Source of the DNA: Nocardioides albertanoniae
GTDB lineage: Bacteria; Actinomycetota; Actinomycetes; Propionibacteriales; Nocardioidaceae
Assembly: GCF_006716315.1 (NCBI RefSeq)
Contig: NZ_VFOV01000001.1
Span: 4,418,501 to 4,482,500 of the forward strand
DNA: 64,000 bases
Direction: 5' to 3'
A program made the position numbers and the translations under genes. Shown piece after piece: positions 1 to 64,000 of this stretch; position 1 is the stretch's first letter; each line of letters starts with the position of its first letter. The notes below the pieces were generated by a model. The model was given only the letters and a program-made list of their open reading frames with translations. It was not told the origin of the DNA and did no database searches.

Positions 1-156
1 TCCGAGGGCGGCCAGCAGCAGGAGCAGGGCTTCGGCGGCGAGCAGGGCGGCCAGTCCGAGGGCGGCTTCGGCGGCGAGCAGCAGCAGGAGCAGGGCAACC
101 AGGGTGGCTACGGCAACGAGCCGCAGGGCGGCGACCAGGGCCAGTCGCAGTACTGA
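1..156 (+). CDS. C-terminal end of a Gln/Gly/Glu-rich low-complexity protein (partial)
   Basis: Only the last 51 codons are in the window; the start lies outside. The reading frame is almost entirely Gly, Gln, Glu, Ser and Phe. Two imperfect copies of an 18-residue unit start at residues 1 and 19, each beginning SEGG and containing FGGEQ and QQQEQG. The protein ends in QSQY and the stop is TGA at 154-156. Such tails occur at the ends of actinobacterial membrane and RNA-binding proteins, but nothing here identifies the family, so no function is given. A strong hairpin follows the stop. Confidence 0.6.
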   Translation, partial: SEGGQQQEQGFGGEQGGQSEGGFGGEQQQEQGNQGGYGNEPQGGDQGQSQY

Positions 157-197
157 CCTGAGCCTGGGGCAGCACTGCTGAGCCAGCACCACAACGA

Positions 198-231
198 TCG
201 AGCGCCGAGCCCGCGAGGGCTCGGCGCTCGA
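198..231. terminator. Bidirectional hairpin terminator between convergent genes
   Basis: The sequence forms a perfect 15-bp stem (198-212 with 217-231) around a 4-base GCGA loop. It sits between the stop of the Gln/Gly-rich gene and the convergent stop of the M43 protease gene, so it probably serves both. There is no long T tract, which is usual for high-GC actinobacterial terminators. Confidence 0.75.
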
Positions 232-248
232 CGTATCTCAGCGAAGGA

Positions 249-1181
249 TCAGGCGCGGTACGCGACCCATCCGTCGATCATGCGCTGCACCTGACCCGGC
301 GTGAACTCGTCCATGCACGCGTCCTCGGTGTAGTCCATGAAGTTGTGGATCGGGTCGAGCCCCGGAGCCGTGCAGGTGTCGGACCCCTCGGGGCATCCGA
401 AGGCCGGCGCCGCCTCCGCCGGGGTGTCGCTGACTTGGTCGCCCTGACCGCTGCAGCCGCCCTGGAAGGTGTGGTAGAGGTGCAGCCAGTGACCGACCTC
501 GTGCGTGGCCGTGTCGCCCTCGTCGTACGGCGCCGCCGATCCACCGGGCAGCGACTCCCCGAGGATGACCACGCCGTCCTGCGAGGAGATCTTCTTGGCC
601 GGGAAGGTGGCCCAGCCGAGCAGGCCGTCGTCGATCTCGCCGAGGTAGATGTTGAGCGCGTTGTCACCGCCCTGACGCAGGGTCGACTTCATCTCACGCT
701 CACCGCTCGACCCGGAGATGATCGGATACCAGTCCGGGTTGATCGTGGTCTCCTGGCCGGCGACCTCGAAGGAGAACGGCGTGCCGGCGTACGCCGCGTT
801 GAGCACGTCGATCTGGGCGTCGATGTTGGCCTGCGGGATCGCGCCGGTGGTGGCGTCCTCCTGGATGACGTGCACGTAGGTCGGGATGGTCGTCGGGCCG
901 AGGTCGGCGCCGCCGCCCTTCTTCCCCTTCGCCGCCAGCGCGTCGTCGAGCGCCTTCTCCTTGGCCGCGGCCTGCGAGCGGGTCAGGTGGTTGGTGTCGT
1001 GGACCTTCTTGGTGCCGTCGGCGACACGAGCGGCTCCGCCCGCGGCGGGGTCGAAGCAGGCACCGCCTCCTGCTGCCGCCTGGATCGCGGTCGCGGGCGC
1101 CGCAGCGGCCAGACCTGATGCCACGAGCACACCGAGTGCGCCCATCGCTGCTGCTCTGCTTGCCAGCTTGGGAATCGACAT
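249..1181 (-). CDS. Secreted pappalysin-type (M43) zinc metalloprotease
   Basis: This 310-residue protein begins with a Sec-type signal peptide: a basic start, then an Ala/Leu/Val-rich stretch to about residue 32 with Ala-rich cleavage sites. The zinc motif HEVGHWLHLYH is at residues 227-237 and a Met-turn FMDY is at 281-284, as in MEROPS family M43 (cytophagalysin/pappalysin). Six cysteines in the mature part could form disulfides. In most M43 proteins the consensus HEXXHXXGXXH has Gly at the eighth position; here it is His, with the three zinc ligands and Glu intact. It should act outside the cell. It is downstream of miaB on the same strand, 131 bp away, and probably has its own promoter. 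Confidence 0.88.
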   Translation of the reverse strand: MSIPKLASRAAAMGALGVLVASGLAAAAPATAIQAAAGGGACFDPAAGGAARVADGTKKVHDTNHLTRSQAAAKEKALDDALAAKGKKGGGADLGPTTIPTYVHVIQEDATTGAIPQANIDAQIDVLNAAYAGTPFSFEVAGQETTINPDWYPIISGSSGEREMKSTLRQGGDNALNIYLGEIDDGLLGWATFPAKKISSQDGVVILGESLPGGSAAPYDEGDTATHEVGHWLHLYHTFQGGCSGQGDQVSDTPAEAAPAFGCPEGSDTCTAPGLDPIHNFMDYTEDACMDEFTPGQVQRMIDGWVAYRA

Positions 1182-1312
1182 GGGGGTATCCCTTCCTGAG
1201 ACAAAGTTGCCTCAGGTTAGGGCAGAAATACGGCCGAGCAGAGGGGTTGCTCGCAGAATTTGCCGTTCGTGCGGCCTCCGCCCGAACGACCTGCCGTGTT
1301 CAGTGGCCAGGC

Positions 1313-2815
1313 TCAGCCGCACGCCGGCGCGGGCGGCAGCGGTGCCGGCACACCGATCGACGGCATGCCCAGACCGACCGAGGCGGTGTCGGCCTCGGCT
1401 CGCCCCTGGCGGGCCTCCCAGGCGTCGCCCGAACGCGTGCGGCGTACCTCGAGCACGGGGTTGTCGGCGACCAGGTGGTGCGGCGCCGCGTAGGTGATCT
1501 CGACCTTGACCATGTCGCCGGGGCGTACGCCGTCGGCACCAGCGGAGCTGAAGTGCACCAGCCGGTTGTCGGGAGCGCGGCCGGAGAGCCGGTGGGTCTC
1601 GGAGTCCTTGCGGCCCTCGCCCTCGGCCACCATGAGCTCCAGCGTGCGTCCGACGTTCTTCTGGTTCTCCTCGTGGGCGATCTCGTTGACGAGGTCGACG
1701 AGACGGCCGTAGCGGTCCTTGACCACCTCGGGCGAGACCTGGTCGGGGAGGGCGGCGGCCGGGGTGCCGGGGCGCTTGGAGTATTGGAAGGTGAAGGCCG
1801 AGGCGAAGCGCGACTCACGCACCACGTCGAGGGTGCCCTGGAAGTCTTCCTCGGTCTCCCCCGGGAACCCGACGATGATGTCGGTGGTGATCGCGGCGTG
1901 CGGGATGGCCGCGCGCACGCGCTCGATGATGCCGAGGAACTTGGTCGACCGGTAGGAGCGACGCATCGCCTTCAGCACCCTGTCGGACCCGGACTGCAGC
2001 GGCATGTGCAGCGACGGCATCACGTTGGGCGTCTCGGCCATCGCCTCGATGACGTCGTCGGTGAACTCTGCCGGGTGAGGCGACGTGAACCGGACGCGCT
2101 CGAGACCTTCGATGTCACCGCACGCCCGCAGCAGCTTGGAGAAGGCCTGCCGGTCGGCGAACTCGACGCCGTAGGCGTTGACGTTCTGGCCCAGCAGCGT
2201 CACCTCGGTGACGCCCTCGGCGACCAGCGCCTCGATCTCGGCGAGGATCTCGCCGGGGCGGCGGTCCTTCTCCTTGCCCCGCAGCGACGGCACGATGCAG
2301 AAGGTGCAGGTGTTGTTGCAGCCCACGGAGATCGAGACCCACGCGGCGTACGCGGACTCGCGCTTCGTGGGCAGCGTCGAGGGGAAGACGTCGAGCGACT
2401 CGAGGATCTCGACCTGCGCCTCGTCCTGCACGCGCGCACGCTCGAGCAGCACCGGGAGCGAGCCGATGTTGTGCGTGCCGAAGACGACGTCGACGTAGGG
2501 CGCCTTGGCGGTGATCGTGTCGCGGTCCTTCTGCGCGAGGCAGCCGCCGACGGCGATCTGGAGGTCGGGGTTGGCCTCCTTGATCGGGGCCAGGTGGGAG
2601 AGGTTGCCGTAGAGCTTGTTGTCGGCGTTCTCCCGCACGGCGCAGGTGTTGAAGACGACCACGTCGGCCTGCGCACCCTCGCTCGCCCGCTGATAGCCCG
2701 CATCTTCGAGCAGCCCGGAGAGGCGCTCGGAATCGTGGACGTTCATCTGGCAGCCGTAGGTGCGGACTTCGTACGTACGGGCCGACGCTGAGCTCGAGGC
2801 GGTGGACACGGTCAT
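1313..2815 (-). CDS. miaB: tRNA-2-methylthio-N6-dimethylallyladenosine synthase MiaB
   Basis: This radical-SAM methylthiotransferase adds the 2-methylthio group to isopentenyl-A37 of tRNAs reading UNN codons. The 500-residue product has the N-terminal UPF0004 domain with cluster cysteines (YGCQMN near residue 20, a second Cys in the NTCAVRENA segment), the radical-SAM motif CNNTCTFC, and a C-terminal TRAM region. The ATG at 2815 is chosen because GAAGG lies 6 bases upstream and the product then begins just before the conserved core; upstream extensions read non-conserved sequence. The last 20 residues or so (Ala/Pro-rich) are a lineage-specific tail. It is transcribed divergently from gluA. 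Confidence 0.95.
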
Positions 2816-2939
2816 AGCGCCTTCAAGAGTACGGCGGCGAGGCCCGACGGCAGGAAATCCCGACCAGTTATCCGCTTGTAACCGATACCCGGGGACCAAG
2901 TCATGGATGTGCAATGCAGGATGTGGTTAGGTCTGCGGC

Positions 2940-3716
<777 letters not shown>

Positions 3717-3789
3717 CGTACGTCTCGGGTGAGCCTCGGCTCGCGAACCCTGCAACGCACCAACACTCATATCCCAGAAGGTGGATTCG

Positions 3790-4599
3790 ATGAAGTTCAA
3801 GAAGATCGCCGCGGTCGTGGGCGCCCTCGCGCTCGCCGGCTCGCTCGCTGCCTGCGGCGGCAGCGACTCCGGCTCCGACGCCGGTGGCGACAAGATCAAG
3901 ATCGGCATCAAGTACGACCAGCCCGGTCTCGGCTTCAAGAAGGCCGACGGCACCTATGCCGGCTTCGACGTCGACATGGCGAAGTACATCGCCAAGGGTC
4001 TTGGCTACGACGAGGACCAGATCCAGTGGGAGGAAGCGGTCTCCGCCAACCGCGAGACGTTCCTCAAGGACGGCAGCGTCGACATGATCCTGGCGACCTA
4101 CTCGATCACCGACGAGCGCAAGGCCGAGGTCGACTTCGCCGGTCCTTACTACGTCGCCGGCCAAGACCTCCTGATTCGCGCGGACGACTCCTCGATCAAG
4201 GGCCCGGAGGACATGAAGGGCAAGAAGATCTGCTCGGTCACCGGTTCGACCTCCGCGCAGACGGTCAAGGACAAGTACGGCGCAGTGCCGCAGGAGTTCG
4301 ACTCCTACAGCAAGTGCATCACCGCGCTCCAGGGTGGCCAGATCGACGCACTGACCACCGACGACATCATCCTCGCGGGTTACGCTGAGGAGTTCCCCGA
4401 CGAGTTCAAGATCGTCGGTCAGCCCTTCACCGAGGAGAACTACGGTGTCGGCCTGCCCAAGGGCAGCAAGGACCGCGACAAGATCAACGACCTGATCGAG
4501 AAGTCCTTCGAGGACGGCGCCTGGGAGAAGGCCTTCAACGACAACCTCGGCAAGTCCGGCTACGAGCTTCCGGCGCCGCCGAAGGTCGACCGCTACTGA
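3790..4599 (+). CDS. gluB: Glutamate ABC transporter substrate-binding lipoprotein
   Basis: This extracytoplasmic receptor of the importer has 269 residues. A short lipoprotein signal ends in the lipobox LAAC, so the mature protein is anchored through its N-terminal Cys. The body is a type II periplasmic-binding (SBP_bac_3) fold with FKKADGTYAGFDVDMAK and the ligand-binding block near ATYSITDERKAEVDFAGPYY. The ATG at 3790 is preferred over the in-frame GTG at 3781 because the ribosome site AAGGTGG (3778-3784) overlaps the GTG and is properly placed for the ATG. It lies 73 bp after gluA. Confidence 0.92.
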   Translation: MKFKKIAAVVGALALAGSLAACGGSDSGSDAGGDKIKIGIKYDQPGLGFKKADGTYAGFDVDMAKYIAKGLGYDEDQIQWEEAVSANRETFLKDGSVDMILATYSITDERKAEVDFAGPYYVAGQDLLIRADDSSIKGPEDMKGKKICSVTGSTSAQTVKDKYGAVPQEFDSYSKCITALQGGQIDALTTDDIILAGYAEEFPDEFKIVGQPFTEENYGVGLPKGSKDRDKINDLIEKSFEDGAWEKAFNDNLGKSGYELPAPPKVDRY

Positions 4600-4706
4600 G
4601 CGTTCAGCGAAACCGAGTCGGCGCACTACGGACCGCAGCGATGCGGGCACCGAACTGCGCCGGCTCGGCATGAGCTGAAACGCATCGCCATTCCTGGAAG
4701 GACCTC

Positions 4707-5399
4707 ATGGACCTCTTCTCCGAGTATGGGTCTGCCATCCTCGAAGCGTTCGGGCTGACCCTGAGACTCGCCGTCTTCAGCGGCATCTTCGCACTGCTGC
4801 TCGGCGTCGTGCTCGCCGTCTTCCGGGTCTCCCCGGTTCCGGTACTTCGCTGGGTCGGCGCCGCGGTCGTCTACACGTTCCGCAACACGCCACTGACGCT
4901 GGTGATGTTCTTTGCTCTCTTCGGGCTCTTCTACCAGCTCAAGTTGGGCGCGAGCCAGGAAGATCCTCTCAACGAGCAGAACTTCCAGCTCGCGGTCTTG
5001 GCGCTTTCGATCTACACCTCCACGTTCATCTGCGAGGTGCTGCGCTCCGGGATCAACACCGTGCCGCTCGGACAGGCTGAAGCGGCTCGGGCAATCGGCC
5101 TCACCTTCACTCAGAACCTCCGGCTGATCGTCCTCCCGCAAGCGCTGCGGTCGGTGCTCAACCCGTTGGCCAGCGTCTTGATCGCGATGATCAAGAACAC
5201 CACCGTGGCCGTCACGATCGGCGTCGTCACGGCAACGGGCGTCAACGAAGCCTCCGGCCAGATGCGAACGATGATGGAGAACGAGGCAGACCAGATCGTG
5301 CTGATCTTCATCATCTTCTCGATCGGATTCATGATCATGACCCTGCCTGTCGGCTTCCTCGCCGGTTGGGCCTCCAAGAAATTCGCGGTGATCCGATGA
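4707..5399 (+). CDS. gluC: Glutamate ABC transporter permease
   Basis: This inner-membrane permease of 230 residues belongs to the HisM/ArtM family, with about five hydrophobic spans. The EAA-type loop that contacts the ATPase is visible as GQAEAARAIGLTF, followed by the typical LRLIVLPQALR. GGAAGG lies about 6 bases upstream of the ATG. The stop overlaps the start of gluD by four bases (ATGA), so the two permeases are likely translationally coupled and made in equal amounts. Confidence 0.92.
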   Translation: MDLFSEYGSAILEAFGLTLRLAVFSGIFALLLGVVLAVFRVSPVPVLRWVGAAVVYTFRNTPLTLVMFFALFGLFYQLKLGASQEDPLNEQNFQLAVLALSIYTSTFICEVLRSGINTVPLGQAEAARAIGLTFTQNLRLIVLPQALRSVLNPLASVLIAMIKNTTVAVTIGVVTATGVNEASGQMRTMMENEADQIVLIFIIFSIGFMIMTLPVGFLAGWASKKFAVIR

Positions 5400-6280
5400 G
5401 TGCCTCAGTTCTCTATGACGCTCCCGGGCCACGCGCCAAGGCACTCAACTGGGTCTACTCCGGGGTCGCACTGGCCATACTTGGATACGTCGCGTGGCTT
5501 GTGTACTCCAAGTTCGAGGAGACCGGGCAGTGGGAAGGCGAGAAGTGGACGCCGTTCCTGGACGCCGACGTGTGGAACAACCTTCTGATCCCGGGGCTGA
5601 TAGGCACACTGAGCGCCTTTGCGCTCGGCTCGCTGCTCGCGTTGGCCTTCGGGTTCGTCTTCGCCGTCGGGCGACTCTCGGAGCGGAAGATCATCAGCAT
5701 CCCGTGCGGCGTCGTCGTCGAGTTCTTCCGCTCGATCCCGATGTTGCTGCTGATGTTCTTCATCTACTTCATGCAGCCGTCACTCGGCATCGTACCGACC
5801 AGCATCTTCTGGGCTGTCGTGCTCGGTCTGATGCTCTACAACGGCTCGGTCATCGCGGAGATCATCCGCGCCGGCGTACACGCACTTCCGAAGGGGCAGA
5901 CCGAGGCGGGTTCCGCTGTCGGCCTCACCTCGGGTCAGGTGATGCGTACGATCCTGCTTCCGCAGGCGGTTCGGTCGATGCTGCCGGCGATCATCGCCCA
6001 GCTCGTGGTGCTCCTCAAGGACACCGCGCTGGGTTATGTGCTCGGCTACAGCGAGCTGCTCAGCCAGGTCAAGCAGTTGGATGGAAACTTCCACAACCTG
6101 ATCCCGGCGGCGATCGTGGTCGCTCTCATCTACATCATCCTGAATACGATCCTCGGCCTGGTGGCCAACTGGATCGAGGGACGTACGCGACGAGTAGGCC
6201 ACACCGCGGGCCCGGTCGGTGCCGCGGATGACCCCGAGGTGCAGACCGCTCCTGCGACGGGCATGTCCGGCACCGTCTGA
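5396..6280 (+). CDS. gluD: Glutamate ABC transporter permease
   Basis: This is the second permease, 294 residues from the ATG that overlaps the gluC stop. It carries its own EAA loop, GQTEAGSAVGLTSGQ, followed by LLPQAVRSMLPA. An earlier in-frame start at 5366 would lie inside gluC and has no good ribosome site. The N-terminus has a cytoplasmic lead and a first span near residues 20-42; the C-terminal 35 residues are hydrophilic. The operon ends here, at a strong hairpin about 20 bp on. Confidence 0.92.
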   Translation: MSASVLYDAPGPRAKALNWVYSGVALAILGYVAWLVYSKFEETGQWEGEKWTPFLDADVWNNLLIPGLIGTLSAFALGSLLALAFGFVFAVGRLSERKIISIPCGVVVEFFRSIPMLLLMFFIYFMQPSLGIVPTSIFWAVVLGLMLYNGSVIAEIIRAGVHALPKGQTEAGSAVGLTSGQVMRTILLPQAVRSMLPAIIAQLVVLLKDTALGYVLGYSELLSQVKQLDGNFHNLIPAAIVVALIYIILNTILGLVANWIEGRTRRVGHTAGPVGAADDPEVQTAPATGMSGTV

Positions 6281-6300
6281 GGATCTGTCCGGCTGAGGAC

Positions 6301-6344
6301 GCAACAACGGCCCGCTGCCCTTCGGGGCAGCGGGCCGTTGTTGC
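6301..6344. terminator. Strong bidirectional terminator after gluABCD
   Basis: A perfect 20-bp stem (6301-6320 with 6325-6344) closes a TTCG tetraloop. It lies between gluD and the convergent DUF4442 gene and should end transcription from both sides. Confidence 0.9.
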
Positions 6345-6368
6345 GTACCCGCTTCGCGGGCTGAGGTC

Positions 6369-6836
6369 TTACTTCTTCTTCGGGGTCACCCAGAGGTTGA
6401 TGGTGCCCTCGATGGCGACGGTGCCGTCCTCGCGGACGCCCTTGACGCGCACGGCGAGGTCGCCGTCGGCGGTGTCCCACTGCTCCTGGTCGGTCTCCGC
6501 GATGCAGGTGATGTCGGTGGACGCCTTGGCGGTGTAGGAGACGGTCATGCCCTTGGGGATCCAGCGCTTGTCGCGCGGGATGGTGACCTCCGCGAGCGCG
6601 CCCATCGCCATCTCGAGGCCGTTGCACAGCGCGATGGCGTGCACGGTGCCGATGTGGTTGTGGTTGCCCTTGCGGTTGGGCACGATGACCTCGGCGTAGT
6701 TCGGCCGCAGCTGGTTGACCAGCGGGTGAATGCTGCCGAAGTAGGGCGCCTTCTTCGCGAACGCGACCGAGAATGCTCGCTTGCCCACAACCGGCACGCG
6801 GTTGAAGGACTTCCAGAGGTCGTAGAGCTGGCTCAT
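6369..6836 (-). CDS. DUF4442 hotdog-fold thioesterase-like protein
   Basis: This 155-residue protein matches the DUF4442 branch of the hotdog superfamily (PaaI/YiiD-like). The helix segment HNHIGTVHAIALCNGLEMAMG is the hallmark: in related thioesterases this helix packs against the acyl-CoA site. The remainder is the alternating strand pattern of a hotdog sheet. Substrate unknown; an acyl-CoA is the natural guess. A palindrome just upstream of the start suggests it is under control of a TetR-type repressor. Confidence 0.8.
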   Translation of the reverse strand: MSQLYDLWKSFNRVPVVGKRAFSVAFAKKAPYFGSIHPLVNQLRPNYAEVIVPNRKGNHNHIGTVHAIALCNGLEMAMGALAEVTIPRDKRWIPKGMTVSYTAKASTDITCIAETDQEQWDTADGDLAVRVKGVREDGTVAIEGTINLWVTPKKK

Positions 6837-6843
6837 GCTGGAT

Positions 6844-6863
6844 AGGTTACCCGAGGGTAACCT
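6844..6863. promoter_or_regulatory. Palindromic operator upstream of the DUF4442 gene
   Basis: AGGTTACCC and GGGTAACCT form a perfect 9-bp inverted repeat with a 2-base spacer. It begins 8 bp before the DUF4442 ATG, so a bound protein would block initiation. The shape (TTACC near GGTAA) resembles operators of TetR-family fatty-acid regulators in actinobacteria. The binding protein is not evident in the neighbourhood. Confidence 0.55.
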
Positions 6864-6885
6864 CCTCCCCTCTCCTGGCCCGAGA

Positions 6886-7203
6886 TCAGGAGAGGGAGAG
6901 GAAGACCTTCTCGAGCTCCTCGATCTGCTCCGGACGATCTCCGTCGGAGTGGGCGCGACGCAGCTCGTTGGAGAGCAGCGCGAAGGCAGCCTTGTCGAGA
7001 GCGCGGGTCACTGCCTTGAGCTGGCCGACCACATCGGCGAGCTCGCGGCCGTCTTCGATCATGCGGAGCACGCCACCGAGCTGGCCCTGAGCCCTGCGGA
7101 CTCGATTGACCACGCTCGTCGTCTCCGCGTCCCGAGGCTGGGGGACGGTCACGTCGTCAGTCAAAGTCTTGCCTTCCATCATTTCTTGCATCATTCCTGG
7201 CAT
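6886..7203 (-). CDS. CsoR/DUF156-family regulator lacking metal-ligand cysteines
   Basis: This 105-residue all-helical protein has the DUF156 core from VVNRVRRAQGQLGGVLRMIE to the C-terminal helix. CsoR, RcnR and FrmR-type repressors sense Cu, Ni/Co, sulfide or aldehydes through a conserved Cys and a Cys/His set. Here the protein has no cysteine at all and only one His (RRAH); at the usual Cys position the sequence reads GRELADVV and at the second site SNELRRA. Metal sensing by the known mechanism is therefore unlikely. The ATG at 7203 is chosen because homology starts soon after and a GGGGGAT run lies upstream. A hairpin (6868-6896) overlaps its stop. Confidence 0.8.
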   Translation of the reverse strand: MPGMMQEMMEGKTLTDDVTVPQPRDAETTSVVNRVRRAQGQLGGVLRMIEDGRELADVVGQLKAVTRALDKAAFALLSNELRRAHSDGDRPEQIEELEKVFLSLS

Positions 7204-7304
7204 CGTCGTTGCATCCCCCGGGGGACAACGGTCCAGACCAGTAGGCGTTACGGCTCGGTTTTCGGCTGATTCTGCTTTTCGCCTACGCGGAGCCGGAGAT
7301 CGTG

Positions 7305-7685
7305 CTAGTCCGTGACCTGCCACACAATCTCGACGCGGTTGCCGAACGGATCGTGCACGTGGAAACGCTGGAAGTCACCGGCGTTGTGGCGCTGACTCCA
7401 GTCGACCTCGAAGCCCATGCCGGCGAGCCTCGCCCCGACGGCTTCGAGATCCGCCTCGGTCTCGACTGCGAGAGCAGGGTGGGCCTTGGCCTGCGGCCGG
7501 TGCGGATCCTCGACGCCGAGATGGATCTCCGCGCCACCCGGCGAGCGGAACCAGGCGCCGCCACGTGTGGCCAGCTCCGCCGGCTTCGGCACCTCGACCA
7601 GCCCGAGCCCGTCGGCATAGAAGATCCTGGCGTCGCCCTCCCGACCGGCAGGCATCCCGACCTGCACATGGTGGATGCGCATCAT
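7305..7685 (-). CDS. Glyoxalase/VOC-family protein
   Basis: This 126-residue protein has the vicinal-oxygen-chelate pattern: MMRIHHVQVGMPAG at the start, a beta-alpha-beta repeat, EIHLGVEDP in the middle and RFHVHDPFGNRVEIVW near the end, which supplies the usual His and Glu metal ligands. Members are dioxygenases, isomerases or resistance proteins; the substrate cannot be told. Its ATG overlaps the stop of tam by four bases (ATGATG), so it is made from the tam transcript and may be part of the TamR regulon. Confidence 0.82.
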   Translation of the reverse strand: MMRIHHVQVGMPAGREGDARIFYADGLGLVEVPKPAELATRGGAWFRSPGGAEIHLGVEDPHRPQAKAHPALAVETEADLEAVGARLAGMGFEVDWSQRHNAGDFQRFHVHDPFGNRVEIVWQVTD

Positions 7686-8479
7686 GACGTCAGCCTGCGG
7701 GCAGCGACGAAGATGCGACGGAACGGGAGCAGGACGAAACTGTTTCCTACCGAATCGTTTCGTACGGGATAGGCCCGTGACAGACGTTCTCGGAGCTCAT
7801 CGGCGAAAGGCTCGAACAGTCCCACCTTCTCGAGCGCCGCCGCCGTCGGTCGCAGACTGGTCCCGGAGATCCAGGTGAAGACGGGGTCCTCGCCGGTCAA
7901 CACATGGAGGTAGGTCGTCTCCCAGGCGTCGACCTCGAACCCCTCCCCCACGAGTGCGTCGTAGTAGTCGGCCGGATCGTGCGACCCGGGCGCCTCGAGA
8001 TGCTCGACATGGGCGGCGTACGGCTCCTCGGCGGCGAGCTCCGCGCGCAGCGTATGGCTGGGCTCGGCGAAGTTGCCCGGCACCTGGAAGGCGAACCAGC
8101 CACCTCGCTTGACCGTGCCGGCGAGGATCGGGAGCAGATCCAGGTGGCCGGGGACCCACTGGAGGGTGGCATTGGAGAGGAGCACGTCGACCGAGGCAGG
8201 CTGCGCCGACTCGGCCCAGTCACGCAGGTCGGCGACTGCGAAGTCGACCCCGTCGACGCTCGCGCGCGCCTTGTCGATCATCGGGGCACTGGAGTCGACG
8301 CCGACGACGCGCGCGCCCGGCCAGCGGGCCGCCGCAAGGGCAGTCAGGTTGCCCGGGCCGCAGCCGAGATCGACGACATCGTTCGGCTGATCGGCGTCGA
8401 CGCGGCGAAGCAGGTCGACGAGCGGGCGCGCCCGCTCGTCGGAGTAGGTGAGGTAGCGCTCGGGATCCCATGCGGGCAT
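7682..8479 (-). CDS. tam: trans-Aconitate 2-methyltransferase
   Basis: This SAM-dependent enzyme methylates trans-aconitate, a spontaneous isomer of cis-aconitate that inhibits aconitase. The 265-residue product has the SAM motif DVVDLGCGPGN, the downstream acidic residue in VVGVDSSAPMI, and the Tam-specific WDPERYLTYSDER at the N-terminus and NATLQWVPGH. It is divergent from a TamR-type gene, with two palindromic operators in the shared 107-bp gap, the arrangement described for Streptomyces coelicolor tam/tamR. A VOC gene follows in the same operon. Confidence 0.92.
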   Translation of the reverse strand: MPAWDPERYLTYSDERARPLVDLLRRVDADQPNDVVDLGCGPGNLTALAAARWPGARVVGVDSSAPMIDKARASVDGVDFAVADLRDWAESAQPASVDVLLSNATLQWVPGHLDLLPILAGTVKRGGWFAFQVPGNFAEPSHTLRAELAAEEPYAAHVEHLEAPGSHDPADYYDALVGEGFEVDAWETTYLHVLTGEDPVFTWISGTSLRPTAAALEKVGLFEPFADELRERLSRAYPVRNDSVGNSFVLLPFRRIFVAARRLTS

Positions 8480-8499
8480 GGCGTACGTCCTTAGGTTTG

Positions 8500-8513
8500 T
8501 CTTGATGTCAAGA
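8500..8513. promoter_or_regulatory. TamR-type operator 1
   Basis: TCTTGATGTCAAGA is a perfect 6-bp inverted repeat around TG. It begins 21 bp upstream of the tam ATG. A second copy lies 38 bp away. The sequence resembles the palindromes bound by PecS/TamR-type MarR regulators. Confidence 0.75.
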
Positions 8514-8537
8514 TATATCGATCCTCCACCCGACTTG

Positions 8538-8551
8538 TCTCGATGTCAAGA
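8538..8551. promoter_or_regulatory. TamR-type operator 2
   Basis: TCTCGATGTCAAGA matches operator 1 in 13 of 14 positions. It lies about 35 bp before the tamR start, where it could mediate autoregulation. Start-to-start spacing from operator 1 is 38 bp. Confidence 0.72.
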
Positions 8552-8586
8552 TTCTCGATGGAGCGGTCCTGGGCTAGGGTTTGGTC

Positions 8587-9075
8587 ATGCGCGACGAAGT
8601 CGACGACCTGAGCGAGGCCTGGGCACACGAGCGACCCGACCTGGACCTCGGGCCCGTCGAGATCTTCTCGCGGCTCTCCAGGCTCTCTCGTCATCTCGAC
8701 CTCGCCCGACGCGACGCATTCTCCGGATCCGGGATCGAGTCGTGGGAGTTCGACGTGCTCGCCGCACTGCGCCGGGCGGGCGCCCCCTACGAGCTCTCCC
8801 CCGGACGGCTGCTGCGCGAGACCCTCGTGACCAGCGGCACGATGACCAACCGCGTCGACCGGCTCACCGCGCGCGGGCTGGTGGAACGCCTGCCCGACCC
8901 GGCCGACCGCCGAGGCGTGCTCGTACGCCTCACCCCCGACGGCAAGGCCACCGTCGACAGCGCCTTCGAGGCCCTGCTCGCCGCCGAGCGCGAGTTCCTC
9001 GACGGCCTCTCCGACGATCAGCAGGGCCACCTCACCGACCTGCTGCGACGCCTGCTCGTCCCGTTCTCGTCCTGA
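8587..9075 (+). CDS. tamR: PecS/TamR-type MarR-family regulator
   Basis: This 162-residue winged-helix repressor has the extra N-terminal helix of the PecS/TamR group (residues 1-25, with W12 and ERPDLD). The recognition region reads TSGTMTNRVDRLTARGLVERL and the wing DPADRRGVLVRLT. TamR of S. coelicolor responds to citrate, isocitrate, and cis- and trans-aconitate and controls tam and TCA-cycle genes; the divergent tam gene and paired operators support the same role here. An in-frame TTG two codons upstream (8581) is a less likely start. Confidence 0.85.
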   Translation: MRDEVDDLSEAWAHERPDLDLGPVEIFSRLSRLSRHLDLARRDAFSGSGIESWEFDVLAALRRAGAPYELSPGRLLRETLVTSGTMTNRVDRLTARGLVERLPDPADRRGVLVRLTPDGKATVDSAFEALLAAEREFLDGLSDDQQGHLTDLLRRLLVPFSS

Positions 9076-9082
9076 CCCCGTA

Positions 9083-9177
9083 CGCCGAGTCGGCTCGTTC
9101 TGACCGAAAACCCCGTCGAGTCGGCTCGTTATGACGAGCCGACTCGACGCGAAATCTTGTCAGGATGCGCCGACTCG
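9083..9177. repeat. GAGTCGGC-family intergenic repeat cluster, copy 1
   Basis: Four near-copies of a GAGTCGGC(T/G)C unit lie between the convergent tamR and ABC-F genes, two direct and two inverted. The central pair makes a perfect 16-bp hairpin (9114-9129 with 9134-9149, loop TATG), which may act as a terminator for both genes. The same unit recurs at 15354-15469. Confidence 0.75.
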
Positions 9178-9203
9178 GCACACATGGCGTACGCAGCCGC
9201 GGG

Positions 9204-11018
9204 CTACTCCAGCACCTCGGCGGCCTCGAGCCACTCCATCTCGAGGTCGTCCTTCTCGGCGGAGAGCTTGTCGAGCTCGGCGCTCAGGTCGGCGAGCTTG
9301 GTGTAGTCGTTGACCGCCTCGGCCATCGCGAGCTCGAGCTTCTGCTGCTGCTCGGAGATACGTTCGAGCTGCTTGTCGATGCGAGCGACGACCTTCTTCG
9401 CGGCACGCTCCTCGGCGGAGCCGGGCTTGGCCTTCGCGGTGCTCGACGGTGACGTCTCGGCCTGCACAGATGACGTCTCGGCCTGCAGGCCTGACGTCTC
9501 GGCGGTGGCTCCCCCGCTCGGCGCGGGGATGGGGAGGCGGCGCTCGAGATACTCGTCGACGCCTCTGGGAAGCATGGAGATCTGGCCGTCGCCGAGCAGG
9601 GCCCAGACGGAGTCGGTGACGCGCTCGAGGAAGTAACGGTCGTGGGAGACGACGATCAGGGTGCCGGGCCAGGCGTCGAGGAAGTCCTCGAGCACGTTGA
9701 GCGTATCGATGTCGAGGTCGTTGGTGGGCTCGTCGAGGAGCAGCACGTTGGGCTCGGTCAGCAGCAGCCGCAGGAGCTGGAAGCGACGGCGCTCGCCACC
9801 GGAGAGGTCTCCGATACGGGTGACCAGCTTGTCACCGGTGAACCCGAAGCGCTCGAGCATCGAGGTCGCCGAGAGCTCCTGACCGTCGGTCGTCTTGGTG
9901 ACCCGCTTGATCGACTCCACCGTCGGCAGCACCCGCGCCTCGGGGTCGAGGTCGTCGAGCTGCTGGGTCAGGTGCTGAAGAGCGATGGTGCGGCCGTGGC
10001 GTACCTTCCCGACCGCCGGCGGGAGGGAGCCGTCGAGCAGCGACAGCACCGAGGTCTTGCCGGCGCCGTTGACGCCGACGATGCCGATCCGGTCGCCGGG
10101 GCCGATGCGCCAGGTGGCGTGCGACAGGAGCTGCCGCTCGCCGCGGAAGAGGTCGACGTCCTCGACGTCGATGACGTCCTTGCCGAGCCGCTGGGTGGCG
10201 AACTTCTGCAGCTCGAAGCGGTCACGGGGCGGAGGTACGTCCTCGATGAGCTGGTTGGCGGCGTCGATGCGGAACTTCGGCTTCGACGTACGCGCCGGGG
10301 CGCCGCGACGCAGCCAGGCCAGCTCCTTGCGGACGAGGTTCTGACGGCGCACCTCGGTGGCGGCCGCCTGGCGAGACCGCTCCGCCTTGGCGAGCACGAA
10401 CGCGGCATAGCCGCCCTCATAGGCGTCGACGGCCCCGTCGTGCACCTCCCAGGTGAACTGGCAGACCGCATCGAGGAACCAGCGGTCGTGAGTGACCACG
10501 ACGAGCGCGGAGGTGCGCTTGGCCAGGTGCGAGGCGAGCCAGGCGACGGCCTCGACATCGAGGTGGTTGGTGGGCTCGTCGAGCACGATCAGGTCATGGT
10601 CGCCGAGCAGCAGCTCCGCCAGCGCGCAGCGACGGCGCTCGCCGCCGGAGAGCCCCACCACCGCCCGGTCGAGGTCGATCCCGGCCAAGAGCTGCTCCAC
10701 GATCTCGCGCAGAGCGGGTACGCCGGCCCATTCGTGGTCCGAGCGCCCACCGAGCACGGCCTCGCGCACGCTGTGGGAGTCGACGAGCTGGTCACCCTGG
10801 TGCAGGAAGCCGACCAGCAGCCCGCGCTGGCGCGAGACCCGGCCGGAGTCGGGCTCCTCCAGGCCGGTCATCACCTGCAGCAGCGTCGTCTTCCCGTCGC
10901 CGTTGCGGCCGACGATGCCGATCCGCTCACCGGCGTTGATGCCGAGGGAGACGTCGTCGAGAAGGGGCCGGATGCCGTACGCCTTGGAGACGTGCTCGAG
11001 GTTGAGGAGGTTCGCCAT
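9204..11018 (-). CDS. ABC-F family ATPase (Uup-like)
   Basis: This 604-residue soluble protein has two ABC domains: Walker A GRNGDGKTT and GVNGAGKTS, signatures LSGGERRR twice, and Walker B motifs IVLDEPTNHLD and LLLDEPTNDLD. A coiled-coil domain at the C-terminus (about the last 70 residues, KLELAMAEAVNDY) is typical of Uup. ABC-F proteins act on the ribosome and have no membrane domain. ATG 11018 follows GGGAGG by a few bases. Between the second ATPase and the coiled coil the chain contains three copies of a seven-residue AETS unit whose DNA belongs to the 21-bp intergenic repeat family. Confidence 0.92.
   Translation of the reverse strand: MANLLNLEHVSKAYGIRPLLDDVSLGINAGERIGIVGRNGDGKTTLLQVMTGLEEPDSGRVSRQRGLLVGFLHQGDQLVDSHSVREAVLGGRSDHEWAGVPALREIVEQLLAGIDLDRAVVGLSGGERRRCALAELLLGDHDLIVLDEPTNHLDVEAVAWLASHLAKRTSALVVVTHDRWFLDAVCQFTWEVHDGAVDAYEGGYAAFVLAKAERSRQAAATEVRRQNLVRKELAWLRRGAPARTSKPKFRIDAANQLIEDVPPPRDRFELQKFATQRLGKDVIDVEDVDLFRGERQLLSHATWRIGPGDRIGIVGVNGAGKTSVLSLLDGSLPPAVGKVRHGRTIALQHLTQQLDDLDPEARVLPTVESIKRVTKTTDGQELSATSMLERFGFTGDKLVTRIGDLSGGERRRFQLLRLLLTEPNVLLLDEPTNDLDIDTLNVLEDFLDAWPGTLIVVSHDRYFLERVTDSVWALLGDGQISMLPRGVDEYLERRLPIPAPSGGATAETSGLQAETSSVQAETSPSSTAKAKPGSAEERAAKKVVARIDKQLERISEQQQKLELAMAEAVNDYTKLADLSAELDKLSAEKDDLEMEWLEAAEVLE
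9450..9503. repeat. 21-bp repeats inside the ABC-F coding sequence
   Basis: Two full 21-bp units (9450-9470, 9471-9491) and a 12-base partial unit read TGACGTCTCGGC followed by CTGCA. In the coding direction they encode repeated QAETS peptides in the inter-domain linker. The unit is the same as in the intergenic arrays at 13441 and 24633. Confidence 0.75.
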
Positions 11019-11145
11019 ATCGCCTCCCATTGTCCCCGAGAGTGGTGAGGCGGCCATCATCGCGGGCCCCGGACCAGATCCGATCACGCCCGCCCAGCGG
11101 CACGCCGTGGCCCACACCCAGGACCGAATCCCTACACTCGGTGCA

Positions 11146-12402
11146 ATGTCGGACAAGGTGCCTCGGGGTCGCGGTCATGGCTCGAGGCAGGTCATCCTCG
11201 ACGCCGCGCTCGGCCTCGCCGCAGCCAGGGGCTATGTCGGCACCACGATGGCGCTGGTGCGCCGCGCGACCCAGCTGCCGCCGTCGTCCCTCTACTGGCA
11301 CTTCTCCAACAAGGACGAGCTGCTCGCCGAGGCCCTCGAGCACGGCCATGCACGATGGCGCCGGGGCGGGCGACGTTGGGCGCCGGCCACCGACGGCGAG
11401 GATCTGCGCGAGGCGCTGCTCGCCAACATCCGCCGCACCACCTCGGGCACCGGCGACGCCAAGGCCGACTGGTGGCGGATGGGGCTGATCCTCGCCATCG
11501 AGTCCGGGCCGACGGTCGGCGACGGCCCACGGGAGCGCTTCCTCCGGATCCGCGCGCAGGTGCGGGCCGAGTTCGAGCAGTGGTGGTCACAGGCGACCGA
11601 CCTTCCGTCCGCACACGTCAAGACCATCGCGCAACTGACCCTCGCCGCACACGACGGCCTCTTCGTCCACCTCCAGACCGACGAGAACGCCGACCTCGAC
11701 CCGCTCCTGCGACGTCTCGCCGACGGTCTCGTCGAGATCGCCGACCACCTCCGGGATGCGCCCGAGGTCTCGCCGGCCGTGGCGGCACGGCCGCCGATGA
11801 CGTACGAGATCGGGAGCAGCAGCCGCGAGAGACTGATCGCGGCAGCGCTCGAGGTGGCCGCGGAGAGCGGCTACGAGGGCGCCTCGATCAGCCGGATCTG
11901 TGCCACGGCGGGCATGCGGGCATCCTCGGTCTACTGGCACTTCGAGAACAAGGACGACCTGTTCTCGGCGGCCGTCGACGACTCCTACCGGGCCTGGCAC
12001 CGCGCACAGTCCTCGTGGCTGCCGCTGGGCGCGGATGTCGACCGGGCCACCGACCTCCCCGTCATGCTGACCCCGCTCGTGGCGAGCCTGCGCGACCTGC
12101 CCCCGTTCCTGCGCATCGGGTTGATGCTCGTGCTCCCCAAGCGGGCCGAGCCGCTGCCCGGCCGCGACAGGTTCGTGGCCGTCCGCCACCAGACCCGCGA
12201 CGACCTGGCCCGCTGGATCCGCGGCGCTCTCGAGGTCGACCCGCCCGACGCCGAGGAGATGGCCACTCTCCTGGTCTCGATCGGCGACGGACTCCTCTTC
12301 GCCGAGGCGCTCGACGGCACCGACATGCCACCAGAGACGACATCAGACCTGCTGGCTCACCTGATCATGGCCCGGTCGTTTCATGCACAGAGCAGTCACT
12401 GA
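11146..12402 (+). CDS. Tandem-fused double TetR-family regulator
   Basis: The 418-residue product contains two complete TetR modules in one chain. Module 1 has its HTH at about residues 15-60, ending SSLYWHFSNKDELLAEALEHG; module 2 starts near residue 225 and ends SSVYWHFENKDDLFSAAVDD. Each is followed by an alpha-helical ligand domain of about 150 residues. The chain therefore resembles an intramolecular dimer. The ATG at 11146 starts 10 residues before the first HTH and leaves a 127-bp gap to the divergent ABC-F gene, which may be its target. The ligand is unknown. Confidence 0.85.
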   Translation: MSDKVPRGRGHGSRQVILDAALGLAAARGYVGTTMALVRRATQLPPSSLYWHFSNKDELLAEALEHGHARWRRGGRRWAPATDGEDLREALLANIRRTTSGTGDAKADWWRMGLILAIESGPTVGDGPRERFLRIRAQVRAEFEQWWSQATDLPSAHVKTIAQLTLAAHDGLFVHLQTDENADLDPLLRRLADGLVEIADHLRDAPEVSPAVAARPPMTYEIGSSSRERLIAAALEVAAESGYEGASISRICATAGMRASSVYWHFENKDDLFSAAVDDSYRAWHRAQSSWLPLGADVDRATDLPVMLTPLVASLRDLPPFLRIGLMLVLPKRAEPLPGRDRFVAVRHQTRDDLARWIRGALEVDPPDAEEMATLLVSIGDGLLFAEALDGTDMPPETTSDLLAHLIMARSFHAQSSH

Positions 12403-12543
12403 CCAACTACCGTAGACCCACAGAGGATCTACGACGCTAACGGTCGGAAACGCATACAACTGCATGCCGTGTCATCTATCTTCGCAGGTCAGGAATGAGA
12501 TTTATCCGACATTTCCGGCTCAACCTCCGGAACGATCGTTACA

Positions 12544-12557
12544 GTGACTGGTGTCAC
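12544..12557. promoter_or_regulatory. Palindrome upstream of the IclR gene
   Basis: GTGAC-TGGT-GTCAC lies 63 bp before the IclR-gene ATG in a 217-bp gap. It may be an autoregulatory operator. The evidence is only symmetry and position. Confidence 0.35.
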
Positions 12558-12619
12558 AGAGAGTTGGAGCCACCAGATCCCCCTTTCATGGTGTCTCCGC
12601 CTCAGTAAAGGAGCCCCCC

Positions 12620-13432
12620 ATGAGCGTCACTGCTATCCCCTCCCTGGCTAGTCAGCACGACCATGAAGGCGCCGAGAGAACGACCCCCTCGGCGACCCCG
12701 TCTGCGACGAAGGCCCTCCAGATCCTGGAGGCATTTCTCGGCGCTGGTCCCAAGCTGGGCGTGAGCGAGATCGCGCGCACCGCCGGCCTACCCAAGTCCA
12801 CCGCGTTCCGGCTCCTGCGGCAGCTCGAGCAGAGCGGCTACGTCGAGCGCACCGGTCGCCACTACGTGCTCGGGCGCAGGCTCTTCGAGCTCGGCAACGC
12901 CGTGCAGATCTGCCGGCCTCAGGGCATCCGCGAGACCGCGATGCCGCATCTGGCCGAGCTCTTCGTGGCGACCGGCAAGTCCGTCCAGCTCGCCATCCTC
13001 GAGGGCACCGACGTCGTCATCCTCGAGAAGATCGCCGGACGTGGCGGCATCCAGACCGAGACGTACGTCGGCGGGCGCGCACCTGCCGCGTGCTCCGCGC
13101 TCGGCAAGGCCATCCTCGCCTTCAGCGACCGCACGCACATCGCAGCAGTGCTCGAGTCAGGGCTGGTGCGGCGTACCAGGCACTCGCACGGCGACCCGGC
13201 GAAGTTCCTCGCCGAGCTCCGACGCACCAACAGCGAGCGCATCGCGTTCGACCGCGAAGAGGCTCAGCTCGGCATCGTCAGCGCCGCTGTGCCGATCATG
13301 GTCGACGGACGCGCCATCGCCGCCGTCTCCATCTCCGGCAACCCCTCCGGCTTCAACGCCGCCAGCATCACCCGCCACCTGCGACGTGCCGCCGCAGCCA
13401 TCTCCGACGAGGTCATCTCCAGCGCAGCCTGA
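12620..13432 (+). CDS. IclR-family transcriptional regulator
   Basis: This 270-residue regulator has a disordered N-terminus (residues 1-35), then a winged HTH (ALQILEAFL through LPKSTAFRLLRQLEQSGYVER) and a C-terminal GAF-like effector domain with the GRAPAACSALGKAIL segment typical of IclR. The ATG at 12620 has AAAGGAG 7 bases upstream. IclR proteins usually control catabolic operons beside them; here the neighbours are another regulator and ispE, so the target is not evident and may be elsewhere. Confidence 0.88.
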   Translation: MSVTAIPSLASQHDHEGAERTTPSATPSATKALQILEAFLGAGPKLGVSEIARTAGLPKSTAFRLLRQLEQSGYVERTGRHYVLGRRLFELGNAVQICRPQGIRETAMPHLAELFVATGKSVQLAILEGTDVVILEKIAGRGGIQTETYVGGRAPAACSALGKAILAFSDRTHIAAVLESGLVRRTRHSHGDPAKFLAELRRTNSERIAFDREEAQLGIVSAAVPIMVDGRAIAAVSISGNPSGFNAASITRHLRRAAAAISDEVISSAA

Positions 13433-13440
13433 CCCACCCC

Positions 13441-13511
13441 GCCGAGACGTCGCTCCTGCAGGTCGAGTTGGCACGGAGTTGCCAACTCGACCTGCAGACC
13501 TGACTTCTCGA
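13441..13511. repeat. 21-bp repeat family copy forming an 18-bp hairpin
   Basis: One unit (13441-13461) begins GCCGAGACGTC and ends CTGCAG. A perfect 18-bp stem (13456-13473 with 13480-13497, loop CGGAGT) follows, built from the CTGCAGGTCGAG end of the unit. It lies between the convergent IclR and ispE genes and could act as a terminator. Confidence 0.8.
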
Positions 13512-13523
13512 CAGGATCCGGAG

Positions 13524-14426
13524 TCAGTAGGTGATGACGTGGGCGCCGGCGACGGGGCCGGGGGCGGTCCAGACGCGGGGGTGGTCCAGGGCTTGCATCG
13601 CGCCGGCGACCTCGCGGGCGTGGGTGGCGTCGCGGCAGAGCAGCAGCACGGTCGGGCCGGAGCCGGAGAGCTGCACGGCGAGGGCGCCGGCCTCTTCGGC
13701 GTCGGCGAAGGTCTGGGCCAGGTCAGGACGCAGCGCGAGTGCCGGCGCCTGAAGATCGTTGGCGAGAGCCTCGGCGAGAAGCTCCACGTCGCCCTTCTCC
13801 AGGGCGGCGAGCAAGGGTTCGGGCACCTCGGGGTCGCCTGATCCGCCGCGGGTGAGCTCGTCGAAGGCGCGATAGACCGACGGGGTCGACAGGCCCTGCT
13901 CGTTGCCGACAGCGACCCACCACCACGCGCCGTTGTCGGCGACCGGCGCGACGATCTCGCCGCGGCCGCGGCCGATGGCGGTGGCGCCGACGAGCGCGAA
14001 AGGTACGTCGGAGCCCAGCTCGGCCGCGAGGCTCAGCAGGTCGTCGTCGGAGGTCTGCAGCGACCACAGCCGGTCGAGCGCGACGAGCGTGGCGGCCGCA
14101 TCGGCTGATCCGCCGGCCAGGCCGCCGGCGACCGGGATGCCCTTGTGGATCGCGATCCGTGCCGCGTTGCCGATGCCGTGGTGCTCGGTGAGCGCCCGCC
14201 CGGCCCGCACCACGATGTTGTCGTCACCGGTCGGCACCTCGTGCACCGCGATGCGGTCCTCCGCGGTGACCACGACCTCCCACCGATCGGCGTCGCTCAC
14301 GCTGACGTCGTCGTAGAGGCCGATCGCGTGGTAGACGGTCGCGAGCGGATGGAAGCCGTCGTCGCGCACAGCCCCCACCCCGAGGTGCAGGTTGAACTTC
14401 GCGGCCGCACGGACGGTGACACTCAT
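13524..14426 (-). CDS. ispE: 4-Diphosphocytidyl-2-C-methyl-D-erythritol kinase
   Basis: This GHMP kinase catalyses the ATP-dependent step of the MEP isoprenoid pathway. The 300-residue product has the substrate-site N-terminus [12 protein letters not shown] and the GHMP phosphate loop [15 protein letters not shown]. The third motif [11 protein letters not shown] is near the C-terminus. The ATG overlaps the rsmA stop by four bases (ATGA). The order rpfB-rsmA-ispE is conserved in actinobacteria. Confidence 0.95.
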
Positions 14427-15331
14427 CGGGGCTCCTCGACGACATCACCGGACCGCAGCGAGTCGGCGATGCGTACGAAATCGTGGATGGTCAGCGACTC
14501 TCCGCGGGCGAGCGGGTCGACACCGGCCGCGACGAGCGCGGACTCGGCGGCCGCGGCGGAGCCGGCCAGAGGCTTGAGTACGCCGCGCAGCGCCTTGCGG
14601 CGTTGCGCGAAGGCTGCGTCCACCACTGCGAACACCTCCTCGCGGGTCACGGATCCGCCTGAGCTCGACCCGACAGCACCGGCCGGAGGCTCACGGTGGG
14701 TCCAGGCGACGAGCCCGGAGTCGACGTTGGGTGCCGGCCAGAAGACGTTGCGGCCGATCGCGCCGGCGCGGCGTACGTCGGCATACCAGGCGGCCTTGAC
14801 CGAGGGGACTCCGTAGACCTTCGAGCCCGGCTTGGCGGCCAGTCGGTCGGCGACCTCGGACTGCACCATCACCAGGCCGCGCTCCAACGACGGCAGCAGC
14901 GACATCAGGTGCAGCAGCACCGGCACCGAGACGTTGTAGGGGAGGTTGGCGACCAGCGCGGTGGGCGGCGGTCCGGGCACCGACTCCACCCTCAGAGCGT
15001 CGGCGTGCACCAGGCTGAACGCGCCGGCCTGGGCGGGGGCGTAGTCGTCGATGGTTCGCGGCAGCCGCTCGGCGAGGTCGGCGTCGATCTCGATGGCGGT
15101 GACCTTCGCGCCCGTCTCGAGGATGGCGAGGGTCAGCGAACCCAGCCCGGGGCCGACTTCCACCACGACGTCATCGGCGCCGACGCCGGACTCGCGAACG
15201 ATCCGGCGCACGGTGTTGGCGTCGATGACGAAGTTCTGCCCACGCTGCTTGGTCGGGCGAAGGTCGAGCTCAGCCGCCAGCGACCTGACTTCCGCCGGAC
15301 CCAACAGGCGCGGCGGAGTGCGGTCGGTCAT
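14423..15331 (-). CDS. rsmA: 16S rRNA dimethyladenosine transferase
   Basis: This enzyme (KsgA) dimethylates A1518 and A1519 of 16S rRNA. The 302-residue product has [20 protein letters not shown], the SAM motif [12 protein letters not shown] and the catalytic NLPYNV. The ATG at 15331 gives the normal family length; longer upstream reading runs into the GAGTCGGC repeats and is not conserved. It is coupled to ispE by overlap. Confidence 0.95.
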
Positions 15332-15353
15332 GACCACAGCGTAGGCCCCACCA

Positions 15354-15469
15354 CGCCGAGTCGGCGCATCTGTCCCGCCCCACAACGCCGAGTCGACGCG
15401 TCTGTCCCACGTTGTTGGGGCAGACGCGCCGACTCGAGCCCGATCTCTGGGGCAGATGCGCCGACTCGC
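15354..15469. repeat. GAGTCGGC-family intergenic repeat cluster, copy 2
   Basis: Four units of about 30 bp carry the core CGCCGAGTCG(G/A)CGC and a trailing TCTGTCCC: two direct, two inverted. The middle two form a long hairpin (15389-15408 with 15417-15436; 18 of 20 positions paired). The cluster separates rpfB from rsmA and could attenuate read-through within the presumed operon. Confidence 0.75.
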
Positions 15470-15476
15470 GGCTGGA

Positions 15477-16670
15477 TTACTGCGGCAGGCCCATGCTCTG
15501 CGAGCAGGCGGGCCAGGAGCCGTAGCCGCCACCGTTGGCGTCGCGGACCTTCTCGGCGACCGCGATCTGGGCCTCACGGCTGTTCTCGTGCGGGAGACCG
15601 CTGCCGCCGTACGCGTGCCAGGTCTCGGCGTTGAACTGCAGACCACCGTAGTAGCCGTTGCCGGTGTTGATCGACCAGTTGCCGCCGGACTCGCACTGGG
15701 CGAGCTGGTCCCAGACGCTGCTGCCGCCGGCGAAGTTGGGCGCAGGCTCTTCCTCCACCTTGGTGCCGACCTTGACGACGCGCGTCTCGGCCTTCTCGAG
15801 CGACTTCTGCTCGAGCACCTTCCTGGAGACGGCCTCGCCGTTCTTGTAGACGACGCGGTAGGTCACCGCACGGGCCCCGTCGGAGCCCTCCTCGACGACC
15901 TTGGTCTCGCCCTCGGGCAGCGACGGGTCCTCCTGCTCCTTGACCGGAGCCTCGACGGTCTCGCGGGCGACCTTCTGGGTCTTGGAGGAGAAGTCGGTGT
16001 AGACGATCTTCTGACCGCTCTTCAGCGTCTTGTCGGCCGCAGGGCTGACCTTGTCGCGGCGCTCGAGCTTGACGTCGAGCTCCTTGAGCGCATCGCCGAC
16101 GGTGATCGCGGCGACGTCGACCTTCTTGGCCTTCTTGCCGGCCAGCTCGACCTTGACGGTCTTCGGGGTGACGACGTCGAGCGACATCCCGTCGCGGCCG
16201 ATGTAGGCGCCGCGGCTGGTGGAGAGCTTGGCGCGGTCGAAGTCACGGCCGAGCTCGGAGAGCGCACCGCCGACGGTGGTCGCGGTGACCCAGTGCTCCT
16301 GGTCCTTGCCGTCGACCTCGAGGCTCAGCTGCCGTGCGTAGCGCACGCTGATCGCGCTGCCGTCCTCGACCTTGGTGTCGGTCGAGGGAGCGACCGCGTC
16401 GCGGTCGCCGACCTTGATGCCCTCGGCCTCGAGAACATCACCGACGGTGTCGGCGTTGACGCTGACGTCCTTGGCCTTGCCGTCGACCGAGACGATGACG
16501 TCGGTCTGGGACGTCTTCACGCCGTACGCAGCGCCCCCTCCGGCGACCACTGCTGCGGCGAGCCCGCCGACCAGGATGGCCTTGCGCCGGCGGGTGGATG
16601 CGATGTTGCGGATCCGCGAGTTGATGCTGCTGACGGACACGTTGCTCCGATGTTTGCGCTCTCCGGGCAC
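15477..16670 (-). CDS. rpfB: Resuscitation-promoting factor RpfB
   Basis: This 397-residue cell-wall lytic enzyme has an N-terminal cytoplasmic basic segment, a membrane span near residues 31-50, three DUF348 repeats (beginning about [16 protein letters not shown] and VKVELAGK), a G5 domain, and a C-terminal Rpf transglycosylase-like domain starting at [20 protein letters not shown] with the catalytic Glu. Rpf proteins cleave peptidoglycan and promote regrowth of dormant cells. The GTG at 16670 is the longest start; a GTG ten codons later (16640) has a better ribosome site (CGGAG) and may be the true start. Confidence 0.93.
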
Positions 16671-17118
16671 GGGCGAACGGCGTTACGAGATCGAATGATC
16701 TGCGCGCTGAGGCCCTCCCCAACACCGTCCGGATCTATCCCGATCCCGGCTTTCTCGCCGACCAGAGGAACAAAACCAATCGGTTAAATGCAAGTCTTCT
16801 GTCCATTCCGGAAGCAATCACAAGGATGCAATATCGGCATCGTTCGACTGGTCTAGACAGCTGTCAATACCCGACAAGCCAAACAACATGCGTGCGATTC
16901 ACCACATCAAAACCGCAGGTCAAGCCGGTTGATCCGGGTAAATGTCGTAATCCCGCCACGAAATATCGTGCCGGTTGACCAATAGGCGACAAATCCTTTA
17001 CAGGCGCCTGCATTGCTTGGTGAGGTACTCCGAGGTCATCTGTGTCGTGATGGCCCGTCGTGCCGGTCGGTTCTCGGGTAGGCAGATGTGCGCGATGTCA
17101 CCAGACTCCGGAGGAACG
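16671..17118. other. 448-bp divergent intergenic region between rpfB and the M6 protease gene
   Basis: No coding sequence is supported here. Composition is visibly more A/T-rich than the neighbours, particularly 16770-17000, as expected for promoters. A perfect 10-bp palindrome GACAGCTGTC is at 16856-16865, next to TCTAGA. I looked for a cyclic-di-AMP (ydaO-type) riboswitch on the rpfB side, since these precede rpf genes in some actinobacteria, and saw no convincing match by eye. Confidence 0.5.
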
Positions 17119-19449
17119 ATGAACAGACGCCTTACCAGCGTTATCGCCGCGGTCGCGGTCGCCGGCGTGACGCCAGTGGCCCTGGCTCACTCGTCGGCCA
17201 GCGCCGCCGAGGAAACGGGCACCCGAGCAGCAGCCGCGGTGAAGCAGAAGGTCGATGACAAGCCCGATGCGCTCAACACCAAGCGCCGCGAGCTCAAGTC
17301 CAACGCCGCCACCGCCGTCGCCTCGGGCGAGAAGAAGACGGTCACCAAGAACGGCAGCCAGGTCGTCAAGATGGGTTCGGGCAAGAACGCCCACTGGGTG
17401 GAGCACGAGCCCACCGAGCAGTCCCAGCTGCTGAGCTTCCTGGTCGAGTTCGGCGAGGGCGGCAACCCGGCCTTCCCCGAGAACACCTCGGGCCCGCTCC
17501 ACAACGAGATCGAGGCGCCCGGCGAGGACGACAACTCGACCTACTGGGAGAAGGACTTCTCCCAGCAGCACTACAAGGACATGTTCTTCAACGAGACGAA
17601 GGGCGCCGAGTCCTTCCACAACGCCTACAAGGAGATGTCGAGCGGCCGCTTCGACCTCAAGGGCGACGTCAGCGACTGGGTGACCCTCCCGCACGCCGAG
17701 TCCTACTACCAGGACGAGACCGGTGACGAGAGCGCCGCGTCGATGAAGAACTACATCCAGGACAGCGCCAACGCCTGGTACGACGCGCAGAAGGCCTCCG
17801 GCAAGACCGACGCCGAGATCACCGAGTACCTCCAGAGCTACGACATCTGGGACCGCTACGACCTCGACGGCGACGGCAACTTCAACGAGCCCGACGGCTA
17901 CATCGACCACTTCCAGGCGATCCACTCCGGCGAGGGCGAGGAGGCCGGCGCCGACCCGTGGACCATCTGGTCGCACCGCTGGGCCGCCAACGCCTCCGGC
18001 TCCGACGGCCCCGCCGACTTCCCGAAGGCCGGCGGCGTCAAGATCGGCAACACCGACATCTGGATCCGTGACTACACCACCGAGCCCGAGAACGGCGGCC
18101 TGGGCGTCTTCACCCACGAGTTCGGCCACGACCTCGGCCTGCCGGACTTCTACGACACCAACGGCGGCGAGAACGGCACCGGCTTCTGGACCCTGATGAG
18201 CTCCGGCTCCTGGCTGGGTCACGGTGACGGCACCATCGGCACCACCCCCAACCACATGGGCGCCCCGGAGAAGCTCTTCCTCGGCTGGCTCAACTACGAC
18301 ACCGTCGAGGCCGGCTCCTCCAAGAAGCTGACGCTCGGCCCGAGCTATCACGACACCGGCGACAAGACCCCACAGGCGCTCGTCGTCAACCTTCCCGACG
18401 GCGAGGCGACCCACGACGTCGGCTCCGGCACGTCGGGCAAGACCTTCCTCTACTCCGGCAGGGGCGATGACCGTACGGCCACCGCGGTCAGCCCGGAGAT
18501 CGCGGTGCCCGAGGGCGGCACGCTCTCGGCCAAGGTGAAGTACGACCTCGAAGCGGAGTACGACTTCACCTTCGTGGAGGCCTCGACCGACGGCGGCACC
18601 ACCTGGAGCTCGCCGCTGGCAACGAACCTGTCCGAGGCCGACTACAACAACGGCATCAGCGGCACCTCCGACAGCACCTGTGACGGCAACTGCGCCGACC
18701 ACAACCCGGAGGAGTACGTCGACCTGACTGCTGACCTGGCTGCGTACGCGGGGCAGAACGTGAAGCTCCGCTTCCGCACCTCCAACGACGGCGGCGTCGC
18801 CTACTACGGCTTCGCCATCGACGACCTCGCGGTCGGCTCGGCGTACAGCACGGACTTCTCGTCGTTCGACGACTGGACCGTCAACGAGTACATGGGCATC
18901 ACCGACGGCTCCTACACCGAGACGTTCTCGCGCTCCTACATCGCCGAGAACCGGCAGTACAAGGGCTACGACAAGACCCTGGCCACCGGCCCGTACAACT
19001 TCGGTTACGGGGTCACCGCGCCCGACAAGGTCGACCACTACGCCTACCAGGACGGCCTGCTGATCTGGTTCCAGAACGGCGCGTTCACCGACAACAACAC
19101 CTCCCAGCACCCCGGTGGTGGGCAGGCGCTGGTCGTCGACGCCACCGCGGGCGCCCAGAAGTGGTCCGACGGCACCCTGTCCCGCAACCGGATGCAGGGC
19201 TACGACTCGACGTTCGATGTCGACCGCACCGACCGGCTGCACCTCGAGAGCGAGGTCGCGGACGCCGAGAACAACGTCCTCGACGTGCCGAGCCGCAAGG
19301 GCGTCAGCACGTTCGACGACAGCTCGGAGACGGCCTACTGGAACGAGGCCAACCCGGCGCACTCGACCAAGACCGCCGGCAGCGGTGTGAAGATCCAGGT
19401 GCTCTCCTCCGACGAGCGCAAGGGCACGATGAAGATCAACGTCTCCTGA
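17119..19449 (+). CDS. Secreted M6-family (immune inhibitor A-like) metalloprotease
   Basis: The 776-residue precursor starts with a signal peptide (basic start, Ala/Val core, cut near ALAHSSASAAEE). The zinc motif HEFGHDLGLPD at residues 333-343 fits the HExxHxxGxPD of M6. Acidic surface loops suggest calcium binding (DLDGDGNFNEPDGY resembles an EF-type loop). A MAM/jelly-roll-like segment lies around residues 470-590. The ATG at 17119 has GGAGG 4 bases upstream; earlier in-frame starts are not preceded by a ribosome site. It probably degrades extracellular protein. Confidence 0.92.
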   Translation: MNRRLTSVIAAVAVAGVTPVALAHSSASAAEETGTRAAAAVKQKVDDKPDALNTKRRELKSNAATAVASGEKKTVTKNGSQVVKMGSGKNAHWVEHEPTEQSQLLSFLVEFGEGGNPAFPENTSGPLHNEIEAPGEDDNSTYWEKDFSQQHYKDMFFNETKGAESFHNAYKEMSSGRFDLKGDVSDWVTLPHAESYYQDETGDESAASMKNYIQDSANAWYDAQKASGKTDAEITEYLQSYDIWDRYDLDGDGNFNEPDGYIDHFQAIHSGEGEEAGADPWTIWSHRWAANASGSDGPADFPKAGGVKIGNTDIWIRDYTTEPENGGLGVFTHEFGHDLGLPDFYDTNGGENGTGFWTLMSSGSWLGHGDGTIGTTPNHMGAPEKLFLGWLNYDTVEAGSSKKLTLGPSYHDTGDKTPQALVVNLPDGEATHDVGSGTSGKTFLYSGRGDDRTATAVSPEIAVPEGGTLSAKVKYDLEAEYDFTFVEASTDGGTTWSSPLATNLSEADYNNGISGTSDSTCDGNCADHNPEEYVDLTADLAAYAGQNVKLRFRTSNDGGVAYYGFAIDDLAVGSAYSTDFSSFDDWTVNEYMGITDGSYTETFSRSYIAENRQYKGYDKTLATGPYNFGYGVTAPDKVDHYAYQDGLLIWFQNGAFTDNNTSQHPGGGQALVVDATAGAQKWSDGTLSRNRMQGYDSTFDVDRTDRLHLESEVADAENNVLDVPSRKGVSTFDDSSETAYWNEANPAHSTKTAGSGVKIQVLSSDERKGTMKINVS

Positions 19450-19462
19450 CCTGATCCACGTC

Positions 19463-19494
19463 GAAGGGCCCGAGGCGATCGCCTCGGGCCCTTC
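19463..19494. terminator. Terminator after the M6 protease gene
   Basis: A perfect 32-bp palindrome (16-bp arms) made of GAAGGGCCCGAGGCGA and its complement lies 13 bp after the stop. It separates the gene from the convergent tatD. Confidence 0.85.
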
Positions 19495-19525
19495 TCCTTG
19501 TCTTCCTTCTGGCGTTCTCGGAGTG

Positions 19526-20347
19526 CTACCAGGTGCCGCCGAAGGCGGTCTCGGTGTTGGTGTTGACCGCGTGGCAGAGCTCCTCGAGATCCTCGCCCCG
19601 CGTCTGCGCCATCACCCGCATCGTCAGCGGGATCATGTAGGACGAGTTGATCGCTCCGCGGTGCGGGTGAGGCGTCAGGAACGGAGCGTCGGTCTCGACC
19701 AGGATGCGGTCCTGGGGCGTGATGGCGAGGGCGTCGCGGAGATATTGAGCGTTCTTGAACGTGACGGTGCCGGCGAAGGAGAGATAGGCGCCGCGATCGA
19801 GGCACCGGCGGGCGAACTCGGGGTCGCCGGAGAAGCAGTGCATCACCCAGCGGTCGGTGGCGCCGACGCTGTCGATCACCTCGAGCACCGCGTCGTGGGC
19901 GTCACGGTCGTGGATCATCAGCGTCTTGTCGAGACGCTTGGCGATGTCGATGTGGCGCCGGAACGAGTAGGCCTGGGTCTCGCGGCCGTCCTCGTCGGTG
20001 CGGAAGAAGTCCATCCCCGTCTCGCCCACGATGCGCACCTTCTCGTGCGCGCCGGCAAGCTTCTCGATCTCGTCGAGCGCGGCCTCGAGGTCGGGCTGGT
20101 GAGGAGCGTCGTTGGGGTGGAGCGCGACGCCCGCGACCATGTTGTCGTACGTCGCGGCGGCCTCCACCGCCCAGCGAGCACCGGGAAGATCGCAGCCGAT
20201 CTGGGCGACCCTGGTGACACCGACCGCGGCCGCCTGGGCCAGCGCCTCCTCGACCGGGAGGCTCTCCTCGCCCCGCACGATGTCGAGGTGGGTGTGGTTG
20301 TCGACGACCGGTGCGGGCAGCGGCTCGGGTGCCGGGGCGAAGCTCAT
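19526..20347 (-). CDS. tatD: TatD-family metal-dependent deoxyribonuclease
   Basis: This 273-residue TIM-barrel hydrolase has DNHTHLD (first metal His pair), the GETGMDF segment with the metal Glu, and HCFSGD and ETDAPFL toward the C-terminus. TatD acts as a 3'-5' exonuclease in DNA repair in characterised bacteria. The ATG at 20347 lies 13 bp after the rsmI stop, so the two are probably co-transcribed. Some members of the family act on D-aminoacyl or related substrates, so the exact role is inferred. Confidence 0.9.
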   Translation of the reverse strand: MSFAPAPEPLPAPVVDNHTHLDIVRGEESLPVEEALAQAAAVGVTRVAQIGCDLPGARWAVEAAATYDNMVAGVALHPNDAPHQPDLEAALDEIEKLAGAHEKVRIVGETGMDFFRTDEDGRETQAYSFRRHIDIAKRLDKTLMIHDRDAHDAVLEVIDSVGATDRWVMHCFSGDPEFARRCLDRGAYLSFAGTVTFKNAQYLRDALAITPQDRILVETDAPFLTPHPHRGAINSSYMIPLTMRVMAQTRGEDLEELCHAVNTNTETAFGGTW

Positions 20348-20360
20348 GCTCACCAGTCTT

Positions 20361-21209
20361 CTACATGCTCTTGTGCACGAGATCGTAGACCTCGCGTTTG
20401 GGCACGCCCGCGCGCTTGGCCGTCTCGGCGATGGCTTCCTTCTTGGTGCGGCCCTCGCGCTCCAGGTCGGCGACGGCTTCACGGAGGCTCTCGGGATCGT
20501 TGCCGATCTCGGCGGAGGGGTCGGCGCCGGTGACGACGATGGTGACCTCTCCCCTGATGCCTTCGGCGGCCCAGCCGACCAGCTCGGCGAGAGGGCCGCG
20601 GCGTACCTCTTCGTGGGTCTTGGTCAGCTCGCGGCAGACCGCGGCGGCGCGCTGGTCACCGAAGGCGTCGCGCATGGCTGCGAGGGCGGCCTCGGTGCGG
20701 TGGGGCGCCTCGAAGAAGACCATGGTGCGCTCCTCCTTCGCGAGGCTCGCGAGGCGGCGGCCGCGTTCGCCGGCCTTGCGGGGCAGGAAGCCCTCGAAGC
20801 AGAACCGGTCGACGGGGAGGCCGCTGACGGCCAGGGCGGTCAGCACGGCGCTGGGGCCGGGCACAGCGGTGACGCGTACGTCCTCCTCTACCGCGGCGGC
20901 GACGAGGCGGTAGCCGGGGTCGGAGACGCTGGGCATGCCGGCGTCGGTGACCAGCAGCACGCGGTTGCCGTCGAGGAGATCGGCCAGCAGGGTCGGGGTG
21001 CGCGAGCTCTCGTTGCCCTCGAAGTAGGACACGATGCGACCCTTGATCTCGACACCGAGATCGGTGGTCAGCCGGCGCAGGCGGCGGGTGTCCTCGGCGG
21101 CGATCACGTCGGCGGTGGCCAGCTCCGAGGCCAGCCGGGGCGGGGCGTCCTCGACGCGTCCGATCGGGGTTGCCGCAAGTACGAGCACGCCGTCCTCTGG
21201 ATCTACCAC
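20361..21209 (-). CDS. rsmI: 16S rRNA (cytidine-1402-2'-O)-methyltransferase
   Basis: This 282-residue tetrapyrrole-methylase-fold enzyme methylates the 2'-OH of C1402 in the 30S decoding centre. LVLAATPIGR at the start, AAEDTRRLRRL and LVTDAGMPSVSDPGYRLV are family signatures, and the C-terminal domain (KKEAIAETAKRAGVPKREVYDLVH) matches the RsmI tail. It is divergent from the protein mannosyltransferase gene, 33 bp apart, and upstream of tatD. Confidence 0.94.
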   Translation of the reverse strand: MVDPEDGVLVLAATPIGRVEDAPPRLASELATADVIAAEDTRRLRRLTTDLGVEIKGRIVSYFEGNESSRTPTLLADLLDGNRVLLVTDAGMPSVSDPGYRLVAAAVEEDVRVTAVPGPSAVLTALAVSGLPVDRFCFEGFLPRKAGERGRRLASLAKEERTMVFFEAPHRTEAALAAMRDAFGDQRAAAVCRELTKTHEEVRRGPLAELVGWAAEGIRGEVTIVVTGADPSAEIGNDPESLREAVADLEREGRTKKEAIAETAKRAGVPKREVYDLVHKSM

Positions 21210-21242
21210 ACCGATATTGTTGCAGGCTTATATGGTTCCCTC

Positions 21243-23042
21243 GTGACGACGACGGTGACCGAGGAGCCGGAGCCCATGGAGGGCCTGGCCAGCACCCCCT
21301 CGGGACACCCGCTGCCGACCGCCTGGGAGCGTGCCCGACAGCGCTTCGACGGCTCCGCCCGGGCCGGTTGGGCGGCGACGATCGGGATCACCGCGCTCGC
21401 GTTCCTGCTGCGGTTGTGGCATCTGAGCACGCCGAAGGTCTTCGCGTTCGACGAGACCTACTACGCCAAGGACGCCTGGGCCTTGTCGAAGTTCGGCTAC
21501 GCCCGCAACTTCATCGAGGGCGCCGACGACAACATCCTGGCCGGGCGGCTGACCGGCCAGTTCGCCGACGGACCGTCGATGATCGTCCACCCGGATGTCG
21601 GCAAATGGATCATTTCGGTCGGTATCAAACTATTTGGTATGGATCCGTTCGGCTGGCGGATCGCTTCTGTCGTGGTCGGTTCATTGCTGGTGCTGCTGAC
21701 GATCCGGTTCGTACGCCGCGTCTCCGGCTCCATGCTGCTCGGCATCATCGGCGGCATCCTGGTCACCTTCGACGGGCTCGCGTTCGTGCTCTCGCGGCTG
21801 GCTCTGCTCGACCTCTTCGTCGCCTTCTTCCTGCTCCTCGCGGTGCACCTGATGGTGATGGACCGCGACTGGTGCCGACGGCGCTTCGCCGCGCTCGTGC
21901 CTGCTCAGCTCTCCGAGCCGGGCGCGTGGGGCCCGGTCCGCCGCCTGCTGTTCCGCCCGTGGCTCCTGTGCTCGGGCATCGCGTGGGGGCTGGCGATCGG
22001 CTGCAAGTGGGAGGCGCTCTATCCGCTGGCCGCCTTCGGGCTGCTCTATGTGGCCTGGTCAGCGGGGATGCGCCGTTCCTTCGGCGTACGTCTCTCCTGG
22101 CTGCGTGCGTGCGTGGCGGACGGTCCGACGGCGTTCGTGCACCTGGTCGGGGTCGCGCTCGCGGTCTACGTGATGACGTGGATCCCGTGGATGGCCCACG
22201 CCGACGTCTATGAGGAGTCGCTCTCGGCGACGCAATACACGCGCTACACCGGCGAGGGTCACTGCGAGGACAAGTCCTACGTGCCCGACAACCTCAACGA
22301 GAAGCGCTGGCCGACCGCGACCGAGCCGGACGCGTCGGGGTTCGGCGAGGCCACCCAGTCGCTGCGCTCGCTCTGGTACTACCACCGCGACGTCTACACC
22401 TTCCACACCCACTTCCTGGAGTGCGCCGAGCACACCTACGGGTCGCACCCGGCGGGCTGGCTGCTGCTGAACAGGCCTGTCGGGGTCGCCGCCGACACCG
22501 GCATCCTCTCCGGCGAGAAGTCGCGCGGCGAGAGGTGCGAGGCGACGCCGAAGACCGACCCCGACGGTGCCGGCTCCCAAGAGGCCGGCACGTGCCTGCG
22601 GCAGGTGCTGCTGCTCGGCACCCCGGTGCTGTGGTGGGGTGCTTTCCTCGCGCTGATCGTCTCGGCGTTCATGTGGGTCGCCGCGCGTGACTGGCGGTTC
22701 GGGGTCGCCGTGGTCGGGGTGCTCTCGACGTGGCTGCCGTGGCTGCAATATGCCGGCCGCCCGATCTTCTCGTTCTACATGATCATCGCCCTGCCGTTCC
22801 TGGTGCTCGGCCTGTGCCTGTGTCTGGGCAAGCTGCTGGACCGACCACCCTCCCGCGCCGGAGCGCCTCCGGGGGCGCCCGGCACGCCCGGCATCCGTCG
22901 CCGGTTCGGTGGCGCGATCGCGGTCGGCATCTTCGTCGCCCTGGTGGTCTGCAACTTCGCCTGGTTCTGGCCGATCTACACCGACGAGATGCTCACCCGA
23001 CAGGACTGGCTCACGAGAATCTGGTTCAAACGATGGATCTAG
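21243..23042 (+). CDS. pmt: Polyprenol-phosphate-mannose protein mannosyltransferase
   Basis: This integral-membrane glycosyltransferase (GT39, 599 residues from GTG 21243) transfers mannose from polyprenyl phosphate to Ser/Thr of exported proteins. The catalytic acidic pair is in FAFDETYYAKDAW in the first external loop. About ten spans follow, with the C-terminal PMT_4TMC region ending in NFAWFWPIYTDEMLT. A TTATAT box about 10 bases before the GTG would give a leaderless mRNA; an ATG at 21276, with GGAG upstream, is the alternative. Its last 10 bases overlap the start of nagA. Confidence 0.9.
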   Translation: MTTTVTEEPEPMEGLASTPSGHPLPTAWERARQRFDGSARAGWAATIGITALAFLLRLWHLSTPKVFAFDETYYAKDAWALSKFGYARNFIEGADDNILAGRLTGQFADGPSMIVHPDVGKWIISVGIKLFGMDPFGWRIASVVVGSLLVLLTIRFVRRVSGSMLLGIIGGILVTFDGLAFVLSRLALLDLFVAFFLLLAVHLMVMDRDWCRRRFAALVPAQLSEPGAWGPVRRLLFRPWLLCSGIAWGLAIGCKWEALYPLAAFGLLYVAWSAGMRRSFGVRLSWLRACVADGPTAFVHLVGVALAVYVMTWIPWMAHADVYEESLSATQYTRYTGEGHCEDKSYVPDNLNEKRWPTATEPDASGFGEATQSLRSLWYYHRDVYTFHTHFLECAEHTYGSHPAGWLLLNRPVGVAADTGILSGEKSRGERCEATPKTDPDGAGSQEAGTCLRQVLLLGTPVLWWGAFLALIVSAFMWVAARDWRFGVAVVGVLSTWLPWLQYAGRPIFSFYMIIALPFLVLGLCLCLGKLLDRPPSRAGAPPGAPGTPGIRRRFGGAIAVGIFVALVVCNFAWFWPIYTDEMLTRQDWLTRIWFKRWI

Positions 23043-24163
23043 ACCATGTCGTACGCGGCCGGGTGCCTCGGCCGGGTGGCTTCGACGACGTCGTCGTCAC
23101 GGTTGCCTCGGGGGCGATCTCGCAGGTGCGCGCGCCGGCTGACGGCGATCCGGAGTCGTCGGGGATCCTGCTGCCCGGGCTCGTCGACCTGCACAATCAC
23201 GGCGGTGGCGGCGCGTCCTTCCACTCCACCTCGCTCGAGGAGATCACGACGGCTGCCGGGGTGCACCACACCGCCGGCACGACCACGCTGCTCGCCTCGA
23301 CCGTCACCGACGCACCGGCTCGTCTGCTGGAGGTCGTCTCGGTGCTGGCGGACGCCGCCGACTCGGGGCTGATCGCCGGGATCCACCTGGAGGGTCCGTT
23401 CCTCGCTCATTCGTGCCGCGGCGCCCACGACCCGTCGCTTCTTCTCGCCCCCGACGCGGGCCTGACCCGCGAGCTGGTCGCGGCCGGACGCGGACATCTG
23501 CGGATGATGACGCTCGCCGCCGAGCTGCCCGGCGCCGACGAGGTGGCCGCCGTGCTCGCCGACTCCAGCGCCGTCGTGGCGCTGGGCCACACCGCGGCCG
23601 ACGCCGCGCTGACCCGCTCGTTTCTCGCCGGTGCGGGCAGCCTGGTCACCCATCTGTTCAACGGGATGCCGCCTGTTCACCATCGCGACCCCGGCCCCGT
23701 GCTCGGCTCGCTGGGGGCCGCCGGTGTGGGCGATGCGTGCGTGGAGCTGATCGCCGACGGCGTACACCTCGACGACGAGACGGTCCGCTCCGTGATGTCC
23801 ATGGTGCCCGGCGCGGTCGTGCTCGTCACCGATGCGATGGCCGCGGCCGGGATGGACGACGGTGACTATCAGCTCGGTCCGCTCTCGGTGGAGGTACGCT
23901 CCGGGGTCGCCCGCATCGCCGACGGCACCGGCAACGGCTCGATCGCGGGCGGCACCTCTCGACTCCTGGACCAGGTGCGTCGACATGCCGGCGCGGGGAT
24001 CGACCTGGCGATGCTCATGAAGGCCGCCAGCCTGCGGCCGGCCTCGGTCGCCGGTCTCGACGCCGGCAGGCTCGACGTGGGCGCGCGAGCCGACCTGGTG
24101 CTCACCGACGAGTCGCTACGGCCGACGCGGGTGATGCGCAACGGGGCCTGGCTGGCCTCGTAG
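23033..24163 (+). CDS. nagA: N-acetylglucosamine-6-phosphate deacetylase
   Basis: This 376-residue amidohydrolase removes acetate from GlcNAc-6-P in amino-sugar and cell-wall recycling. Metal ligands are visible in LVDLHNHGG and IHLEGPFL, the later histidines in ALGHTAADA and VTHLFNGM, and the catalytic Asp in VLVTDAMAAAG. The ATG lies inside the end of pmt (10-bp overlap in another frame), so translation is probably coupled. No nagB or transporter is next to it. Confidence 0.9.
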   Translation: MDLDHVVRGRVPRPGGFDDVVVTVASGAISQVRAPADGDPESSGILLPGLVDLHNHGGGGASFHSTSLEEITTAAGVHHTAGTTTLLASTVTDAPARLLEVVSVLADAADSGLIAGIHLEGPFLAHSCRGAHDPSLLLAPDAGLTRELVAAGRGHLRMMTLAAELPGADEVAAVLADSSAVVALGHTAADAALTRSFLAGAGSLVTHLFNGMPPVHHRDPGPVLGSLGAAGVGDACVELIADGVHLDDETVRSVMSMVPGAVVLVTDAMAAAGMDDGDYQLGPLSVEVRSGVARIADGTGNGSIAGGTSRLLDQVRRHAGAGIDLAMLMKAASLRPASVAGLDAGRLDVGARADLVLTDESLRPTRVMRNGAWLAS

Positions 24164-24197
24164 GTGCGCCTGCGAGCCTGCTCGTAGGCTGTGCTCC

Positions 24198-24623
24198 ATG
24201 CCCTCCACGAAGCCTGACGACCACTCGCCTCTCATCGCCGGGCTCGCGCCCAGGTGGGCGGTCGCTGCCTTCGTCGTCGACGTCTTCTTCGTGCTCCTCT
24301 TCGCCTTCGCCGGCCGCCAGTCGCACGACGCCGGCCCCGCGCTCGTCGTGCTCCGCATCGCCTGGCCCTTCCTGGTCGGGCTCGCCGTGGCCTGGGCGGT
24401 GCTCGCCTGGCGTCGCTGGCCCGCCACGCGCGCCTGGCCGGCCGGCGTGCTGGTCTGGCTCGGGACGTACGCCATCGGGATGGTGCTCCGCGGACTCACC
24501 GGCGAAGGCCTCGCCCCCGCCTTCCTCGTCGTCTCGATCCTCTTCCTCGGCCTCACCCTCGTCGGCTGGCGCGGCTACGTCAGCGCCAAGATCCACTACC
24601 GCTCCCGCCGCCTCGCCGACTGA
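24198..24623 (+). CDS. DUF3054 family membrane protein
   Basis: This 141-residue protein has four predicted membrane helices and fits the actinobacterial DUF3054 family: AAFVVDVFFVLLFAFAGR in helix 1 with the conserved acid and Arg, then GTYAIGMVLRGLTGEG between helices 3 and 4, and LVGWR near the end. Function unknown. It follows nagA by 34 bp on the same strand. Confidence 0.8.
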   Translation: MPSTKPDDHSPLIAGLAPRWAVAAFVVDVFFVLLFAFAGRQSHDAGPALVVLRIAWPFLVGLAVAWAVLAWRRWPATRAWPAGVLVWLGTYAIGMVLRGLTGEGLAPAFLVVSILFLGLTLVGWRGYVSAKIHYRSRRLAD

Positions 24624-24632
24624 CCTTCCCCC

Positions 24633-24843
24633 GCCGAGACGTCGCTTCTGCAGGTCGAGAAGTCACGTGTGCAGGTCGAGGCGTCACTTCTGCAGGTCGA
24701 AGCGTCAGTCCTGCAGGTCGAGTTGGCAGGCGTGACCTCTCGACCTGCACGGGTGACACCTCACCCTGCAGAAGTTACTCCTCACCCTGCACGAGCGACG
24801 CCTCACCCTGCACGAGTGACCTCTCACCCTGCAGGGGTGACTC
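24633..24843. repeat. 21-bp repeat array with two opposed halves
   Basis: Four direct units (24633, 24654, 24675, 24696; each 21 bp, ending CTGCAG or GTGCAG and starting GTCGAG) lead into a partial fifth. Five inverted units follow at 24739, 24760, 24781, 24802 and 24823 with CTCACCCTGCA. The period is exactly 21 throughout each half. The array fills the gap between the convergent DUF3054 and cbiO genes and ends 5 bp before the cbiO stop. The opposed halves could pair into a very long hairpin. There are no spacers. Confidence 0.85.
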
Positions 24844-24848
24844 CTCGG

Positions 24849-25601
24849 TCAGAGGGTGGTGGCGGCGGCGACGGGGTCGAAGCCGAAGGGGAGCTCGAGG
24901 CGGTGGGCGCGCATGAGGTCTGCGTCGGAGAGTACGTCGACTGTGGGGCCTTCGGAGGCGACGACGCCGCCGTCGAGGATGACCGAGCGTTCGCAGAGCT
25001 CGAGAGCGTACGGCAGGTCGTGGGTGACCATCAGGACGGTGACGTCGAGATCGCGGATGATGTCGGCGAGCTCGCGGCGGGAGGCAGGGTCGAGGTTGGA
25101 GGACGGCTCGTCGAGCACCAGGATCTCGGGGTCCATCGCTAGCACCGTGGCCACCGCGACACGGCGACGCTGGCCGAAGGAGAGGTGGTGGGGCGGCCGG
25201 TCGGCGAACTCCTCCATGCCGACCTTCGCGAGCGCCTCGGCGACCTTCGCCTCCAACGCCTCGCCGCGAAGGCCCAGGTTGGCGGGGCCGAAGGCGACGT
25301 CCTCGCGGACGGTGCCCATGAAGAGCTGGTCGTCGGGGTCCTGGAAGACGATGCCGACGCGGCGGCGGATCTCCTTGATGTTGGCCTTGGTCACCGGCAG
25401 ACCGCTCACCGCGACCGAGCCGGCACCGGCGAGGTGGATGCCGTTGAGGTGGTGGACGAGCGTGGTCTTGCCGGCGCCGTTGGGGCCCAGCAGCGCCACC
25501 CGCTCGCCGCGGTGGACGTGCAGATCGACACCGAAGAGTGCCTGATGACCGTCGGGATAGGCGAAGGCCAGGCCGCGCACCTCGAGCACCGGCGTCGTCA
25601 T
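24849..25601 (-). CDS. cbiO: Cobalt/nickel ECF transporter ATPase CbiO
   Basis: This 250-residue ATPase drives the Co/Ni energy-coupling-factor importer. Walker A is LGPNGAGKTT, the signature is LSFGQRRRV (the Gly-to-Phe form common in CbiO), and Walker B is ILVLDEPSSNLDP. The ATG at 25601 overlaps the cbiQ stop (ATGA). It is the last gene of the cbiM-cbiN-cbiQ-cbiO operon. Confidence 0.93.
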   Translation of the reverse strand: MTTPVLEVRGLAFAYPDGHQALFGVDLHVHRGERVALLGPNGAGKTTLVHHLNGIHLAGAGSVAVSGLPVTKANIKEIRRRVGIVFQDPDDQLFMGTVREDVAFGPANLGLRGEALEAKVAEALAKVGMEEFADRPPHHLSFGQRRRVAVATVLAMDPEILVLDEPSSNLDPASRRELADIIRDLDVTVLMVTHDLPYALELCERSVILDGGVVASEGPTVDVLSDADLMRAHRLELPFGFDPVAAATTL

Positions 25602-26236
25602 CGTCGTTCCACCTTGTCCATGGTCGGCATTCTGCCTGTGTAGCCGCGGGAGACCATCGCGAGGTGCACACGCTCGCCACGCTCGAAGGAGCGGATGAAC
25701 AGGGCGCCGACCGACCGGGCGAGCACCGGCCAGTGGAGCGGGTTGCGGGCGACGAAACCCCGCGAGGCCCGGGCCACCGACATCCGGCGCATCTCGTCGG
25801 TCACGACCTCGAGATAGCGCACCATGAAGGCCATGATCTGCACCAGCTGCTGAGGCAGCCGCAACCGCTCCAGCCCGCGCACCAGCTCGTGAGGTGCGGT
25901 GGTCGCGGCCAGCAGCAGCCCAGCGATGACACCGAGGGTGCCCTTGGCGAGCAGTCCCCACGCCGAGAGCAGCCCCGACTCGCTCAAGCTCAGACCGAGC
26001 ACATCGACCCGCGGCCCCTGCGCGATGAACGGCATCAGCACCGCGAAGACCACGAACGGCGTCTCGACGACCATCCGCTTGATCAGCCACCCCGGACGCA
26101 CCCGCGCCGCCACGGCGACAGCCACGAGCACGGCGAGAAAGATCGCGTACGCCGCGAACCACTCCCGTGGCGTAGCGACCACGACGAGCATGAAGCCGAC
26201 CAGAGCCACCACCTTCAGATGTGCGGGCAGCGACAC
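25598..26236 (-). CDS. cbiQ: Cobalt/nickel ECF transporter transmembrane protein CbiQ
   Basis: This 212-residue T component starts LPAHLKVVALVGFMLVVVATP as in CbiQ and has about five spans. The two coupling helices that dock on CbiO are visible as MRRMSVARASRGF and ERGERVHLAMVSRGYTG, both with the Ala-Arg-Gly type core. The GTG start is preceded by GGGGGAG at good spacing. It overlaps cbiO and follows cbiN by 4 bp. Confidence 0.92.
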   Translation of the reverse strand: MSLPAHLKVVALVGFMLVVVATPREWFAAYAIFLAVLVAVAVAARVRPGWLIKRMVVETPFVVFAVLMPFIAQGPRVDVLGLSLSESGLLSAWGLLAKGTLGVIAGLLLAATTAPHELVRGLERLRLPQQLVQIMAFMVRYLEVVTDEMRRMSVARASRGFVARNPLHWPVLARSVGALFIRSFERGERVHLAMVSRGYTGRMPTMDKVERR

Positions 26237-26240
26237 GGTC

Positions 26241-26591
26241 CTACTCCCCCGACGAGGACGAGGACGAGGAGCGGCGACGTACGACCAGGGCGAGCCCGCC
26301 CGCGCCGACGAGCACCACGACGGTGCCGATCACGCCGGCCAGACCGCCGGAGAGCCGAGAGTTGTCGACTCCCTTGGCCGAGTAGTCGGCCAGCGGGCCG
26401 TCGGCCGCACCGTGGTTGGAGGCGCTGTCGAGGAAGCCCGTCTTGCCGGCGACGTACTCGAGGCCGTCGGGGTCGGCCGAGGCGTAATAAGAGACGACAC
26501 CGGCCAGGAGCAGAGCGACGACGGCGATGCCGATCGCGACCCACTTGAACGGCACGGCCCTCTTCTGGCCGTTCTTCGTCGAGGCGTTCAC
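26241..26591 (-). CDS. cbiN: Cobalt/nickel transporter subunit CbiN (PDGLE domain)
   Basis: This 116-residue small subunit has two membrane helices (about residues 16-36 and 85-103) separated by an external loop with the signature DPDGLE. CbiN/NikN works with CbiM in metal loading. The GTG start overlaps the cbiM stop by four bases (GTGA). The C-terminus is a run of Ser after Arg residues. Confidence 0.9.
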   Translation of the reverse strand: MNASTKNGQKRAVPFKWVAIGIAVVALLLAGVVSYYASADPDGLEYVAGKTGFLDSASNHGAADGPLADYSAKGVDNSRLSGGLAGVIGTVVVLVGAGGLALVVRRRSSSSSSSGE

Positions 26592-27280
26592 GCGACCGAC
26601 TCCTTCGGCTTGATGACCAGGTCGCGCTCGGCGATCACGCCTCGCGCGGCGTAGACGAGGTCGGGACGTACGGAGAGGATCGCGCCCACGGCGAGGAACG
26701 TGATGGCGGCCTCGCCGAGGCCGATGACGGTGTGCCACCCGAGCATGGCGGTGGCCAGCGTCGTCAGCGAGATGTCGGCAGTGCCACCGACGGCGTAGAA
26801 ACCGGTGAACAGCAGCGCCGCCGCCGGGACGGAGAAGAACGCACCCACCGCGGCCGCTGGCGCGACGAGGCCGACCCGCTTCGGCAGCACCTTGATCAGC
26901 ACCCGGCTCACGAACCAGCCGACCACGACGGTCGTGACCGCCATCAGCAAGATGTTGGTGCCGAGCGCGGTGATGCCGCCGTCGGCGAAGAGCAGCGACT
27001 GCACGATCAGCACGACCGAGACGCACAGCACCCCGGTCCATGGGCCGACCAGCACGGCAGCCAAGGCGCCGCCCATCAGGTGGCCGCTCGTGCCTGCGCC
27101 GACCGGGAAGTTGAGCATCTGGGTCGCGAAGACGAATGCGGCGACGAGCCCCGCCAGCGGGGCGGTCTTGTCGTCGAGCTCGCGCCGTGCGCCGCGGAGC
27201 GCGACGCCGACCGCGACGACAGCGACGGCGCCGGTGGCGATCGAGGTCGGAGCGTCGAGGAAGCCGTCAGGGACGTGCAT
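26588..27280 (-). CDS. cbiM: Cobalt/nickel-binding ECF substrate component CbiM
   Basis: This 230-residue S component begins MHVPDGFLDAPT. In CbiM/NikM the free N-terminus and His2 bind the metal, so the ATG at 27280 (AGAGGTG upstream) must be the true start; earlier in-frame codons would bury His2. About six spans follow. The first gene of the cbiMNQO operon; a Nur-like box lies 64 bp upstream. Whether the substrate is Ni or Co cannot be fixed from the protein. Confidence 0.93.
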   Translation of the reverse strand: MHVPDGFLDAPTSIATGAVAVVAVGVALRGARRELDDKTAPLAGLVAAFVFATQMLNFPVGAGTSGHLMGGALAAVLVGPWTGVLCVSVVLIVQSLLFADGGITALGTNILLMAVTTVVVGWFVSRVLIKVLPKRVGLVAPAAAVGAFFSVPAAALLFTGFYAVGGTADISLTTLATAMLGWHTVIGLGEAAITFLAVGAILSVRPDLVYAARGVIAERDLVIKPKESVA

Positions 27281-27343
27281 GGGCACCTCTTGGATCTGCG
27301 TGGGGTGGGTGTGCGCGATCTCCGAGACGACGGAGAACGCTAA

Positions 27344-27360
27344 ATGCGAACTTATCGCAA
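27344..27360. promoter_or_regulatory. Nur-like (Fur-family) operator upstream of cbiM
   Basis: ATGCGA-ACTTA-TCGCAA is an inverted repeat with a 5-base spacer. It fits the shape of the Streptomyces Nur box (tTGCaa-N5-ttGCAA), used for nickel-dependent repression. It lies 64 bp before the cbiM ATG, on the promoter side. Confidence 0.5.
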
Positions 27361-27406
27361 TAGCCTCGCCCACGCATTGTTCGCGCCATAGAGACGTCAA
27401 GACGTC

Positions 27407-27439
27407 AGAAGTGTCAATAATCAGCAAATGGATACTTCT
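27407..27439. promoter_or_regulatory. Inverted repeat upstream of the CoA-transferase genes
   Basis: AGAAGTGTC and GATACTTCT pair in 8 of 9 positions around a 15-base A/T-rich spacer, 49 bp before the scoA start. It may be an operator of that operon. Confidence 0.35.
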
Positions 27440-27488
27440 CAAGTCATGAAAGCACGCGTACGGTCCCAGCATGAGGGAGCGGAGAAAT

Positions 27489-28289
27489 ATGGGTCTGGAC
27501 AAGGTGGTCGGATCGGCCGCGGAGGCGGTCGCCGACGTTCACAACGGCGCGAGCCTGGCCGTCGGCGGCTTCGGCCTGGTGGGGATCCCGTGGTTCCTGA
27601 TCGAGGCGCTGCGCGAGCAGGGCGCCGACGACCTGACGGTCGTCTCCAACAACTGCGGCGTCGACGGCGCCGGCCTGGGACTGCTGCTCGACGACCACCG
27701 CATCTCCCGCGTGATCGCCAGCTACATCGGGGAGAACAAGGAGTTCGGCCGGCAGTATCTGACCGGCGAGCTCACGCTCGAGCTCACCCCGCAGGGCACG
27801 CTGGCCGAGCGGATGCGCGCGGGCGGCAGCGGGATCGGCGCCTTCTACACCCCGACCGGCGTCGGCACGATGGTCTCCGACGGAGGCCTCCCCTACCGCT
27901 ACCACCCCGACGGCACGATCGCGGAGGCCTCCGAACCGAAGGAGGTCAGGGAGTTCCACGGCCGGCAGATGGTGCTCGAGGAGAGCATCGTCACCGACGT
28001 CGCACTGGTGCGCGCGACCCGCATCGACCGGGCCGGCAACGCCCAGTTCAACGCCTCCACCCGCAACTTCAACGTGCCGGCGGCGATGGCCGGACGGATC
28101 ACGATCGTCGAGGCCGAGGAGGTCGTCGAGGTCGGCGAGATCGCCGCCGCCGACGTACATCTGCCGGGGATCTTCGTGCAGAGGATCGTGGCGCTGACGC
28201 CCGAGCAGGCCGCACGCAAGGACATCGAGAAGCGTACGACGCGAGGCGAGCGCCCCACCGAGCCCACGACCGACACGAAGGAGGCCTGA
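27489..28289 (+). CDS. scoA: 3-Oxoacid CoA-transferase subunit A
   Basis: This 266-residue alpha subunit of a family I CoA-transferase moves CoA from succinyl-CoA to a 3-oxoacid. VVGSAAEAVADVHNGASLAVGGFGLVGIP is the family start and GTMVSDGGLPYRY the later block. The ATG at 27489 is preferred to 27471 because GGAG lies just upstream. The beta subunit follows 3 bp after. Acetoacetate (ScoA) and 3-oxoadipate (PcaI) enzymes are close relatives; with no pca genes near, acetoacetate is favoured but unproved. Confidence 0.88.
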   Translation: MGLDKVVGSAAEAVADVHNGASLAVGGFGLVGIPWFLIEALREQGADDLTVVSNNCGVDGAGLGLLLDDHRISRVIASYIGENKEFGRQYLTGELTLELTPQGTLAERMRAGGSGIGAFYTPTGVGTMVSDGGLPYRYHPDGTIAEASEPKEVREFHGRQMVLEESIVTDVALVRATRIDRAGNAQFNASTRNFNVPAAMAGRITIVEAEEVVEVGEIAAADVHLPGIFVQRIVALTPEQAARKDIEKRTTRGERPTEPTTDTKEA

Positions 28290-28292
28290 GCC

Positions 28293-28955
28293 ATGGCTTG
28301 GGACCGCAACCAGATGGCCGCTCGCGCCGCGCAGGAGCTGCAGGACGGCGACTACGTCAACCTCGGGATCGGGCTGCCGACGCTGATCCCCGACTACATC
28401 CCGGAGACATCGACGGTCGTGCTCCACGCCGAGAACGGCATCCTCGGCGTCGGCCCGTTCCCCTACGAGGACGAGGTCGACCCCGACCTGATCAACGCCG
28501 GCAAGCAGACCGTGACCGTGCTCGCCGGCGCCTCGTACTTCGACTCGGCGACCTCGTTCGCGATGATCCGTGGCGGCCACATCGACGTCGCCGTGCTGGG
28601 CGCGATGCAGGTCGCGACCAACGGTGACATCGCCAACTGGATGGTGCCCGGCCAGATGGTCAAGGGCATGGGTGGCGCGATGGATCTGGTCTCCGGAGCC
28701 GGACGCGTGATCGTGCTGATGGAGCACGTCACCAGGAAGGGCGCCCCCAAGCTGCTGAGCGCCTGCGACCTGCCGCTGACCGGGCGCGGCATCGTGAAGC
28801 GGGTCATCACCGATCTGGGTGTGCTCGACGTCGGCACGTCCGAGGGCTCGTTCGAACTCGTCGAGCTGGCGCCGGGCGTGAGCTACGACGAGGTCGCGGC
28901 CGCCACGGGCGCACCGGTCATCGATCACACCGGCGCTCCGGCCCTGACTACTTAG
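28293..28955 (+). CDS. scoB: 3-Oxoacid CoA-transferase subunit B
   Basis: This 220-residue beta subunit carries the catalytic Glu in the [11 protein letters not shown] motif that forms the glutamyl-CoA thioester. [15 protein letters not shown] and the glycine-rich [15 protein letters not shown] are typical. It is co-transcribed with the alpha subunit, and the short 3-bp gap suggests coupled translation for a fixed ratio. Confidence 0.9.
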
Positions 28956-29045
28956 TCTCACGATCCAATATCCGACCGAGGTCTCGTAACCCCGGATTTC
29001 GCTCCTCGTTTGACGTGTGATACCCACCACACACTGGAGTGAGTC

Positions 29046-30839
29046 ATGAAACTCGGCGTCCTGACTTTCCTGCTTCCGTCCCTGGCTCTGATCTCGACCT
29101 CCCTCTCGCCGGCGGCCGCCGCTGATCCGCTCGAAGGGTCGGCGGCCGCTGCGTGGAAACCCCGACCCGCGACGTACGGCGTGAGCGTCGAGAAGGACGT
29201 CGAGCTCACGATGTCGGACGGTGTCGTGCTTCGCGCCGACATCCGCCGCCCGGCCGACGACGACGGCACCCCGGCAGCCGGCCGGTTCCCGGTGCTCCTG
29301 ACCCAGAACCCCTACAACAAGAACCTCGCCAGCGCGGGCGGCGACTACTTCGTGCAGCGGGGCTATGTCACCGTCCAGACCGACGTACGCGGCACCGGCT
29401 CGTCCGCCGGCCAGTGGGACTCCTTCGGCGACCGCGAGCAGAAGGACGGGCTGGAGGTGGCCAACTGGGCGACGTCGAAGGCGCGCCCTTGGAGCAACGG
29501 CGAGCTCGGCCTGTGGGGCGCCTCCTACATGGCGATCAACCAGTTCTTCACCGCCGCCCAGCACCCGCGAGGGCTGAAGGCGATGTTCCCCATCGTCCCG
29601 GCAGGCGACATCTACCGCGACGTGGTCGCCTCCGGCGGGCAGATCGACGCCGGGTTCATCCCGCTCTGGCTCGGCCTGGTCACCGGCTCAGGGCTCGTGC
29701 CACCGGCGGTCAACGAGACCAAGCCCGAGGCGACACTGCTCACCCTGCTGCAGCACGCCGGCGGCGCGCTCGGGTTCCAGGTGCCGATGCTCGCCACCGC
29801 TGCGCTGGCCGGCGACGCGGCGTACGACGGCCCGTTCTACACGAAGCGGTCGCCGCTGAGCGTGGTCGACGAGATCGACGTGCCGACGTTCGTGACCGCC
29901 GGGCAGTACGACATCTTCCAGCGCGGCGCGCCGATGCTCTTCGACCGGATGCAGCGCAACGGCGTCGACACCAAGCTGCTCATCGGGCCGTGGACGCACG
30001 CCGAGGCGGCGACCGGCGCCGGCCTCGAGGGCAGCGGGATCAACAACCTGGACGAGATGGCGCTGCGCTGGTTCGACACCCACATCAAGGGCACGCCCGA
30101 CCCCGCCCTCGACACCGATGTCGCCCCGGTGACCTACCACGAGATCGGCTCCGGCACGTGGCGCACCCAGCGCTCCTGGCTCGGCTCTGAGGTCGAGGCC
30201 GAGACGTACGCCCTCGGGTCGGCGCTGAAGCCGACCGGCGGTGACTCCGTCGCGCCGCTGCCGGTGCAGGGGCTCTGCTCCCGCAGCACGTCGCAGTGGA
30301 CCGCGGGCGCTGCCGCGATCCCTGGCTGCACGACCGACAACCGCGTCAACGACGCGCTCGGTGTCTCGTACGAGACCTCGCCGGCGACGACCGACCTGGC
30401 AGTCTCCGGCCCGATCAACGCCGACCTATCGATCTCGACGACCGGCACCGACGGCCTGGTCTCGGTCTCCGTCGAGGACGTCGCCCCCGACGGCGCGGTC
30501 GACCGGATCACCGGCGGCTGGCAGACCCTGCGCCACCGAGCCGTGACGGACTCGAAGTCGAGGCGGCTCGACGGCCAGGTCATCCAGCCCTGGCACCCGT
30601 TCACCCGCGAGGCCGAGCAGGCTGTCACGCCCGGCGAGATCTACCGGGTGCCCGTCGAGGTCTTTCCGACCGGCGCCGTGATCAAGAAGGGCCATCGCCT
30701 GCGCGTCACCGTCCACTCCTACGACGCCCCGCACCTGCTGCCCAACGTGAAGCAGCTGGCCCGCGGTGCCGCCGGCGTCCTCACGGTCCACCACACGAAG
30801 ACGAACCCGTCGACCCTGGTGCTCCCGGTCCGGAGGTAG
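29046..30839 (+). CDS. Secreted CocE/NonD-family hydrolase (X-Pro dipeptidyl-peptidase type)
   Basis: The 597-residue precursor has a signal peptide to about residue 26 (SLSPAAAADP). The alpha/beta hydrolase domain has the nucleophile in LWGASYMAI, an Asp in VTAGQYDIFQRG and a His in GPWTHAEA. A C-terminal jelly-roll domain, as in CocE and PepX, runs from about residue 390. Members are esterases, acylases or X-Pro dipeptidyl peptidases; the substrate is undetermined. GGAG lies 6 bases before the ATG. Confidence 0.85.
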   Translation: MKLGVLTFLLPSLALISTSLSPAAAADPLEGSAAAAWKPRPATYGVSVEKDVELTMSDGVVLRADIRRPADDDGTPAAGRFPVLLTQNPYNKNLASAGGDYFVQRGYVTVQTDVRGTGSSAGQWDSFGDREQKDGLEVANWATSKARPWSNGELGLWGASYMAINQFFTAAQHPRGLKAMFPIVPAGDIYRDVVASGGQIDAGFIPLWLGLVTGSGLVPPAVNETKPEATLLTLLQHAGGALGFQVPMLATAALAGDAAYDGPFYTKRSPLSVVDEIDVPTFVTAGQYDIFQRGAPMLFDRMQRNGVDTKLLIGPWTHAEAATGAGLEGSGINNLDEMALRWFDTHIKGTPDPALDTDVAPVTYHEIGSGTWRTQRSWLGSEVEAETYALGSALKPTGGDSVAPLPVQGLCSRSTSQWTAGAAAIPGCTTDNRVNDALGVSYETSPATTDLAVSGPINADLSISTTGTDGLVSVSVEDVAPDGAVDRITGGWQTLRHRAVTDSKSRRLDGQVIQPWHPFTREAEQAVTPGEIYRVPVEVFPTGAVIKKGHRLRVTVHSYDAPHLLPNVKQLARGAAGVLTVHHTKTNPSTLVLPVRR

Positions 30840-30867
30840 CACCAGGGTCGGGCGGCTTCTGATCAGA

Positions 30868-32087
30868 TCAGAGACTGGCGGCTTCGTCGGGCGCGCGCTC
30901 GGCGACCTTCGGGTCACGGGCGCGGGCCGCATTCACGAGCAGGTACGCCGCGAGGATCGCTCCGCCGGCGAGCGCGATCGACGCCGAAGCGTAGGCGGCG
31001 CCGTAGCCGACGGTCGTGACCAGGCCTGCGGCGATCAGGGTGCCGAGGAAGCCGCCGGCCTGCTGAGTGGTGGTGGCCAGCCCCGACCCGATCCCGGCAT
31101 GCTCCGGCGCCAGCGCGCTCATCGCGAGCGACGTCACCTGCGGCATCGCCAGCCCGAAACCGAGCGCCATCACGATCGCGCCCGGGAGCACGTCGAGCGC
31201 GAAGCCGTGCGAACCGGGCAGGCGCACGAGGTAGAGCGTGCCGACGACGAACCCGAGCATGCCGGCCACCAGGATGCGCTCGGAACCGAACCGCTCCGCC
31301 AGCGCCGCGCTGAACCCGAGGCTCGCGACGGCGATCACCGTGCTGACCGGGAGGAACGCCAGGCCCGTCACGAGCGCGCCGAAGCCGAGCACGTCTTGGA
31401 GGTAGAGGGTGGTGACGAACTGGAACGTGAACCCGCCGAAGGTCACCGTGAGCAGGATCAGGTTGGCGATCCCGAACCGACGCTCGGCGAACAGGCCGCG
31501 TGGGATCAGGCCGCCCGTGGCACCGGTGGGCGGCGTACCCTCCACCGCGCGGAGCGCCACGACCAGAGCGATCACCCCGAGCGGCACGTTGATCAGGAAG
31601 GCCCAGCGCCAGGAGGCGACCTCGGTGAGTACGCCGCCCAGGACCGTGCCGACCGAAGCGCCGATCGAACCCACGAAGGCGAGCACGGCGAAGGCACGGA
31701 GCCGGTCGCGGGCCTCGGTGTAGAGGCCGGCGATCATGCCGAGCACCACGGCCGAGGCGATGCCACCGCCGAGGCCCTGGACGAATCGGCGAGCACCAGG
31801 GAGACCGGATCCCAGGCGATGCCGCACCAGGCCGAAGCGAACGTGAAGAGGCTCAAGCCGGCGAGGAAGACGGTGCGGGTGCCGAGCACGTCGCCTGCTC
31901 GGCCGGCGGGGAGCAGGGCGATCGCGAAGGCGAGGAGGAAGCCGTTGACGACCCAGGACAGTGCGGCGTCGCCGAAGCCCAGGTCGTCGCGGATCGCGGG
32001 TAGGGCGACGGTCACCACTGTGCCGTCGAGGATCACCATCAGCTGAGTCGCTGCAAGGGTCGCGAGCGCGACTGTCTTGGTCGTCAT
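30868..32087 (-). pseudogene. Frameshifted DHA2-type MFS drug exporter
   Basis: Reading from ATG 32087 gives the N-terminal four or so helices of a 14-helix drug:H+ antiporter, with LDGTVVTVALPAI and the motif GRAGDVLGTR. After FASAWCGIAWDPVSLVLA the frame becomes nonsense and stops at 31734. The next frame continues exactly, RFVQGLGGGIASAVVLG, to the stop at 30868. One base appears to be missing at about 31788-31791. It is either a true frameshift or a sequencing error. It lies downstream of a MarR gene on the same strand, with a palindrome in the gap. Confidence 0.8.
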
Positions 32088-32103
32088 GGATACGACCATA
32101 GAA

Positions 32104-32125
32104 GATTGTTTGTTATGAAACAATC
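32104..32125. promoter_or_regulatory. MarR-type operator between marR and the MFS gene
   Basis: GATTGTTT and AAACAATC form a perfect 8-bp inverted repeat with a 6-base spacer, 17 bp upstream of the MFS ATG. Its A/T-rich symmetry is typical of MarR operators, and the gene just upstream encodes a MarR protein. Confidence 0.65.
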
Positions 32126-32157
32126 TATTTTGGGATATTCGGTTGTGGACCTATTTC

Positions 32158-32631
32158 TCAGCTGCCGGAGGCCGGCGCACGACGCCTCAGCGTCATCGTG
32201 TGCGACGGCGTCGCCCACGGCCCCTCGACCAGATGCTGGAGCGCCTCGATGAACGCCTCGCCCTCGCTCGGCGCCAGACCTTCGAGGGCTGCCGCGACGG
32301 CGGCGTTGTAGGCCTTGGAGGCCTGCTCGAGCAGCGCCGAGCCGGTCGGCGTGAGTGCGACGATGCGCGCGCGGCGATCGGTGCTCGAGACGCGCCGCAC
32401 AGCGAGGCCGCGACGCTCCAGGTTGTCGAGCGTGGTGACCATCGTGGTCTTGTCGAGCATCGCCATCTCGGCCACGGCGTTCTGGGTGTACTCCCCCTCG
32501 GCGGCCTTCATCAGCACGCAGTACTCCCGCACCGAGAGCTCCAGGCCAGCCAGCGCCTCGCCGACCTGAGCCGCGAAGGCGTGAGCGGACTGGTTGAGCA
32601 GAAACAGCAGGTCGATACGTGGTCCGGTCAT
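32158..32631 (-). CDS. MarR-family regulator
   Basis: This 157-residue winged-helix protein has the MarR core, with LDKTTMVTTLDNLERRGLAVR as recognition helix and STDRRARIVALTPTG as wing. The N-terminus (LFLLNQSAHAFAAQVGEAL) forms the dimer helix. It lies directly upstream of the MFS exporter and probably represses it through the palindrome at 32104-32125. Three 15-bp direct repeats lie upstream of its own start. Confidence 0.88.
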   Translation of the reverse strand: MTGPRIDLLFLLNQSAHAFAAQVGEALAGLELSVREYCVLMKAAEGEYTQNAVAEMAMLDKTTMVTTLDNLERRGLAVRRVSSTDRRARIVALTPTGSALLEQASKAYNAAVAAALEGLAPSEGEAFIEALQHLVEGPWATPSHTMTLRRRAPASGS

Positions 32632-32640
32632 GAACTAGAT

Positions 32641-32685
32641 CTTAACGAACCATCCGGTGCCGAACTATCCCCTGATCAACTATCC
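32641..32685. repeat. Three 15-bp direct repeats upstream of the marR gene
   Basis: On the minus strand, three adjacent 15-bp units each start GGATAGTT or GGATGGTT (units at 32671-32685, 32656-32670, 32641-32655). They end 10 bp before the ATG, in the region expected to hold the promoter. Confidence 0.55.
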
Positions 32686-32690
32686 GACGA

Positions 32691-32733
32691 CGACGGCGCT
32701 CGACCCGGCAGACACCGGGATCGAGCGCCGTCG
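32691..32733. terminator. Hairpin terminator after the glutathione peroxidase gene
   Basis: A 13-bp perfect stem (32691-32703 with 32721-32733) is extended by five more pairs (CCCGG/CCGGG) past a one-base bulge. It lies 10 bp after the peroxidase stop. Confidence 0.75.
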
Positions 32734-32742
32734 GGTCTTGGC

Positions 32743-33276
32743 TCAGAGATACTGCGCGAGATCCTCGCGGATCTCCTCGGGCGTCACCGGTGGCTCGTAC
32801 CGCTTGATGACCTCGCCGTCGCGCCCGATGAGGAACTTGGTGAAGTTCCACTTGATGTCGCCCGGCTCGGTGCCAGGGGTCAGGTCCTTGACGTGCTCGT
32901 AGAACGGGCCCAGGTGCGGACCCCAGTCACCGGGCGCCTCGGCGCGGAGGAACTCGTAGAGCGGCTCGGCGTGCTCCCCGTTGACGTCCACCTTGGCCAG
33001 GACCGGGAAGGTGACGTCGTAGTTCGTCTTGCAGAAGTCCTGGATCTCGTCGTCGGAGCCAGGCTCCTGGCCGAGGAACTGGTTGGTCGGGAAGCCGAGC
33101 ACCTCCACGCCCTGGTCCTTGGTGGCCCGGTAGAGCGCCTCCAGACCTTCGTACTGCGGGGTCAGACCGCACTTGCTCGCCACGTTGACGATGAGCAGCA
33201 GCTTGCCCTGGTAGTCACCGAGCGGGACAGTGCTGCCGTCGGCAGCCGTCGCGTCGAAGTCGTGCGTCGTGGTCAC
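32743..33276 (-). CDS. Glutathione-peroxidase-family thiol peroxidase
   Basis: This 177-residue thioredoxin-fold peroxidase reduces H2O2 or lipid peroxides. The peroxidatic Cys is C36 in NVASKCGLTPQY; the Gln is in GFPTNQFLGQEPG and the Trp-Asn pair in KWNFTKFL. Bacterial members normally use thioredoxin or mycothiol-linked reductants rather than glutathione. A second Cys is in DFCKTN, the usual resolving position. Confidence 0.92.
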   Translation of the reverse strand: MTTTHDFDATAADGSTVPLGDYQGKLLLIVNVASKCGLTPQYEGLEALYRATKDQGVEVLGFPTNQFLGQEPGSDDEIQDFCKTNYDVTFPVLAKVDVNGEHAEPLYEFLRAEAPGDWGPHLGPFYEHVKDLTPGTEPGDIKWNFTKFLIGRDGEVIKRYEPPVTPEEIREDLAQYL

Positions 33277-33330
33277 AGTTCTCTCCTCGGATCGAGTCGT
33301 GTCGCAGGGACAACCCTGCCCGACGCGAGG

Positions 33331-33633
33331 TTATGCCCCGCGCTGGTGCGGGACCGACGAGGCCTCCTCGGCCAGACGCCGCTCCCGGGCGACCGTCATG
33401 ATCGCGCTCGACATCCATTCGAGCGCCTCGGGCATCTCGAAGGCCACCTCCTCGAGCAGCGCCGGCATGTCGTGGCGGCCGACGGAGAGCATCATCTCGC
33501 TCAGCGTGCCGTCGGGGGCGGTCACCATGAACCGGAACTCGATCGCCTCCGGAGTCACCGCGGCCGCGCACCGGCTGGTCTCGAAGGTCCACGGCGCGCG
33601 ACGGGCATCACCCTCGGCACCGGTAGTCGTCAT
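33331..33633 (-). CDS. Hypothetical 100-residue protein
   Basis: I do not recognise a family. It starts MTTTGAEGDARRAPW, has a predicted beta-rich centre (EFRFMVTAPDGTLSEMMLSVGRHDMP) and a charged helical C-terminus. Reading further upstream gives non-conserved low-complexity sequence, so ATG 33633 is chosen. It is divergent from the YdjM-like gene, 174 bp apart. Confidence 0.55.
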   Translation of the reverse strand: MTTTGAEGDARRAPWTFETSRCAAAVTPEAIEFRFMVTAPDGTLSEMMLSVGRHDMPALLEEVAFEMPEALEWMSSAIMTVARERRLAEEASSVPHQRGA

Positions 33634-33807
33634 GACCGCGCATCCTATTCGGATCCCGGCCCGAACCGCACCCCTCGGCTCGTCGAACAGTGATTCGAAT
33701 CTCGTCCCGCAGACACACCGCCCCCACGGTCGAGCGACCGCCGTTCGACCGGTACGTTCGGCCGCGATCATTTCGCGGGGGAACACTGGAGAGGGACACA
33801 ACTTCAC

Positions 33808-34632
33808 ATGATGGGCGGGCATCACGCGGCCTCCGGCGCGGCCGCGTGGATCGCAGTGACATCGACGGCACCGATCGCCTTCGGGTGCTATCCGGGGGTC
33901 TCCGACATCGGCGTGATGACCGGCACCCTGGTCTGTGCCGGGGCAGCGCTGCTTCCCGACGCCGACCACCACAACGGCACGATCGCCAACTCGCTGCCTC
34001 CGGTCACGGAGGGTCTGACCAAGCTCGTCGGACACCTCTCCGGCGGCCACCGCAACGGCACCCACTCCATCCTCGGCGTGCTCGTGTTCACCGCCCTGGC
34101 CTGGGGCGCGGGGACGCTCTCGCTCGAGACCGAACGGTTCGGCAGCGTACTGATCGGCCCCGGCATCATGTGCGTGCTGCTGGTCGCCTTCGCCATGGAC
34201 GCGCTGAAGCTCACCCGGCGTGGTGTGCTCTGGCCGTGGATCGCCGCGGTCTCGTTGGCGACGATCATCGCCGTCTTCGCGCCCGAGGAATGGTGGTGGA
34301 TGCCCTTCTCGGTCGCGTTGGGCTGCACGGTGCATCTGCTGGGCGACTTCTTGACGACGATGGGTATCCCGTTGTTCTGGCCCCTGGCCAACAGACCACC
34401 GAGGTGGATCACCCGCAACAAGTGGCTTCCCTTCGACAACATGTGGACCCGCGGCGGCAACCTCGCACTCCCGATCCTCGGCGACGCGGGCTCGATCCGT
34501 GAGTGGATCGTGATGACGCCGATCACTCTCTACGCGGTCGTCGGCTTCGGATGGGCGCTGCTGAGCCAGATGGGCTTCGACGTCGAGAGCCGCTGGGACA
34601 TGCTGATCGCCAGCCTGACCGCGATGATCTGA
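33808..34632 (+). CDS. YdjM-like membrane metal-dependent hydrolase
   Basis: This 274-residue membrane protein resembles the LexA-regulated YdjM/DUF457 family. MMGGHHAASGAAAW at the start, LLPDADHHNGTIAN and GGHRNGTHSILG hold the conserved His/Asp residues that suggest metal binding near the membrane face, and CTVHLLGDFLTTMGIP holds another His/Asp pair. About six spans. In E. coli the gene is in the SOS regulon; no LexA box was recognised here. The stop lies 3 bp from the convergent kinase gene. Confidence 0.8.
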   Translation: MMGGHHAASGAAAWIAVTSTAPIAFGCYPGVSDIGVMTGTLVCAGAALLPDADHHNGTIANSLPPVTEGLTKLVGHLSGGHRNGTHSILGVLVFTALAWGAGTLSLETERFGSVLIGPGIMCVLLVAFAMDALKLTRRGVLWPWIAAVSLATIIAVFAPEEWWWMPFSVALGCTVHLLGDFLTTMGIPLFWPLANRPPRWITRNKWLPFDNMWTRGGNLALPILGDAGSIREWIVMTPITLYAVVGFGWALLSQMGFDVESRWDMLIASLTAMI

Positions 34633-34635
34633 GGC

Positions 34636-36696
34636 TCAGCCGGCGGTTCGAGTCTCCACCGACCGCCGACGGCCGCGAATGGGGCGTACGACGAAGATCC
34701 CGGCGAGGAGCGCGAGCGTGCCGATGAGGCCCAGCACGGCGGTCACCGCGCTCAGCACGAGCTTGGTCTCGACGCCTCGGTCCTCGGCTTCGACGTCGTC
34801 GACGAAAGTCAGCGTCATCTTGACGATGGTGTCCTTGAGCCGCTGGATGAAGCGGGTCATGTCGTCGGCCCAGACCTGCACCGCCGGCGCACCGGTGCCA
34901 TGGGCCTCCAGCGCGGCGGCAGCCTTGGCGACGGATCCGTCGTTGATGACCTGGGCGACGGCGTTCTGGGAGACCACACCGCGGGAGCCGTCGGCGAACG
35001 TGCCGCCCGAGATCTTGTCGAGCGACTTCTGCGACGCCTCCGGGGTGTCGTCGTAGAACGTCCGGGAGTTGATCTGCCAGGACGTACGCGCCTTGCTGAG
35101 CGACTCCAGCGGCTCCTCGTCGATCTGGCCGGTCAGGAGTGCGGGCACCATCACCGCACGCTCGACACCCAACGACTCCGACGCCGACCGGACGTGCTTG
35201 AGGTTGATGATCTGCTTGTAGATCTTCTCGTTGCGGATGTTCGGCATCTCGGAAGCGAAGTCCAACAGGTCGTAGGCGGTGTTGGTGTAGGCGGCCAGTG
35301 CGGCCTGGCTGCTCGCCTTGTCGCCCCGCTCGAGATCGTCTCGATAGGCGTCGATGGCCTGCAGCACCGACGACGTGCGCTCGACCCGGTCACGCAGGCT
35401 CGGGGCCGCGGCGAGATCGACCTTGTCGATGTCCGCGCGCCACGCGTCGATCGAGTCGTCGGTCACCCGTCGATAGGCCTGCTGCACCGCGTCGGGCACC
35501 TGATCGGCACTCATCGCGTCGCGCTCGAAGATCAGGTCCATCCCGAGCTCGTAGCTCTCCGGCATCGCTTCGGCGATGGTCACCGCCGGCTGAGAGACGC
35601 TGCGCTCCTTCAACGCGTCCACGAAGGTCATCCCGCCCAGCACCATCGCGATCACCGCGGGCACCACGAGCGCGCCGAGCACCCGCTTGCGGAGCAGCTT
35701 CTCCTTCGGAGCCGCGTGGGATCGAGGCGTACGCCGCTCCGACTCGCCCGCACCCGCACCCCCGCCCGCCGCAGTCGCCGTCGAGCGGGACGGCAGCGCC
35801 AGCGGGCTCGCCACCGACTGGGCGCCACCCAGCTCCCGACTGCCCGGTCCGCCGGCCGTCAGGGTCACGGCCCCTGGCCTACGGGCGAAGGCGACGACCT
35901 CACCCGCGGTCGGACGCCGTGAGGGGTCCTTGCCCATCATCGACGCCACGAACTCGTCGACGACCGGCGGCACCTTCACGACGTCGTTGACACGCGGCAC
36001 CGGCGCCGTCACGTGCTGGTAGATCATCGAGACCGGCTCGGAGCCCGCGAACGGCGCGCGCCCCGTGAGCAGCTCGAAGAAGACGCAGCCGAGCGCGTAG
36101 ATGTCGCTGGGCGGGCCGACCACGTTGTCGGCGGCCTGCTCGGGCGAGATGTAGGGCAGGCTGCCCATCACGTGGCGCGTCGAGGTGAGCCGCTCGGCTT
36201 CGTGGCTGGCCAGCTGCGCGATGCCGAAGTCGAGCACCCGGATCCGGCCGTCGCCGTCGTAGACGAGGTTGGAGGGCTTGATGTCGCGGTGGATGATCCC
36301 CGAGGAGTGCACCGCAGTGAGCGTGCGCGCGACCTGGAGGATGGCCTCGTAGGCCTCCTCGACCGAGAACCGTCCCTGCTTCCCGAGCCGTTCGGCCAGG
36401 GTCGGTCCGGGCAGCAGCTCCATGACCAGGTAGACGATGCTGCTGAACTCGGTCTTCTCCACGCCGACGTCGTGCACCTGCACCGTGCCCGGGTGGCTGG
36501 CCGCGGTCGTCGAGAGCGCCTCGCGCCGGAACCGTTCGGTCACCTTGGGGTCGGCGGAGGTCTCCACGACCTTCACAGCCACCCAGCGTTCGAGCCTGAT
36601 GTCGGCTGCCTGCCAGACCTCGCCCATCCCGCCGCGGCCGATGAGTCGGTGCAGGCGATATCTACCTGCGATCGGAGGGCGCGTGCGCATTCGCAT
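34636..36696 (-). CDS. Receptor-type Ser/Thr protein kinase with an NIT-like extracellular sensor
   Basis: The 686-residue protein has an N-terminal kinase domain (about 10-275) with every key residue: Gly loop GRGGMGEVW (20-28), Lys42 in WVAVKVV, HRDIKPSN (136-143), DFG (156-158) and SPE. A Ser/Ala/Pro linker leads to a membrane span (338-360). The outside part (360-645) is all-helical and resembles nitrate/nitrite-sensing NIT domains: ERDAMSADQV, DSIDAWRADID and LGVERAVMVPALLTG. A second span (646-668) and a short basic tail follow. NIT domains are usually on histidine kinases or cyclases, so this fusion is notable. It lies 76 bp downstream of a pseudokinase paralogue. Confidence 0.85.
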   Translation of the reverse strand: MRMRTRPPIAGRYRLHRLIGRGGMGEVWQAADIRLERWVAVKVVETSADPKVTERFRREALSTTAASHPGTVQVHDVGVEKTEFSSIVYLVMELLPGPTLAERLGKQGRFSVEEAYEAILQVARTLTAVHSSGIIHRDIKPSNLVYDGDGRIRVLDFGIAQLASHEAERLTSTRHVMGSLPYISPEQAADNVVGPPSDIYALGCVFFELLTGRAPFAGSEPVSMIYQHVTAPVPRVNDVVKVPPVVDEFVASMMGKDPSRRPTAGEVVAFARRPGAVTLTAGGPGSRELGGAQSVASPLALPSRSTATAAGGGAGAGESERRTPRSHAAPKEKLLRKRVLGALVVPAVIAMVLGGMTFVDALKERSVSQPAVTIAEAMPESYELGMDLIFERDAMSADQVPDAVQQAYRRVTDDSIDAWRADIDKVDLAAAPSLRDRVERTSSVLQAIDAYRDDLERGDKASSQAALAAYTNTAYDLLDFASEMPNIRNEKIYKQIINLKHVRSASESLGVERAVMVPALLTGQIDEEPLESLSKARTSWQINSRTFYDDTPEASQKSLDKISGGTFADGSRGVVSQNAVAQVINDGSVAKAAAALEAHGTGAPAVQVWADDMTRFIQRLKDTIVKMTLTFVDDVEAEDRGVETKLVLSAVTAVLGLIGTLALLAGIFVVRPIRGRRRSVETRTAG

Positions 36697-36772
36697 ATGT
36701 TGTCTGACTCACACCCTGTGCGTCTCGTTTACGCACCGATGATTTCCATCGATGTCTGGCCGACTCGCCAGA

Positions 36773-38398
36773 TTACGCCTCACCTGATCGCCGTCTCGCC
36801 CGGTAGGTGGCGACGCCGAGAGCGGCGAGGGCCACCAGGCTGACCACGATGAGCACTCGCCAGCCGTTGAGCCGGTTCTGCGCGCTGCTGTGCTTCGCAT
36901 CGATGTCGTCGGCCAGCTTCTGGGCCGCGTCGACGATGACGTTCTTGAGGTCCTGCACGAAGGTGGCGGCGTCGGCGAGCCAGAACTGGTCGACAGCGAC
37001 GCCGGCGGAGCCGTCCTTCAGCTGCCTGACCACGTCGTCGACGTCTCGGGCGTTGAGCACACGGATGACCGCGCGCTGCGAGGTGACGCCGTAGGACCCG
37101 TAGGCGAACGAGCCACCCGAGATGGAGTCGAGCGCCTTGCGGGTCGGCGGCGCCGCGTCCTCGTAGATCGACTCCGAGTGGGTCGTCCACGAGCTCTGGG
37201 CCGCGCTGAGGTCGGAGATCCCCTTCTCGCTGATCTCGCCCTTGCGCAGCGCGGTCGCCATGATCTTGCGCTCGAAGCCGAGCACCTCCGAGACCGGTCC
37301 GATCGACTCCAGATTCCTCGCCTGCCTGGCCAGGTCGTCGTCCTGGAACGTCGGCAGCTCAGCGGCCAGGTCGAAGAGACCGTTGACCGCGTTGGTGTAG
37401 GTCGCCACGTCGGCGTCCGCGTTCGCCCTGTCACCCAGCCGGGCAGCGACGCGGAAGTCGGAGAGACGTTCGAGCGCTGCCGCCGTCCTCTCCGTACGCC
37501 GCCGCAGCCCCGGATCGTCGCTGGCCTCGATCCCGTCGACCTCGCGGGTCCACGCCTTGATGGACTCGTTGGTCACCTTGAGGAACTCCGCGGACACCCG
37601 TCCGCTGCTGCGCAGCGCGTCGCGCTCGACCGAGAGGTTGAAGGCGAGCGCGAAGCTGGTCGGCAGGATCTCGGCCAGCGGCTCGGCGCGGCCCATCGTC
37701 GACGCCGCCTCGCCCGCCCGGAGCGCCCCCCAGCTGCCGAAGACCAGCCCGGTCAGAAGCAGCACCATCAGCGCACCGAGCACGGGCGGCGAGAACCTGC
37801 CGCTGCGCCAGGTGCGCGCGGACGGCGCGACGATCCTCTTCGGCGGCGCGTCGACCCCGCTCTCGAGCACCGCCAGCACCTCCTCGGCCTTCGGGCGTTT
37901 GACCGGCTCGTCGGCGAGCATCGCGGTGACGAGGCCGTCGATCTGGCCCGGCACCGTCACGAGCGAGCCGATGCGTTCGGGGCTTCGCCCGGCGTACGGC
38001 GGACGACCGACGAGCAGCTCGAAGAACACCGCACCCAGCGCGTAGATGTCGCTGGCCGTGCCCGGCCGCTGGCGTTCGATCCGCTCGGGCGCCAGGTAGG
38101 GCAGGCTCTCCCCCGCTCGCGGGGCCGGTGCACTGATGAACACGACCCGACCGTCAGGCCCGAAGCCGATCGTGGCCGGACGTACGTCTCCGTGCACGTG
38201 CCCGCTGGCATGACCGGCGGTGAGGATGCGGGCCAGCTGGGCCACGATGTCGGAGGCCTCGTCAGGCAGGACCCGGCTCTCCTGGGTCAGCCGGGTCGCG
38301 AGGCTGATGCCCTGCGATGGCGCCGGGTCGCCCTGACCGGCCGAGTGGTTCGAGCTCTCCGAACGCGGGCGACCGACGCGTGGGGGACGGATTCGCAT
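36773..38398 (-). CDS. Receptor pseudokinase with NIT-like sensor, paralogue of the adjacent kinase
   Basis: The 541-residue protein matches the next gene over its whole length but has a degraded kinase domain. The N-lobe is missing: no Gly loop and no catalytic Lys. HRD is HGD (69-71) with VRPATI in place of IKPSN, and the DFG site reads FISAPAPR. The C-lobe is kept (YLAPERIERQ, SDIYALGAVFFELLVGRPPY). A membrane span (205-222), a helical NIT-like sensor (ERDALRSSGRV, LGFERKIMATALRKG, ISGGSFAYGSYG) and a second span near 512-532 follow. MRIRPPRVGR mirrors MRMRTRPPIAGR of the kinase, fixing the ATG. A signalling role by partnering the kinase is inferred. Confidence 0.82.
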   Translation of the reverse strand: MRIRPPRVGRPRSESSNHSAGQGDPAPSQGISLATRLTQESRVLPDEASDIVAQLARILTAGHASGHVHGDVRPATIGFGPDGRVVFISAPAPRAGESLPYLAPERIERQRPGTASDIYALGAVFFELLVGRPPYAGRSPERIGSLVTVPGQIDGLVTAMLADEPVKRPKAEEVLAVLESGVDAPPKRIVAPSARTWRSGRFSPPVLGALMVLLLTGLVFGSWGALRAGEAASTMGRAEPLAEILPTSFALAFNLSVERDALRSSGRVSAEFLKVTNESIKAWTREVDGIEASDDPGLRRRTERTAAALERLSDFRVAARLGDRANADADVATYTNAVNGLFDLAAELPTFQDDDLARQARNLESIGPVSEVLGFERKIMATALRKGEISEKGISDLSAAQSSWTTHSESIYEDAAPPTRKALDSISGGSFAYGSYGVTSQRAVIRVLNARDVDDVVRQLKDGSAGVAVDQFWLADAATFVQDLKNVIVDAAQKLADDIDAKHSSAQNRLNGWRVLIVVSLVALAALGVATYRARRRSGEA

Positions 38399-38561
38399 GG
38401 GACCATGGTCCGTGGTCGATGACGCTCCGTCACCGGCAGGTTCAAGATTTAACTTAGTCGTGGCCGAGTGTTCAACTGGACGCTGCACACTAGGGCGGCT
38501 CCGAAATCGTCGAGCCCCGCTCGACCCGGACGTTCCAGGCAGAGCGGGGATCTCGTCACCG

Positions 38562-39608
38562 CTACCGCACCTGAGCGGTGCGCCGCCCCAGGTAGGCGAG
38601 GCAGGCGACGGAGAGCGCGACACCCCACAGCGGCCAGAGCATCTCGGGAGCCCACGCGGCCCAGTCGGCATTGGTGCCGGGCACGGTCCAGAGGTCGTCC
38701 GCGACGGCCATCCGCCAGAAGGACAGCCCCGCGGAGGTCACGGCTGCGGCGACCAGGAACCCGGGCACCAGAGCCATCGCCACCGGCACCGAACGGCCTC
38801 CGATGCCGGGCACCCAGCGCCAGAACACCTCGCCCCAGCGGGCCACCAGGCCCCAGGTGAGGACGCATCCGGCGACGGCGGAGAGCGCCAGCCCGAGCCC
38901 TGCCCAGCGACCCTCACCGAGCTCGTCCAGCATCTCGGGCCGGATCCCGAACGGCACGTCGATCGCCCAGGCCATCCGGGTGACGGCATAGAACATCGGG
39001 ATGATGATCGCGACCGTGACAGCTGGGCGCCCCCAGCGCGCCCAGCGGCTCCAGTCGAGCCGACCGTGCTGCTCCGAACGCTGGAGCACGCGGATGCCGG
39101 AGCCCACGATCGCCAGCCCACCCACGACGTGGGCGAGCGCCTTGCCCGAGCCGAGCACCAGCTCCCAGTTGATGTGGCCCGCGGCCGGGCCGACATCGAT
39201 CAGCGCCATCAGCGTCTGCGGCAGATACCCGAGGAACGACAGCGCGCGCACGTCGGAGATGACCAGAGCCACCACGAGCCCGACGCCGATCAGCAGCCAC
39301 CCCAGCCACCGGTGCGCACCTGGGCGGTCGCCGCGCTCGGGTGCACCTCTCGATCTGACGGCGAACGCCCCGGCGACCAGGGTGACGAGCGCGGCCGAGG
39401 CGATCAGCGCCGACATCTGGCCACCGCTGAGGCCACCGAGCGCCGAGGCGGCCTCGGGCACCCACGGGTCGGGCGTGCGGCCGATGAGAGCCAGACCGGT
39501 CAGGGCGCCGAAGGCGAGCGACCAGGCGCCGGCCACCCATGGCGCCGACCGCAGCACGGCAGAACCCCGCCACGTACGTTCGTTCGCGTGCATCGTCACG
39601 GTGCTCAT
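38562..39608 (-). CDS. Multi-span membrane protein, function unknown
   Basis: This 348-residue protein has about eight hydrophobic spans and no recognised domain. The C-terminal part has FWRWVPGIGGRSVPVAMALVP, which also appears in a degraded copy at 50738-51079. It overlaps the DUF2867 stop by one base (TGATG) and closes a four-gene operon with the histidine kinase and response regulator. A target or partner of that two-component system is the natural inference. Confidence 0.72.
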   Translation of the reverse strand: MSTVTMHANERTWRGSAVLRSAPWVAGAWSLAFGALTGLALIGRTPDPWVPEAASALGGLSGGQMSALIASAALVTLVAGAFAVRSRGAPERGDRPGAHRWLGWLLIGVGLVVALVISDVRALSFLGYLPQTLMALIDVGPAAGHINWELVLGSGKALAHVVGGLAIVGSGIRVLQRSEQHGRLDWSRWARWGRPAVTVAIIIPMFYAVTRMAWAIDVPFGIRPEMLDELGEGRWAGLGLALSAVAGCVLTWGLVARWGEVFWRWVPGIGGRSVPVAMALVPGFLVAAAVTSAGLSFWRMAVADDLWTVPGTNADWAAWAPEMLWPLWGVALSVACLAYLGRRTAQVR

Positions 39609-40264
39609 CAGGCCACGCTCCTCTCGGCGGCAGCCGACTCCCAGCGCTGCTCGAACGTGCGCAGCATCGCCGGGTAGACGACGAGATAGCGGAACGGCTT
39701 GATGAACGCCATGTAGGCCTCGCCGCACAGGCCGTTGGGTCGCACCAGCACGCTCAGCTGCGCGCTGAAACCGTCGGACGCGGTCGCGTCCTCGACCCAG
39801 CCGATGTGGAGCACACCGTGCATGGTGCGGTTGGCGATCTCCGCGGCGTACTCCCGATCGGTCAGGTAGAGCGGGCGGAACGGGCTCTCCTCCCGCACGG
39901 GTGCGGGGTGCTCGCCGAGATCCGCGGGGAGCCGGTCGTGCAGAGATTCGACCCGCTCCTCCAGGCCGTGCTCGTGCGTGTCGGTGCCGAGCACGCGGCC
40001 CAGGGCCCAGCGCACGGCGAAGAGGAGACGGTACGCCGCGGGGAAGTCGCGTTCGTCGCCGTTCATCACCGCCTCGACGAAGCGGGGAAAGTCGTCGGGC
40101 CCGCCCTGCACGGGCAGTGCCCAGACGTCCTCCAGGTCGAAGTCGGTGGCGATCTCGTGGATGCGCCAGGCCTGACCCGCGTAGGCGCCCGAGGGAAGCG
40201 GGCCCTTCCTGATCAGGCTCAGCGTGGTCGATGTGTGCCCTCTGGGGGCGGTGCGTGTGGTCAT
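39608..40264 (-). CDS. DUF2867 family protein
   Basis: This 218-residue soluble protein fits the DUF2867 (SRPBCC-like) family: AWRIHEIATDFDLEDVWALPVQG, REESPFRPLYLTDREYAAEIANRTMHGVLHIGWV and FIKPFRYLVVYPAML are recognisable. In other genomes this domain occurs alone or behind NAD-binding domains. Function is unknown. ATG 40264 is the first good start after the gap from the response regulator. It is coupled to the downstream membrane protein. Confidence 0.75.
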   Translation of the reverse strand: MTTRTAPRGHTSTTLSLIRKGPLPSGAYAGQAWRIHEIATDFDLEDVWALPVQGGPDDFPRFVEAVMNGDERDFPAAYRLLFAVRWALGRVLGTDTHEHGLEERVESLHDRLPADLGEHPAPVREESPFRPLYLTDREYAAEIANRTMHGVLHIGWVEDATASDGFSAQLSVLVRPNGLCGEAYMAFIKPFRYLVVYPAMLRTFEQRWESAAAERSVA

Positions 40265-40358
40265 GGCTCCACACTCGTCCGCGCCGAGCGTGGGCACTTC
40301 GCCCCCAGGTCGCGCGGTTCTCATCCTCCAGGATGAGGCGGTCTCAGCCGGGCTGAGC

Positions 40359-41036
40359 TCAGCTGCGGTGGCCGACCAGCCCGGCCTCGTAGGCCAGCAC
40401 GACCGCCTGCACCCGGTCGCGCAGCCCGAGCTTGGCGAGCACGTGGCCGACATGGGTCTTCACCGTCGCCTCGGAGAGGTGGATGCGCCGCGCGATCTCG
40501 GCGTTGCTGTCGCCGGTGGCCATCTCGAGCAGCGTGTCGAGCTCGCGGGGTGTGAGCGCGGCGCGGATGTCGGCGGCACGACCGCTGTCGGCGGCCGGGG
40601 CGGTCGCGACGTGCTCCAGCAGACGCCGCGTCGTCGACGGCGCAACCACCGCGTGACCTGCATGAACGGTGCGGATCGCGTCGACGATCTCCTCGGCGCG
40701 GGCGTCCTTGAGGAGGAAGCCGCTGGCGCCGGCGCGGATCGCCGGGAAGGCGTAGTCGTCGAGGTCGAAGGTGGTCAGCGCGACCACCCGCGTGGCCGGC
40801 CGCTCGCCGGTGATGGCCGCCGTCGCCTGGATCCCGTCGAGGCGGGGCATCCGCAGGTCCATGAGCACGACGTCGACCCGCTTCGTACGCACCAGGGCGA
40901 GCGCCTCGTGACCGTCGGCCGCCTCGCCGGCGAGCTCGAGGTCGGGCTGGGTCTCCACCATCATCCGCAGCGCCGAACGCATCAGCTCCTGGTCGTCGGC
41001 GATCGCGACCCGGATCGGGTCCTGTGGCTCGCTCAT
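40359..41036 (-). CDS. NarL/LuxR-family response regulator
   Basis: This 225-residue protein has a receiver domain (DD near residues 14-15, phospho-acceptor Asp in VVLMDLRMPRLDG, Thr in VVALTTFD, Lys in FLLKDA) and a C-terminal LuxR HTH (LTPRELDTLLEMATGDSNAEIARRIHLSEATVKTHVGHVLAKLG region). The ATG overlaps the histidine kinase stop by four bases. It should control its own operon; direct targets are not evident. Confidence 0.93.
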   Translation of the reverse strand: MSEPQDPIRVAIADDQELMRSALRMMVETQPDLELAGEAADGHEALALVRTKRVDVVLMDLRMPRLDGIQATAAITGERPATRVVALTTFDLDDYAFPAIRAGASGFLLKDARAEEIVDAIRTVHAGHAVVAPSTTRRLLEHVATAPAADSGRAADIRAALTPRELDTLLEMATGDSNAEIARRIHLSEATVKTHVGHVLAKLGLRDRVQAVVLAYEAGLVGHRS

Positions 41037-42214
41037 AGCGGCATCATGGCGTGCACGCGCCATCCGTCGCCGTCGGGGCCCGCCTCGAGGCTGCCGCCCA
41101 CCGCCGCCACCCGCTCGCGCATCCCGCGGAGGCCACGCCCCGACGGGCTCTGGAGGCTCTGGCCCGCGACGCCGTCGTCATGCACGTCGACCTCCAGCTG
41201 CCGGTCGGTGCGGGTCACCGTCACCGTCGCGGCCGCTCCGGCGCCGGCGTGGCGAGTGACATTGGTGAGCGCCTCCTGCACGACGCGGTAGGCGGTCAGG
41301 CCGAGCGCGGGAGCGACCGGACCGGGCTCGGCGCCCGCATAGCTCACCTGCAACCCGGCGCCGCGCATCCGCTCGACCAGGTCGTCGAGGTCGGAGAGGC
41401 CCGGCTGCGGCGTGGTCGGCGACTCCCGGTCACCGCCGAGCACACCGAGCAGCCCGCGCATCTCGGTGAGCGCCTCCCGTCCGGTCGTCGAGATCGTGTC
41501 GAGGATGTCGCCGGCACGCTCCGGCTGCTGCGCGACGACCATCCGCCCCGCCTCCGCGTGGCTGACCACCACTGCCAGCGAGTGAGCCACCACGTCGTGC
41601 ATCTCGCGCGCGATGCGCTGCCGTTCGTCGGCGGCGGCACGGTCGGCGAGCTGGTCGGTCCAGGCGGCCCGGGTGGCCTGGAACCGGCCGAGGGCCCATG
41701 CCGCCACCGTGGCCGCGACCGTCGCGGTGGCCACCATCAGCCACCAGGTCCACCCCTCCAGCCCGGTGCCGTCGAACCGCCACAGGCGTACGACGGCCAG
41801 CAGGCACCCCACCAGCCCGATGCCGAGCGCGACCCCCGGCCACGGCCTCGGCTCCCGCGCGCTCACCGCGTAGAGCAGCACGAAGAAGCACAGGCCGCTG
41901 GGCAGCAGCAGCGGACCGTAGTCGCTCCCGGCCGCCGCCGCGGTCGGACCGCTCAGGTCGGGCGCGGCGACCATCACCAGCTCGGCCACCGCGCCGACGA
42001 CGAAGGACGGCCGCGGCCGGCGTCGCGCGGTGGCGACGGCGGCGTGCAGCGCGATCAGCGCACCCAGGAGTGCCACCTCCCAGCCGAGCGCGACCTCCCC
42101 GTCGGCGACCGAGCTCCACCCGACCGGAAGCAGCACCAGCGCGAGCCCGGCCGCGAGCGTGATCTGGCCGGCGTCCCCGAGCCAGCGGGGTCCCGGAGCA
42201 GGAGGCACGGTCAT
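41033..42214 (-). CDS. NarL/DesK-type sensor histidine kinase
   Basis: This 393-residue kinase has five or six membrane spans (to about residue 180) and little extracellular sequence, so it may sense the membrane state. The HisKA_3 phospho-His is in IAREMHDVVAHSLAVVVSHAEAG, and the ATPase domain shows EALTNVTRHAG and SGRGLRGMRERVAAVGGSLEAG. It is coupled to the response regulator by a 4-base overlap. Confidence 0.92.
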   Translation of the reverse strand: MTVPPAPGPRWLGDAGQITLAAGLALVLLPVGWSSVADGEVALGWEVALLGALIALHAAVATARRRPRPSFVVGAVAELVMVAAPDLSGPTAAAAGSDYGPLLLPSGLCFFVLLYAVSAREPRPWPGVALGIGLVGCLLAVVRLWRFDGTGLEGWTWWLMVATATVAATVAAWALGRFQATRAAWTDQLADRAAADERQRIAREMHDVVAHSLAVVVSHAEAGRMVVAQQPERAGDILDTISTTGREALTEMRGLLGVLGGDRESPTTPQPGLSDLDDLVERMRGAGLQVSYAGAEPGPVAPALGLTAYRVVQEALTNVTRHAGAGAAATVTVTRTDRQLEVDVHDDGVAGQSLQSPSGRGLRGMRERVAAVGGSLEAGPDGDGWRVHAMMPL

Positions 42215-42407
42215 GACCTCACCTTAGGGCGCGGTCTCGTGCGACAGACACAGAAATACTGACCGGCACGACCGCCCGACGATGAGTGGAAGGTCACGTC
42301 GCTGATGGCTGGACCTCAACCACACTTGATGTCTTAACGTCGCGACGAAGGCACCGACCAGATGATGTACGTTGCGGCCGAGACGGCCACGAGAAGAGGA
42401 GGACGGC

Positions 42408-42929
42408 TTGAGCGACGCACTCGCCGACCGGTTCAAGGCGGGGTTCCGCCGATACCCCACGGGCGTGGCCATCGTGGCCGCATCGACCCAGGCGGGTCCG
42501 GTCGGGGTCACCATCTCGAGCCTCTCCTCGGTGAGCGCGAACCCGCCGCTCCTCTCGTTCTCGGTCTCGCGTGCCGGCCGGTCCGGGCCGGCCATCGTCG
42601 GATGCGGTGAGCTGGCCGTGCACGTCCTCGACGACGACCAGGCCACCCTCGCCGCCGCCTTCGCCCACCGGACGGCGCCGCGGTTCACCGACGAGCAGGG
42701 TTGGACGTTCCAGCCGGGACGGCCTCCGGTGCTCGACCGGGCCGCCGCGAGCTTCTACGGGCGCGTGACCCGCGTGGTGCCCGCCGGTGAGGCCTGGCTG
42801 GTGCTGCTCGAGGTCGACACGGTCGACCTGAGCGATGCGGGCGCCTCGGTGCGCCCGCTCCTGCACCACGACCGGCGCTACTGGTCGCTCGGCACCGCCG
42901 CCGACGCGCTCGACGGCGTCGTTGCCTGA
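42408..42929 (+). CDS. Flavin reductase-like flavoprotein
   Basis: This 173-residue split-barrel flavoprotein has FRRYPTGVAIVAAS, GVTISSLSSVSANPPLLSFSVS and a later GRVTRVV block, as in HpaC-type flavin reductases that supply reduced FMN/FAD to monooxygenases. A TTG start at 42408 is chosen because AGAGGAGG lies just before it; a TTG 12 codons upstream is possible. It overlaps the convergent RidA gene by 52 bp. Together with the aryl-CoA cluster it may serve a flavin-dependent step. Confidence 0.8.
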   Translation: MSDALADRFKAGFRRYPTGVAIVAASTQAGPVGVTISSLSSVSANPPLLSFSVSRAGRSGPAIVGCGELAVHVLDDDQATLAAAFAHRTAPRFTDEQGWTFQPGRPPVLDRAAASFYGRVTRVVPAGEAWLVLLEVDTVDLSDAGASVRPLLHHDRRYWSLGTAADALDGVVA

Positions 42930-43360
42930 CCCCCTCCTGGAGCCACCAGACGCTCGTCGGGGATGACGGCGACACCGAGGATCTCGATCATCGCCTCGGG
43001 CTGCCACAGCGCGGTGGTGCCGATGCCTGCCATCGCCGGGTAGACCGGCCCGGCCAGCTCGCGCCAGACCGCACCGATCTCCTTGCCGTGGTGCTGGTAG
43101 TCGGGGATGTCGGTCAGATAGATGGTGATCGAGACCAGATCCTCCGGGATGCCGCCGGCCTCCCGCAGCGTGGTCAGCACGTTGCCGAACGCCGCCCGGA
43201 ACTGCTCGACGATGCCGCCGGGCACGATGCGCATCTGCTCGTCGAGCGCGGTCTGGCCACCGAGGTAGAGCGTGTTGCCGCTCAGCGTGCCGTGGGAGTA
43301 GCCGCGCGGCGCGGGCAGCGACGCGGGGTTCACCGGGGTCGGCGTGAGGTCGGTGTGCAT
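42878..43360 (-). CDS. RidA-family enamine/imine deaminase
   Basis: This 160-residue YjgF/RidA-type protein has GYSHGTLSGNTLYLGGQTALDEQ, GGIVEQFRAAFGNVLTTLREAGG and ITIYLTDI. RidA hydrolyses reactive enamines and imines to ketones and ammonia. The catalytic Arg found in archetypal RidA (near residue 105) is not obvious; this resembles the Rid1-7 subgroups. It sits beside an aryl-CoA cluster whose likely product is an enamine. It reads away from the cupin gene. Confidence 0.78.
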   Translation of the reverse strand: MHTDLTPTPVNPASLPAPRGYSHGTLSGNTLYLGGQTALDEQMRIVPGGIVEQFRAAFGNVLTTLREAGGIPEDLVSITIYLTDIPDYQHHGKEIGAVWRELAGPVYPAMAGIGTTALWQPEAMIEILGVAVIPDERLVAPGGGQATTPSSASAAVPSDQ

Positions 43361-43462
43361 GGGTCGACGGTAGGGCATCTATTGACATGCCCACAACGTT
43401 CGTGCAGAAATTGAAACACGCAGACCCCATGGGACCGCACCTCCCCTGCAGACAGGACCACC

Positions 43463-43966
43463 ATGGATCCGAACAGCAGCCACGCCGTCGACAACAGCGA
43501 CGACAACGACGGCACGACGTACACGACGTACGCGACCGAAGGCGGGCTCGTCGTGCCGGTCGTGACCCGCGCCGGCTCCGAGCCCGACCGCACCGGCCAG
43601 AGCGAGGGCGCGACCCGCGTGAGCGGGATCAGCATCCAGCACACACCGGCCACGAGGCTCTGGTTCGGCAAGGTGCACAACCTGGCCGGCTACCGCTCGG
43701 TGCCTCATCACCACGGCGAGGCCGAGACGGGTGGCTACGTGCTCTCGGGCCGCGCCCGGATCTACTTCGGCGAGAAGTTCGAGGACTACCTCGACATGTC
43801 GGAGGGCGACTGGGTGTTCGTGCCGCCGTTCCTGCCCCACGTCGAGTGCAACCTCGACCGCAACAACCCGCTCACCTGGATGACCACCCGCACGCCCGAC
43901 AACATCGTGGTCAACCTCCCGCAGGTCGACGACGCCGACCTCCGCGACTGGACGGAGCGGCCATGA
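43463..43966 (+). CDS. Small cupin-domain protein
   Basis: This 167-residue cupin has motif 1 as PHHHGEAETGGYVLSGRARIY (metal His and Glu) and motif 2 as DWVFVPPFLPHVECN. The N-terminal 35 residues look disordered. Gentisate dioxygenases are about twice as long, so it is not one of those. It starts the four-gene overlapping operon cupin-thioesterase-ligase-monooxygenase, so it probably acts on or binds a pathway intermediate. Confidence 0.78.
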   Translation: MDPNSSHAVDNSDDNDGTTYTTYATEGGLVVPVVTRAGSEPDRTGQSEGATRVSGISIQHTPATRLWFGKVHNLAGYRSVPHHHGEAETGGYVLSGRARIYFGEKFEDYLDMSEGDWVFVPPFLPHVECNLDRNNPLTWMTTRTPDNIVVNLPQVDDADLRDWTERP

Positions 43967-44880
43967 CCACGACCGCGACCCAGGAGACGAGCGCGATCTT
44001 CACCGACGCCGTCACCCTCGAGGTGTGCGAGCCGGAGCTCTTCGACCTCGCCTTCGCCGCGACCACCCAGCCCTGCCCGTGGCCGAAGGCGTACGGCGGC
44101 GACATGGTCGCCCAGGCTCTCGTCGCCGCCTCCCGGTCGGTGACCGACGGCAAGTCGATGCACTCGATGCACTCCTACTTCATGCGGCCGGTCGACATCG
44201 GGGCCGAGGTGCGCTACGAGGTCGAGGTGCTCCGCGACGGTCGCGGCTACAGCACCCGGCAGGTGCGCGGCTTCCAGAACGGCAAGCCCGTCTACGTGTG
44301 CCTGGCGAGCTTCGCCGCCGGCGCGCCCGGCGGCAGCTTCCAGGCGACGATGCCGCCCGACATCCCCGGACCCGAGACCCTGCCGACGTCGGCGGACTAC
44401 CTCGCCGACCGCTCCGGCGGCACCATGACCGAGACCTCGAAGGCCTACTGGTCCGGTGGCCGCAGCTTCGACATGCGACACCTCCCCGGGCCCGTCTACC
44501 TGAGCGTCGAGGGCGAGCGAGCTCCCCACCAGGCCCTCTGGGTGAAGCCGTACGACCCGCTCCGGCCCGTCGCAGGACTCACCGACGAGCAGCGCGACAC
44601 CGCGGCCCTCGCGTACGTCTGCGACTACACGATCCTCGAGCCGGCACTCCGGGTGCTCGGGCTGGCCTGGGCCGACGAAGGCCTGGTCACCGCGAGCCTC
44701 GATCACGCGATGTGGTTCCACCGGCCGGTCACGATGGGCGACTGGCTGCTCTACGCCCAGGACGCGGTCTCGGTCGAGCACGGCCGCGGCACGGCCGTCG
44801 GTCGCTTCTTCACCACCGACGGCGTGCTCGTCGCGACCGTCGTGCAAGAGGGCATGATCCGCGAAGGAGCCTCGGCATGA
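43963..44880 (+). CDS. TesB-type acyl-CoA thioesterase II
   Basis: This 305-residue double-hotdog thioesterase has TQPCPWPKAYGGDMVAQAL and MHSMHSYFMRPVD, then in the second hotdog SLDHAMWFHRPVTMGDWLLY with the catalytic Asp, and a Thr and Gln downstream. It hydrolyses acyl- or aryl-CoA thioesters; in this operon it could release the ring product or rescue trapped CoA. The ATG overlaps the cupin stop by four bases. Confidence 0.88.
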   Translation: MTTTATQETSAIFTDAVTLEVCEPELFDLAFAATTQPCPWPKAYGGDMVAQALVAASRSVTDGKSMHSMHSYFMRPVDIGAEVRYEVEVLRDGRGYSTRQVRGFQNGKPVYVCLASFAAGAPGGSFQATMPPDIPGPETLPTSADYLADRSGGTMTETSKAYWSGGRSFDMRHLPGPVYLSVEGERAPHQALWVKPYDPLRPVAGLTDEQRDTAALAYVCDYTILEPALRVLGLAWADEGLVTASLDHAMWFHRPVTMGDWLLYAQDAVSVEHGRGTAVGRFFTTDGVLVATVVQEGMIREGASA

Positions 44881-46520
44881 TCACCTCGGGTGCGACCGGC
44901 TACACCGACACCTTCGCCCGCGACCACCTGCCACCGGCCGACCAGTGGCCGACGCTGGAGTTCACGACCCCGCTGCTGGACTATCCCGACCGGCTCAACG
45001 CGGCCACCGAGCTCATCGACGTACCCACAGCACTGCACGGAGCGGACCGGCCGGCCCTGCGCACCCCCGACGGCACGACCTGGACCTACGGCGAGCTGCA
45101 GACCCGCGCAAACCAGATCGCGCACGTCCTGGTCGACGACCTCGGCCTGGTCACCGGCAACCGGGTGCTGCTGCGCTCACCGAACAACCCGTGGACCGTG
45201 GCGGCCTGGCTCGGGGTGCTCAAGGCCGGCGGCATCGTGGTGACCACGATGGCGGCGCTGCGGGCGACCGAGCTGACCCCGATCGTCGAGAAGACCCGGC
45301 CGGCGATCGCCCTCGTCGACCACCGCTTCGTCGACGACGTCCACGCGGTCAGGGACGCGAGCGCGCCCGGGCTCACCGTGGTCACCTTCGGCGGCGACGC
45401 CGACGACGATCTGACCAGACGAGTGCTCACCAAGGCGGCCGACTTCGCCGCCGCCGACACCGCGGCCGACGACGTCGCACTCTTCAGCCCGACCTCGGGC
45501 ACGACCGGCGTACCCAAGGTCACCACCCACTTCCACCGCGACATCTTGTCGATCGACAACACCTTCGGGCGTACGACGCTGCGGCTCGAGCCGGACGACC
45601 TGGTCGCCTGCACGGCTCCGTTCGCGTTCACCTTCGGCCTCGGCATGCTGGTCGTCTTCGCCCTCCGGGCCGGTGCCTGCGCGCTGCTCACCGAGAAGGT
45701 GACGCCGGTCGAGCTCGCCGACCTGGTCGCCGAGCACGGCGTCACCGCGCTGGCGACCGCGCCGACGGCCTACAAGCAGATCCTCAAGTCGGGTCGGATC
45801 GGACGGCTCGGCGGCCTGCGGGTCGCGGTCACCGCCGGCGAGCACATGCCCCAGGCCACCTGGGAGGAGCTCGAGCGCGAGCTCGGGCTGCGGGTGATCG
45901 ACGGCATCGGCGCCACCGAGATGCTCCACATCTTCATCTCCGCGGCCGGCGACGACATCCGCCCCGGGGCGACCGGGCGGCCCGTGCCCGGATTCCGAGC
46001 CACGATCCTCGACGCCGACGGCAGCGAGGTCGGCCCGGGAGTCGAGGGCCGGCTCGCGGTGATCGGCCCCGTCGGCTGTCGCTACCTCGACGACGAGCGC
46101 CAGCGCGGCTACGTCGTCAACGGCTGGAACATCACCGGCGACACCTTCCTCCGCGACGACGACGGCTACTTCTTCTACCGCTCGCGCACCGACAACATGA
46201 TCGTCTCCTCGGGCTACAACATCGGCGGACCGGAGGTCGAGGAGGCGCTCGGCACCCATCCCGACGTGGTCGAGTCGGGCGTCGTCGGCCGGCCCGATGC
46301 CGACCGCGGCGCGGTCGTCTGCGCGTTCGTGGTGCTCCGCGACGGTGTCAGCGGCGACGACGCGAAGGCGGAGGAGCTGCAACAGCACGTCAAGGAGCGG
46401 CTGGCTGCCTACAAGCGCCCCCGCGACATCCGCTTCATCCCCGCGCTGCCGCGCAACACCAGCGGAAAGCTGCAGCACTTCAAGCTGCGTCAGATCGTCG
46501 AGTCGGAGGGCTCTGCATGA
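44877..46520 (+). CDS. Aryl-CoA ligase (2-aminobenzoate/benzoate-CoA ligase family)
   Basis: This 547-residue ANL-superfamily ligase has the P-loop SPTSGTTGVPK, motif YFFYRSRTDNMIVSSGYNIG, and the catalytic Lys in NTSGKLQHFKL. Overall pattern (N-terminal DHLPPADQWP, WNITGDTF) fits the benzoate/2-aminobenzoate-CoA ligase group that activates aromatic acids with ATP. The next gene encodes a two-domain enzyme acting on such CoA esters, so anthranilate or salicylate is the likely substrate. It overlaps both neighbours by ATGA. Confidence 0.85.
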   Translation: MITSGATGYTDTFARDHLPPADQWPTLEFTTPLLDYPDRLNAATELIDVPTALHGADRPALRTPDGTTWTYGELQTRANQIAHVLVDDLGLVTGNRVLLRSPNNPWTVAAWLGVLKAGGIVVTTMAALRATELTPIVEKTRPAIALVDHRFVDDVHAVRDASAPGLTVVTFGGDADDDLTRRVLTKAADFAAADTAADDVALFSPTSGTTGVPKVTTHFHRDILSIDNTFGRTTLRLEPDDLVACTAPFAFTFGLGMLVVFALRAGACALLTEKVTPVELADLVAEHGVTALATAPTAYKQILKSGRIGRLGGLRVAVTAGEHMPQATWEELERELGLRVIDGIGATEMLHIFISAAGDDIRPGATGRPVPGFRATILDADGSEVGPGVEGRLAVIGPVGCRYLDDERQRGYVVNGWNITGDTFLRDDDGYFFYRSRTDNMIVSSGYNIGGPEVEEALGTHPDVVESGVVGRPDADRGAVVCAFVVLRDGVSGDDAKAEELQQHVKERLAAYKRPRDIRFIPALPRNTSGKLQHFKLRQIVESEGSA

Positions 46521-48889
46521 GGATCGGGATCGTGGGGGGCGGTCCCGGCGGGCTCTACTTCGCCACCCTGATGAAGAGCCTCGACCCCGGTCACGAGATC
46601 ACCCTCTGGGAGCGCAACGCCCCCGACGACACCTTCGGCTTCGGAGTCGTCTTCTCCGACGAGACCCTCGGCAGCATCGAGGGTGCCGACCAGGTCGTGC
46701 ACGACCGGATGGAGCAACGCTTCGCGCGCTGGACCGACATCGACGTCACCGTCACCGACCGGGAGGGTCGCCGCGACTCGTTCACCGTCGGCGGTCAGGG
46801 GTTCGCCGCGATGGGACGCAAGGAGCTGCTGCAGATCCTGCAGCAGCGAGCCGTCGAGCTCGGCGTCACCATCCACTTCCGCACCGAGGCGCCCGACCCG
46901 GACGAGCTCCGCGCGGCGTACGACCTGGTGCTGGCCGCCGACGGGGTCCACTCGCGGATCCGCACGAAGTACGCCGACCGGTTCGGCCCCAGCCTGGACC
47001 ACCGGAAGAACACGTACATCTGGTTCGGCACCGACCTGGTCTTCGAGGCGTTCCAGTTCTTCGTCAAGCAGACGCGGTGGGGCACGATGCAGATCCACGG
47101 CTACCCCTACTCCGAGCGCGGTTCGACCTTCATCGTGGAGATGCACGAGGACGTGTGGCGCCGCGCCGGCCTCGACGGTGCCGAGAGCCAGGTCGACCGG
47201 ATCGCCGAGATCTTCGCCGACGAGCTGCGCGGGCACGCGATCCTGACCAACAGCTCCCGGTGGACCAGCTTCCAGACCGTACGCAACGAGCACTGGCACG
47301 ACGGCAACGTGGTGCTGCTCGGCGACGCCGCCCACACCGCTCACTTCTCGATCGGGTCGGGCACCAAGCTCGCGATGGAGGACGCCCTCGCCCTCGCCGC
47401 CTGCCTCCACGAGCACGCCGGTCTCGACGAGGCGCTCGAGGCCTACCAGAGCGAGCGCAAGCCGGTCGTGGAGTCGACGCAGCGCGCGGCCCAGGCCTCG
47501 CTGGAGTGGTTCGAGAACATCGGCATGTACGCCGACCAGGAGCCCGCCCAGTTCGTCTTCAACCTGCTGACCCGGTCGCGCCGGATCACCTTCGCGAACC
47601 TCGAGGAGCGCGACGCCGACTTCGCCGCCCGGATGGAGGCGGAGTTCGCCCGCCACCAAGGTGCCGGCGAGGTGCGGCCGGCGATGTTCCAGCCCGTACG
47701 CATCGGCGAGCTCGACCTGAAGAACCGGGTCATGCTCTCGCCGATGGACATGTACGCCGCGACCGACGGCGTCCCCGACGAGTTCCACCTCGTGCATCTC
47801 GGCTCCAAGGCGCTCGGCGGCGCCGGCCTGGTGATGACCGAGATGACCTGCGTCTCCCCGGAGGGCCGGATCACGCCCGGCTGCCCGGGACTGTGGAACG
47901 ACGAGCAGCGCGACGCGTGGCGTACGGTCACCGACTTCGTGCATGCCAGGTCCACCGCCAAGATCGGCGTGCAGCTGGGCCACTCCGGCCGCAAGGGCTC
48001 GACGAGGCTGATGTGGGAGGGGATGGACGAGCCGCTGACCTCGGGCAACTGGGAGGTCATCGGCCCCTCGCCGCTCCCCTACGGCGACGGCTGCCACGTG
48101 CCACGCGAGGCGACGCGCGCCGACCTCGACCAGGTGGTCGCCGACTTCGTCGCGGCCGCGCGGCGCGCCGTCGACGCCGGGTTCGACCTGGTGGAGGTGC
48201 ACGCGGCCCACGGCTACCTGCTCAGCTCGTTCCTCTCGCCTATCGCCAACCACCGCGACGACGACTACGGCGGCCCCTTGGACAACCGGCTCCGGTTCCC
48301 CCTCGAGGTCTTCGACGCCGTACGGGCCGCGGTGCCGTCGCGTATCCCCGTGACCGTGCGGATCTCCGCGACCGACTGGATGCCCGACGGCAACACCGAC
48401 GACGACGCCGTGGAGATCGCCCGCGCCTTCGTCGGTCACGGAGCGGCCGCCGTCGACGTCTCCTCCGGCCAGGTGAGCAAGGACGAGAAGCCGGACTTCG
48501 GTCGCTCCTACCAGACCCCGTTCGCCGACAAGATCCGCCACCTGGTCGCCGAGCCCGCCGGCGCGAAGGTGATCGCGGTGGGCGCGATCTCGTCCTACGA
48601 CGACGTCAACTCGATCCTGCTCGCCGGCCGTGCCGACCTCTGCGCGCTCGGCCGCACCCATCTCTTCGACCCCAGCTGGACGCTGCACGCCGCGGCCGAG
48701 CAGGACTATCACGGCGAGGCGGCCGACTGGCCGGTGTCGTGGGCGGCCGGGCAGCGCAAGCCGCCGACCGCGCGCAGCGACAAGATCCCGCCGCGGCTGC
48801 AGCTGCTCAGGGACGGCGCGCCCGAGCAGGTCCACGTGAGATGGGTGCGCGGGGAGCCTAGGGAGAGTCCGGCAGAATGCCGCGGGTGA
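46517..48889 (+). CDS. Bifunctional aryl-CoA FAD-monooxygenase/FMN-oxidoreductase (2-aminobenzoyl-CoA monooxygenase/reductase type)
   Basis: The 790-residue protein fuses two flavoenzymes. The N-terminal half is a class A FAD monooxygenase: GIVGGGPGGLYFATL at the start, DLVLAADGVHSRIR, and LLGDAAHTAHFSIGSGTKLAMED. The C-terminal half (from about residue 393) is an Old-Yellow-Enzyme barrel: MFQPVRIGELDLKNR, HAAHGYLLSSFLSPIANHR. This architecture is known for 2-aminobenzoyl-CoA monooxygenase/reductase of Azoarcus evansii and is annotated as salicylyl-CoA 5-hydroxylase in others. It hydroxylates and then reduces the ring of a CoA ester. It overlaps the ligase by ATGA and the regulator by 13 bp. 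Confidence 0.88.
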   Translation: MRIGIVGGGPGGLYFATLMKSLDPGHEITLWERNAPDDTFGFGVVFSDETLGSIEGADQVVHDRMEQRFARWTDIDVTVTDREGRRDSFTVGGQGFAAMGRKELLQILQQRAVELGVTIHFRTEAPDPDELRAAYDLVLAADGVHSRIRTKYADRFGPSLDHRKNTYIWFGTDLVFEAFQFFVKQTRWGTMQIHGYPYSERGSTFIVEMHEDVWRRAGLDGAESQVDRIAEIFADELRGHAILTNSSRWTSFQTVRNEHWHDGNVVLLGDAAHTAHFSIGSGTKLAMEDALALAACLHEHAGLDEALEAYQSERKPVVESTQRAAQASLEWFENIGMYADQEPAQFVFNLLTRSRRITFANLEERDADFAARMEAEFARHQGAGEVRPAMFQPVRIGELDLKNRVMLSPMDMYAATDGVPDEFHLVHLGSKALGGAGLVMTEMTCVSPEGRITPGCPGLWNDEQRDAWRTVTDFVHARSTAKIGVQLGHSGRKGSTRLMWEGMDEPLTSGNWEVIGPSPLPYGDGCHVPREATRADLDQVVADFVAAARRAVDAGFDLVEVHAAHGYLLSSFLSPIANHRDDDYGGPLDNRLRFPLEVFDAVRAAVPSRIPVTVRISATDWMPDGNTDDDAVEIARAFVGHGAAAVDVSSGQVSKDEKPDFGRSYQTPFADKIRHLVAEPAGAKVIAVGAISSYDDVNSILLAGRADLCALGRTHLFDPSWTLHAAAEQDYHGEAADWPVSWAAGQRKPPTARSDKIPPRLQLLRDGAPEQVHVRWVRGEPRESPAECRG

Positions 48890-49725
48890 CGAAGGCCGAG
48901 CCGACGACCCAGCAGCACCGACGTTCGCGCACCACCGTGGTGACCTTCCTCGGCGCCGTCGTGCGACCGCTCGGTGACTGGATGCCGATCGCCGGCGCTG
49001 TCGACCTCCTCGCCCAGGCCGGGCTCGACGCGCCGTCCGTACGCACCGCGGTGCACCGGCTCAAGCGCAACGGCTGGCTCACCTCGGAGTCGCGCGGCGG
49101 CATCCGTGGATACGCGCTCACCTCGACGGCCCTGACCACGCTCGCCGCGGGCGACGAGGTCATCTGGCACGCCCGCAAGCCCGCCGACCTCGCCGATGGC
49201 TGGTGCATCGTGAACTTCGGCGTGCCCGAGGCGATGCGCGCCAAGCGGCACCAGCTGCGGGCACACCTCTCCCACCTGGGCTTCGGCAACGTCGGCACCG
49301 CCCTGTGGATCGCCCCCGCGCGGATGCGCGAGGCGGCCGAGCGGGCGGTGACCGAGCTCGGGCTCGAGTCGTACGCCGCGATCTTCGTCGGCGGCTACCA
49401 CGGCACCCAGGACCTCACCGAGCTCGTCTACAGCAGCTGGGACCTCGCCGCGATCGACCAGAGCTATCGCGACTTCATCGCCGCCCACAGCGACCTCGCC
49501 GACCGGCTGGAGAGCGAGGCGCCCTCCGGCCGGCACGCCTTCACCACCTATCTCGACATCGTCGGCCGGTGGCGCAAGCTGCCGTTCCGCGACCCCGGCC
49601 TGCCCCACGAGGTGCTCGCCCCGGGCTGGAGCGCGCCCGCCGCGGCAGCGCTCTTCGAGCGGCTGGTCGCGGCGCTGGAGAAGCCGGCGCTCACGCACGC
49701 GAACGCGCACTGGCCGGCCGGCTGA
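48877..49725 (+). CDS. PaaX-family transcriptional regulator
   Basis: This 282-residue protein has the PaaX N-terminal winged helix (TVVTFLGAVVRPLGDWMP, APSVRTAVHRLKRNGWLTSE) and the C-terminal PaaX domains (DGWCIVNFGVPEAMRAKRHQLRAHLSHLGFG). PaaX senses phenylacetyl-CoA; here a CoA ester made by the ligase is the likely signal. The gene starts inside the end of the monooxygenase gene, so it is part of the operon and probably represses it. Confidence 0.9.
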   Translation: MPRVTKAEPTTQQHRRSRTTVVTFLGAVVRPLGDWMPIAGAVDLLAQAGLDAPSVRTAVHRLKRNGWLTSESRGGIRGYALTSTALTTLAAGDEVIWHARKPADLADGWCIVNFGVPEAMRAKRHQLRAHLSHLGFGNVGTALWIAPARMREAAERAVTELGLESYAAIFVGGYHGTQDLTELVYSSWDLAAIDQSYRDFIAAHSDLADRLESEAPSGRHAFTTYLDIVGRWRKLPFRDPGLPHEVLAPGWSAPAAAALFERLVAALEKPALTHANAHWPAG

Positions 49726-49835
49726 GCGCCGGCGGCGTACGTCGCTCCATCCTCGTTTCCGGCCTCGCTCTCAGCGCCGTTTCAGAGGGCAGAACCGTCC
49801 GCAGGAGGCGGCGCCGGACTGTCTACGATGCGACC

Positions 49836-50822
<987 letters not shown>

Positions 50823-51079
50823 TAGCTCATCGTGAGCGCTGCGAGCAGCGGACCCCACGCGAGCAGCGGCAGGTAGCACACGGCCACGAGGGCCTTGGTC
50901 CACGGCGAGGAGAAGTAGTCGAAGAAGTCGCCGAACGGCGCCCGACCGATCGCAACCGTCCACAGCACGGTGAGCGTCACCGCCCCGAGCATCGCCGGCA
51001 CGGCCACGACCAGCGGGTGGACCGACCGCCCGCTCAGGCCGGGCACCCATCCGGGCACCCGCTCGCCCCACGGGCGCAC

Positions 51080-51265
51080 GAGCGCGAGATCGTCCGCGAG
51101 GTCGCCAGCGGCGCGACGAACGCGGAGATCGCCGCCCGCCTCTTCCTCGGCGAGGCCACCGTCAAGACCCACGTCGGCCGGATCCTGTCGAAGCTGCGGC
51201 TGCGCGACCGCGTCCAGATCGTCGTGCTCGCCTACGAGAGCGGAATGGTCCGCCCGCAGCGCTGA
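51080..51265 (+). pseudogene. C-terminal HTH remnant of a NarL/LuxR response regulator
   Basis: From 51080 the frame reads EREIVREVASGATNAEIAARL and continues through KTHVGRILSKLRLRDRVQ to a stop at 51263-51265, the DNA-binding domain of a NarL-type regulator. The receiver domain is absent. The remnant begins exactly where the opposite-strand membrane-protein remnant begins. It resembles the regulator at 40359-41036. Confidence 0.75.
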
Positions 51266-51292
51266 GCTGTGCCAACCCGGGCGGCACACGGT

Positions 51293-51763
51293 TCAGCCCT
51301 CGCCGCGATCGCCGGCGCCGGGAAGGTCAGCCACCTCGGGCTTGTCGGCCTTGAACCGGATCATGTTGCCCGCCGGGTCACGGAACGCGCAGTCGCGCAC
51401 GCCGTAGAACTGGTCGGCGGGCTCCTGGAGCACCTCGGCGCCCGTCGACCGGATGTGCTCGAAAACGGCGTCGACATCGTCGACGTCGAAGATCAGCGCG
51501 GAGAGAAGGCCCTTGGCCATCAGGTCGCCGAGCGCCTCCCGGTCGGCGTCCGACATCGGGAATCCGGAGCCGATCTTGGAGATGGTGATCTCGACGTCCG
51601 GCTGGCTGGGGGCGCAGACCGTGAGCCAGCGGAAGTCACCGTTGGTGACATCCGTCTTCACCTGGAGCCCGACCGCGTCGCGGTAGAACGCGAGCGCGGC
51701 GTCCGGGTCATCGACCATGACGAAACAGTTGTTGAGAGATATGGATCTGGTTGCTGTGTTCAT
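51293..51763 (-). CDS. Glyoxalase/VOC-family protein
   Basis: This 156-residue VOC protein has ISLNNCFVMVDDPDAALAFYRDAVGL, a mid DVEITISKIG and FYGVRDCAFRDPAGNMIRF. The last 20 residues are a hydrophilic tail. It lies 49 bp downstream of an AraC gene on the same strand, a common pairing in actinobacteria, so they may form one unit. The substrate is unknown. Confidence 0.82.
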   Translation of the reverse strand: MNTATRSISLNNCFVMVDDPDAALAFYRDAVGLQVKTDVTNGDFRWLTVCAPSQPDVEITISKIGSGFPMSDADREALGDLMAKGLLSALIFDVDDVDAVFEHIRSTGAEVLQEPADQFYGVRDCAFRDPAGNMIRFKADKPEVADLPGAGDRGEG

Positions 51764-51812
51764 GCCGGTGACGCTACCGACGGGCGCCGGCTCGATGCTT
51801 CTCCGAAAATGA

Positions 51813-52205
51813 TCACCTTCGGTGCGGGCGGGTCACCTGCTTGGAGATGCAACCGGGGATACCGGCGAGGTCAGCATGGTCCAGCCTCCGATAGGCGCTC
51901 GGCGACATCCCGACCAGCTCGGAGAACCGTTCGCTGAACGATCCGAGCGACGTACACCCGACGGCCATGCAGACCTCGGTCACGCTCTGCTCCCCCAGCC
52001 GCAACAACGACATCGCCCGCTCCACCCGCCGCGTCATCAACCAGGAGTAAGGCGTCTCGCCGAACGCCTCCTTGAACCGCCGCTGGAAGTGCCCGACCGA
52101 CATGTACGCCTCGCCCGCGAGCCGCTGCAGGTCCAGCGGCTCCGCGTACTCCCGGTCGATCAGGTCGCGCACCCGCCGCAGCCGCACGATCTCCTCGCGA
52201 TCCAT
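51813..52205 (-). CDS. AraC-family regulator, DNA-binding domain only
   Basis: This 130-residue protein is essentially the two AraC helix-turn-helices: LDLQRLAGEAYMSVGHFQRRFKEAFGETPYSW and SVTEVCMAVGCTSLGSFSERFSELVGMSPSAYRR. There is no ligand domain, as in SoxS and MarA. It probably activates the downstream VOC gene. It is the last recognisable core gene before the accessory region. Confidence 0.88.
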   Translation of the reverse strand: MDREEIVRLRRVRDLIDREYAEPLDLQRLAGEAYMSVGHFQRRFKEAFGETPYSWLMTRRVERAMSLLRLGEQSVTEVCMAVGCTSLGSFSERFSELVGMSPSAYRRLDHADLAGIPGCISKQVTRPHRR

Positions 52206-52313
52206 GACGACAGTCTGTCAGGAATGCCCGCCGGGCAAGAATGGATTGGTTCGTCTGAACGTCTCGGGAGGAATCAGGGCGACCTTCCCCCGGAACGGCA
52301 GCACCAAATCCAG

Positions 52314-52408
<95 letters not shown>

Positions 52409-52702
52409 GGCATGTCGTCCCAGCATCATGCGCTTACAAGGGGCATCAGACGTTGCATCTGTTGCACCACATTCCACCCTCGGGGGGAATCCGGGGGGAA
52501 CACATCGACCAGGCAGGCAGGTCACCCATCGGTTCCCGTGGAGCCTAATGATGGGTCATCGCCGATCGCTCTCGTCCTCGTCGGAAGCGTCCGACTGCTC
52601 CCTGCCTGGTTCATCCTGTTCGCTTGCGTAGCCGAACCGTCGCATGATTCCGAAACCATGATTGATCCCATCGGTGGCGACAACGGCGGGCCAGCATGCT
52701 CG
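52409..52702. other. Left-end non-coding stretch of the accessory region
   Basis: No convincing gene. It contains a 20-bp sequence (52481-52500, two runs of six G around AATCC) repeated exactly at 60014-60033, near the other tRNA fragment. Such flanking direct repeats may be integrase arm sites. Confidence 0.5.
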
Positions 52703-53998
52703 CTAGGGGCGGTCTTCGCTGATGAACTGGCGGACCGGTTCGCGCCAGTCGCCGTACTCCACCGGGACCACGAACTCGCCGTAGATCAGGTCATCCATGT
52801 TGGAGGCTGACACTCGATACGTGCAGAGGATCTCCGATGGCGGATCGTTCTCATCTCCGACAAGCACAACCAACGCCACCTCGCGTGGTTCAGTCTCGAA
52901 AACCTCGTGCGGCCGGAGTACTCGCACGTCGATCGTCAACACCGCTGGCCTCGCCTGCTTGACCCGGATCTCACGGTCTGCATCGCTGCTCGCTGACGAC
53001 CGCCATACCTGCGCCATTTCCGCATCGGACGGCATCACCGGCAGAGGCTGGGGCTCAGCGGTCTTCCACGGGATCGGTGTTTCTGGGAACAGGTTCGGAT
53101 CGTCGTCACTACACCAGCCCGCAGTGATGTTGCCGTCGAACTTCACCTCGATCTGGACCTCTTGCAGGTACGTCTTCATCTTGTTGCAGACTTCGATCTG
53201 GATCCCTGGACTAATGGCAGCTGCGATCGCCACCAGACCTTTGGCCGGCTGAATCCGGGCATTGCGCTCCCAGAGATCGACCCCTGTTGCGAGAATGCGG
53301 CGAGGCGTGGGAAACGCCTTGTCGTGTTGTCGCATCTGCCGTGCGCGGCGAACAATGGCCTCATCAAGCACGTCTAGGTCGACTCCAACCGCCTCCACGC
53401 GACCAACGACAGCGACCGCGACTCCACCAGCTTTCGATGCCTGAGCCATCTGCTTGAGACGCAGGAACATCGCGTGCTTCTCGTTGCCAGTGGCCGCCCG
53501 AGTTTCACCATCGACCCGCAGATATATCTCTCCGTTTCGGAGCCTCGTGGCAGACTCATCCTCACCATCAGCTCGGCACGCCCAAATGTCACCCGTTGGC
53601 GGCCACACGTCGACGACGATCACGTCCCGACTACCCTCGAGCGGAATCCGATCGAATCCCCACCGCGGGCCGTCCGTGCCAATCCACGCAGTCACATCGT
53701 GGTGGAGGTCCTTGGCTTCGAAGCCCTCAATGCCCGTCGCCGCCCCATGCGCCGCTCCGAGAACCATCAAGGCGTGGCCCTCGAAGTAGCCATCAGCAAC
53801 GGCGGGCTCGCGGTTCGCTGCTCCCAGAATGAACTTGGCGACCTTCCCTCGCCCAGCCTTGCGGGTGAGATCCACGTCGGACTTGACCTCCAAGAAGTGG
53901 CGCTCAATCCGGTCGTCTGTGCTCATGACGTACTCAAGAAGCGCCAGCCTCTCGATCTCGCCGCTGGGGCGTTGGCGCAGGTCGAACTCGGTCACCAT
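52703..53998 (-). CDS. AlbA_2/Schlafen-like N-terminal domain protein
   Basis: This 431-residue protein (ATG 53998; an ATG 6 codons earlier is possible) has an N-terminal domain resembling AlbA_2 (divergent AAA-4): ERHFLEVKSDVDL at 32-44, a central hydrophobic strand HALMVLGAAHG, and IYLRVDGETRAA at 158-169. In Schlafen-type proteins the Glu-Lys pair and the R-V-G-E block contribute to nucleic-acid binding. The C-terminal half is beta-rich and unrecognised. AlbA_2 proteins are frequent in defence islands. Divergent from the membrane-protein/DUF262 pair. Confidence 0.65.
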   Translation of the reverse strand: MVTEFDLRQRPSGEIERLALLEYVMSTDDRIERHFLEVKSDVDLTRKAGRGKVAKFILGAANREPAVADGYFEGHALMVLGAAHGAATGIEGFEAKDLHHDVTAWIGTDGPRWGFDRIPLEGSRDVIVVDVWPPTGDIWACRADGEDESATRLRNGEIYLRVDGETRAATGNEKHAMFLRLKQMAQASKAGGVAVAVVGRVEAVGVDLDVLDEAIVRRARQMRQHDKAFPTPRRILATGVDLWERNARIQPAKGLVAIAAAISPGIQIEVCNKMKTYLQEVQIEVKFDGNITAGWCSDDDPNLFPETPIPWKTAEPQPLPVMPSDAEMAQVWRSSASSDADREIRVKQARPAVLTIDVRVLRPHEVFETEPREVALVVLVGDENDPPSEILCTYRVSASNMDDLIYGEFVVPVEYGDWREPVRQFISEDRP

Positions 53999-54281
53999 GG
54001 ACCTATTCGACCCCATCGGTCGCGCCGCCGCAGGCTAAACCTTGGTAGTGGTGCCGAGCTGTCACAGGTTTCGGGCTCGAGGCGGTGGAGTCGACCTCGC
54101 AAGGGGTGCAGCGGCAGCCACCGGTCATCAGGACGTGCGCGGCGGCCGACGCTCGACGGGAGCGCGTTGTGGCGGCGCGTTCCACGCGAACGGCTGCGGG
54201 AGATCCAGTTGTGCTGCGTCTCACGAGATGCATGCACTATCTTGCTGGGCAGGAAGCGCTACACGAGAGGGTCGGCAAGCG

Positions 54282-55016
54282 ATGGGTAGGGGTTCACCAC
54301 TCGAGTCGGCGCGAGCTCTCAAGACGGCGCTTGGTGCCTGGAGCTTGGCCTCCTTACTGCTCTCCGTTGTCCTCGTCGGGGTCGACTATTTCGTTACGGA
54401 CAAATTCTGGAGCCTTGCGCTCTCCTCGCTAGCGTCTGCCGGGTTTTCGATCGTGGGCGCCCTTCTCATTACTGAGCTCATCCTAAAGCCGCTGTATGTT
54501 CGCGACGTTCTCCAGACCGCCAACCTTAGTTCCGAGGTTCACCACGCAGGCATCAAAGGCGTGCGTGGCTTGTCCGAGGTTGACTGGCGTCAAGCCTGCG
54601 TCGGCGAGTTGCCAATATCGGTTGCCGTTGGCAACGAACACTTGCTTAGGGGTGGCCCTTGGCCGGCCATTCTTGAGGCTAGTCGGGCAAAAAAGAGGAC
54701 GGTCAAGATACATGTGTTGGACGGACCTTCCGCTGAGCCGCTAGCACAAAGCCTCGAGAGTCAGTGGCGGTCTAATGGGTGCAAGGAGAAGGGATCTGAG
54801 ATCGTCGTAGTTCCACACGATCGAATCACACAAGGGTTGATACTCCAATGCGGAGAATGGATCGTTGCCTCGCTTGCCGATGATCCAGGTAACGACACCC
54901 CCCTTTTTATTGTATTCTCGTCTGACTCACGAGAATCTGTGGTCACCTCGCTGAAGCGTGGAATTGACCGCCTTGATGAATCGGATTCAGTGCCACTTGC
55001 CGGAGCGGGAGCATAG
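54282..55016 (+). CDS. Two-span membrane protein with a PLD-like cytosolic domain (unknown)
   Basis: This 244-residue protein has two membrane helices (about residues 18-39 and 45-66) and a cytosolic domain of about 170 residues. That domain has alternating strands and helices (RTVKIHVLDGPS, EIVVVPHDRI, LILQCGEWIVASL) that recall phospholipase D-like folds, but there is no HxK motif, so catalysis is doubtful. ATG 54282 is chosen because the conserved-looking part starts there and earlier codons are high-GC noise. The stop is 2 bp before the DUF262 ATG, so the pair is an operon. The region is visibly richer in A/T than its surroundings. Confidence 0.65.
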   Translation: MGRGSPLESARALKTALGAWSLASLLLSVVLVGVDYFVTDKFWSLALSSLASAGFSIVGALLITELILKPLYVRDVLQTANLSSEVHHAGIKGVRGLSEVDWRQACVGELPISVAVGNEHLLRGGPWPAILEASRAKKRTVKIHVLDGPSAEPLAQSLESQWRSNGCKEKGSEIVVVPHDRITQGLILQCGEWIVASLADDPGNDTPLFIVFSSDSRESVVTSLKRGIDRLDESDSVPLAGAGA

Positions 55017-55018
55017 AC

Positions 55019-56599
55019 ATGGCGAAAAGGACGATCATCGATGACCCCGACCTGCTAGAGATCCTCGAAGGCATTTCAAAGGGCGAAGTGGCTCTGCCGA
55101 ACTTCCAGCGCGATTTCGACTGGTCCGACAGCGATATTCGGGCATTACTAGCAACAGTCTTGAATGGTTGGCCCATGGGGAGTCTGTTACTCGTTGAGGG
55201 AAACCCGGAGAACCAGAACTTCTATTCGCCTCGGCGCTTTGAGTTTGCGCCAGAACTTGTCGGCGTTCCAAATATGATCGTATTAGACGGACAACAACGC
55301 CTTACTTCGCTGTATGCCGCGCTGTATGACCAGAGCGATTCGGTACATGCCGTGAGCCTTGGCCAGAAATTACAGTGGGGCGACATCGACTCAGTGGATG
55401 GCGCGCTTAGAACATTCAAGCGATCAGTATGGGATCGGCACTACGCAACTCCGAAAGAGCAGTTTGAGGGCGGGTACCTCCCTGTTAGCGCCTTGCGCTC
55501 ATCTACTCGATTCTTTGATTGGCGAGACGCTGCGGCGCCAGACGAAGCTGTCACAAAGCAGCTCACAGAGATGTATCGAGAACACCTCTCTGGCCTCTAC
55601 AGATATCGGATGCCAGCACTCTACATCGCTAAGGGCACTCACCCTGCCGCGGTCGCTAGGATCTTTGAACGGGTCAACAAGACCGGACAGCAGCTTGGCG
55701 CATTCGACTTGATGGTCGCCAAGTCATTCACGCCCGAATTCAACTTGCGAGTCAAATGGGAAGAGGCCCGCAACTTTCATCCAGAATTGGGCCGATTCTA
55801 TGGCGATGATGGTTTAGCCCCACTGCAGGTGATCACACTGCGGGCGCACGAGGACGTGAGGGCGTCCGCAGTGTTGACGCTGACACCGTCCATCATTCAT
55901 GACCTCTGGGATTCAGCGGTCGAGGCCTTAGCAAAAGCCGTTCGCTTCTCATTCCATGAACTTGGCGTCCTAAAGCAAGAATTTCTTCCATATAACAGCC
56001 TCATGGTAGTTCTGGCCGCTCATATCTGGTCACGCGAAATCGACCATGCCGAAGTACTTAAGATGAAGCGGTGGTTCTGGACGTCCTGCCTAACGTCGCG
56101 CTACGCGGTTGGATCTAACACCGTCGCACAGGCGGACTACAAACAGTTGAGCCATCAAGGCGATGCATTCGCAGGGAGTAGCATCAATCTGGATTGGACA
56201 GTCTTCCGCGACGCGACGAAGCAGTCTGCTGGCGCAATACACCGCGCCTGGCTGTGCACCCTGGGCGCGTCAGTGGAGCAGTCACGCCAGGATGCAGACG
56301 TCGTACTCCCCACGCCCCGTAGTCTGATTCCCAGAGGATCAAGCGACAAGTCCACCGTAGCGCCGCCACATCTGCTCACCCTGAGTTTTGTCTTGGCGTC
56401 TGAGCACTCCGAGGACCTTGCGCGACAGTTTCTTTCCCGCGACGAGATAGAAGCCGCGTCGGGAGACCTCGCCACGTCGCTAGACGAGTTCCTTCGGGCG
56501 CGTTTGAATAGGGCCGCCGAGTTTATCGCCTCGGAGTGTCAACTTCCGGTGAGAGTGGTTTCTGACCTGGAAGACGAACTCACCGGTCGAGGCGACTAG
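55019..56599 (+). CDS. DUF262 (GmrS/ParB-like) protein
   Basis: The 526-residue protein carries the DUF262 hallmarks: LPNFQRDFDW (26-35), VLDGQQRLTSLY (88-99) and FERVNKTGQQLG (216-227). These build the nucleotide- and nucleic-acid-binding core seen in the GmrSD type IV restriction enzyme and other phage-defence proteins. No C-terminal DUF1524 HNH nuclease motif is visible, so a partner or another nuclease may be needed. It is paired with a membrane protein 2 bp upstream. Codon use is less GC-biased than the core, a sign of recent transfer. Confidence 0.85.
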   Translation: MAKRTIIDDPDLLEILEGISKGEVALPNFQRDFDWSDSDIRALLATVLNGWPMGSLLLVEGNPENQNFYSPRRFEFAPELVGVPNMIVLDGQQRLTSLYAALYDQSDSVHAVSLGQKLQWGDIDSVDGALRTFKRSVWDRHYATPKEQFEGGYLPVSALRSSTRFFDWRDAAAPDEAVTKQLTEMYREHLSGLYRYRMPALYIAKGTHPAAVARIFERVNKTGQQLGAFDLMVAKSFTPEFNLRVKWEEARNFHPELGRFYGDDGLAPLQVITLRAHEDVRASAVLTLTPSIIHDLWDSAVEALAKAVRFSFHELGVLKQEFLPYNSLMVVLAAHIWSREIDHAEVLKMKRWFWTSCLTSRYAVGSNTVAQADYKQLSHQGDAFAGSSINLDWTVFRDATKQSAGAIHRAWLCTLGASVEQSRQDADVVLPTPRSLIPRGSSDKSTVAPPHLLTLSFVLASEHSEDLARQFLSRDEIEAASGDLATSLDEFLRARLNRAAEFIASECQLPVRVVSDLEDELTGRGD

Positions 56600-56614
56600 G
56601 TTTGGCCTAGTTCG

Positions 56615-57349
56615 ATGTCGATAGGTCAACTGCTCCCCGTAGTGGTCGGCGCCCTGATCGCGCTCGCCGGCTCCCTCATGGTTCAACTCCTCCTCGTCCC
56701 GCACGTCGAGACCCGACGGCGACATGACGAGCGTTGGGAGCAAGCCGTCCTGGACCTTGGCCATGCGCTCGTCTTCGACGAGAGCCCGTCCGGCTTGCGG
56801 CATGCGGTCAAGGCCATCTACGAAGCCGTGCACCCACCGGGGGGTGCGACTCTGAGCCGTGAGCAGATCGCAGCGCGACTCACGACCGAACAGATCAGCG
56901 ATCTAAAGGAGGCCATCCAGGCTTTCGTCGAGTCTCTGACGCGTTCCCGGTGGCTTGCCGATCGAGTCATATTTCGCCCATCAGCTGAACGGCGCATGCA
57001 GCAGGCGCGCCTTTATCTTTTCAAACACTTCGAGCATTCCTATCTGCTCCTCGGCATTGCCCAGCACGCTCTCGCAGAGAGAATCGACGCGAGATTGCAG
57101 ATTTCACTCCCCGACTACGCCGAGGGCACCGGTTCCCTGCAGGACATCCTTGCCCCAGGGCGCTCGTACTCGGTGAACGAGGTGAACGAGGCCTACGCAT
57201 CGCTGGTCGAGAACCGCGCACGCCTTGTCACAGCACTCGAGGACATGATCAACACAGAACCTCCACGCAGAGTTGGCCCCATCCGCAAGATTTCGCACCG
57301 TGCGTCCAGGTCCCTCCGCACGAGGCGCCAAGAACCGGGCAGCACCTAG
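56615..57349 (+). CDS. Membrane-anchored hypothetical protein
   Basis: This 244-residue protein has one N-terminal span (residues 5-28, PVVVGALIALAGSLMVQLLL) followed by ETRRRHDERWEQAVLDLGHAL and a long helical body. Proteins of this plan are common in actinobacterial accessory regions; no function is known to me. It begins 15 bp after the DUF262 stop and may belong to the same transcript. Confidence 0.55.
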   Translation: MSIGQLLPVVVGALIALAGSLMVQLLLVPHVETRRRHDERWEQAVLDLGHALVFDESPSGLRHAVKAIYEAVHPPGGATLSREQIAARLTTEQISDLKEAIQAFVESLTRSRWLADRVIFRPSAERRMQQARLYLFKHFEHSYLLLGIAQHALAERIDARLQISLPDYAEGTGSLQDILAPGRSYSVNEVNEAYASLVENRARLVTALEDMINTEPPRRVGPIRKISHRASRSLRTRRQEPGST

Positions 57350-57395
57350 TCTCGCCCGTGCAGGCCGCTCGAACATGAGGTTGGGGGCCGGACTA

Positions 57396-57866
57396 CTACT
57401 GCGGTTCGTCGACCAGTAGGTCGCGGGCGTTAGCATCTATCTTCCCTTGGAATCGTCCGTGCCCACAGAGCGCGTAAGGGATGCACGCCGTCGGGTCAAC
57501 GTCCTGGGCCGTGGCCGCCTTCCGAACATCGTCCGGGCTAACCGGGTAGATCACCGTCTCGCCTGGTTCCAGGCGCTTAGGCAGGCGGTCGATGCGGACG
57601 GCAGGCTCCGTAAGAATCATCACGCCGCCCTTCGGGATCTCAAAGCCCAGAGCAGTCACGGTTGTTGCGGTCCGTCCTTTGTTGGTGGCCTCGATTGCGA
57701 CAAACCATTGATCGCTGGTCAGGAAGTCCGCAAACACGAATGAGGTCGCCTTGACTTGCAAGCGCGCACCGGTATGCCTCCACGAGTAGACATTCCAAAA
57801 CACATTGCCCACCGCCACCAGGGCCGCGAAACTGCCGATGATCAGGCTGAGAGTTGTCTTGTCCAC
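57396..57866 (-). CDS. Membrane-anchored hypothetical protein with beta-sandwich domain
   Basis: This 156-residue protein starts at GTG (57866) with GGGG upstream. A span (6-24, LSLIIGSFAALVAVGNVFW) is followed by a beta-rich domain (FVAIEATNKGRTATTVTALGFEIPKGG) like small Ig-type folds found in phage-region proteins. No function is assigned. It is convergent with the previous gene. Confidence 0.55.
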   Translation of the reverse strand: MDKTTLSLIIGSFAALVAVGNVFWNVYSWRHTGARLQVKATSFVFADFLTSDQWFVAIEATNKGRTATTVTALGFEIPKGGVMILTEPAVRIDRLPKRLEPGETVIYPVSPDDVRKAATAQDVDPTACIPYALCGHGRFQGKIDANARDLLVDEPQ

Positions 57867-57954
57867 GCCCCAAGCCTCGCACTAGCCCTCGAGCAACTCC
57901 CACCAAACCGAAAAGCCGTACCACAATTGCCCGGCTTGCTGACAGCATCGCAGA

Positions 57955-58800
57955 GTGACCGATGACAGCCTTGGCCCGGATCCGGAGACAGCCCGCCGTC
58001 TCGAGGAGTTGGCCCTTAAGCGATGGCCCGAGGTTGTCGCTGGTATCGATGCCGCGGTGGCGCGCTTTGAGGACCAGGCGCTCACCGCGCGATTCGGTAC
58101 GCCGCTGGCAGCCGATGACCGCAAGGCCAACCCGTTCCACACCAGCCATGTGATCCAGATGCTGCTCAGCGCCGGCATTGACAACCTCAACGGCATTCGA
58201 CATCTCATCTGGGGACGCCCGCCTGAGAGCTCCGACCGGCCGGTACTCCATCAGGCGACGCACTTCGTGCTTGCACGAGCGGCGATCGAAGACTTCGCGA
58301 CTGCGCTCTGGATCCTCGGCCCTTCATCGAGACCCGTCAGGGTCGAACGGACACTGCGGTGGCACGTACAGAACATCCAAGACCGGAGCCGGGCCATCGA
58401 GGTGCTGGGTGTCACGCAGCATTCCGGGGAGGACAGACTGAAGCGACTGGAGGAGATCGCCGAGCGGTCGCTTGGTGCCGTTCCTCCAAAATTTCGCGGC
58501 CGCGGCTTCACCGCCACAGAGGTGGTGAAGTATGCCGACGCGACCAACCCTGAAGGAGGCAACCAAGAACTCTCGACAGAGTTCCTTTGGCGTCTTTGTT
58601 CTGGATTCACCCACGGCCGGTTCTGGTCCAGTCTCTTGTTCCTAGAGCAAGAACACCTCGCGACTGACGACCCTGACGTGATCTCAGTCCGGATGACCAG
58701 TGACCTCACACGCGCGTTGTGGCCGACCAAGGAAGCCATGCACCTGTTGGAGCGACTCCTTAAATTGCACAACCAGCGGAACACCCCACACTTTCCCTGA
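57955..58800 (+). CDS. Helical hypothetical protein
   Basis: This 281-residue, mostly helical protein starts at GTG 57955. I do not recognise a family. Conserved-looking features are HFVLARAAIEDFATALWILGP and RLCSGFTHGRFW, a pattern seen in actinobacterial accessory proteins of unknown role. It is divergent from the previous gene with an 88-bp gap. Confidence 0.55.
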   Translation: MTDDSLGPDPETARRLEELALKRWPEVVAGIDAAVARFEDQALTARFGTPLAADDRKANPFHTSHVIQMLLSAGIDNLNGIRHLIWGRPPESSDRPVLHQATHFVLARAAIEDFATALWILGPSSRPVRVERTLRWHVQNIQDRSRAIEVLGVTQHSGEDRLKRLEEIAERSLGAVPPKFRGRGFTATEVVKYADATNPEGGNQELSTEFLWRLCSGFTHGRFWSSLLFLEQEHLATDDPDVISVRMTSDLTRALWPTKEAMHLLERLLKLHNQRNTPHFP

Positions 58801-58921
58801 GCTTCGCCTCGCCCTCTAGTCAACTCAGTCGGCCCGACTGTCACGATCAAGGCACTTGGGGCTGAAGAAGGCCCGCCTCGTGATCATCAGCGAGGGCGCC
58901 CATGCCCGCTTGGCGGCAGAG

Positions 58922-59155
58922 CTATGAGGACGGCGGACGGCTGTCGGCTTCTCGGATGTGCGCGGCATTGACCCACGACTGCGTAACGTGCGCTTTCAGA
59001 CCGTGGCCGGTGGAGTACGTCGACGCGTACATGACCCACCCCTCCCACTCGCCCTGGTGGCTCTTCTGCCACATCAGCAAGATGCCGGGGCTCGAGTGGT
59101 ATCCCCACGCGCCAGTCACGTCAACCCAGACGTGTATAGGTGTCGCCTCGCGCAT
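58922..59155 (-). CDS. Small Trp-rich hypothetical protein
   Basis: This 77-residue protein has IHVWVDVTGAWGYHSSPGILLMWQ and WEGWVMYAS, a Trp-rich beta pattern that resembles small proteins carried next to actinobacterial integrases and replication genes. The opposite-strand frame is longer but has no coding character. It is convergent to nothing and sits between the helical protein and the integrase. Confidence 0.55.
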   Translation of the reverse strand: MREATPIHVWVDVTGAWGYHSSPGILLMWQKSHQGEWEGWVMYASTYSTGHGLKAHVTQSWVNAAHIREADSRPPSS

Positions 59156-59184
59156 GACACCATGTTAGAACGCTTGTTCGATCA

Positions 59185-60051
59185 ATGCCCCGTTCCCTCG
59201 CAGCCCTTCAGATCGGCAGCGTCACCGAACGCGAGGTCTCGCGCGCACTGGTGTCACTGCTCCGCAGCGGGCTCGCCGAGAAGTCAGTCAAGCGATACCG
59301 CGCCTCCCTGTCGTCCTTCTTCGCCTGGGCAGTGCGCGAGCGCATGGTCCAGCACAACCCTGTAACCCCAACCAGGGTGCCCAAGGCGAGCGAGGTCGAG
59401 ACGGAAATGCAGCCGTTCAGCGAGACCGAGTTGGAAACTCTCGTCGCAGACGCCGCCCAGCTCGCCTCCCGCGATTCGGTGAGCCTGATCCGCGCCACGG
59501 ACAGGGCCCGCGACCTGGCCCGGCTCGCGGACATTCTGTTGGTCGCGGGTTGGACCGGGCTTCGGTGGTCTGAACTGCGCGAAGTGAGAGTTAGCGACAT
59601 CGCGCTGCAGCCGATTCCGGGCATCTACGTGCGGCGCGCCGCCCCTGAAGGAGGCGAGGCCAAACGAACCAAGTCGGGCAAGTCGAGGTTCGTCCCGCTC
59701 GCCGATCGGGTACTCCCAACCGTCATGGGGCTCATGGCCGGGCGCACTAGCCGAGACCTGGTCTTCGTAACCGCCACTGGGCATCGACTGCACGCGAGCG
59801 CCGTCAAGCGTGCCGTCGATTGGGAACTCATCTCGCATGGCCGGCGGATCCACGATCTGCGGCACACCGCTGCCTGTCTTTGGCTCGCAAAGGGTGTCCC
59901 CGCAACGACGGTGCAGGCATGGATGGGGCATGCGTCGATCGCCACGACGAACATCTACTTGCACCACCTCGGAACCGTCGCCGACGAGGCTGGATTGGCC
60001 CGCCTGAACGGCGCGGGGGGAATCCGGGGGGAATCTTCGCCGGAACGGTAA
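59185..60051 (+). CDS. Tyrosine integrase, probably 5'-truncated
   Basis: The 288-residue frame has the catalytic domain of a tyrosine recombinase: first Arg in TGLRWSELR, Lys in TKSGKSR, HDLRHTAA, WMGHASIATTNIYLHH with the Tyr nucleophile. The core-binding domain starts abruptly at SLAALQIGSVTEREVSRALVSLLRSGL. Related actinobacterial integrases have another hundred or so N-terminal residues (arm-binding part), which I cannot find upstream. The gene ends about 65 bp from a tRNA-Ala fragment, the usual place for an integrase. Confidence 0.8.
   Translation: MPRSLAALQIGSVTEREVSRALVSLLRSGLAEKSVKRYRASLSSFFAWAVRERMVQHNPVTPTRVPKASEVETEMQPFSETELETLVADAAQLASRDSVSLIRATDRARDLARLADILLVAGWTGLRWSELREVRVSDIALQPIPGIYVRRAAPEGGEAKRTKSGKSRFVPLADRVLPTVMGLMAGRTSRDLVFVTATGHRLHASAVKRAVDWELISHGRRIHDLRHTAACLWLAKGVPATTVQAWMGHASIATTNIYLHHLGTVADEAGLARLNGAGGIRGESSPER
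60014..60033. repeat. 20-bp direct repeat, right copy
   Basis: Identical to 52481-52500 (two G6 runs around AATCC). Here it lies inside the end of the integrase gene, about 100 bp from the right tRNA fragment. Confidence 0.6.
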
Positions 60052-60063
60052 GACTAAACACAA

Positions 60064-60150
60064 AGAACCCCGTCTGATCACTTGCGTTTCCGCAGATCAG
60101 ACGGGGTTCTGGCTTGTGGAGCTGAGGGGATTCGAACCCCTGGCCTTCTC
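60064..60150 (-). other. Right tRNA-Ala 3' fragment plus terminator (candidate attachment site)
   Basis: A 35-base tRNA 3' piece on the minus strand (60150-60116) is identical to 52400-52366 but has lost the CCA end. A perfect 16-bp terminator stem (60064-60079 with 60095-60110) follows. It marks the right end of the integrated segment or an old insertion of the same type. No intact tRNA is attached. Confidence 0.78.
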
Positions 60151-60188
60151 TTGGTGCCTGGCGCCCTTCGCCGGGTGCCGCATCTCTC

Positions 60189-60219
60189 GTGGTTTCTCGA
60201 CCAGTTTCTGAGAAACCAC
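60189..60219. repeat. 10-bp inverted repeat
   Basis: GTGGTTTCTC and GAGAAACCAC flank an 11-base spacer, 39 bp from the tRNA fragment. It could be a recombinase core or a terminator for the abiE genes; a further 8-bp hairpin CGTCATCG-TTTT-CGATGACG is at 60241-60260. Confidence 0.45.
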
Positions 60220-60334
60220 CGTTTGACCTGGGCGAACATCCGTCATCGTTTTCGATGACGAGGTCGACATTACCTCATCTCCTCGCCCGATCTCGGGGTC
60301 TCTCGACAGGGTTTTCGCGGAGTATTCGCGGAGT

Positions 60335-61240
60335 TCAGGACCACGTCCGGGCCTCCGCCCGCCACTGCGCAGCGCCGGGGGTGCCGGCACTCAGCACCGG
60401 GTCGGCGAACCGGACCGCCGTCTCCACGACTTCCTCGAATGTCGCGGGGAGATGCTCGCCATCGGCGCCGAGCCCGCGTCGATACGCGACGTACGCTGAG
60501 GCCCGGACCTTCACGAGGTCACCGATCGCCTCAGACAGCGATCTGACGACGACCCCTCGAAAGTTCATGGTGGCCGCCACTGCCGCGCTCACCTCGGCAC
60601 CGTCGAGGTCATGGGTCGTGACCAGGGTGTAGATGTCGGCCCAGTCCCGCACTCTTGTGCTCGCCGGCCCGAGGTCGATCGCGGTCGAGATCTTCTCCGC
60701 CAGCACGGTCGCGATCGGATACCCCAATATCCGCACCGGCGGTGCGCCGGGTCGCAGCGCAGGCAGCTCGACGACTGATGGCTCCGGTGTCACTGGATCT
60801 CCGAAGTTGATGTCCAGCTTGAGCTTCAGCTGCGCCGTGCCCAGCGTCGCGTCCATGGTCACGCGGACACCGGAGTAGAGCGCGTCGTCTCGGATCATCG
60901 CCGTCTTGACGGTCTCGGTCAGGTAAACCACTCCGTCGTCCGGGTCGGCCAGACCTGCGATCTCGACCACCCGGGCCGCGACGGCGCTCTCGTCGGCCGG
61001 CATGTTCCGAGCCAAAGCGTCCGCATCGGTGGTCGGGCGCCGACTCCCGAAGCTCGCCAGGAGCATCCCGCCCTTGAGGACGAAGTCACCGGCGTATGGC
61101 GATGCGCTCATCCGGGCCAGCCATCGCTCCACGACGTACATCGTCAACAGGTCCTGGGTACGCCTGCGCTCCCGCCGAGCTCGGTTCTGCAGATCCAAGT
61201 AGGCGCGCCCGGCCGCCGACTCTCGCGTCGGCCGACTCAT
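60335..61240 (-). CDS. abiEii: AbiEii-type nucleotidyltransferase toxin
   Basis: This 301-residue toxin of the type IV AbiE system has the motifs of the family: KGGMLLASFGSRRPTTDAD (56-74), LKLDINFGDPVTP, and EKISTAIDLG...RVRDWADIYTL. AbiEii toxins transfer nucleotides (in mycobacteria to tRNA acceptor ends) and stop growth, giving abortive infection. The ATG overlaps the antitoxin stop by four bases. The protein looks intact. Confidence 0.9.
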   Translation of the reverse strand: MSRPTRESAAGRAYLDLQNRARRERRRTQDLLTMYVVERWLARMSASPYAGDFVLKGGMLLASFGSRRPTTDADALARNMPADESAVAARVVEIAGLADPDDGVVYLTETVKTAMIRDDALYSGVRVTMDATLGTAQLKLKLDINFGDPVTPEPSVVELPALRPGAPPVRILGYPIATVLAEKISTAIDLGPASTRVRDWADIYTLVTTHDLDGAEVSAAVAATMNFRGVVVRSLSEAIGDLVKVRASAYVAYRRGLGADGEHLPATFEEVVETAVRFADPVLSAGTPGAAQWRAEARTWS

Positions 61241-61824
61241 CGTGCCCCCGCGATGTCGAGTGCCAACCGCACCGGCCCGACGACCCCGAGGGCGTTGGCG
61301 TACTCCAGCACCCGCCCCGGCTTCGCTCCTGGCGATTCCAAGTACCTGTTGAGCACCGTGTGCGCCACCGGCTCGCCGAGTCGGTGCCGCAGGCGCATCA
61401 GGTCCACCACTGTCCGAGCGGGATCGTAGATTCGCGTGAACTCGTCCGGCGCGACCTCCAATTGCGAGAGTCCGAGCTCGAAGGTCTCAGCATCGAACCG
61501 AAACACCGTCGTCGGCGGGAAGGTGATGCGGGCCAGGTTTCGCCCGGACGCGATCGCGATCTGGACCGCAGGTTCCATCTCGTCACTGAGACCGTGGGCC
61601 ACCGCAGCGCTCACGCAGCACACGATCGCGTGCGGAGCCCTCATGCCGACGGCCAACAGGTCAGGGAACGAGGGCTCCGGCGCTGCCGCGTTACGAAACA
61701 CACCTCGCGAGAGCTCGATGACATCGCCATCGTCCCGCCATCGATACAGGTCCCGCGGATGCGCCCCTGCTCGCAGGGCCGCTCGTGTCGTGAACGTCAC
61801 TGGAAGTGACTCCAATCCCACCAT
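61237..61824 (-). CDS. abiEi: AbiEi-type antitoxin
   Basis: This 195-residue antitoxin (from ATG 61824) has an N-terminal winged helix, FTTRAALRAGAHPRDLYRW and VIELSRGVFRN, and a C-terminal domain with TFPPTTVFRF and DPARTVVDLMRLRHRLG. AbiEi blocks the toxin without contact in the type IV scheme and represses its own promoter by binding paired inverted repeats; a matching repeat lies on its start. A start at 61881 would include the repeat in the protein. It is coupled to abiEii. Confidence 0.88.
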   Translation of the reverse strand: MVGLESLPVTFTTRAALRAGAHPRDLYRWRDDGDVIELSRGVFRNAAAPEPSFPDLLAVGMRAPHAIVCCVSAAVAHGLSDEMEPAVQIAIASGRNLARITFPPTTVFRFDAETFELGLSQLEVAPDEFTRIYDPARTVVDLMRLRHRLGEPVAHTVLNRYLESPGAKPGRVLEYANALGVVGPVRLALDIAGAR

Positions 61825-61875
61825 GGATAAAAACCATACACTCTCGCAGGGAGAGTGAGTGGTTTTTATCCATGG
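61821..61875. promoter_or_regulatory. 55-bp inverted-repeat operator at the abiE start
   Basis: Two 25-bp arms (61821-61845 and 61851-61875) pair at 23 of 25 positions around GCAGG. The left arm contains the abiEi ATG. TATGGT 8 bases before that ATG could be the -10 of a leaderless transcript. AbiEi of Streptococcus binds two inverted repeats of about 23 bp in its promoter, so this is very probably the operator. Confidence 0.75.
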
Positions 61876-61884
61876 TTGCATGGC

Positions 61885-62970
61885 TCAATGCAAGACACCC
61901 GCCAGCATTGACGTTTCGCAAAGCGACCACATCGTGCGCGTTACGAACGCGAACCGGTCACAGCCCAGGTGGCGGCTGGAAGTGGCGTGCAGCGCTTGGG
62001 CTGGTCGGATGTAGCGGTCGATGAGGATGTCGATGCGTCGGTGCCTGGCCTGGGCGGCGATCCGGTCGATGCCGACGCCGGCCATGGCGGCGGTGGTGGC
62101 GTGTCCTGCGCGCAGCGAGTGAGCCGTGATGCGGCCGGTCAGCCCGGCGGCCTCGGCGTAGCGCTTGACGACACTCGTGACGACGTTGCCGGAGATCGGT
62201 TGGAGCGGCGGAGCGCCGTTGCGGAAGCTGGTGAAGACCGGGCCCTGCCCGGGTCCTCGATGGGCGAGCCAGGCGTCGAGGGCCGTGATCGGGTCGGTGT
62301 CGCGGTGGCGGCCCGGTGCGATCCCGACGACCTGCCCGCGAGCATCGGGGTCGGTCTTCGAGCGGCGCAGGCGGAGCAACAGTCCGCCGGGCTTGGGTTC
62401 GAGGTCGGCGAGTGTGAGGTTCGCGAGCTCGGAGCGGCGCAGCGCGCCGGCGAAGCCGAGCAGGATGACCGCGGCGTCTCGCGCACCAACCGGGCTGTCA
62501 CGGTCGATGGCGGCGAGGAGCTGGCCGATCTCTTCGGGGCCGACTGGATGGGCGGGTCGGCGTGGCGCGGTCCCAAGGATGCGGTGCAGGCCGCGGCGTA
62601 CCTGGCGAACGGCTACGGTCGCGGTGGGATCGGTCAGGTCGCGACATCGGTGGTGGTAGCCGATCGCGGAGCAAGCCAGGTCGACAGTCGCGGCCGAGAG
62701 CCCGTCAGCGGCTGTCTCGGCGAGGTAGGCGCACACCGCGACCGGGTCGGCGCCCCGACGGCCGGCGCCGGGACCCTCCTCGCCGAGCGGAGCGATGCCG
62801 CGGTGCGTGCACCAGCGTTCCCATCGGCGCCAGGCGGAGGCGTAGACGGTGCGGGTGGTCGCAGCGTGGGTGGCGGTGATCGCGGCGGCGATCCGCTCGA
62901 CGTCCTCCGCGGTGAGCGGCGTACCGCGGTGAGGATAGGAGTCGATGAGCACTGGAGACGTTGAGTTCAT
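61885..62970 (-). CDS. Tyrosine recombinase/integrase
   Basis: This 361-residue recombinase has a complete N-terminal SAM-like domain (TTRTVYASAWRRWERWCTHRG) and catalytic domain with GALRRSEL (Arg), LRRSKTDPD (Lys), TAHSLRAGHATT (His-x-x-Arg), QARHRR and DRYIRP (Tyr). It resembles phage-type integrases that act in trans in actinobacterial elements. It starts 61 bp to the right of the abiE operator and is likely the mobilising enzyme of that module. Confidence 0.85.
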   Translation of the reverse strand: MNSTSPVLIDSYPHRGTPLTAEDVERIAAAITATHAATTRTVYASAWRRWERWCTHRGIAPLGEEGPGAGRRGADPVAVCAYLAETAADGLSAATVDLACSAIGYHHRCRDLTDPTATVAVRQVRRGLHRILGTAPRRPAHPVGPEEIGQLLAAIDRDSPVGARDAAVILLGFAGALRRSELANLTLADLEPKPGGLLLRLRRSKTDPDARGQVVGIAPGRHRDTDPITALDAWLAHRGPGQGPVFTSFRNGAPPLQPISGNVVTSVVKRYAEAAGLTGRITAHSLRAGHATTAAMAGVGIDRIAAQARHRRIDILIDRYIRPAQALHATSSRHLGCDRFAFVTRTMWSLCETSMLAGVLH

Positions 62971-63169
62971 CGCGCGGTTCTACCCACGCGACCCGACGCA
63001 CCCGGCCTCAACTCGAGCGCACTGGCCCATCGAGCGGGTGCTGGCGCGAAAAGTGCGAGTACTTGCGGGGCGAAAGCGGCGGTGCGCCGACACCGGGCGG
63101 GGATGGTTCTGCGAATTCAGGTGCCCGCCGGCAACAGCGGTCCCGCGTCCAACGCGGCCCTGCGCGCCA

Positions 63170-63541
63170 CGAGGTTTCGCCGAGACAAGCCCGGGCGATG
63201 TCGCCGATGAGGCACGGGGCACGCGCGTCGTGCTCTACAGGTATTTCGACTCCAAGGCAGAGCTGTGTCGGACCATCCTGGATCGGGCGCGTGAGCGGCT
63301 GGCCGAACACGTGGGCACCGATGACTTCGAGGACGATGCGATTCCCGCGCTGCTCGATGCAGCCGCCGAGGGTCTCGATGCTTTCGCCTGCTGTTTCGCT
63401 CCGCCAACCGCGAACGCGAGTTCCGAGGTCTGACCGACAGTCTCAGGCAGCGATGTGGCTACCGGGATGGTCGTGGCCCATCGCGGCAATGGTGGCCGTG
63501 CCTCGATGTGATTCGGGCGAAGCAGCAGTATGAGATGCCGC
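63170..63541 (+). pseudogene. Truncated and frameshifted TetR-family gene
   Basis: From 63170 the frame reads RGFAETSPGDVADEA and RVVLYRYFDSKAELCRTILD, a TetR HTH lacking its first helix and start. At about 63384 the frame shifts by one base; the continuation LLFRSANREREFRGLTD is in another frame. It is a decayed gene, likely damaged when the element next to it was inserted. Confidence 0.7.
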
Positions 63542-63642
63542 CTGCAGCGGAAACCATGGCCGACTGTGCCAACAGTTGAGCGATCAGTCCAACCCGGTCT
63601 CGCTGCGACAAGAACCGCTAGAAACGTCGGCGGCGAGCGTTT

Positions 63643-64000
63643 CTACGTGAACAACTCGCCAGACGTCCCTGCTACGGACGGTCGCGACGACTCCATCTGA
63701 AGTACACGAGCGCCAGATAAGGCCTGTGTCTCGTCGGGCTGGAACGACCCCGGCGGCGGGGTGACACCGTTCTCGCGGCACCAGGCGCCCGGCGGACGCT
63801 GGTACTTGCGTGGGATGCCGTTGGACGGCTCGAGCTGCATCGGGATCGGCGGGAGCGGCGGCAGGCCCATGTCCTTCTCGGCGGCCAGCTCGTCGGCGTC
63901 CTTCTCCTCCGACATGCCGATCGGGCCGATCGTCTGGGCGTTGAGGAACTGCCGCACGACGGGCTCCTCGGAGCTCAGCAGCATCTCGCGGGGTCCGTAC
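63643..64000 (-). CDS. mceG: Mce transporter ATPase, C-terminal part (partial)
   Basis: The window ends inside this gene. The visible 118 codons begin YGPREMLLSSEEPVVRQFLN and continue IGPIGMSEEKDADE, the characteristic tail of MceG/Mkl ATPases that drive Mce lipid importers in actinobacteria. The C-terminal part (PSNGIPRKYQRPPGAWC) is lineage-specific. The final 20 or so residues may be altered by the neighbouring insertion. Confidence 0.85.
   Translation of the reverse strand, partial: YGPREMLLSSEEPVVRQFLNAQTIGPIGMSEEKDADELAAEKDMGLPPLPPIPMQLEPSNGIPRKYQRPPGAWCRENGVTPPPGSFQPDETQALSGARVLQMESSRPSVAGTSGELFT

Follow-up and report, generated by a model that had tools for sequence, protein, structure and literature searches.

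What does a receptor pseudokinase do when it is encoded directly beside an active-looking receptor kinase that carries the same type of sensor? This question is raised by two genes in a window of 64,000 nucleotides from Nocardioides albertanoniae (contig NZ_VFOV01000001.1), the whole stretch of DNA that was analysed. A preliminary description had reported adjacent same-strand genes of one plan, and both open reading frames were found at that position and on that strand. The product of gene A starts with a Hanks-type Ser/Thr kinase, followed by a membrane span, a NIT domain and a second membrane span. The product of gene B follows the same plan, but its kinase part is reduced to a C-lobe remnant. 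The features are as follows.

34636..36696, minus strand: gene A, 686 aa, a receptor Ser/Thr kinase carrying a NIT sensor and intact active-site residues
34672..34767, minus strand: second membrane span of A, residues 644-675 (hydropathy)
34768..35610, minus strand: between-span region of A, residues 363-643, with NIT match at 405-622 (PF08376, 3.1e-18)
35611..35697, minus strand: first membrane span of A, residues 334-362 (hydropathy)
35893..36660, minus strand: kinase domain of A, residues 13-268 (PF00069, 8.6e-49, and residue counts)
36697..36772, minus strand: B-A intergenic gap, 76 nt (coordinates and alignment)
36714..36736, minus strand: conserved element GTGCGT-N7-ACGCAC-NGGG, a short distance upstream of the start of A
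36773..38398, minus strand: gene B, 541 aa, a receptor pseudokinase carrying a NIT sensor, upstream of A
36797..36874, minus strand: second membrane span of B, residues 509-534 (hydropathy)
36914..37579, minus strand: NIT match of B, residues 274-495 (PF08376, 1.3e-14)
37715..37798, minus strand: first membrane span of B, residues 201-228 (hydropathy)
37874..38308, minus strand: kinase C-lobe remnant of B, residues 31-175, HGD at 69-71

A longer frame for B (36773-38671) is an upstream extension of the open reading frame starting at 38398. Of the 15 B sequences in which the kinase part is present, 13 share the start at 38398 (MRIRPP), with small changes; the annotated start lies later in the remaining two.

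The profile search gave A a Pkinase match of 8.6e-49 over residues 13-268, with K42, D138, N143 and D156 at catalytic positions; its activation loop contains T171 and T173. The VAIK Lys, HRD Asp, catalytic Asn and DFG Asp, among them the K42, D138 and D156 named in the preliminary description, are present in 33/34 A sequences, the remaining one having an alignment gap there, and in 28/28 sequences of A2, a third family member that is a more distant paralogue with an intact active site. Gene A thus has the residues expected of a Hanks-type Ser/Thr kinase, and phosphotransfer activity is predicted. As a separate observation, a role as a defence kinase was rejected, since PADLOC PD-T4-6 and similar matches were confined to the kinase part and look generic.

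The Pkinase match of B (1.2e-10, 41.6 bits, cut-off 31.7) covers only profile positions 83-258 of 263. The N-lobe is missing, just as had been proposed. The HRD site reads HGD, also as described, but its catalytic Asp (D71) is kept and not lost. What has been lost is the HRD Arg, the catalytic-loop Lys (Arg in 15/15) and the Asn (Thr in 14, Ile in one). The suggestion that DFG had been rewritten to FISAPAPR did not hold: the alignment puts DFG in a deletion in all B sequences, and the equivalents of A T171 and T173 also fall in deletions in all of them. The VAIK Lys and DFG are absent and the HRD Asp is kept in all 15 B sequences having the kinase-remnant region, that of N. albertanoniae included. 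About 12 further residues are missing from the five B sequences inspected, near what we take to be alpha-G. The remaining core is uniform in 15/15, comprising HGD, the APE Glu and the residues matching A D198 and R261. Judged by its residues, B is classed as a pseudokinase, with kinase homology and the loss of at least one of the VAIK Lys, HRD Asp and DFG Asp. The dimer interface positions of PknB presumably have their equivalents in R12, L35 and D76 of A, which are kept in 23/23, 33/33 and 33/33 sequences having the position; B lacks the N-lobe that carries them.

Both sensor regions were searched with the PF08376 profile, and the NIT sensors suspected in the two proteins were borne out, with scores well over the curated cut-off of 24.9 bits (A 67.5, B 55.5 and A2 45.4 bits). 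It has been proposed that two arginines of NIT domains make up the ligand site (PMC7400543, PMC7496416). A fold of two four-helix bundles characterises NIT domains, and the two arginines lie where the bundles meet. The sensor of A has R392, before the Pfam match, and R513, both present in 34/34 A sequences, and that of B has R259, just before the match, and R377 within it, both present in all 16 B sequences that cover them; the two are also invariant in A2 (28/28). All four residues of A and B align with arginines of histidine-kinase NITs, and their match to those of NasR comes from the motif and the literature, NasR itself lying outside the alignment. The Gly of the G-x-x-R motif of nitrate sensors is present only at the second Arg site of A and B, and some NIT domains are reported not to bind nitrate or nitrite (PMC13343842). 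The only narG matches in the N. albertanoniae genome were below the cut-off, so the respiration genes give nitrate as the ligand no support; a tie to nitrate respiration was rejected on this basis, assimilatory genes falling outside this test. A PDB sequence search with the NIT alignment found no NIT structure.

A and B have a common origin: they align over B residues 30-540 with 33% identity and an E value of 2e-85, which holds for that single comparison. The earlier view that catalysis was lost and the sensor kept after this common origin is upheld. In the NIT tree, which omitted L124 and L125 as rows duplicating other loci, the kinase-NIT proteins split from 10 other NITs with 100% support, whereas B as the direct sister of A received only 60%. 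On 151 columns and with a long B branch, B has no firm place relative to A, A2 and the kinase L139.

Among 215 genomes of the genus, B was present in nine, each with A adjoining B and with A2 present. This co-occurrence survey agrees with a paired system, but the carriers probably form one clade, so the nine would represent one event and weigh little as independent evidence, and B-A linkage may persist without joint function. A phylum-wide kinase-led search returned mostly ordinary kinases and was excluded from the NIT distribution.

Could B be a kinase-NIT duplicate that has become a pseudogene and is slowly decaying? Catalysis has been lost, and the dN/dS of B exceeds that of A, being roughly three times the value for the A kinase. 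Against this, the pooled dN/dS was 0.33 in both the B remnant (codon bootstrap 0.23-0.43) and the B sensor (0.26-0.42), while shifted-frame controls gave 1.2-1.9, which shows purifying selection on both parts; eight B sequences, that of N. albertanoniae included, contain no stop codons; and the lesions are shared by 15/15. Decay was rejected on this conservation and on the dN/dS with its controls, and we regard it as very improbable. The absence of B from close relatives, or a catalytic B in them, would have marked it as mere decay; we looked for both and found neither.

A different reading is that B works independently of A, as a sensor or scaffold for A2 or for nearby two-component or membrane proteins, its adjacency to A being a relic of tandem duplication. 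MAG-46 contains a second, uninterrupted B (L046) without an adjacent A, A lying elsewhere in the assembly (L049); A2 occurs in the nine B-carrying genomes; and genes for a membrane protein, DUF2867, a response regulator and a histidine kinase lie upstream of B in several carriers. However, in YR527 and albus these upstream genes are more than 5 kb from B while B and A are still together, and the B-A spacing is fixed, the gap being 76 nt in 7/7 pairs measured. We consider an independent role improbable.

The conserved element in this gap was aligned in seven B-A pairs, one with a changed arm base, and it precedes the A start in eight of nine loci scanned, the ninth being the lone B copy; several genomes are shared between the two sets. 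The copy at 36714..36736 is the sole exact match in the N. albertanoniae genome. Because the element precedes A, A may be under control of its own. The promoter scan found no promoter-like site, and the terminator scan gave two terminator-like sites against 0.7 expected and was not relied on. The RNA fold of the gap (z -2.6) left the repeat arms unpaired with each other, so no claim is made from it. This element, the lone B in MAG-46, the probable single clade of carriers, the higher dN/dS of B, the sub-cut-off narG matches and the partial G-x-x-R motif count against the receptor module proposed below, the last two bearing on nitrate as its ligand.

N-lobe dimerisation is reported to activate PknB and PknD (PMC3601408). 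In the mechanism that we propose, A spans the membrane as a Ser/Thr kinase and would detect a small ligand with its outer NIT domain; candidates are nitrate, nitrite or some other compound bound by the actinobacterial branch of NIT domains. B derives from a kinase-NIT ancestor common with A, and has lost the parts needed to bind ATP, to catalyse phosphotransfer and to make the known contacts between kinases, while the sensor and membrane spans were retained. It would pair with A through the NIT/membrane part, and such a pair would lack the N-lobe dimer by which kinases of A's type are activated. The most likely role of B would then be that of a decoy co-receptor setting the activation threshold of A, and ligand would shift the balance between A-A and A-B. 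That B tunes A is plausible from adjacency, the shared sensor and analogy, and B may serve as an inbuilt brake or as a co-receptor; we infer the A-B pairing, the sign of its effect, the ligand and B-A co-transcription. That the two genes form a receptor module in which B is a non-catalytic decoy lowering A activation seems to us to fall just short of an even chance. The more specific proposal of a dedicated NIT hetero-receptor, in which an active kinase and a paralogous pseudokinase with a C-lobe core exchange between A-A and A-B dimers to set activation, is put forward tentatively, as we lean somewhat against it.

The opposite sign is also conceivable, B being an activating or ligand-widening co-receptor, with A-B pairs and perhaps larger arrays needed for signalling; a second NIT specificity would come from B, whose C-lobe remnant would dock a substrate or adaptor. 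Selection acts on the B sensor, in which both arginines are retained, the uniformity of the remnant core in 15/15 suggests a binding role, and the non-catalytic CvnF8 activates the actinobacterial kinase CvnA8 (PMC13343842). Nevertheless, B has lost the N-lobe and activation loop and with them the known surfaces for contact between kinases, and we hold an activating role to be unlikely.

If the dedicated hetero-receptor is correct, it would be a bacterial NIT-sensing Hanks-type receptor kinase with a partner pared to the kinase C-lobe core. Because the candidate active partner adjoins B, with a like sensor type, in named species, tuning of an active paralogue by a receptor pseudokinase would be directly testable. 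The preliminary description had considered a Ser/Thr kinase with a NIT sensor to be uncharacterised. This stands for bacteria, as we found no bacterial NIT-Ser/Thr kinase receptor, with or without a pseudokinase partner, in the literature searched; it does not stand in general, as algal fusions are in print (PMC9481584). According to that source, pelagophyte NIT-protein kinase fusions are known from genome sequence, two Pelagomonas calceolata genes combining NIT with a Ser/Thr/Tyr-type kinase domain in one protein. In contrast to A, these proteins are eukaryotic, the two P. calceolata ones are read by their authors as intracellular sensors, and the available portion of the paper mentions no pseudokinase partner (PMC9481584).

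Among solved structures, the kinase domain of A is nearest to PknA (3e-60) and PknB (6e-56), which likewise have the kinase inside, a span and the sensor outside. The sensor of A is NIT and not PASTA, however, and A has a second span after it; NF033483 (PASTA kinase PknB) gave A 301.2 and B 59.3, both under its equivalog cut-off of 450. The nearest other NITs found to A and B are those of actinobacterial NIT-HAMP-HATPase histidine kinases, here called CvnA type without regard to conservon neighbours. These also have the NIT between two spans, but HAMP and HATPase follow the second span, whereas the Hanks-type kinase part of A and B precedes the first, so that in A, a bacterial Ser/Thr kinase joined to a NIT sensor, the domain order is reversed. 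The profile search gave no HATPase match in A or B, which sets both apart from the CvnA type. A comparable way of working is seen in pseudoreceptors such as BAMBI of the TGF-beta family, which lacks a functional kinase and dampens active receptors by associating with them; its likeness to B is only one of proposed function, origin and sensor being unrelated.

MviN/ActPs3 and other bacterial pseudokinase families (PMC12599244) resemble B in having a kinase fold without catalytic residues, and the MviN pseudokinase domain is phosphorylated by PknB (PMC3601408). Many constraints of ActPs3 lie in the N-lobe, which is absent from B; the words NIT and nitrate do not occur in that review (PMC12599244). 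As regards the ActPs1-3, CP1, DYD and DLHK families, each defined by its own sequence constraints, the combination seen in B, HGD without DFG, does not appear among the motifs of Table 1 there. In CvnF8/CvnA8, as proposed for B and A, a non-catalytic partner alters the activity of an actinobacterial sensor kinase, although CvnF8 is a GAF protein and, unlike B, not a paralogue of its kinase, and CvnF8-like accessory genes are described as accompanying CvnA proteins without NIT (PMC13343842). The pseudokinase version of ChrS in Corynebacterium glutamicum is likewise an inactive sensor kinase form with a physiological effect, but it is a histidine kinase (PMC9491836). In animal NIT guanylate cyclases, NIT is reported as the outer sensor of a transmembrane enzyme, as in A, with a cyclase instead of a kinase as the output (PMC7400543, PMC1592074).

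Profile searches and alignment revealed two adjacent genes of similar layout, separated by a gap of 76 nt.

36773-38398, minus strand: B, a pseudokinase with a kinase C-lobe remnant and a NIT sensor (PF08376), upstream of A
34636-36696, minus strand: A, a receptor Ser/Thr kinase with a NIT sensor, downstream of B

A matched Pkinase at residues 13-268 (8.6e-49) and NIT at residues 405-622 (3.1e-18). B matched NIT at residues 274-495 (1.3e-14) and Pkinase at 1.2e-10, the latter confined to positions 83-258 of the 263-position profile. The two proteins were 33% identical across B residues 30-540. In both, the NIT region was flanked by hydrophobic spans, two per protein, and the segments N-terminal to the first span and C-terminal to the second were the more positive, a pattern that fits a kinase part inside and a sensor outside.

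K42, E59, H136-R137-D138, K140, N143, D156-F157-G158 and T171/T173 were kept in 33 of 34 A sequences, the remaining one being a gap throughout, and the same catalytic and activation-loop residues were kept in 28 of 28 sequences of A2, a third, more distant kinase-NIT paralogue. The B set comprised 16 sequences; P0017 had no kinase part, leaving 15, including that of the window, for lesion counts. In contrast to A, all 15 lacked the N-lobe, DFG and activation loop and read H-G-D-x-R, and the catalytic Asn position was occupied by Thr (14 of 15) or Ile (one). Approximately 12 residues near alpha-G were also missing in the five aligned B sequences inspected. The preliminary description of these lesions was thus correct in outline, except that the HRD site, which it gave as HGD, retains the catalytic Asp, and the DFG site, which it gave as FISAPAPR, is deleted, not substituted.

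Besides one partial sequence, the protein search returned 14 more homologues of B (59-74% identity); none had an N-lobe, and all six with an organism name were from Nocardioides. Pooled over all pairs from six species, which are not independent, dN/dS was 0.33 (0.23-0.43) for the B remnant and 0.33 (0.26-0.42) for its NIT region, and in A it was 0.10 (0.06-0.15) for the kinase, 0.12 (0.06-0.18) for the C-lobe, 0.27 (0.21-0.35) for NIT and 0.49 (0.33-0.73) for the linker. An estimate from eight B and six A sequences was consistent with these values. Shifted frames of B, used as a control, contained stops and gave 1.2-1.9; this difference and the uniform lack of an N-lobe make it very unlikely that B is a decaying gene.

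In the genus search (215 genomes, six candidates scored per genome, E 1e-20), B was found in nine genomes as 10 copies; A adjoined B and A2 was present elsewhere in these same nine. One A2 copy found in the genome search (L075, G218:C8:93951-94985) carried an in-frame TAG, a pseudogene or a sequencing error. Among the other 206 genomes, three had NIT matches only, which on inspection of the frames were two histidine kinases and one NIT protein without a kinase. The wider samples, all within the same phylum, gave close NIT matches in 2 of 293 genomes of the order (the present genome and G206), 13 of 296 of the class and 21 of 396 of the phylum (five candidates scored per genome), the last two counts including the present genome. 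Architecture was checked at all 12 non-own class-search loci and at 28 non-own phylum-search loci, some places being common to both; 46 of 76 phylum-search entries (43 non-own) had no locus and lay outside this check. HATPase accompanied NIT at 12 of 12 and 26 of 28 loci, respectively; the two exceptions were a chemoreceptor by inspection (L173) and a cut-short sequence (L176). A Ser/Thr kinase beside NIT was found at none of these checked loci, only at the A locus itself. The protein searches scored the 8000 closest candidates, and all two-domain proteins among the matches listed, which left out 59 of the 179 hits of one search, fell into the A, A2 or B groups.

A tree of NIT domains (328 columns), which included 10 other NITs, set A, A2 and B apart from these at 100% support; A and B grouped together at 60%. 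The genome has 19 Pkinase matches in all; a kinase tree that took in 15 of its other kinases placed B, A, A2 and one of these, L139, apart from the remaining 14 at 96% support. As judged from these two splits, a single kinase-NIT ancestor probably gave rise to three lines, one of which then lost catalysis. A2 (L036 2627-4690) is 45% identical to A, with intact active-site residues.

The neighbours were largely common to the compared loci: peroxidase, MarR, MFS (by eye) and YdjM on one side, and a membrane protein, DUF2867, a response regulator and a histidine kinase on the other. Gaps occurred at contig ends, and MarR and MFS were not found in L049. MAG-46 carries two B copies, one with A (L049 3086-6887) and one without A, adjoining the membrane protein (L046 3864-5501). 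The sequence after the lone copy matches an insertion that separates B from the membrane-protein side genes in YR527 and albus. The two contigs appear to be neighbours flanking this insertion, and the match points to the lone copy as an older tandem copy of B.

The A start is immediately preceded by an inverted repeat, GTGCGT-N7-ACGCAC (window 36714-36736), the only exact match in its genome. It was present in each of the nine genomes that carry the B-A pair in the genus search, had a changed arm base in one further strain and was absent after the lone MAG-46 B; it is possibly a promoter, operator or leader element. Elsewhere, window 52703-62970 has lower GC and may be a mobile element with defence genes: it holds a GmrSD_N gene and an AbiEi/AbiEii toxin-antitoxin pair, along with two phage-integrase ORFs.

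Regarding the sensor, published work predicts NasR E175 and R176 within the nitrate pocket (PMC7496416) and proposes that two interface arginines of NIT domains bind ligand (PMC7400543). Both arginines were invariant in A, A2 and B. G-x-x-R, a motif of nitrate sensors (PMC8199190), was present at the second arginine site in A and B and not in A2, where Ser replaces Gly; it was not at the first site. Since some NIT domains are reported to bind neither nitrate nor nitrite (PMC13343842), these are candidate ligands for A and B. The present genome also encodes a NIT-HAMP-HATPase histidine kinase. Approximately 2.4 kb ahead of that gene lies one for a NIT protein otherwise bare of Pfam domains (the two at L037 4653-5729 and 8104-11532); this protein may be a second NIT paralogue of the sensor-only kind, encoded close to a NIT kinase.

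A keeps R12, L35 and D76, which correspond to interface positions of PknB. Passages of PMC3601408 describe activation of kinases of this type by N-lobe dimerisation and a front-to-front arrangement as the model for activation-loop phosphorylation. As B has neither an N-lobe nor an activation loop, A paired with B would probably not signal. On these grounds we tentatively prefer a decoy role, in which B pairs with A through the sensor and lowers its activation, to a co-receptor that activates A, which seems less likely, and to a separate role for B, apart from A, which appears somewhat less probable again.

A bacterial pairing of NIT with a Ser/Thr kinase was not found in the open-licence literature searched. 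An Azospirillum survey gives the two domains as separate rows (PMC4618731), and a term search of a review of bacterial pseudokinase families (PMC12599244) did not return NIT, nitrate or Nocardioides. The fusion is already visible in databases, as one B homologue is annotated 'nitrate- and nitrite sensing domain-containing protein' with both Pfam domains listed. In eukaryotes, NIT with this kinase fold has already been published: of the three NIT genes described in the genome of the alga Pelagomonas calceolata, two also carry a protein-kinase domain (PMC9481584).
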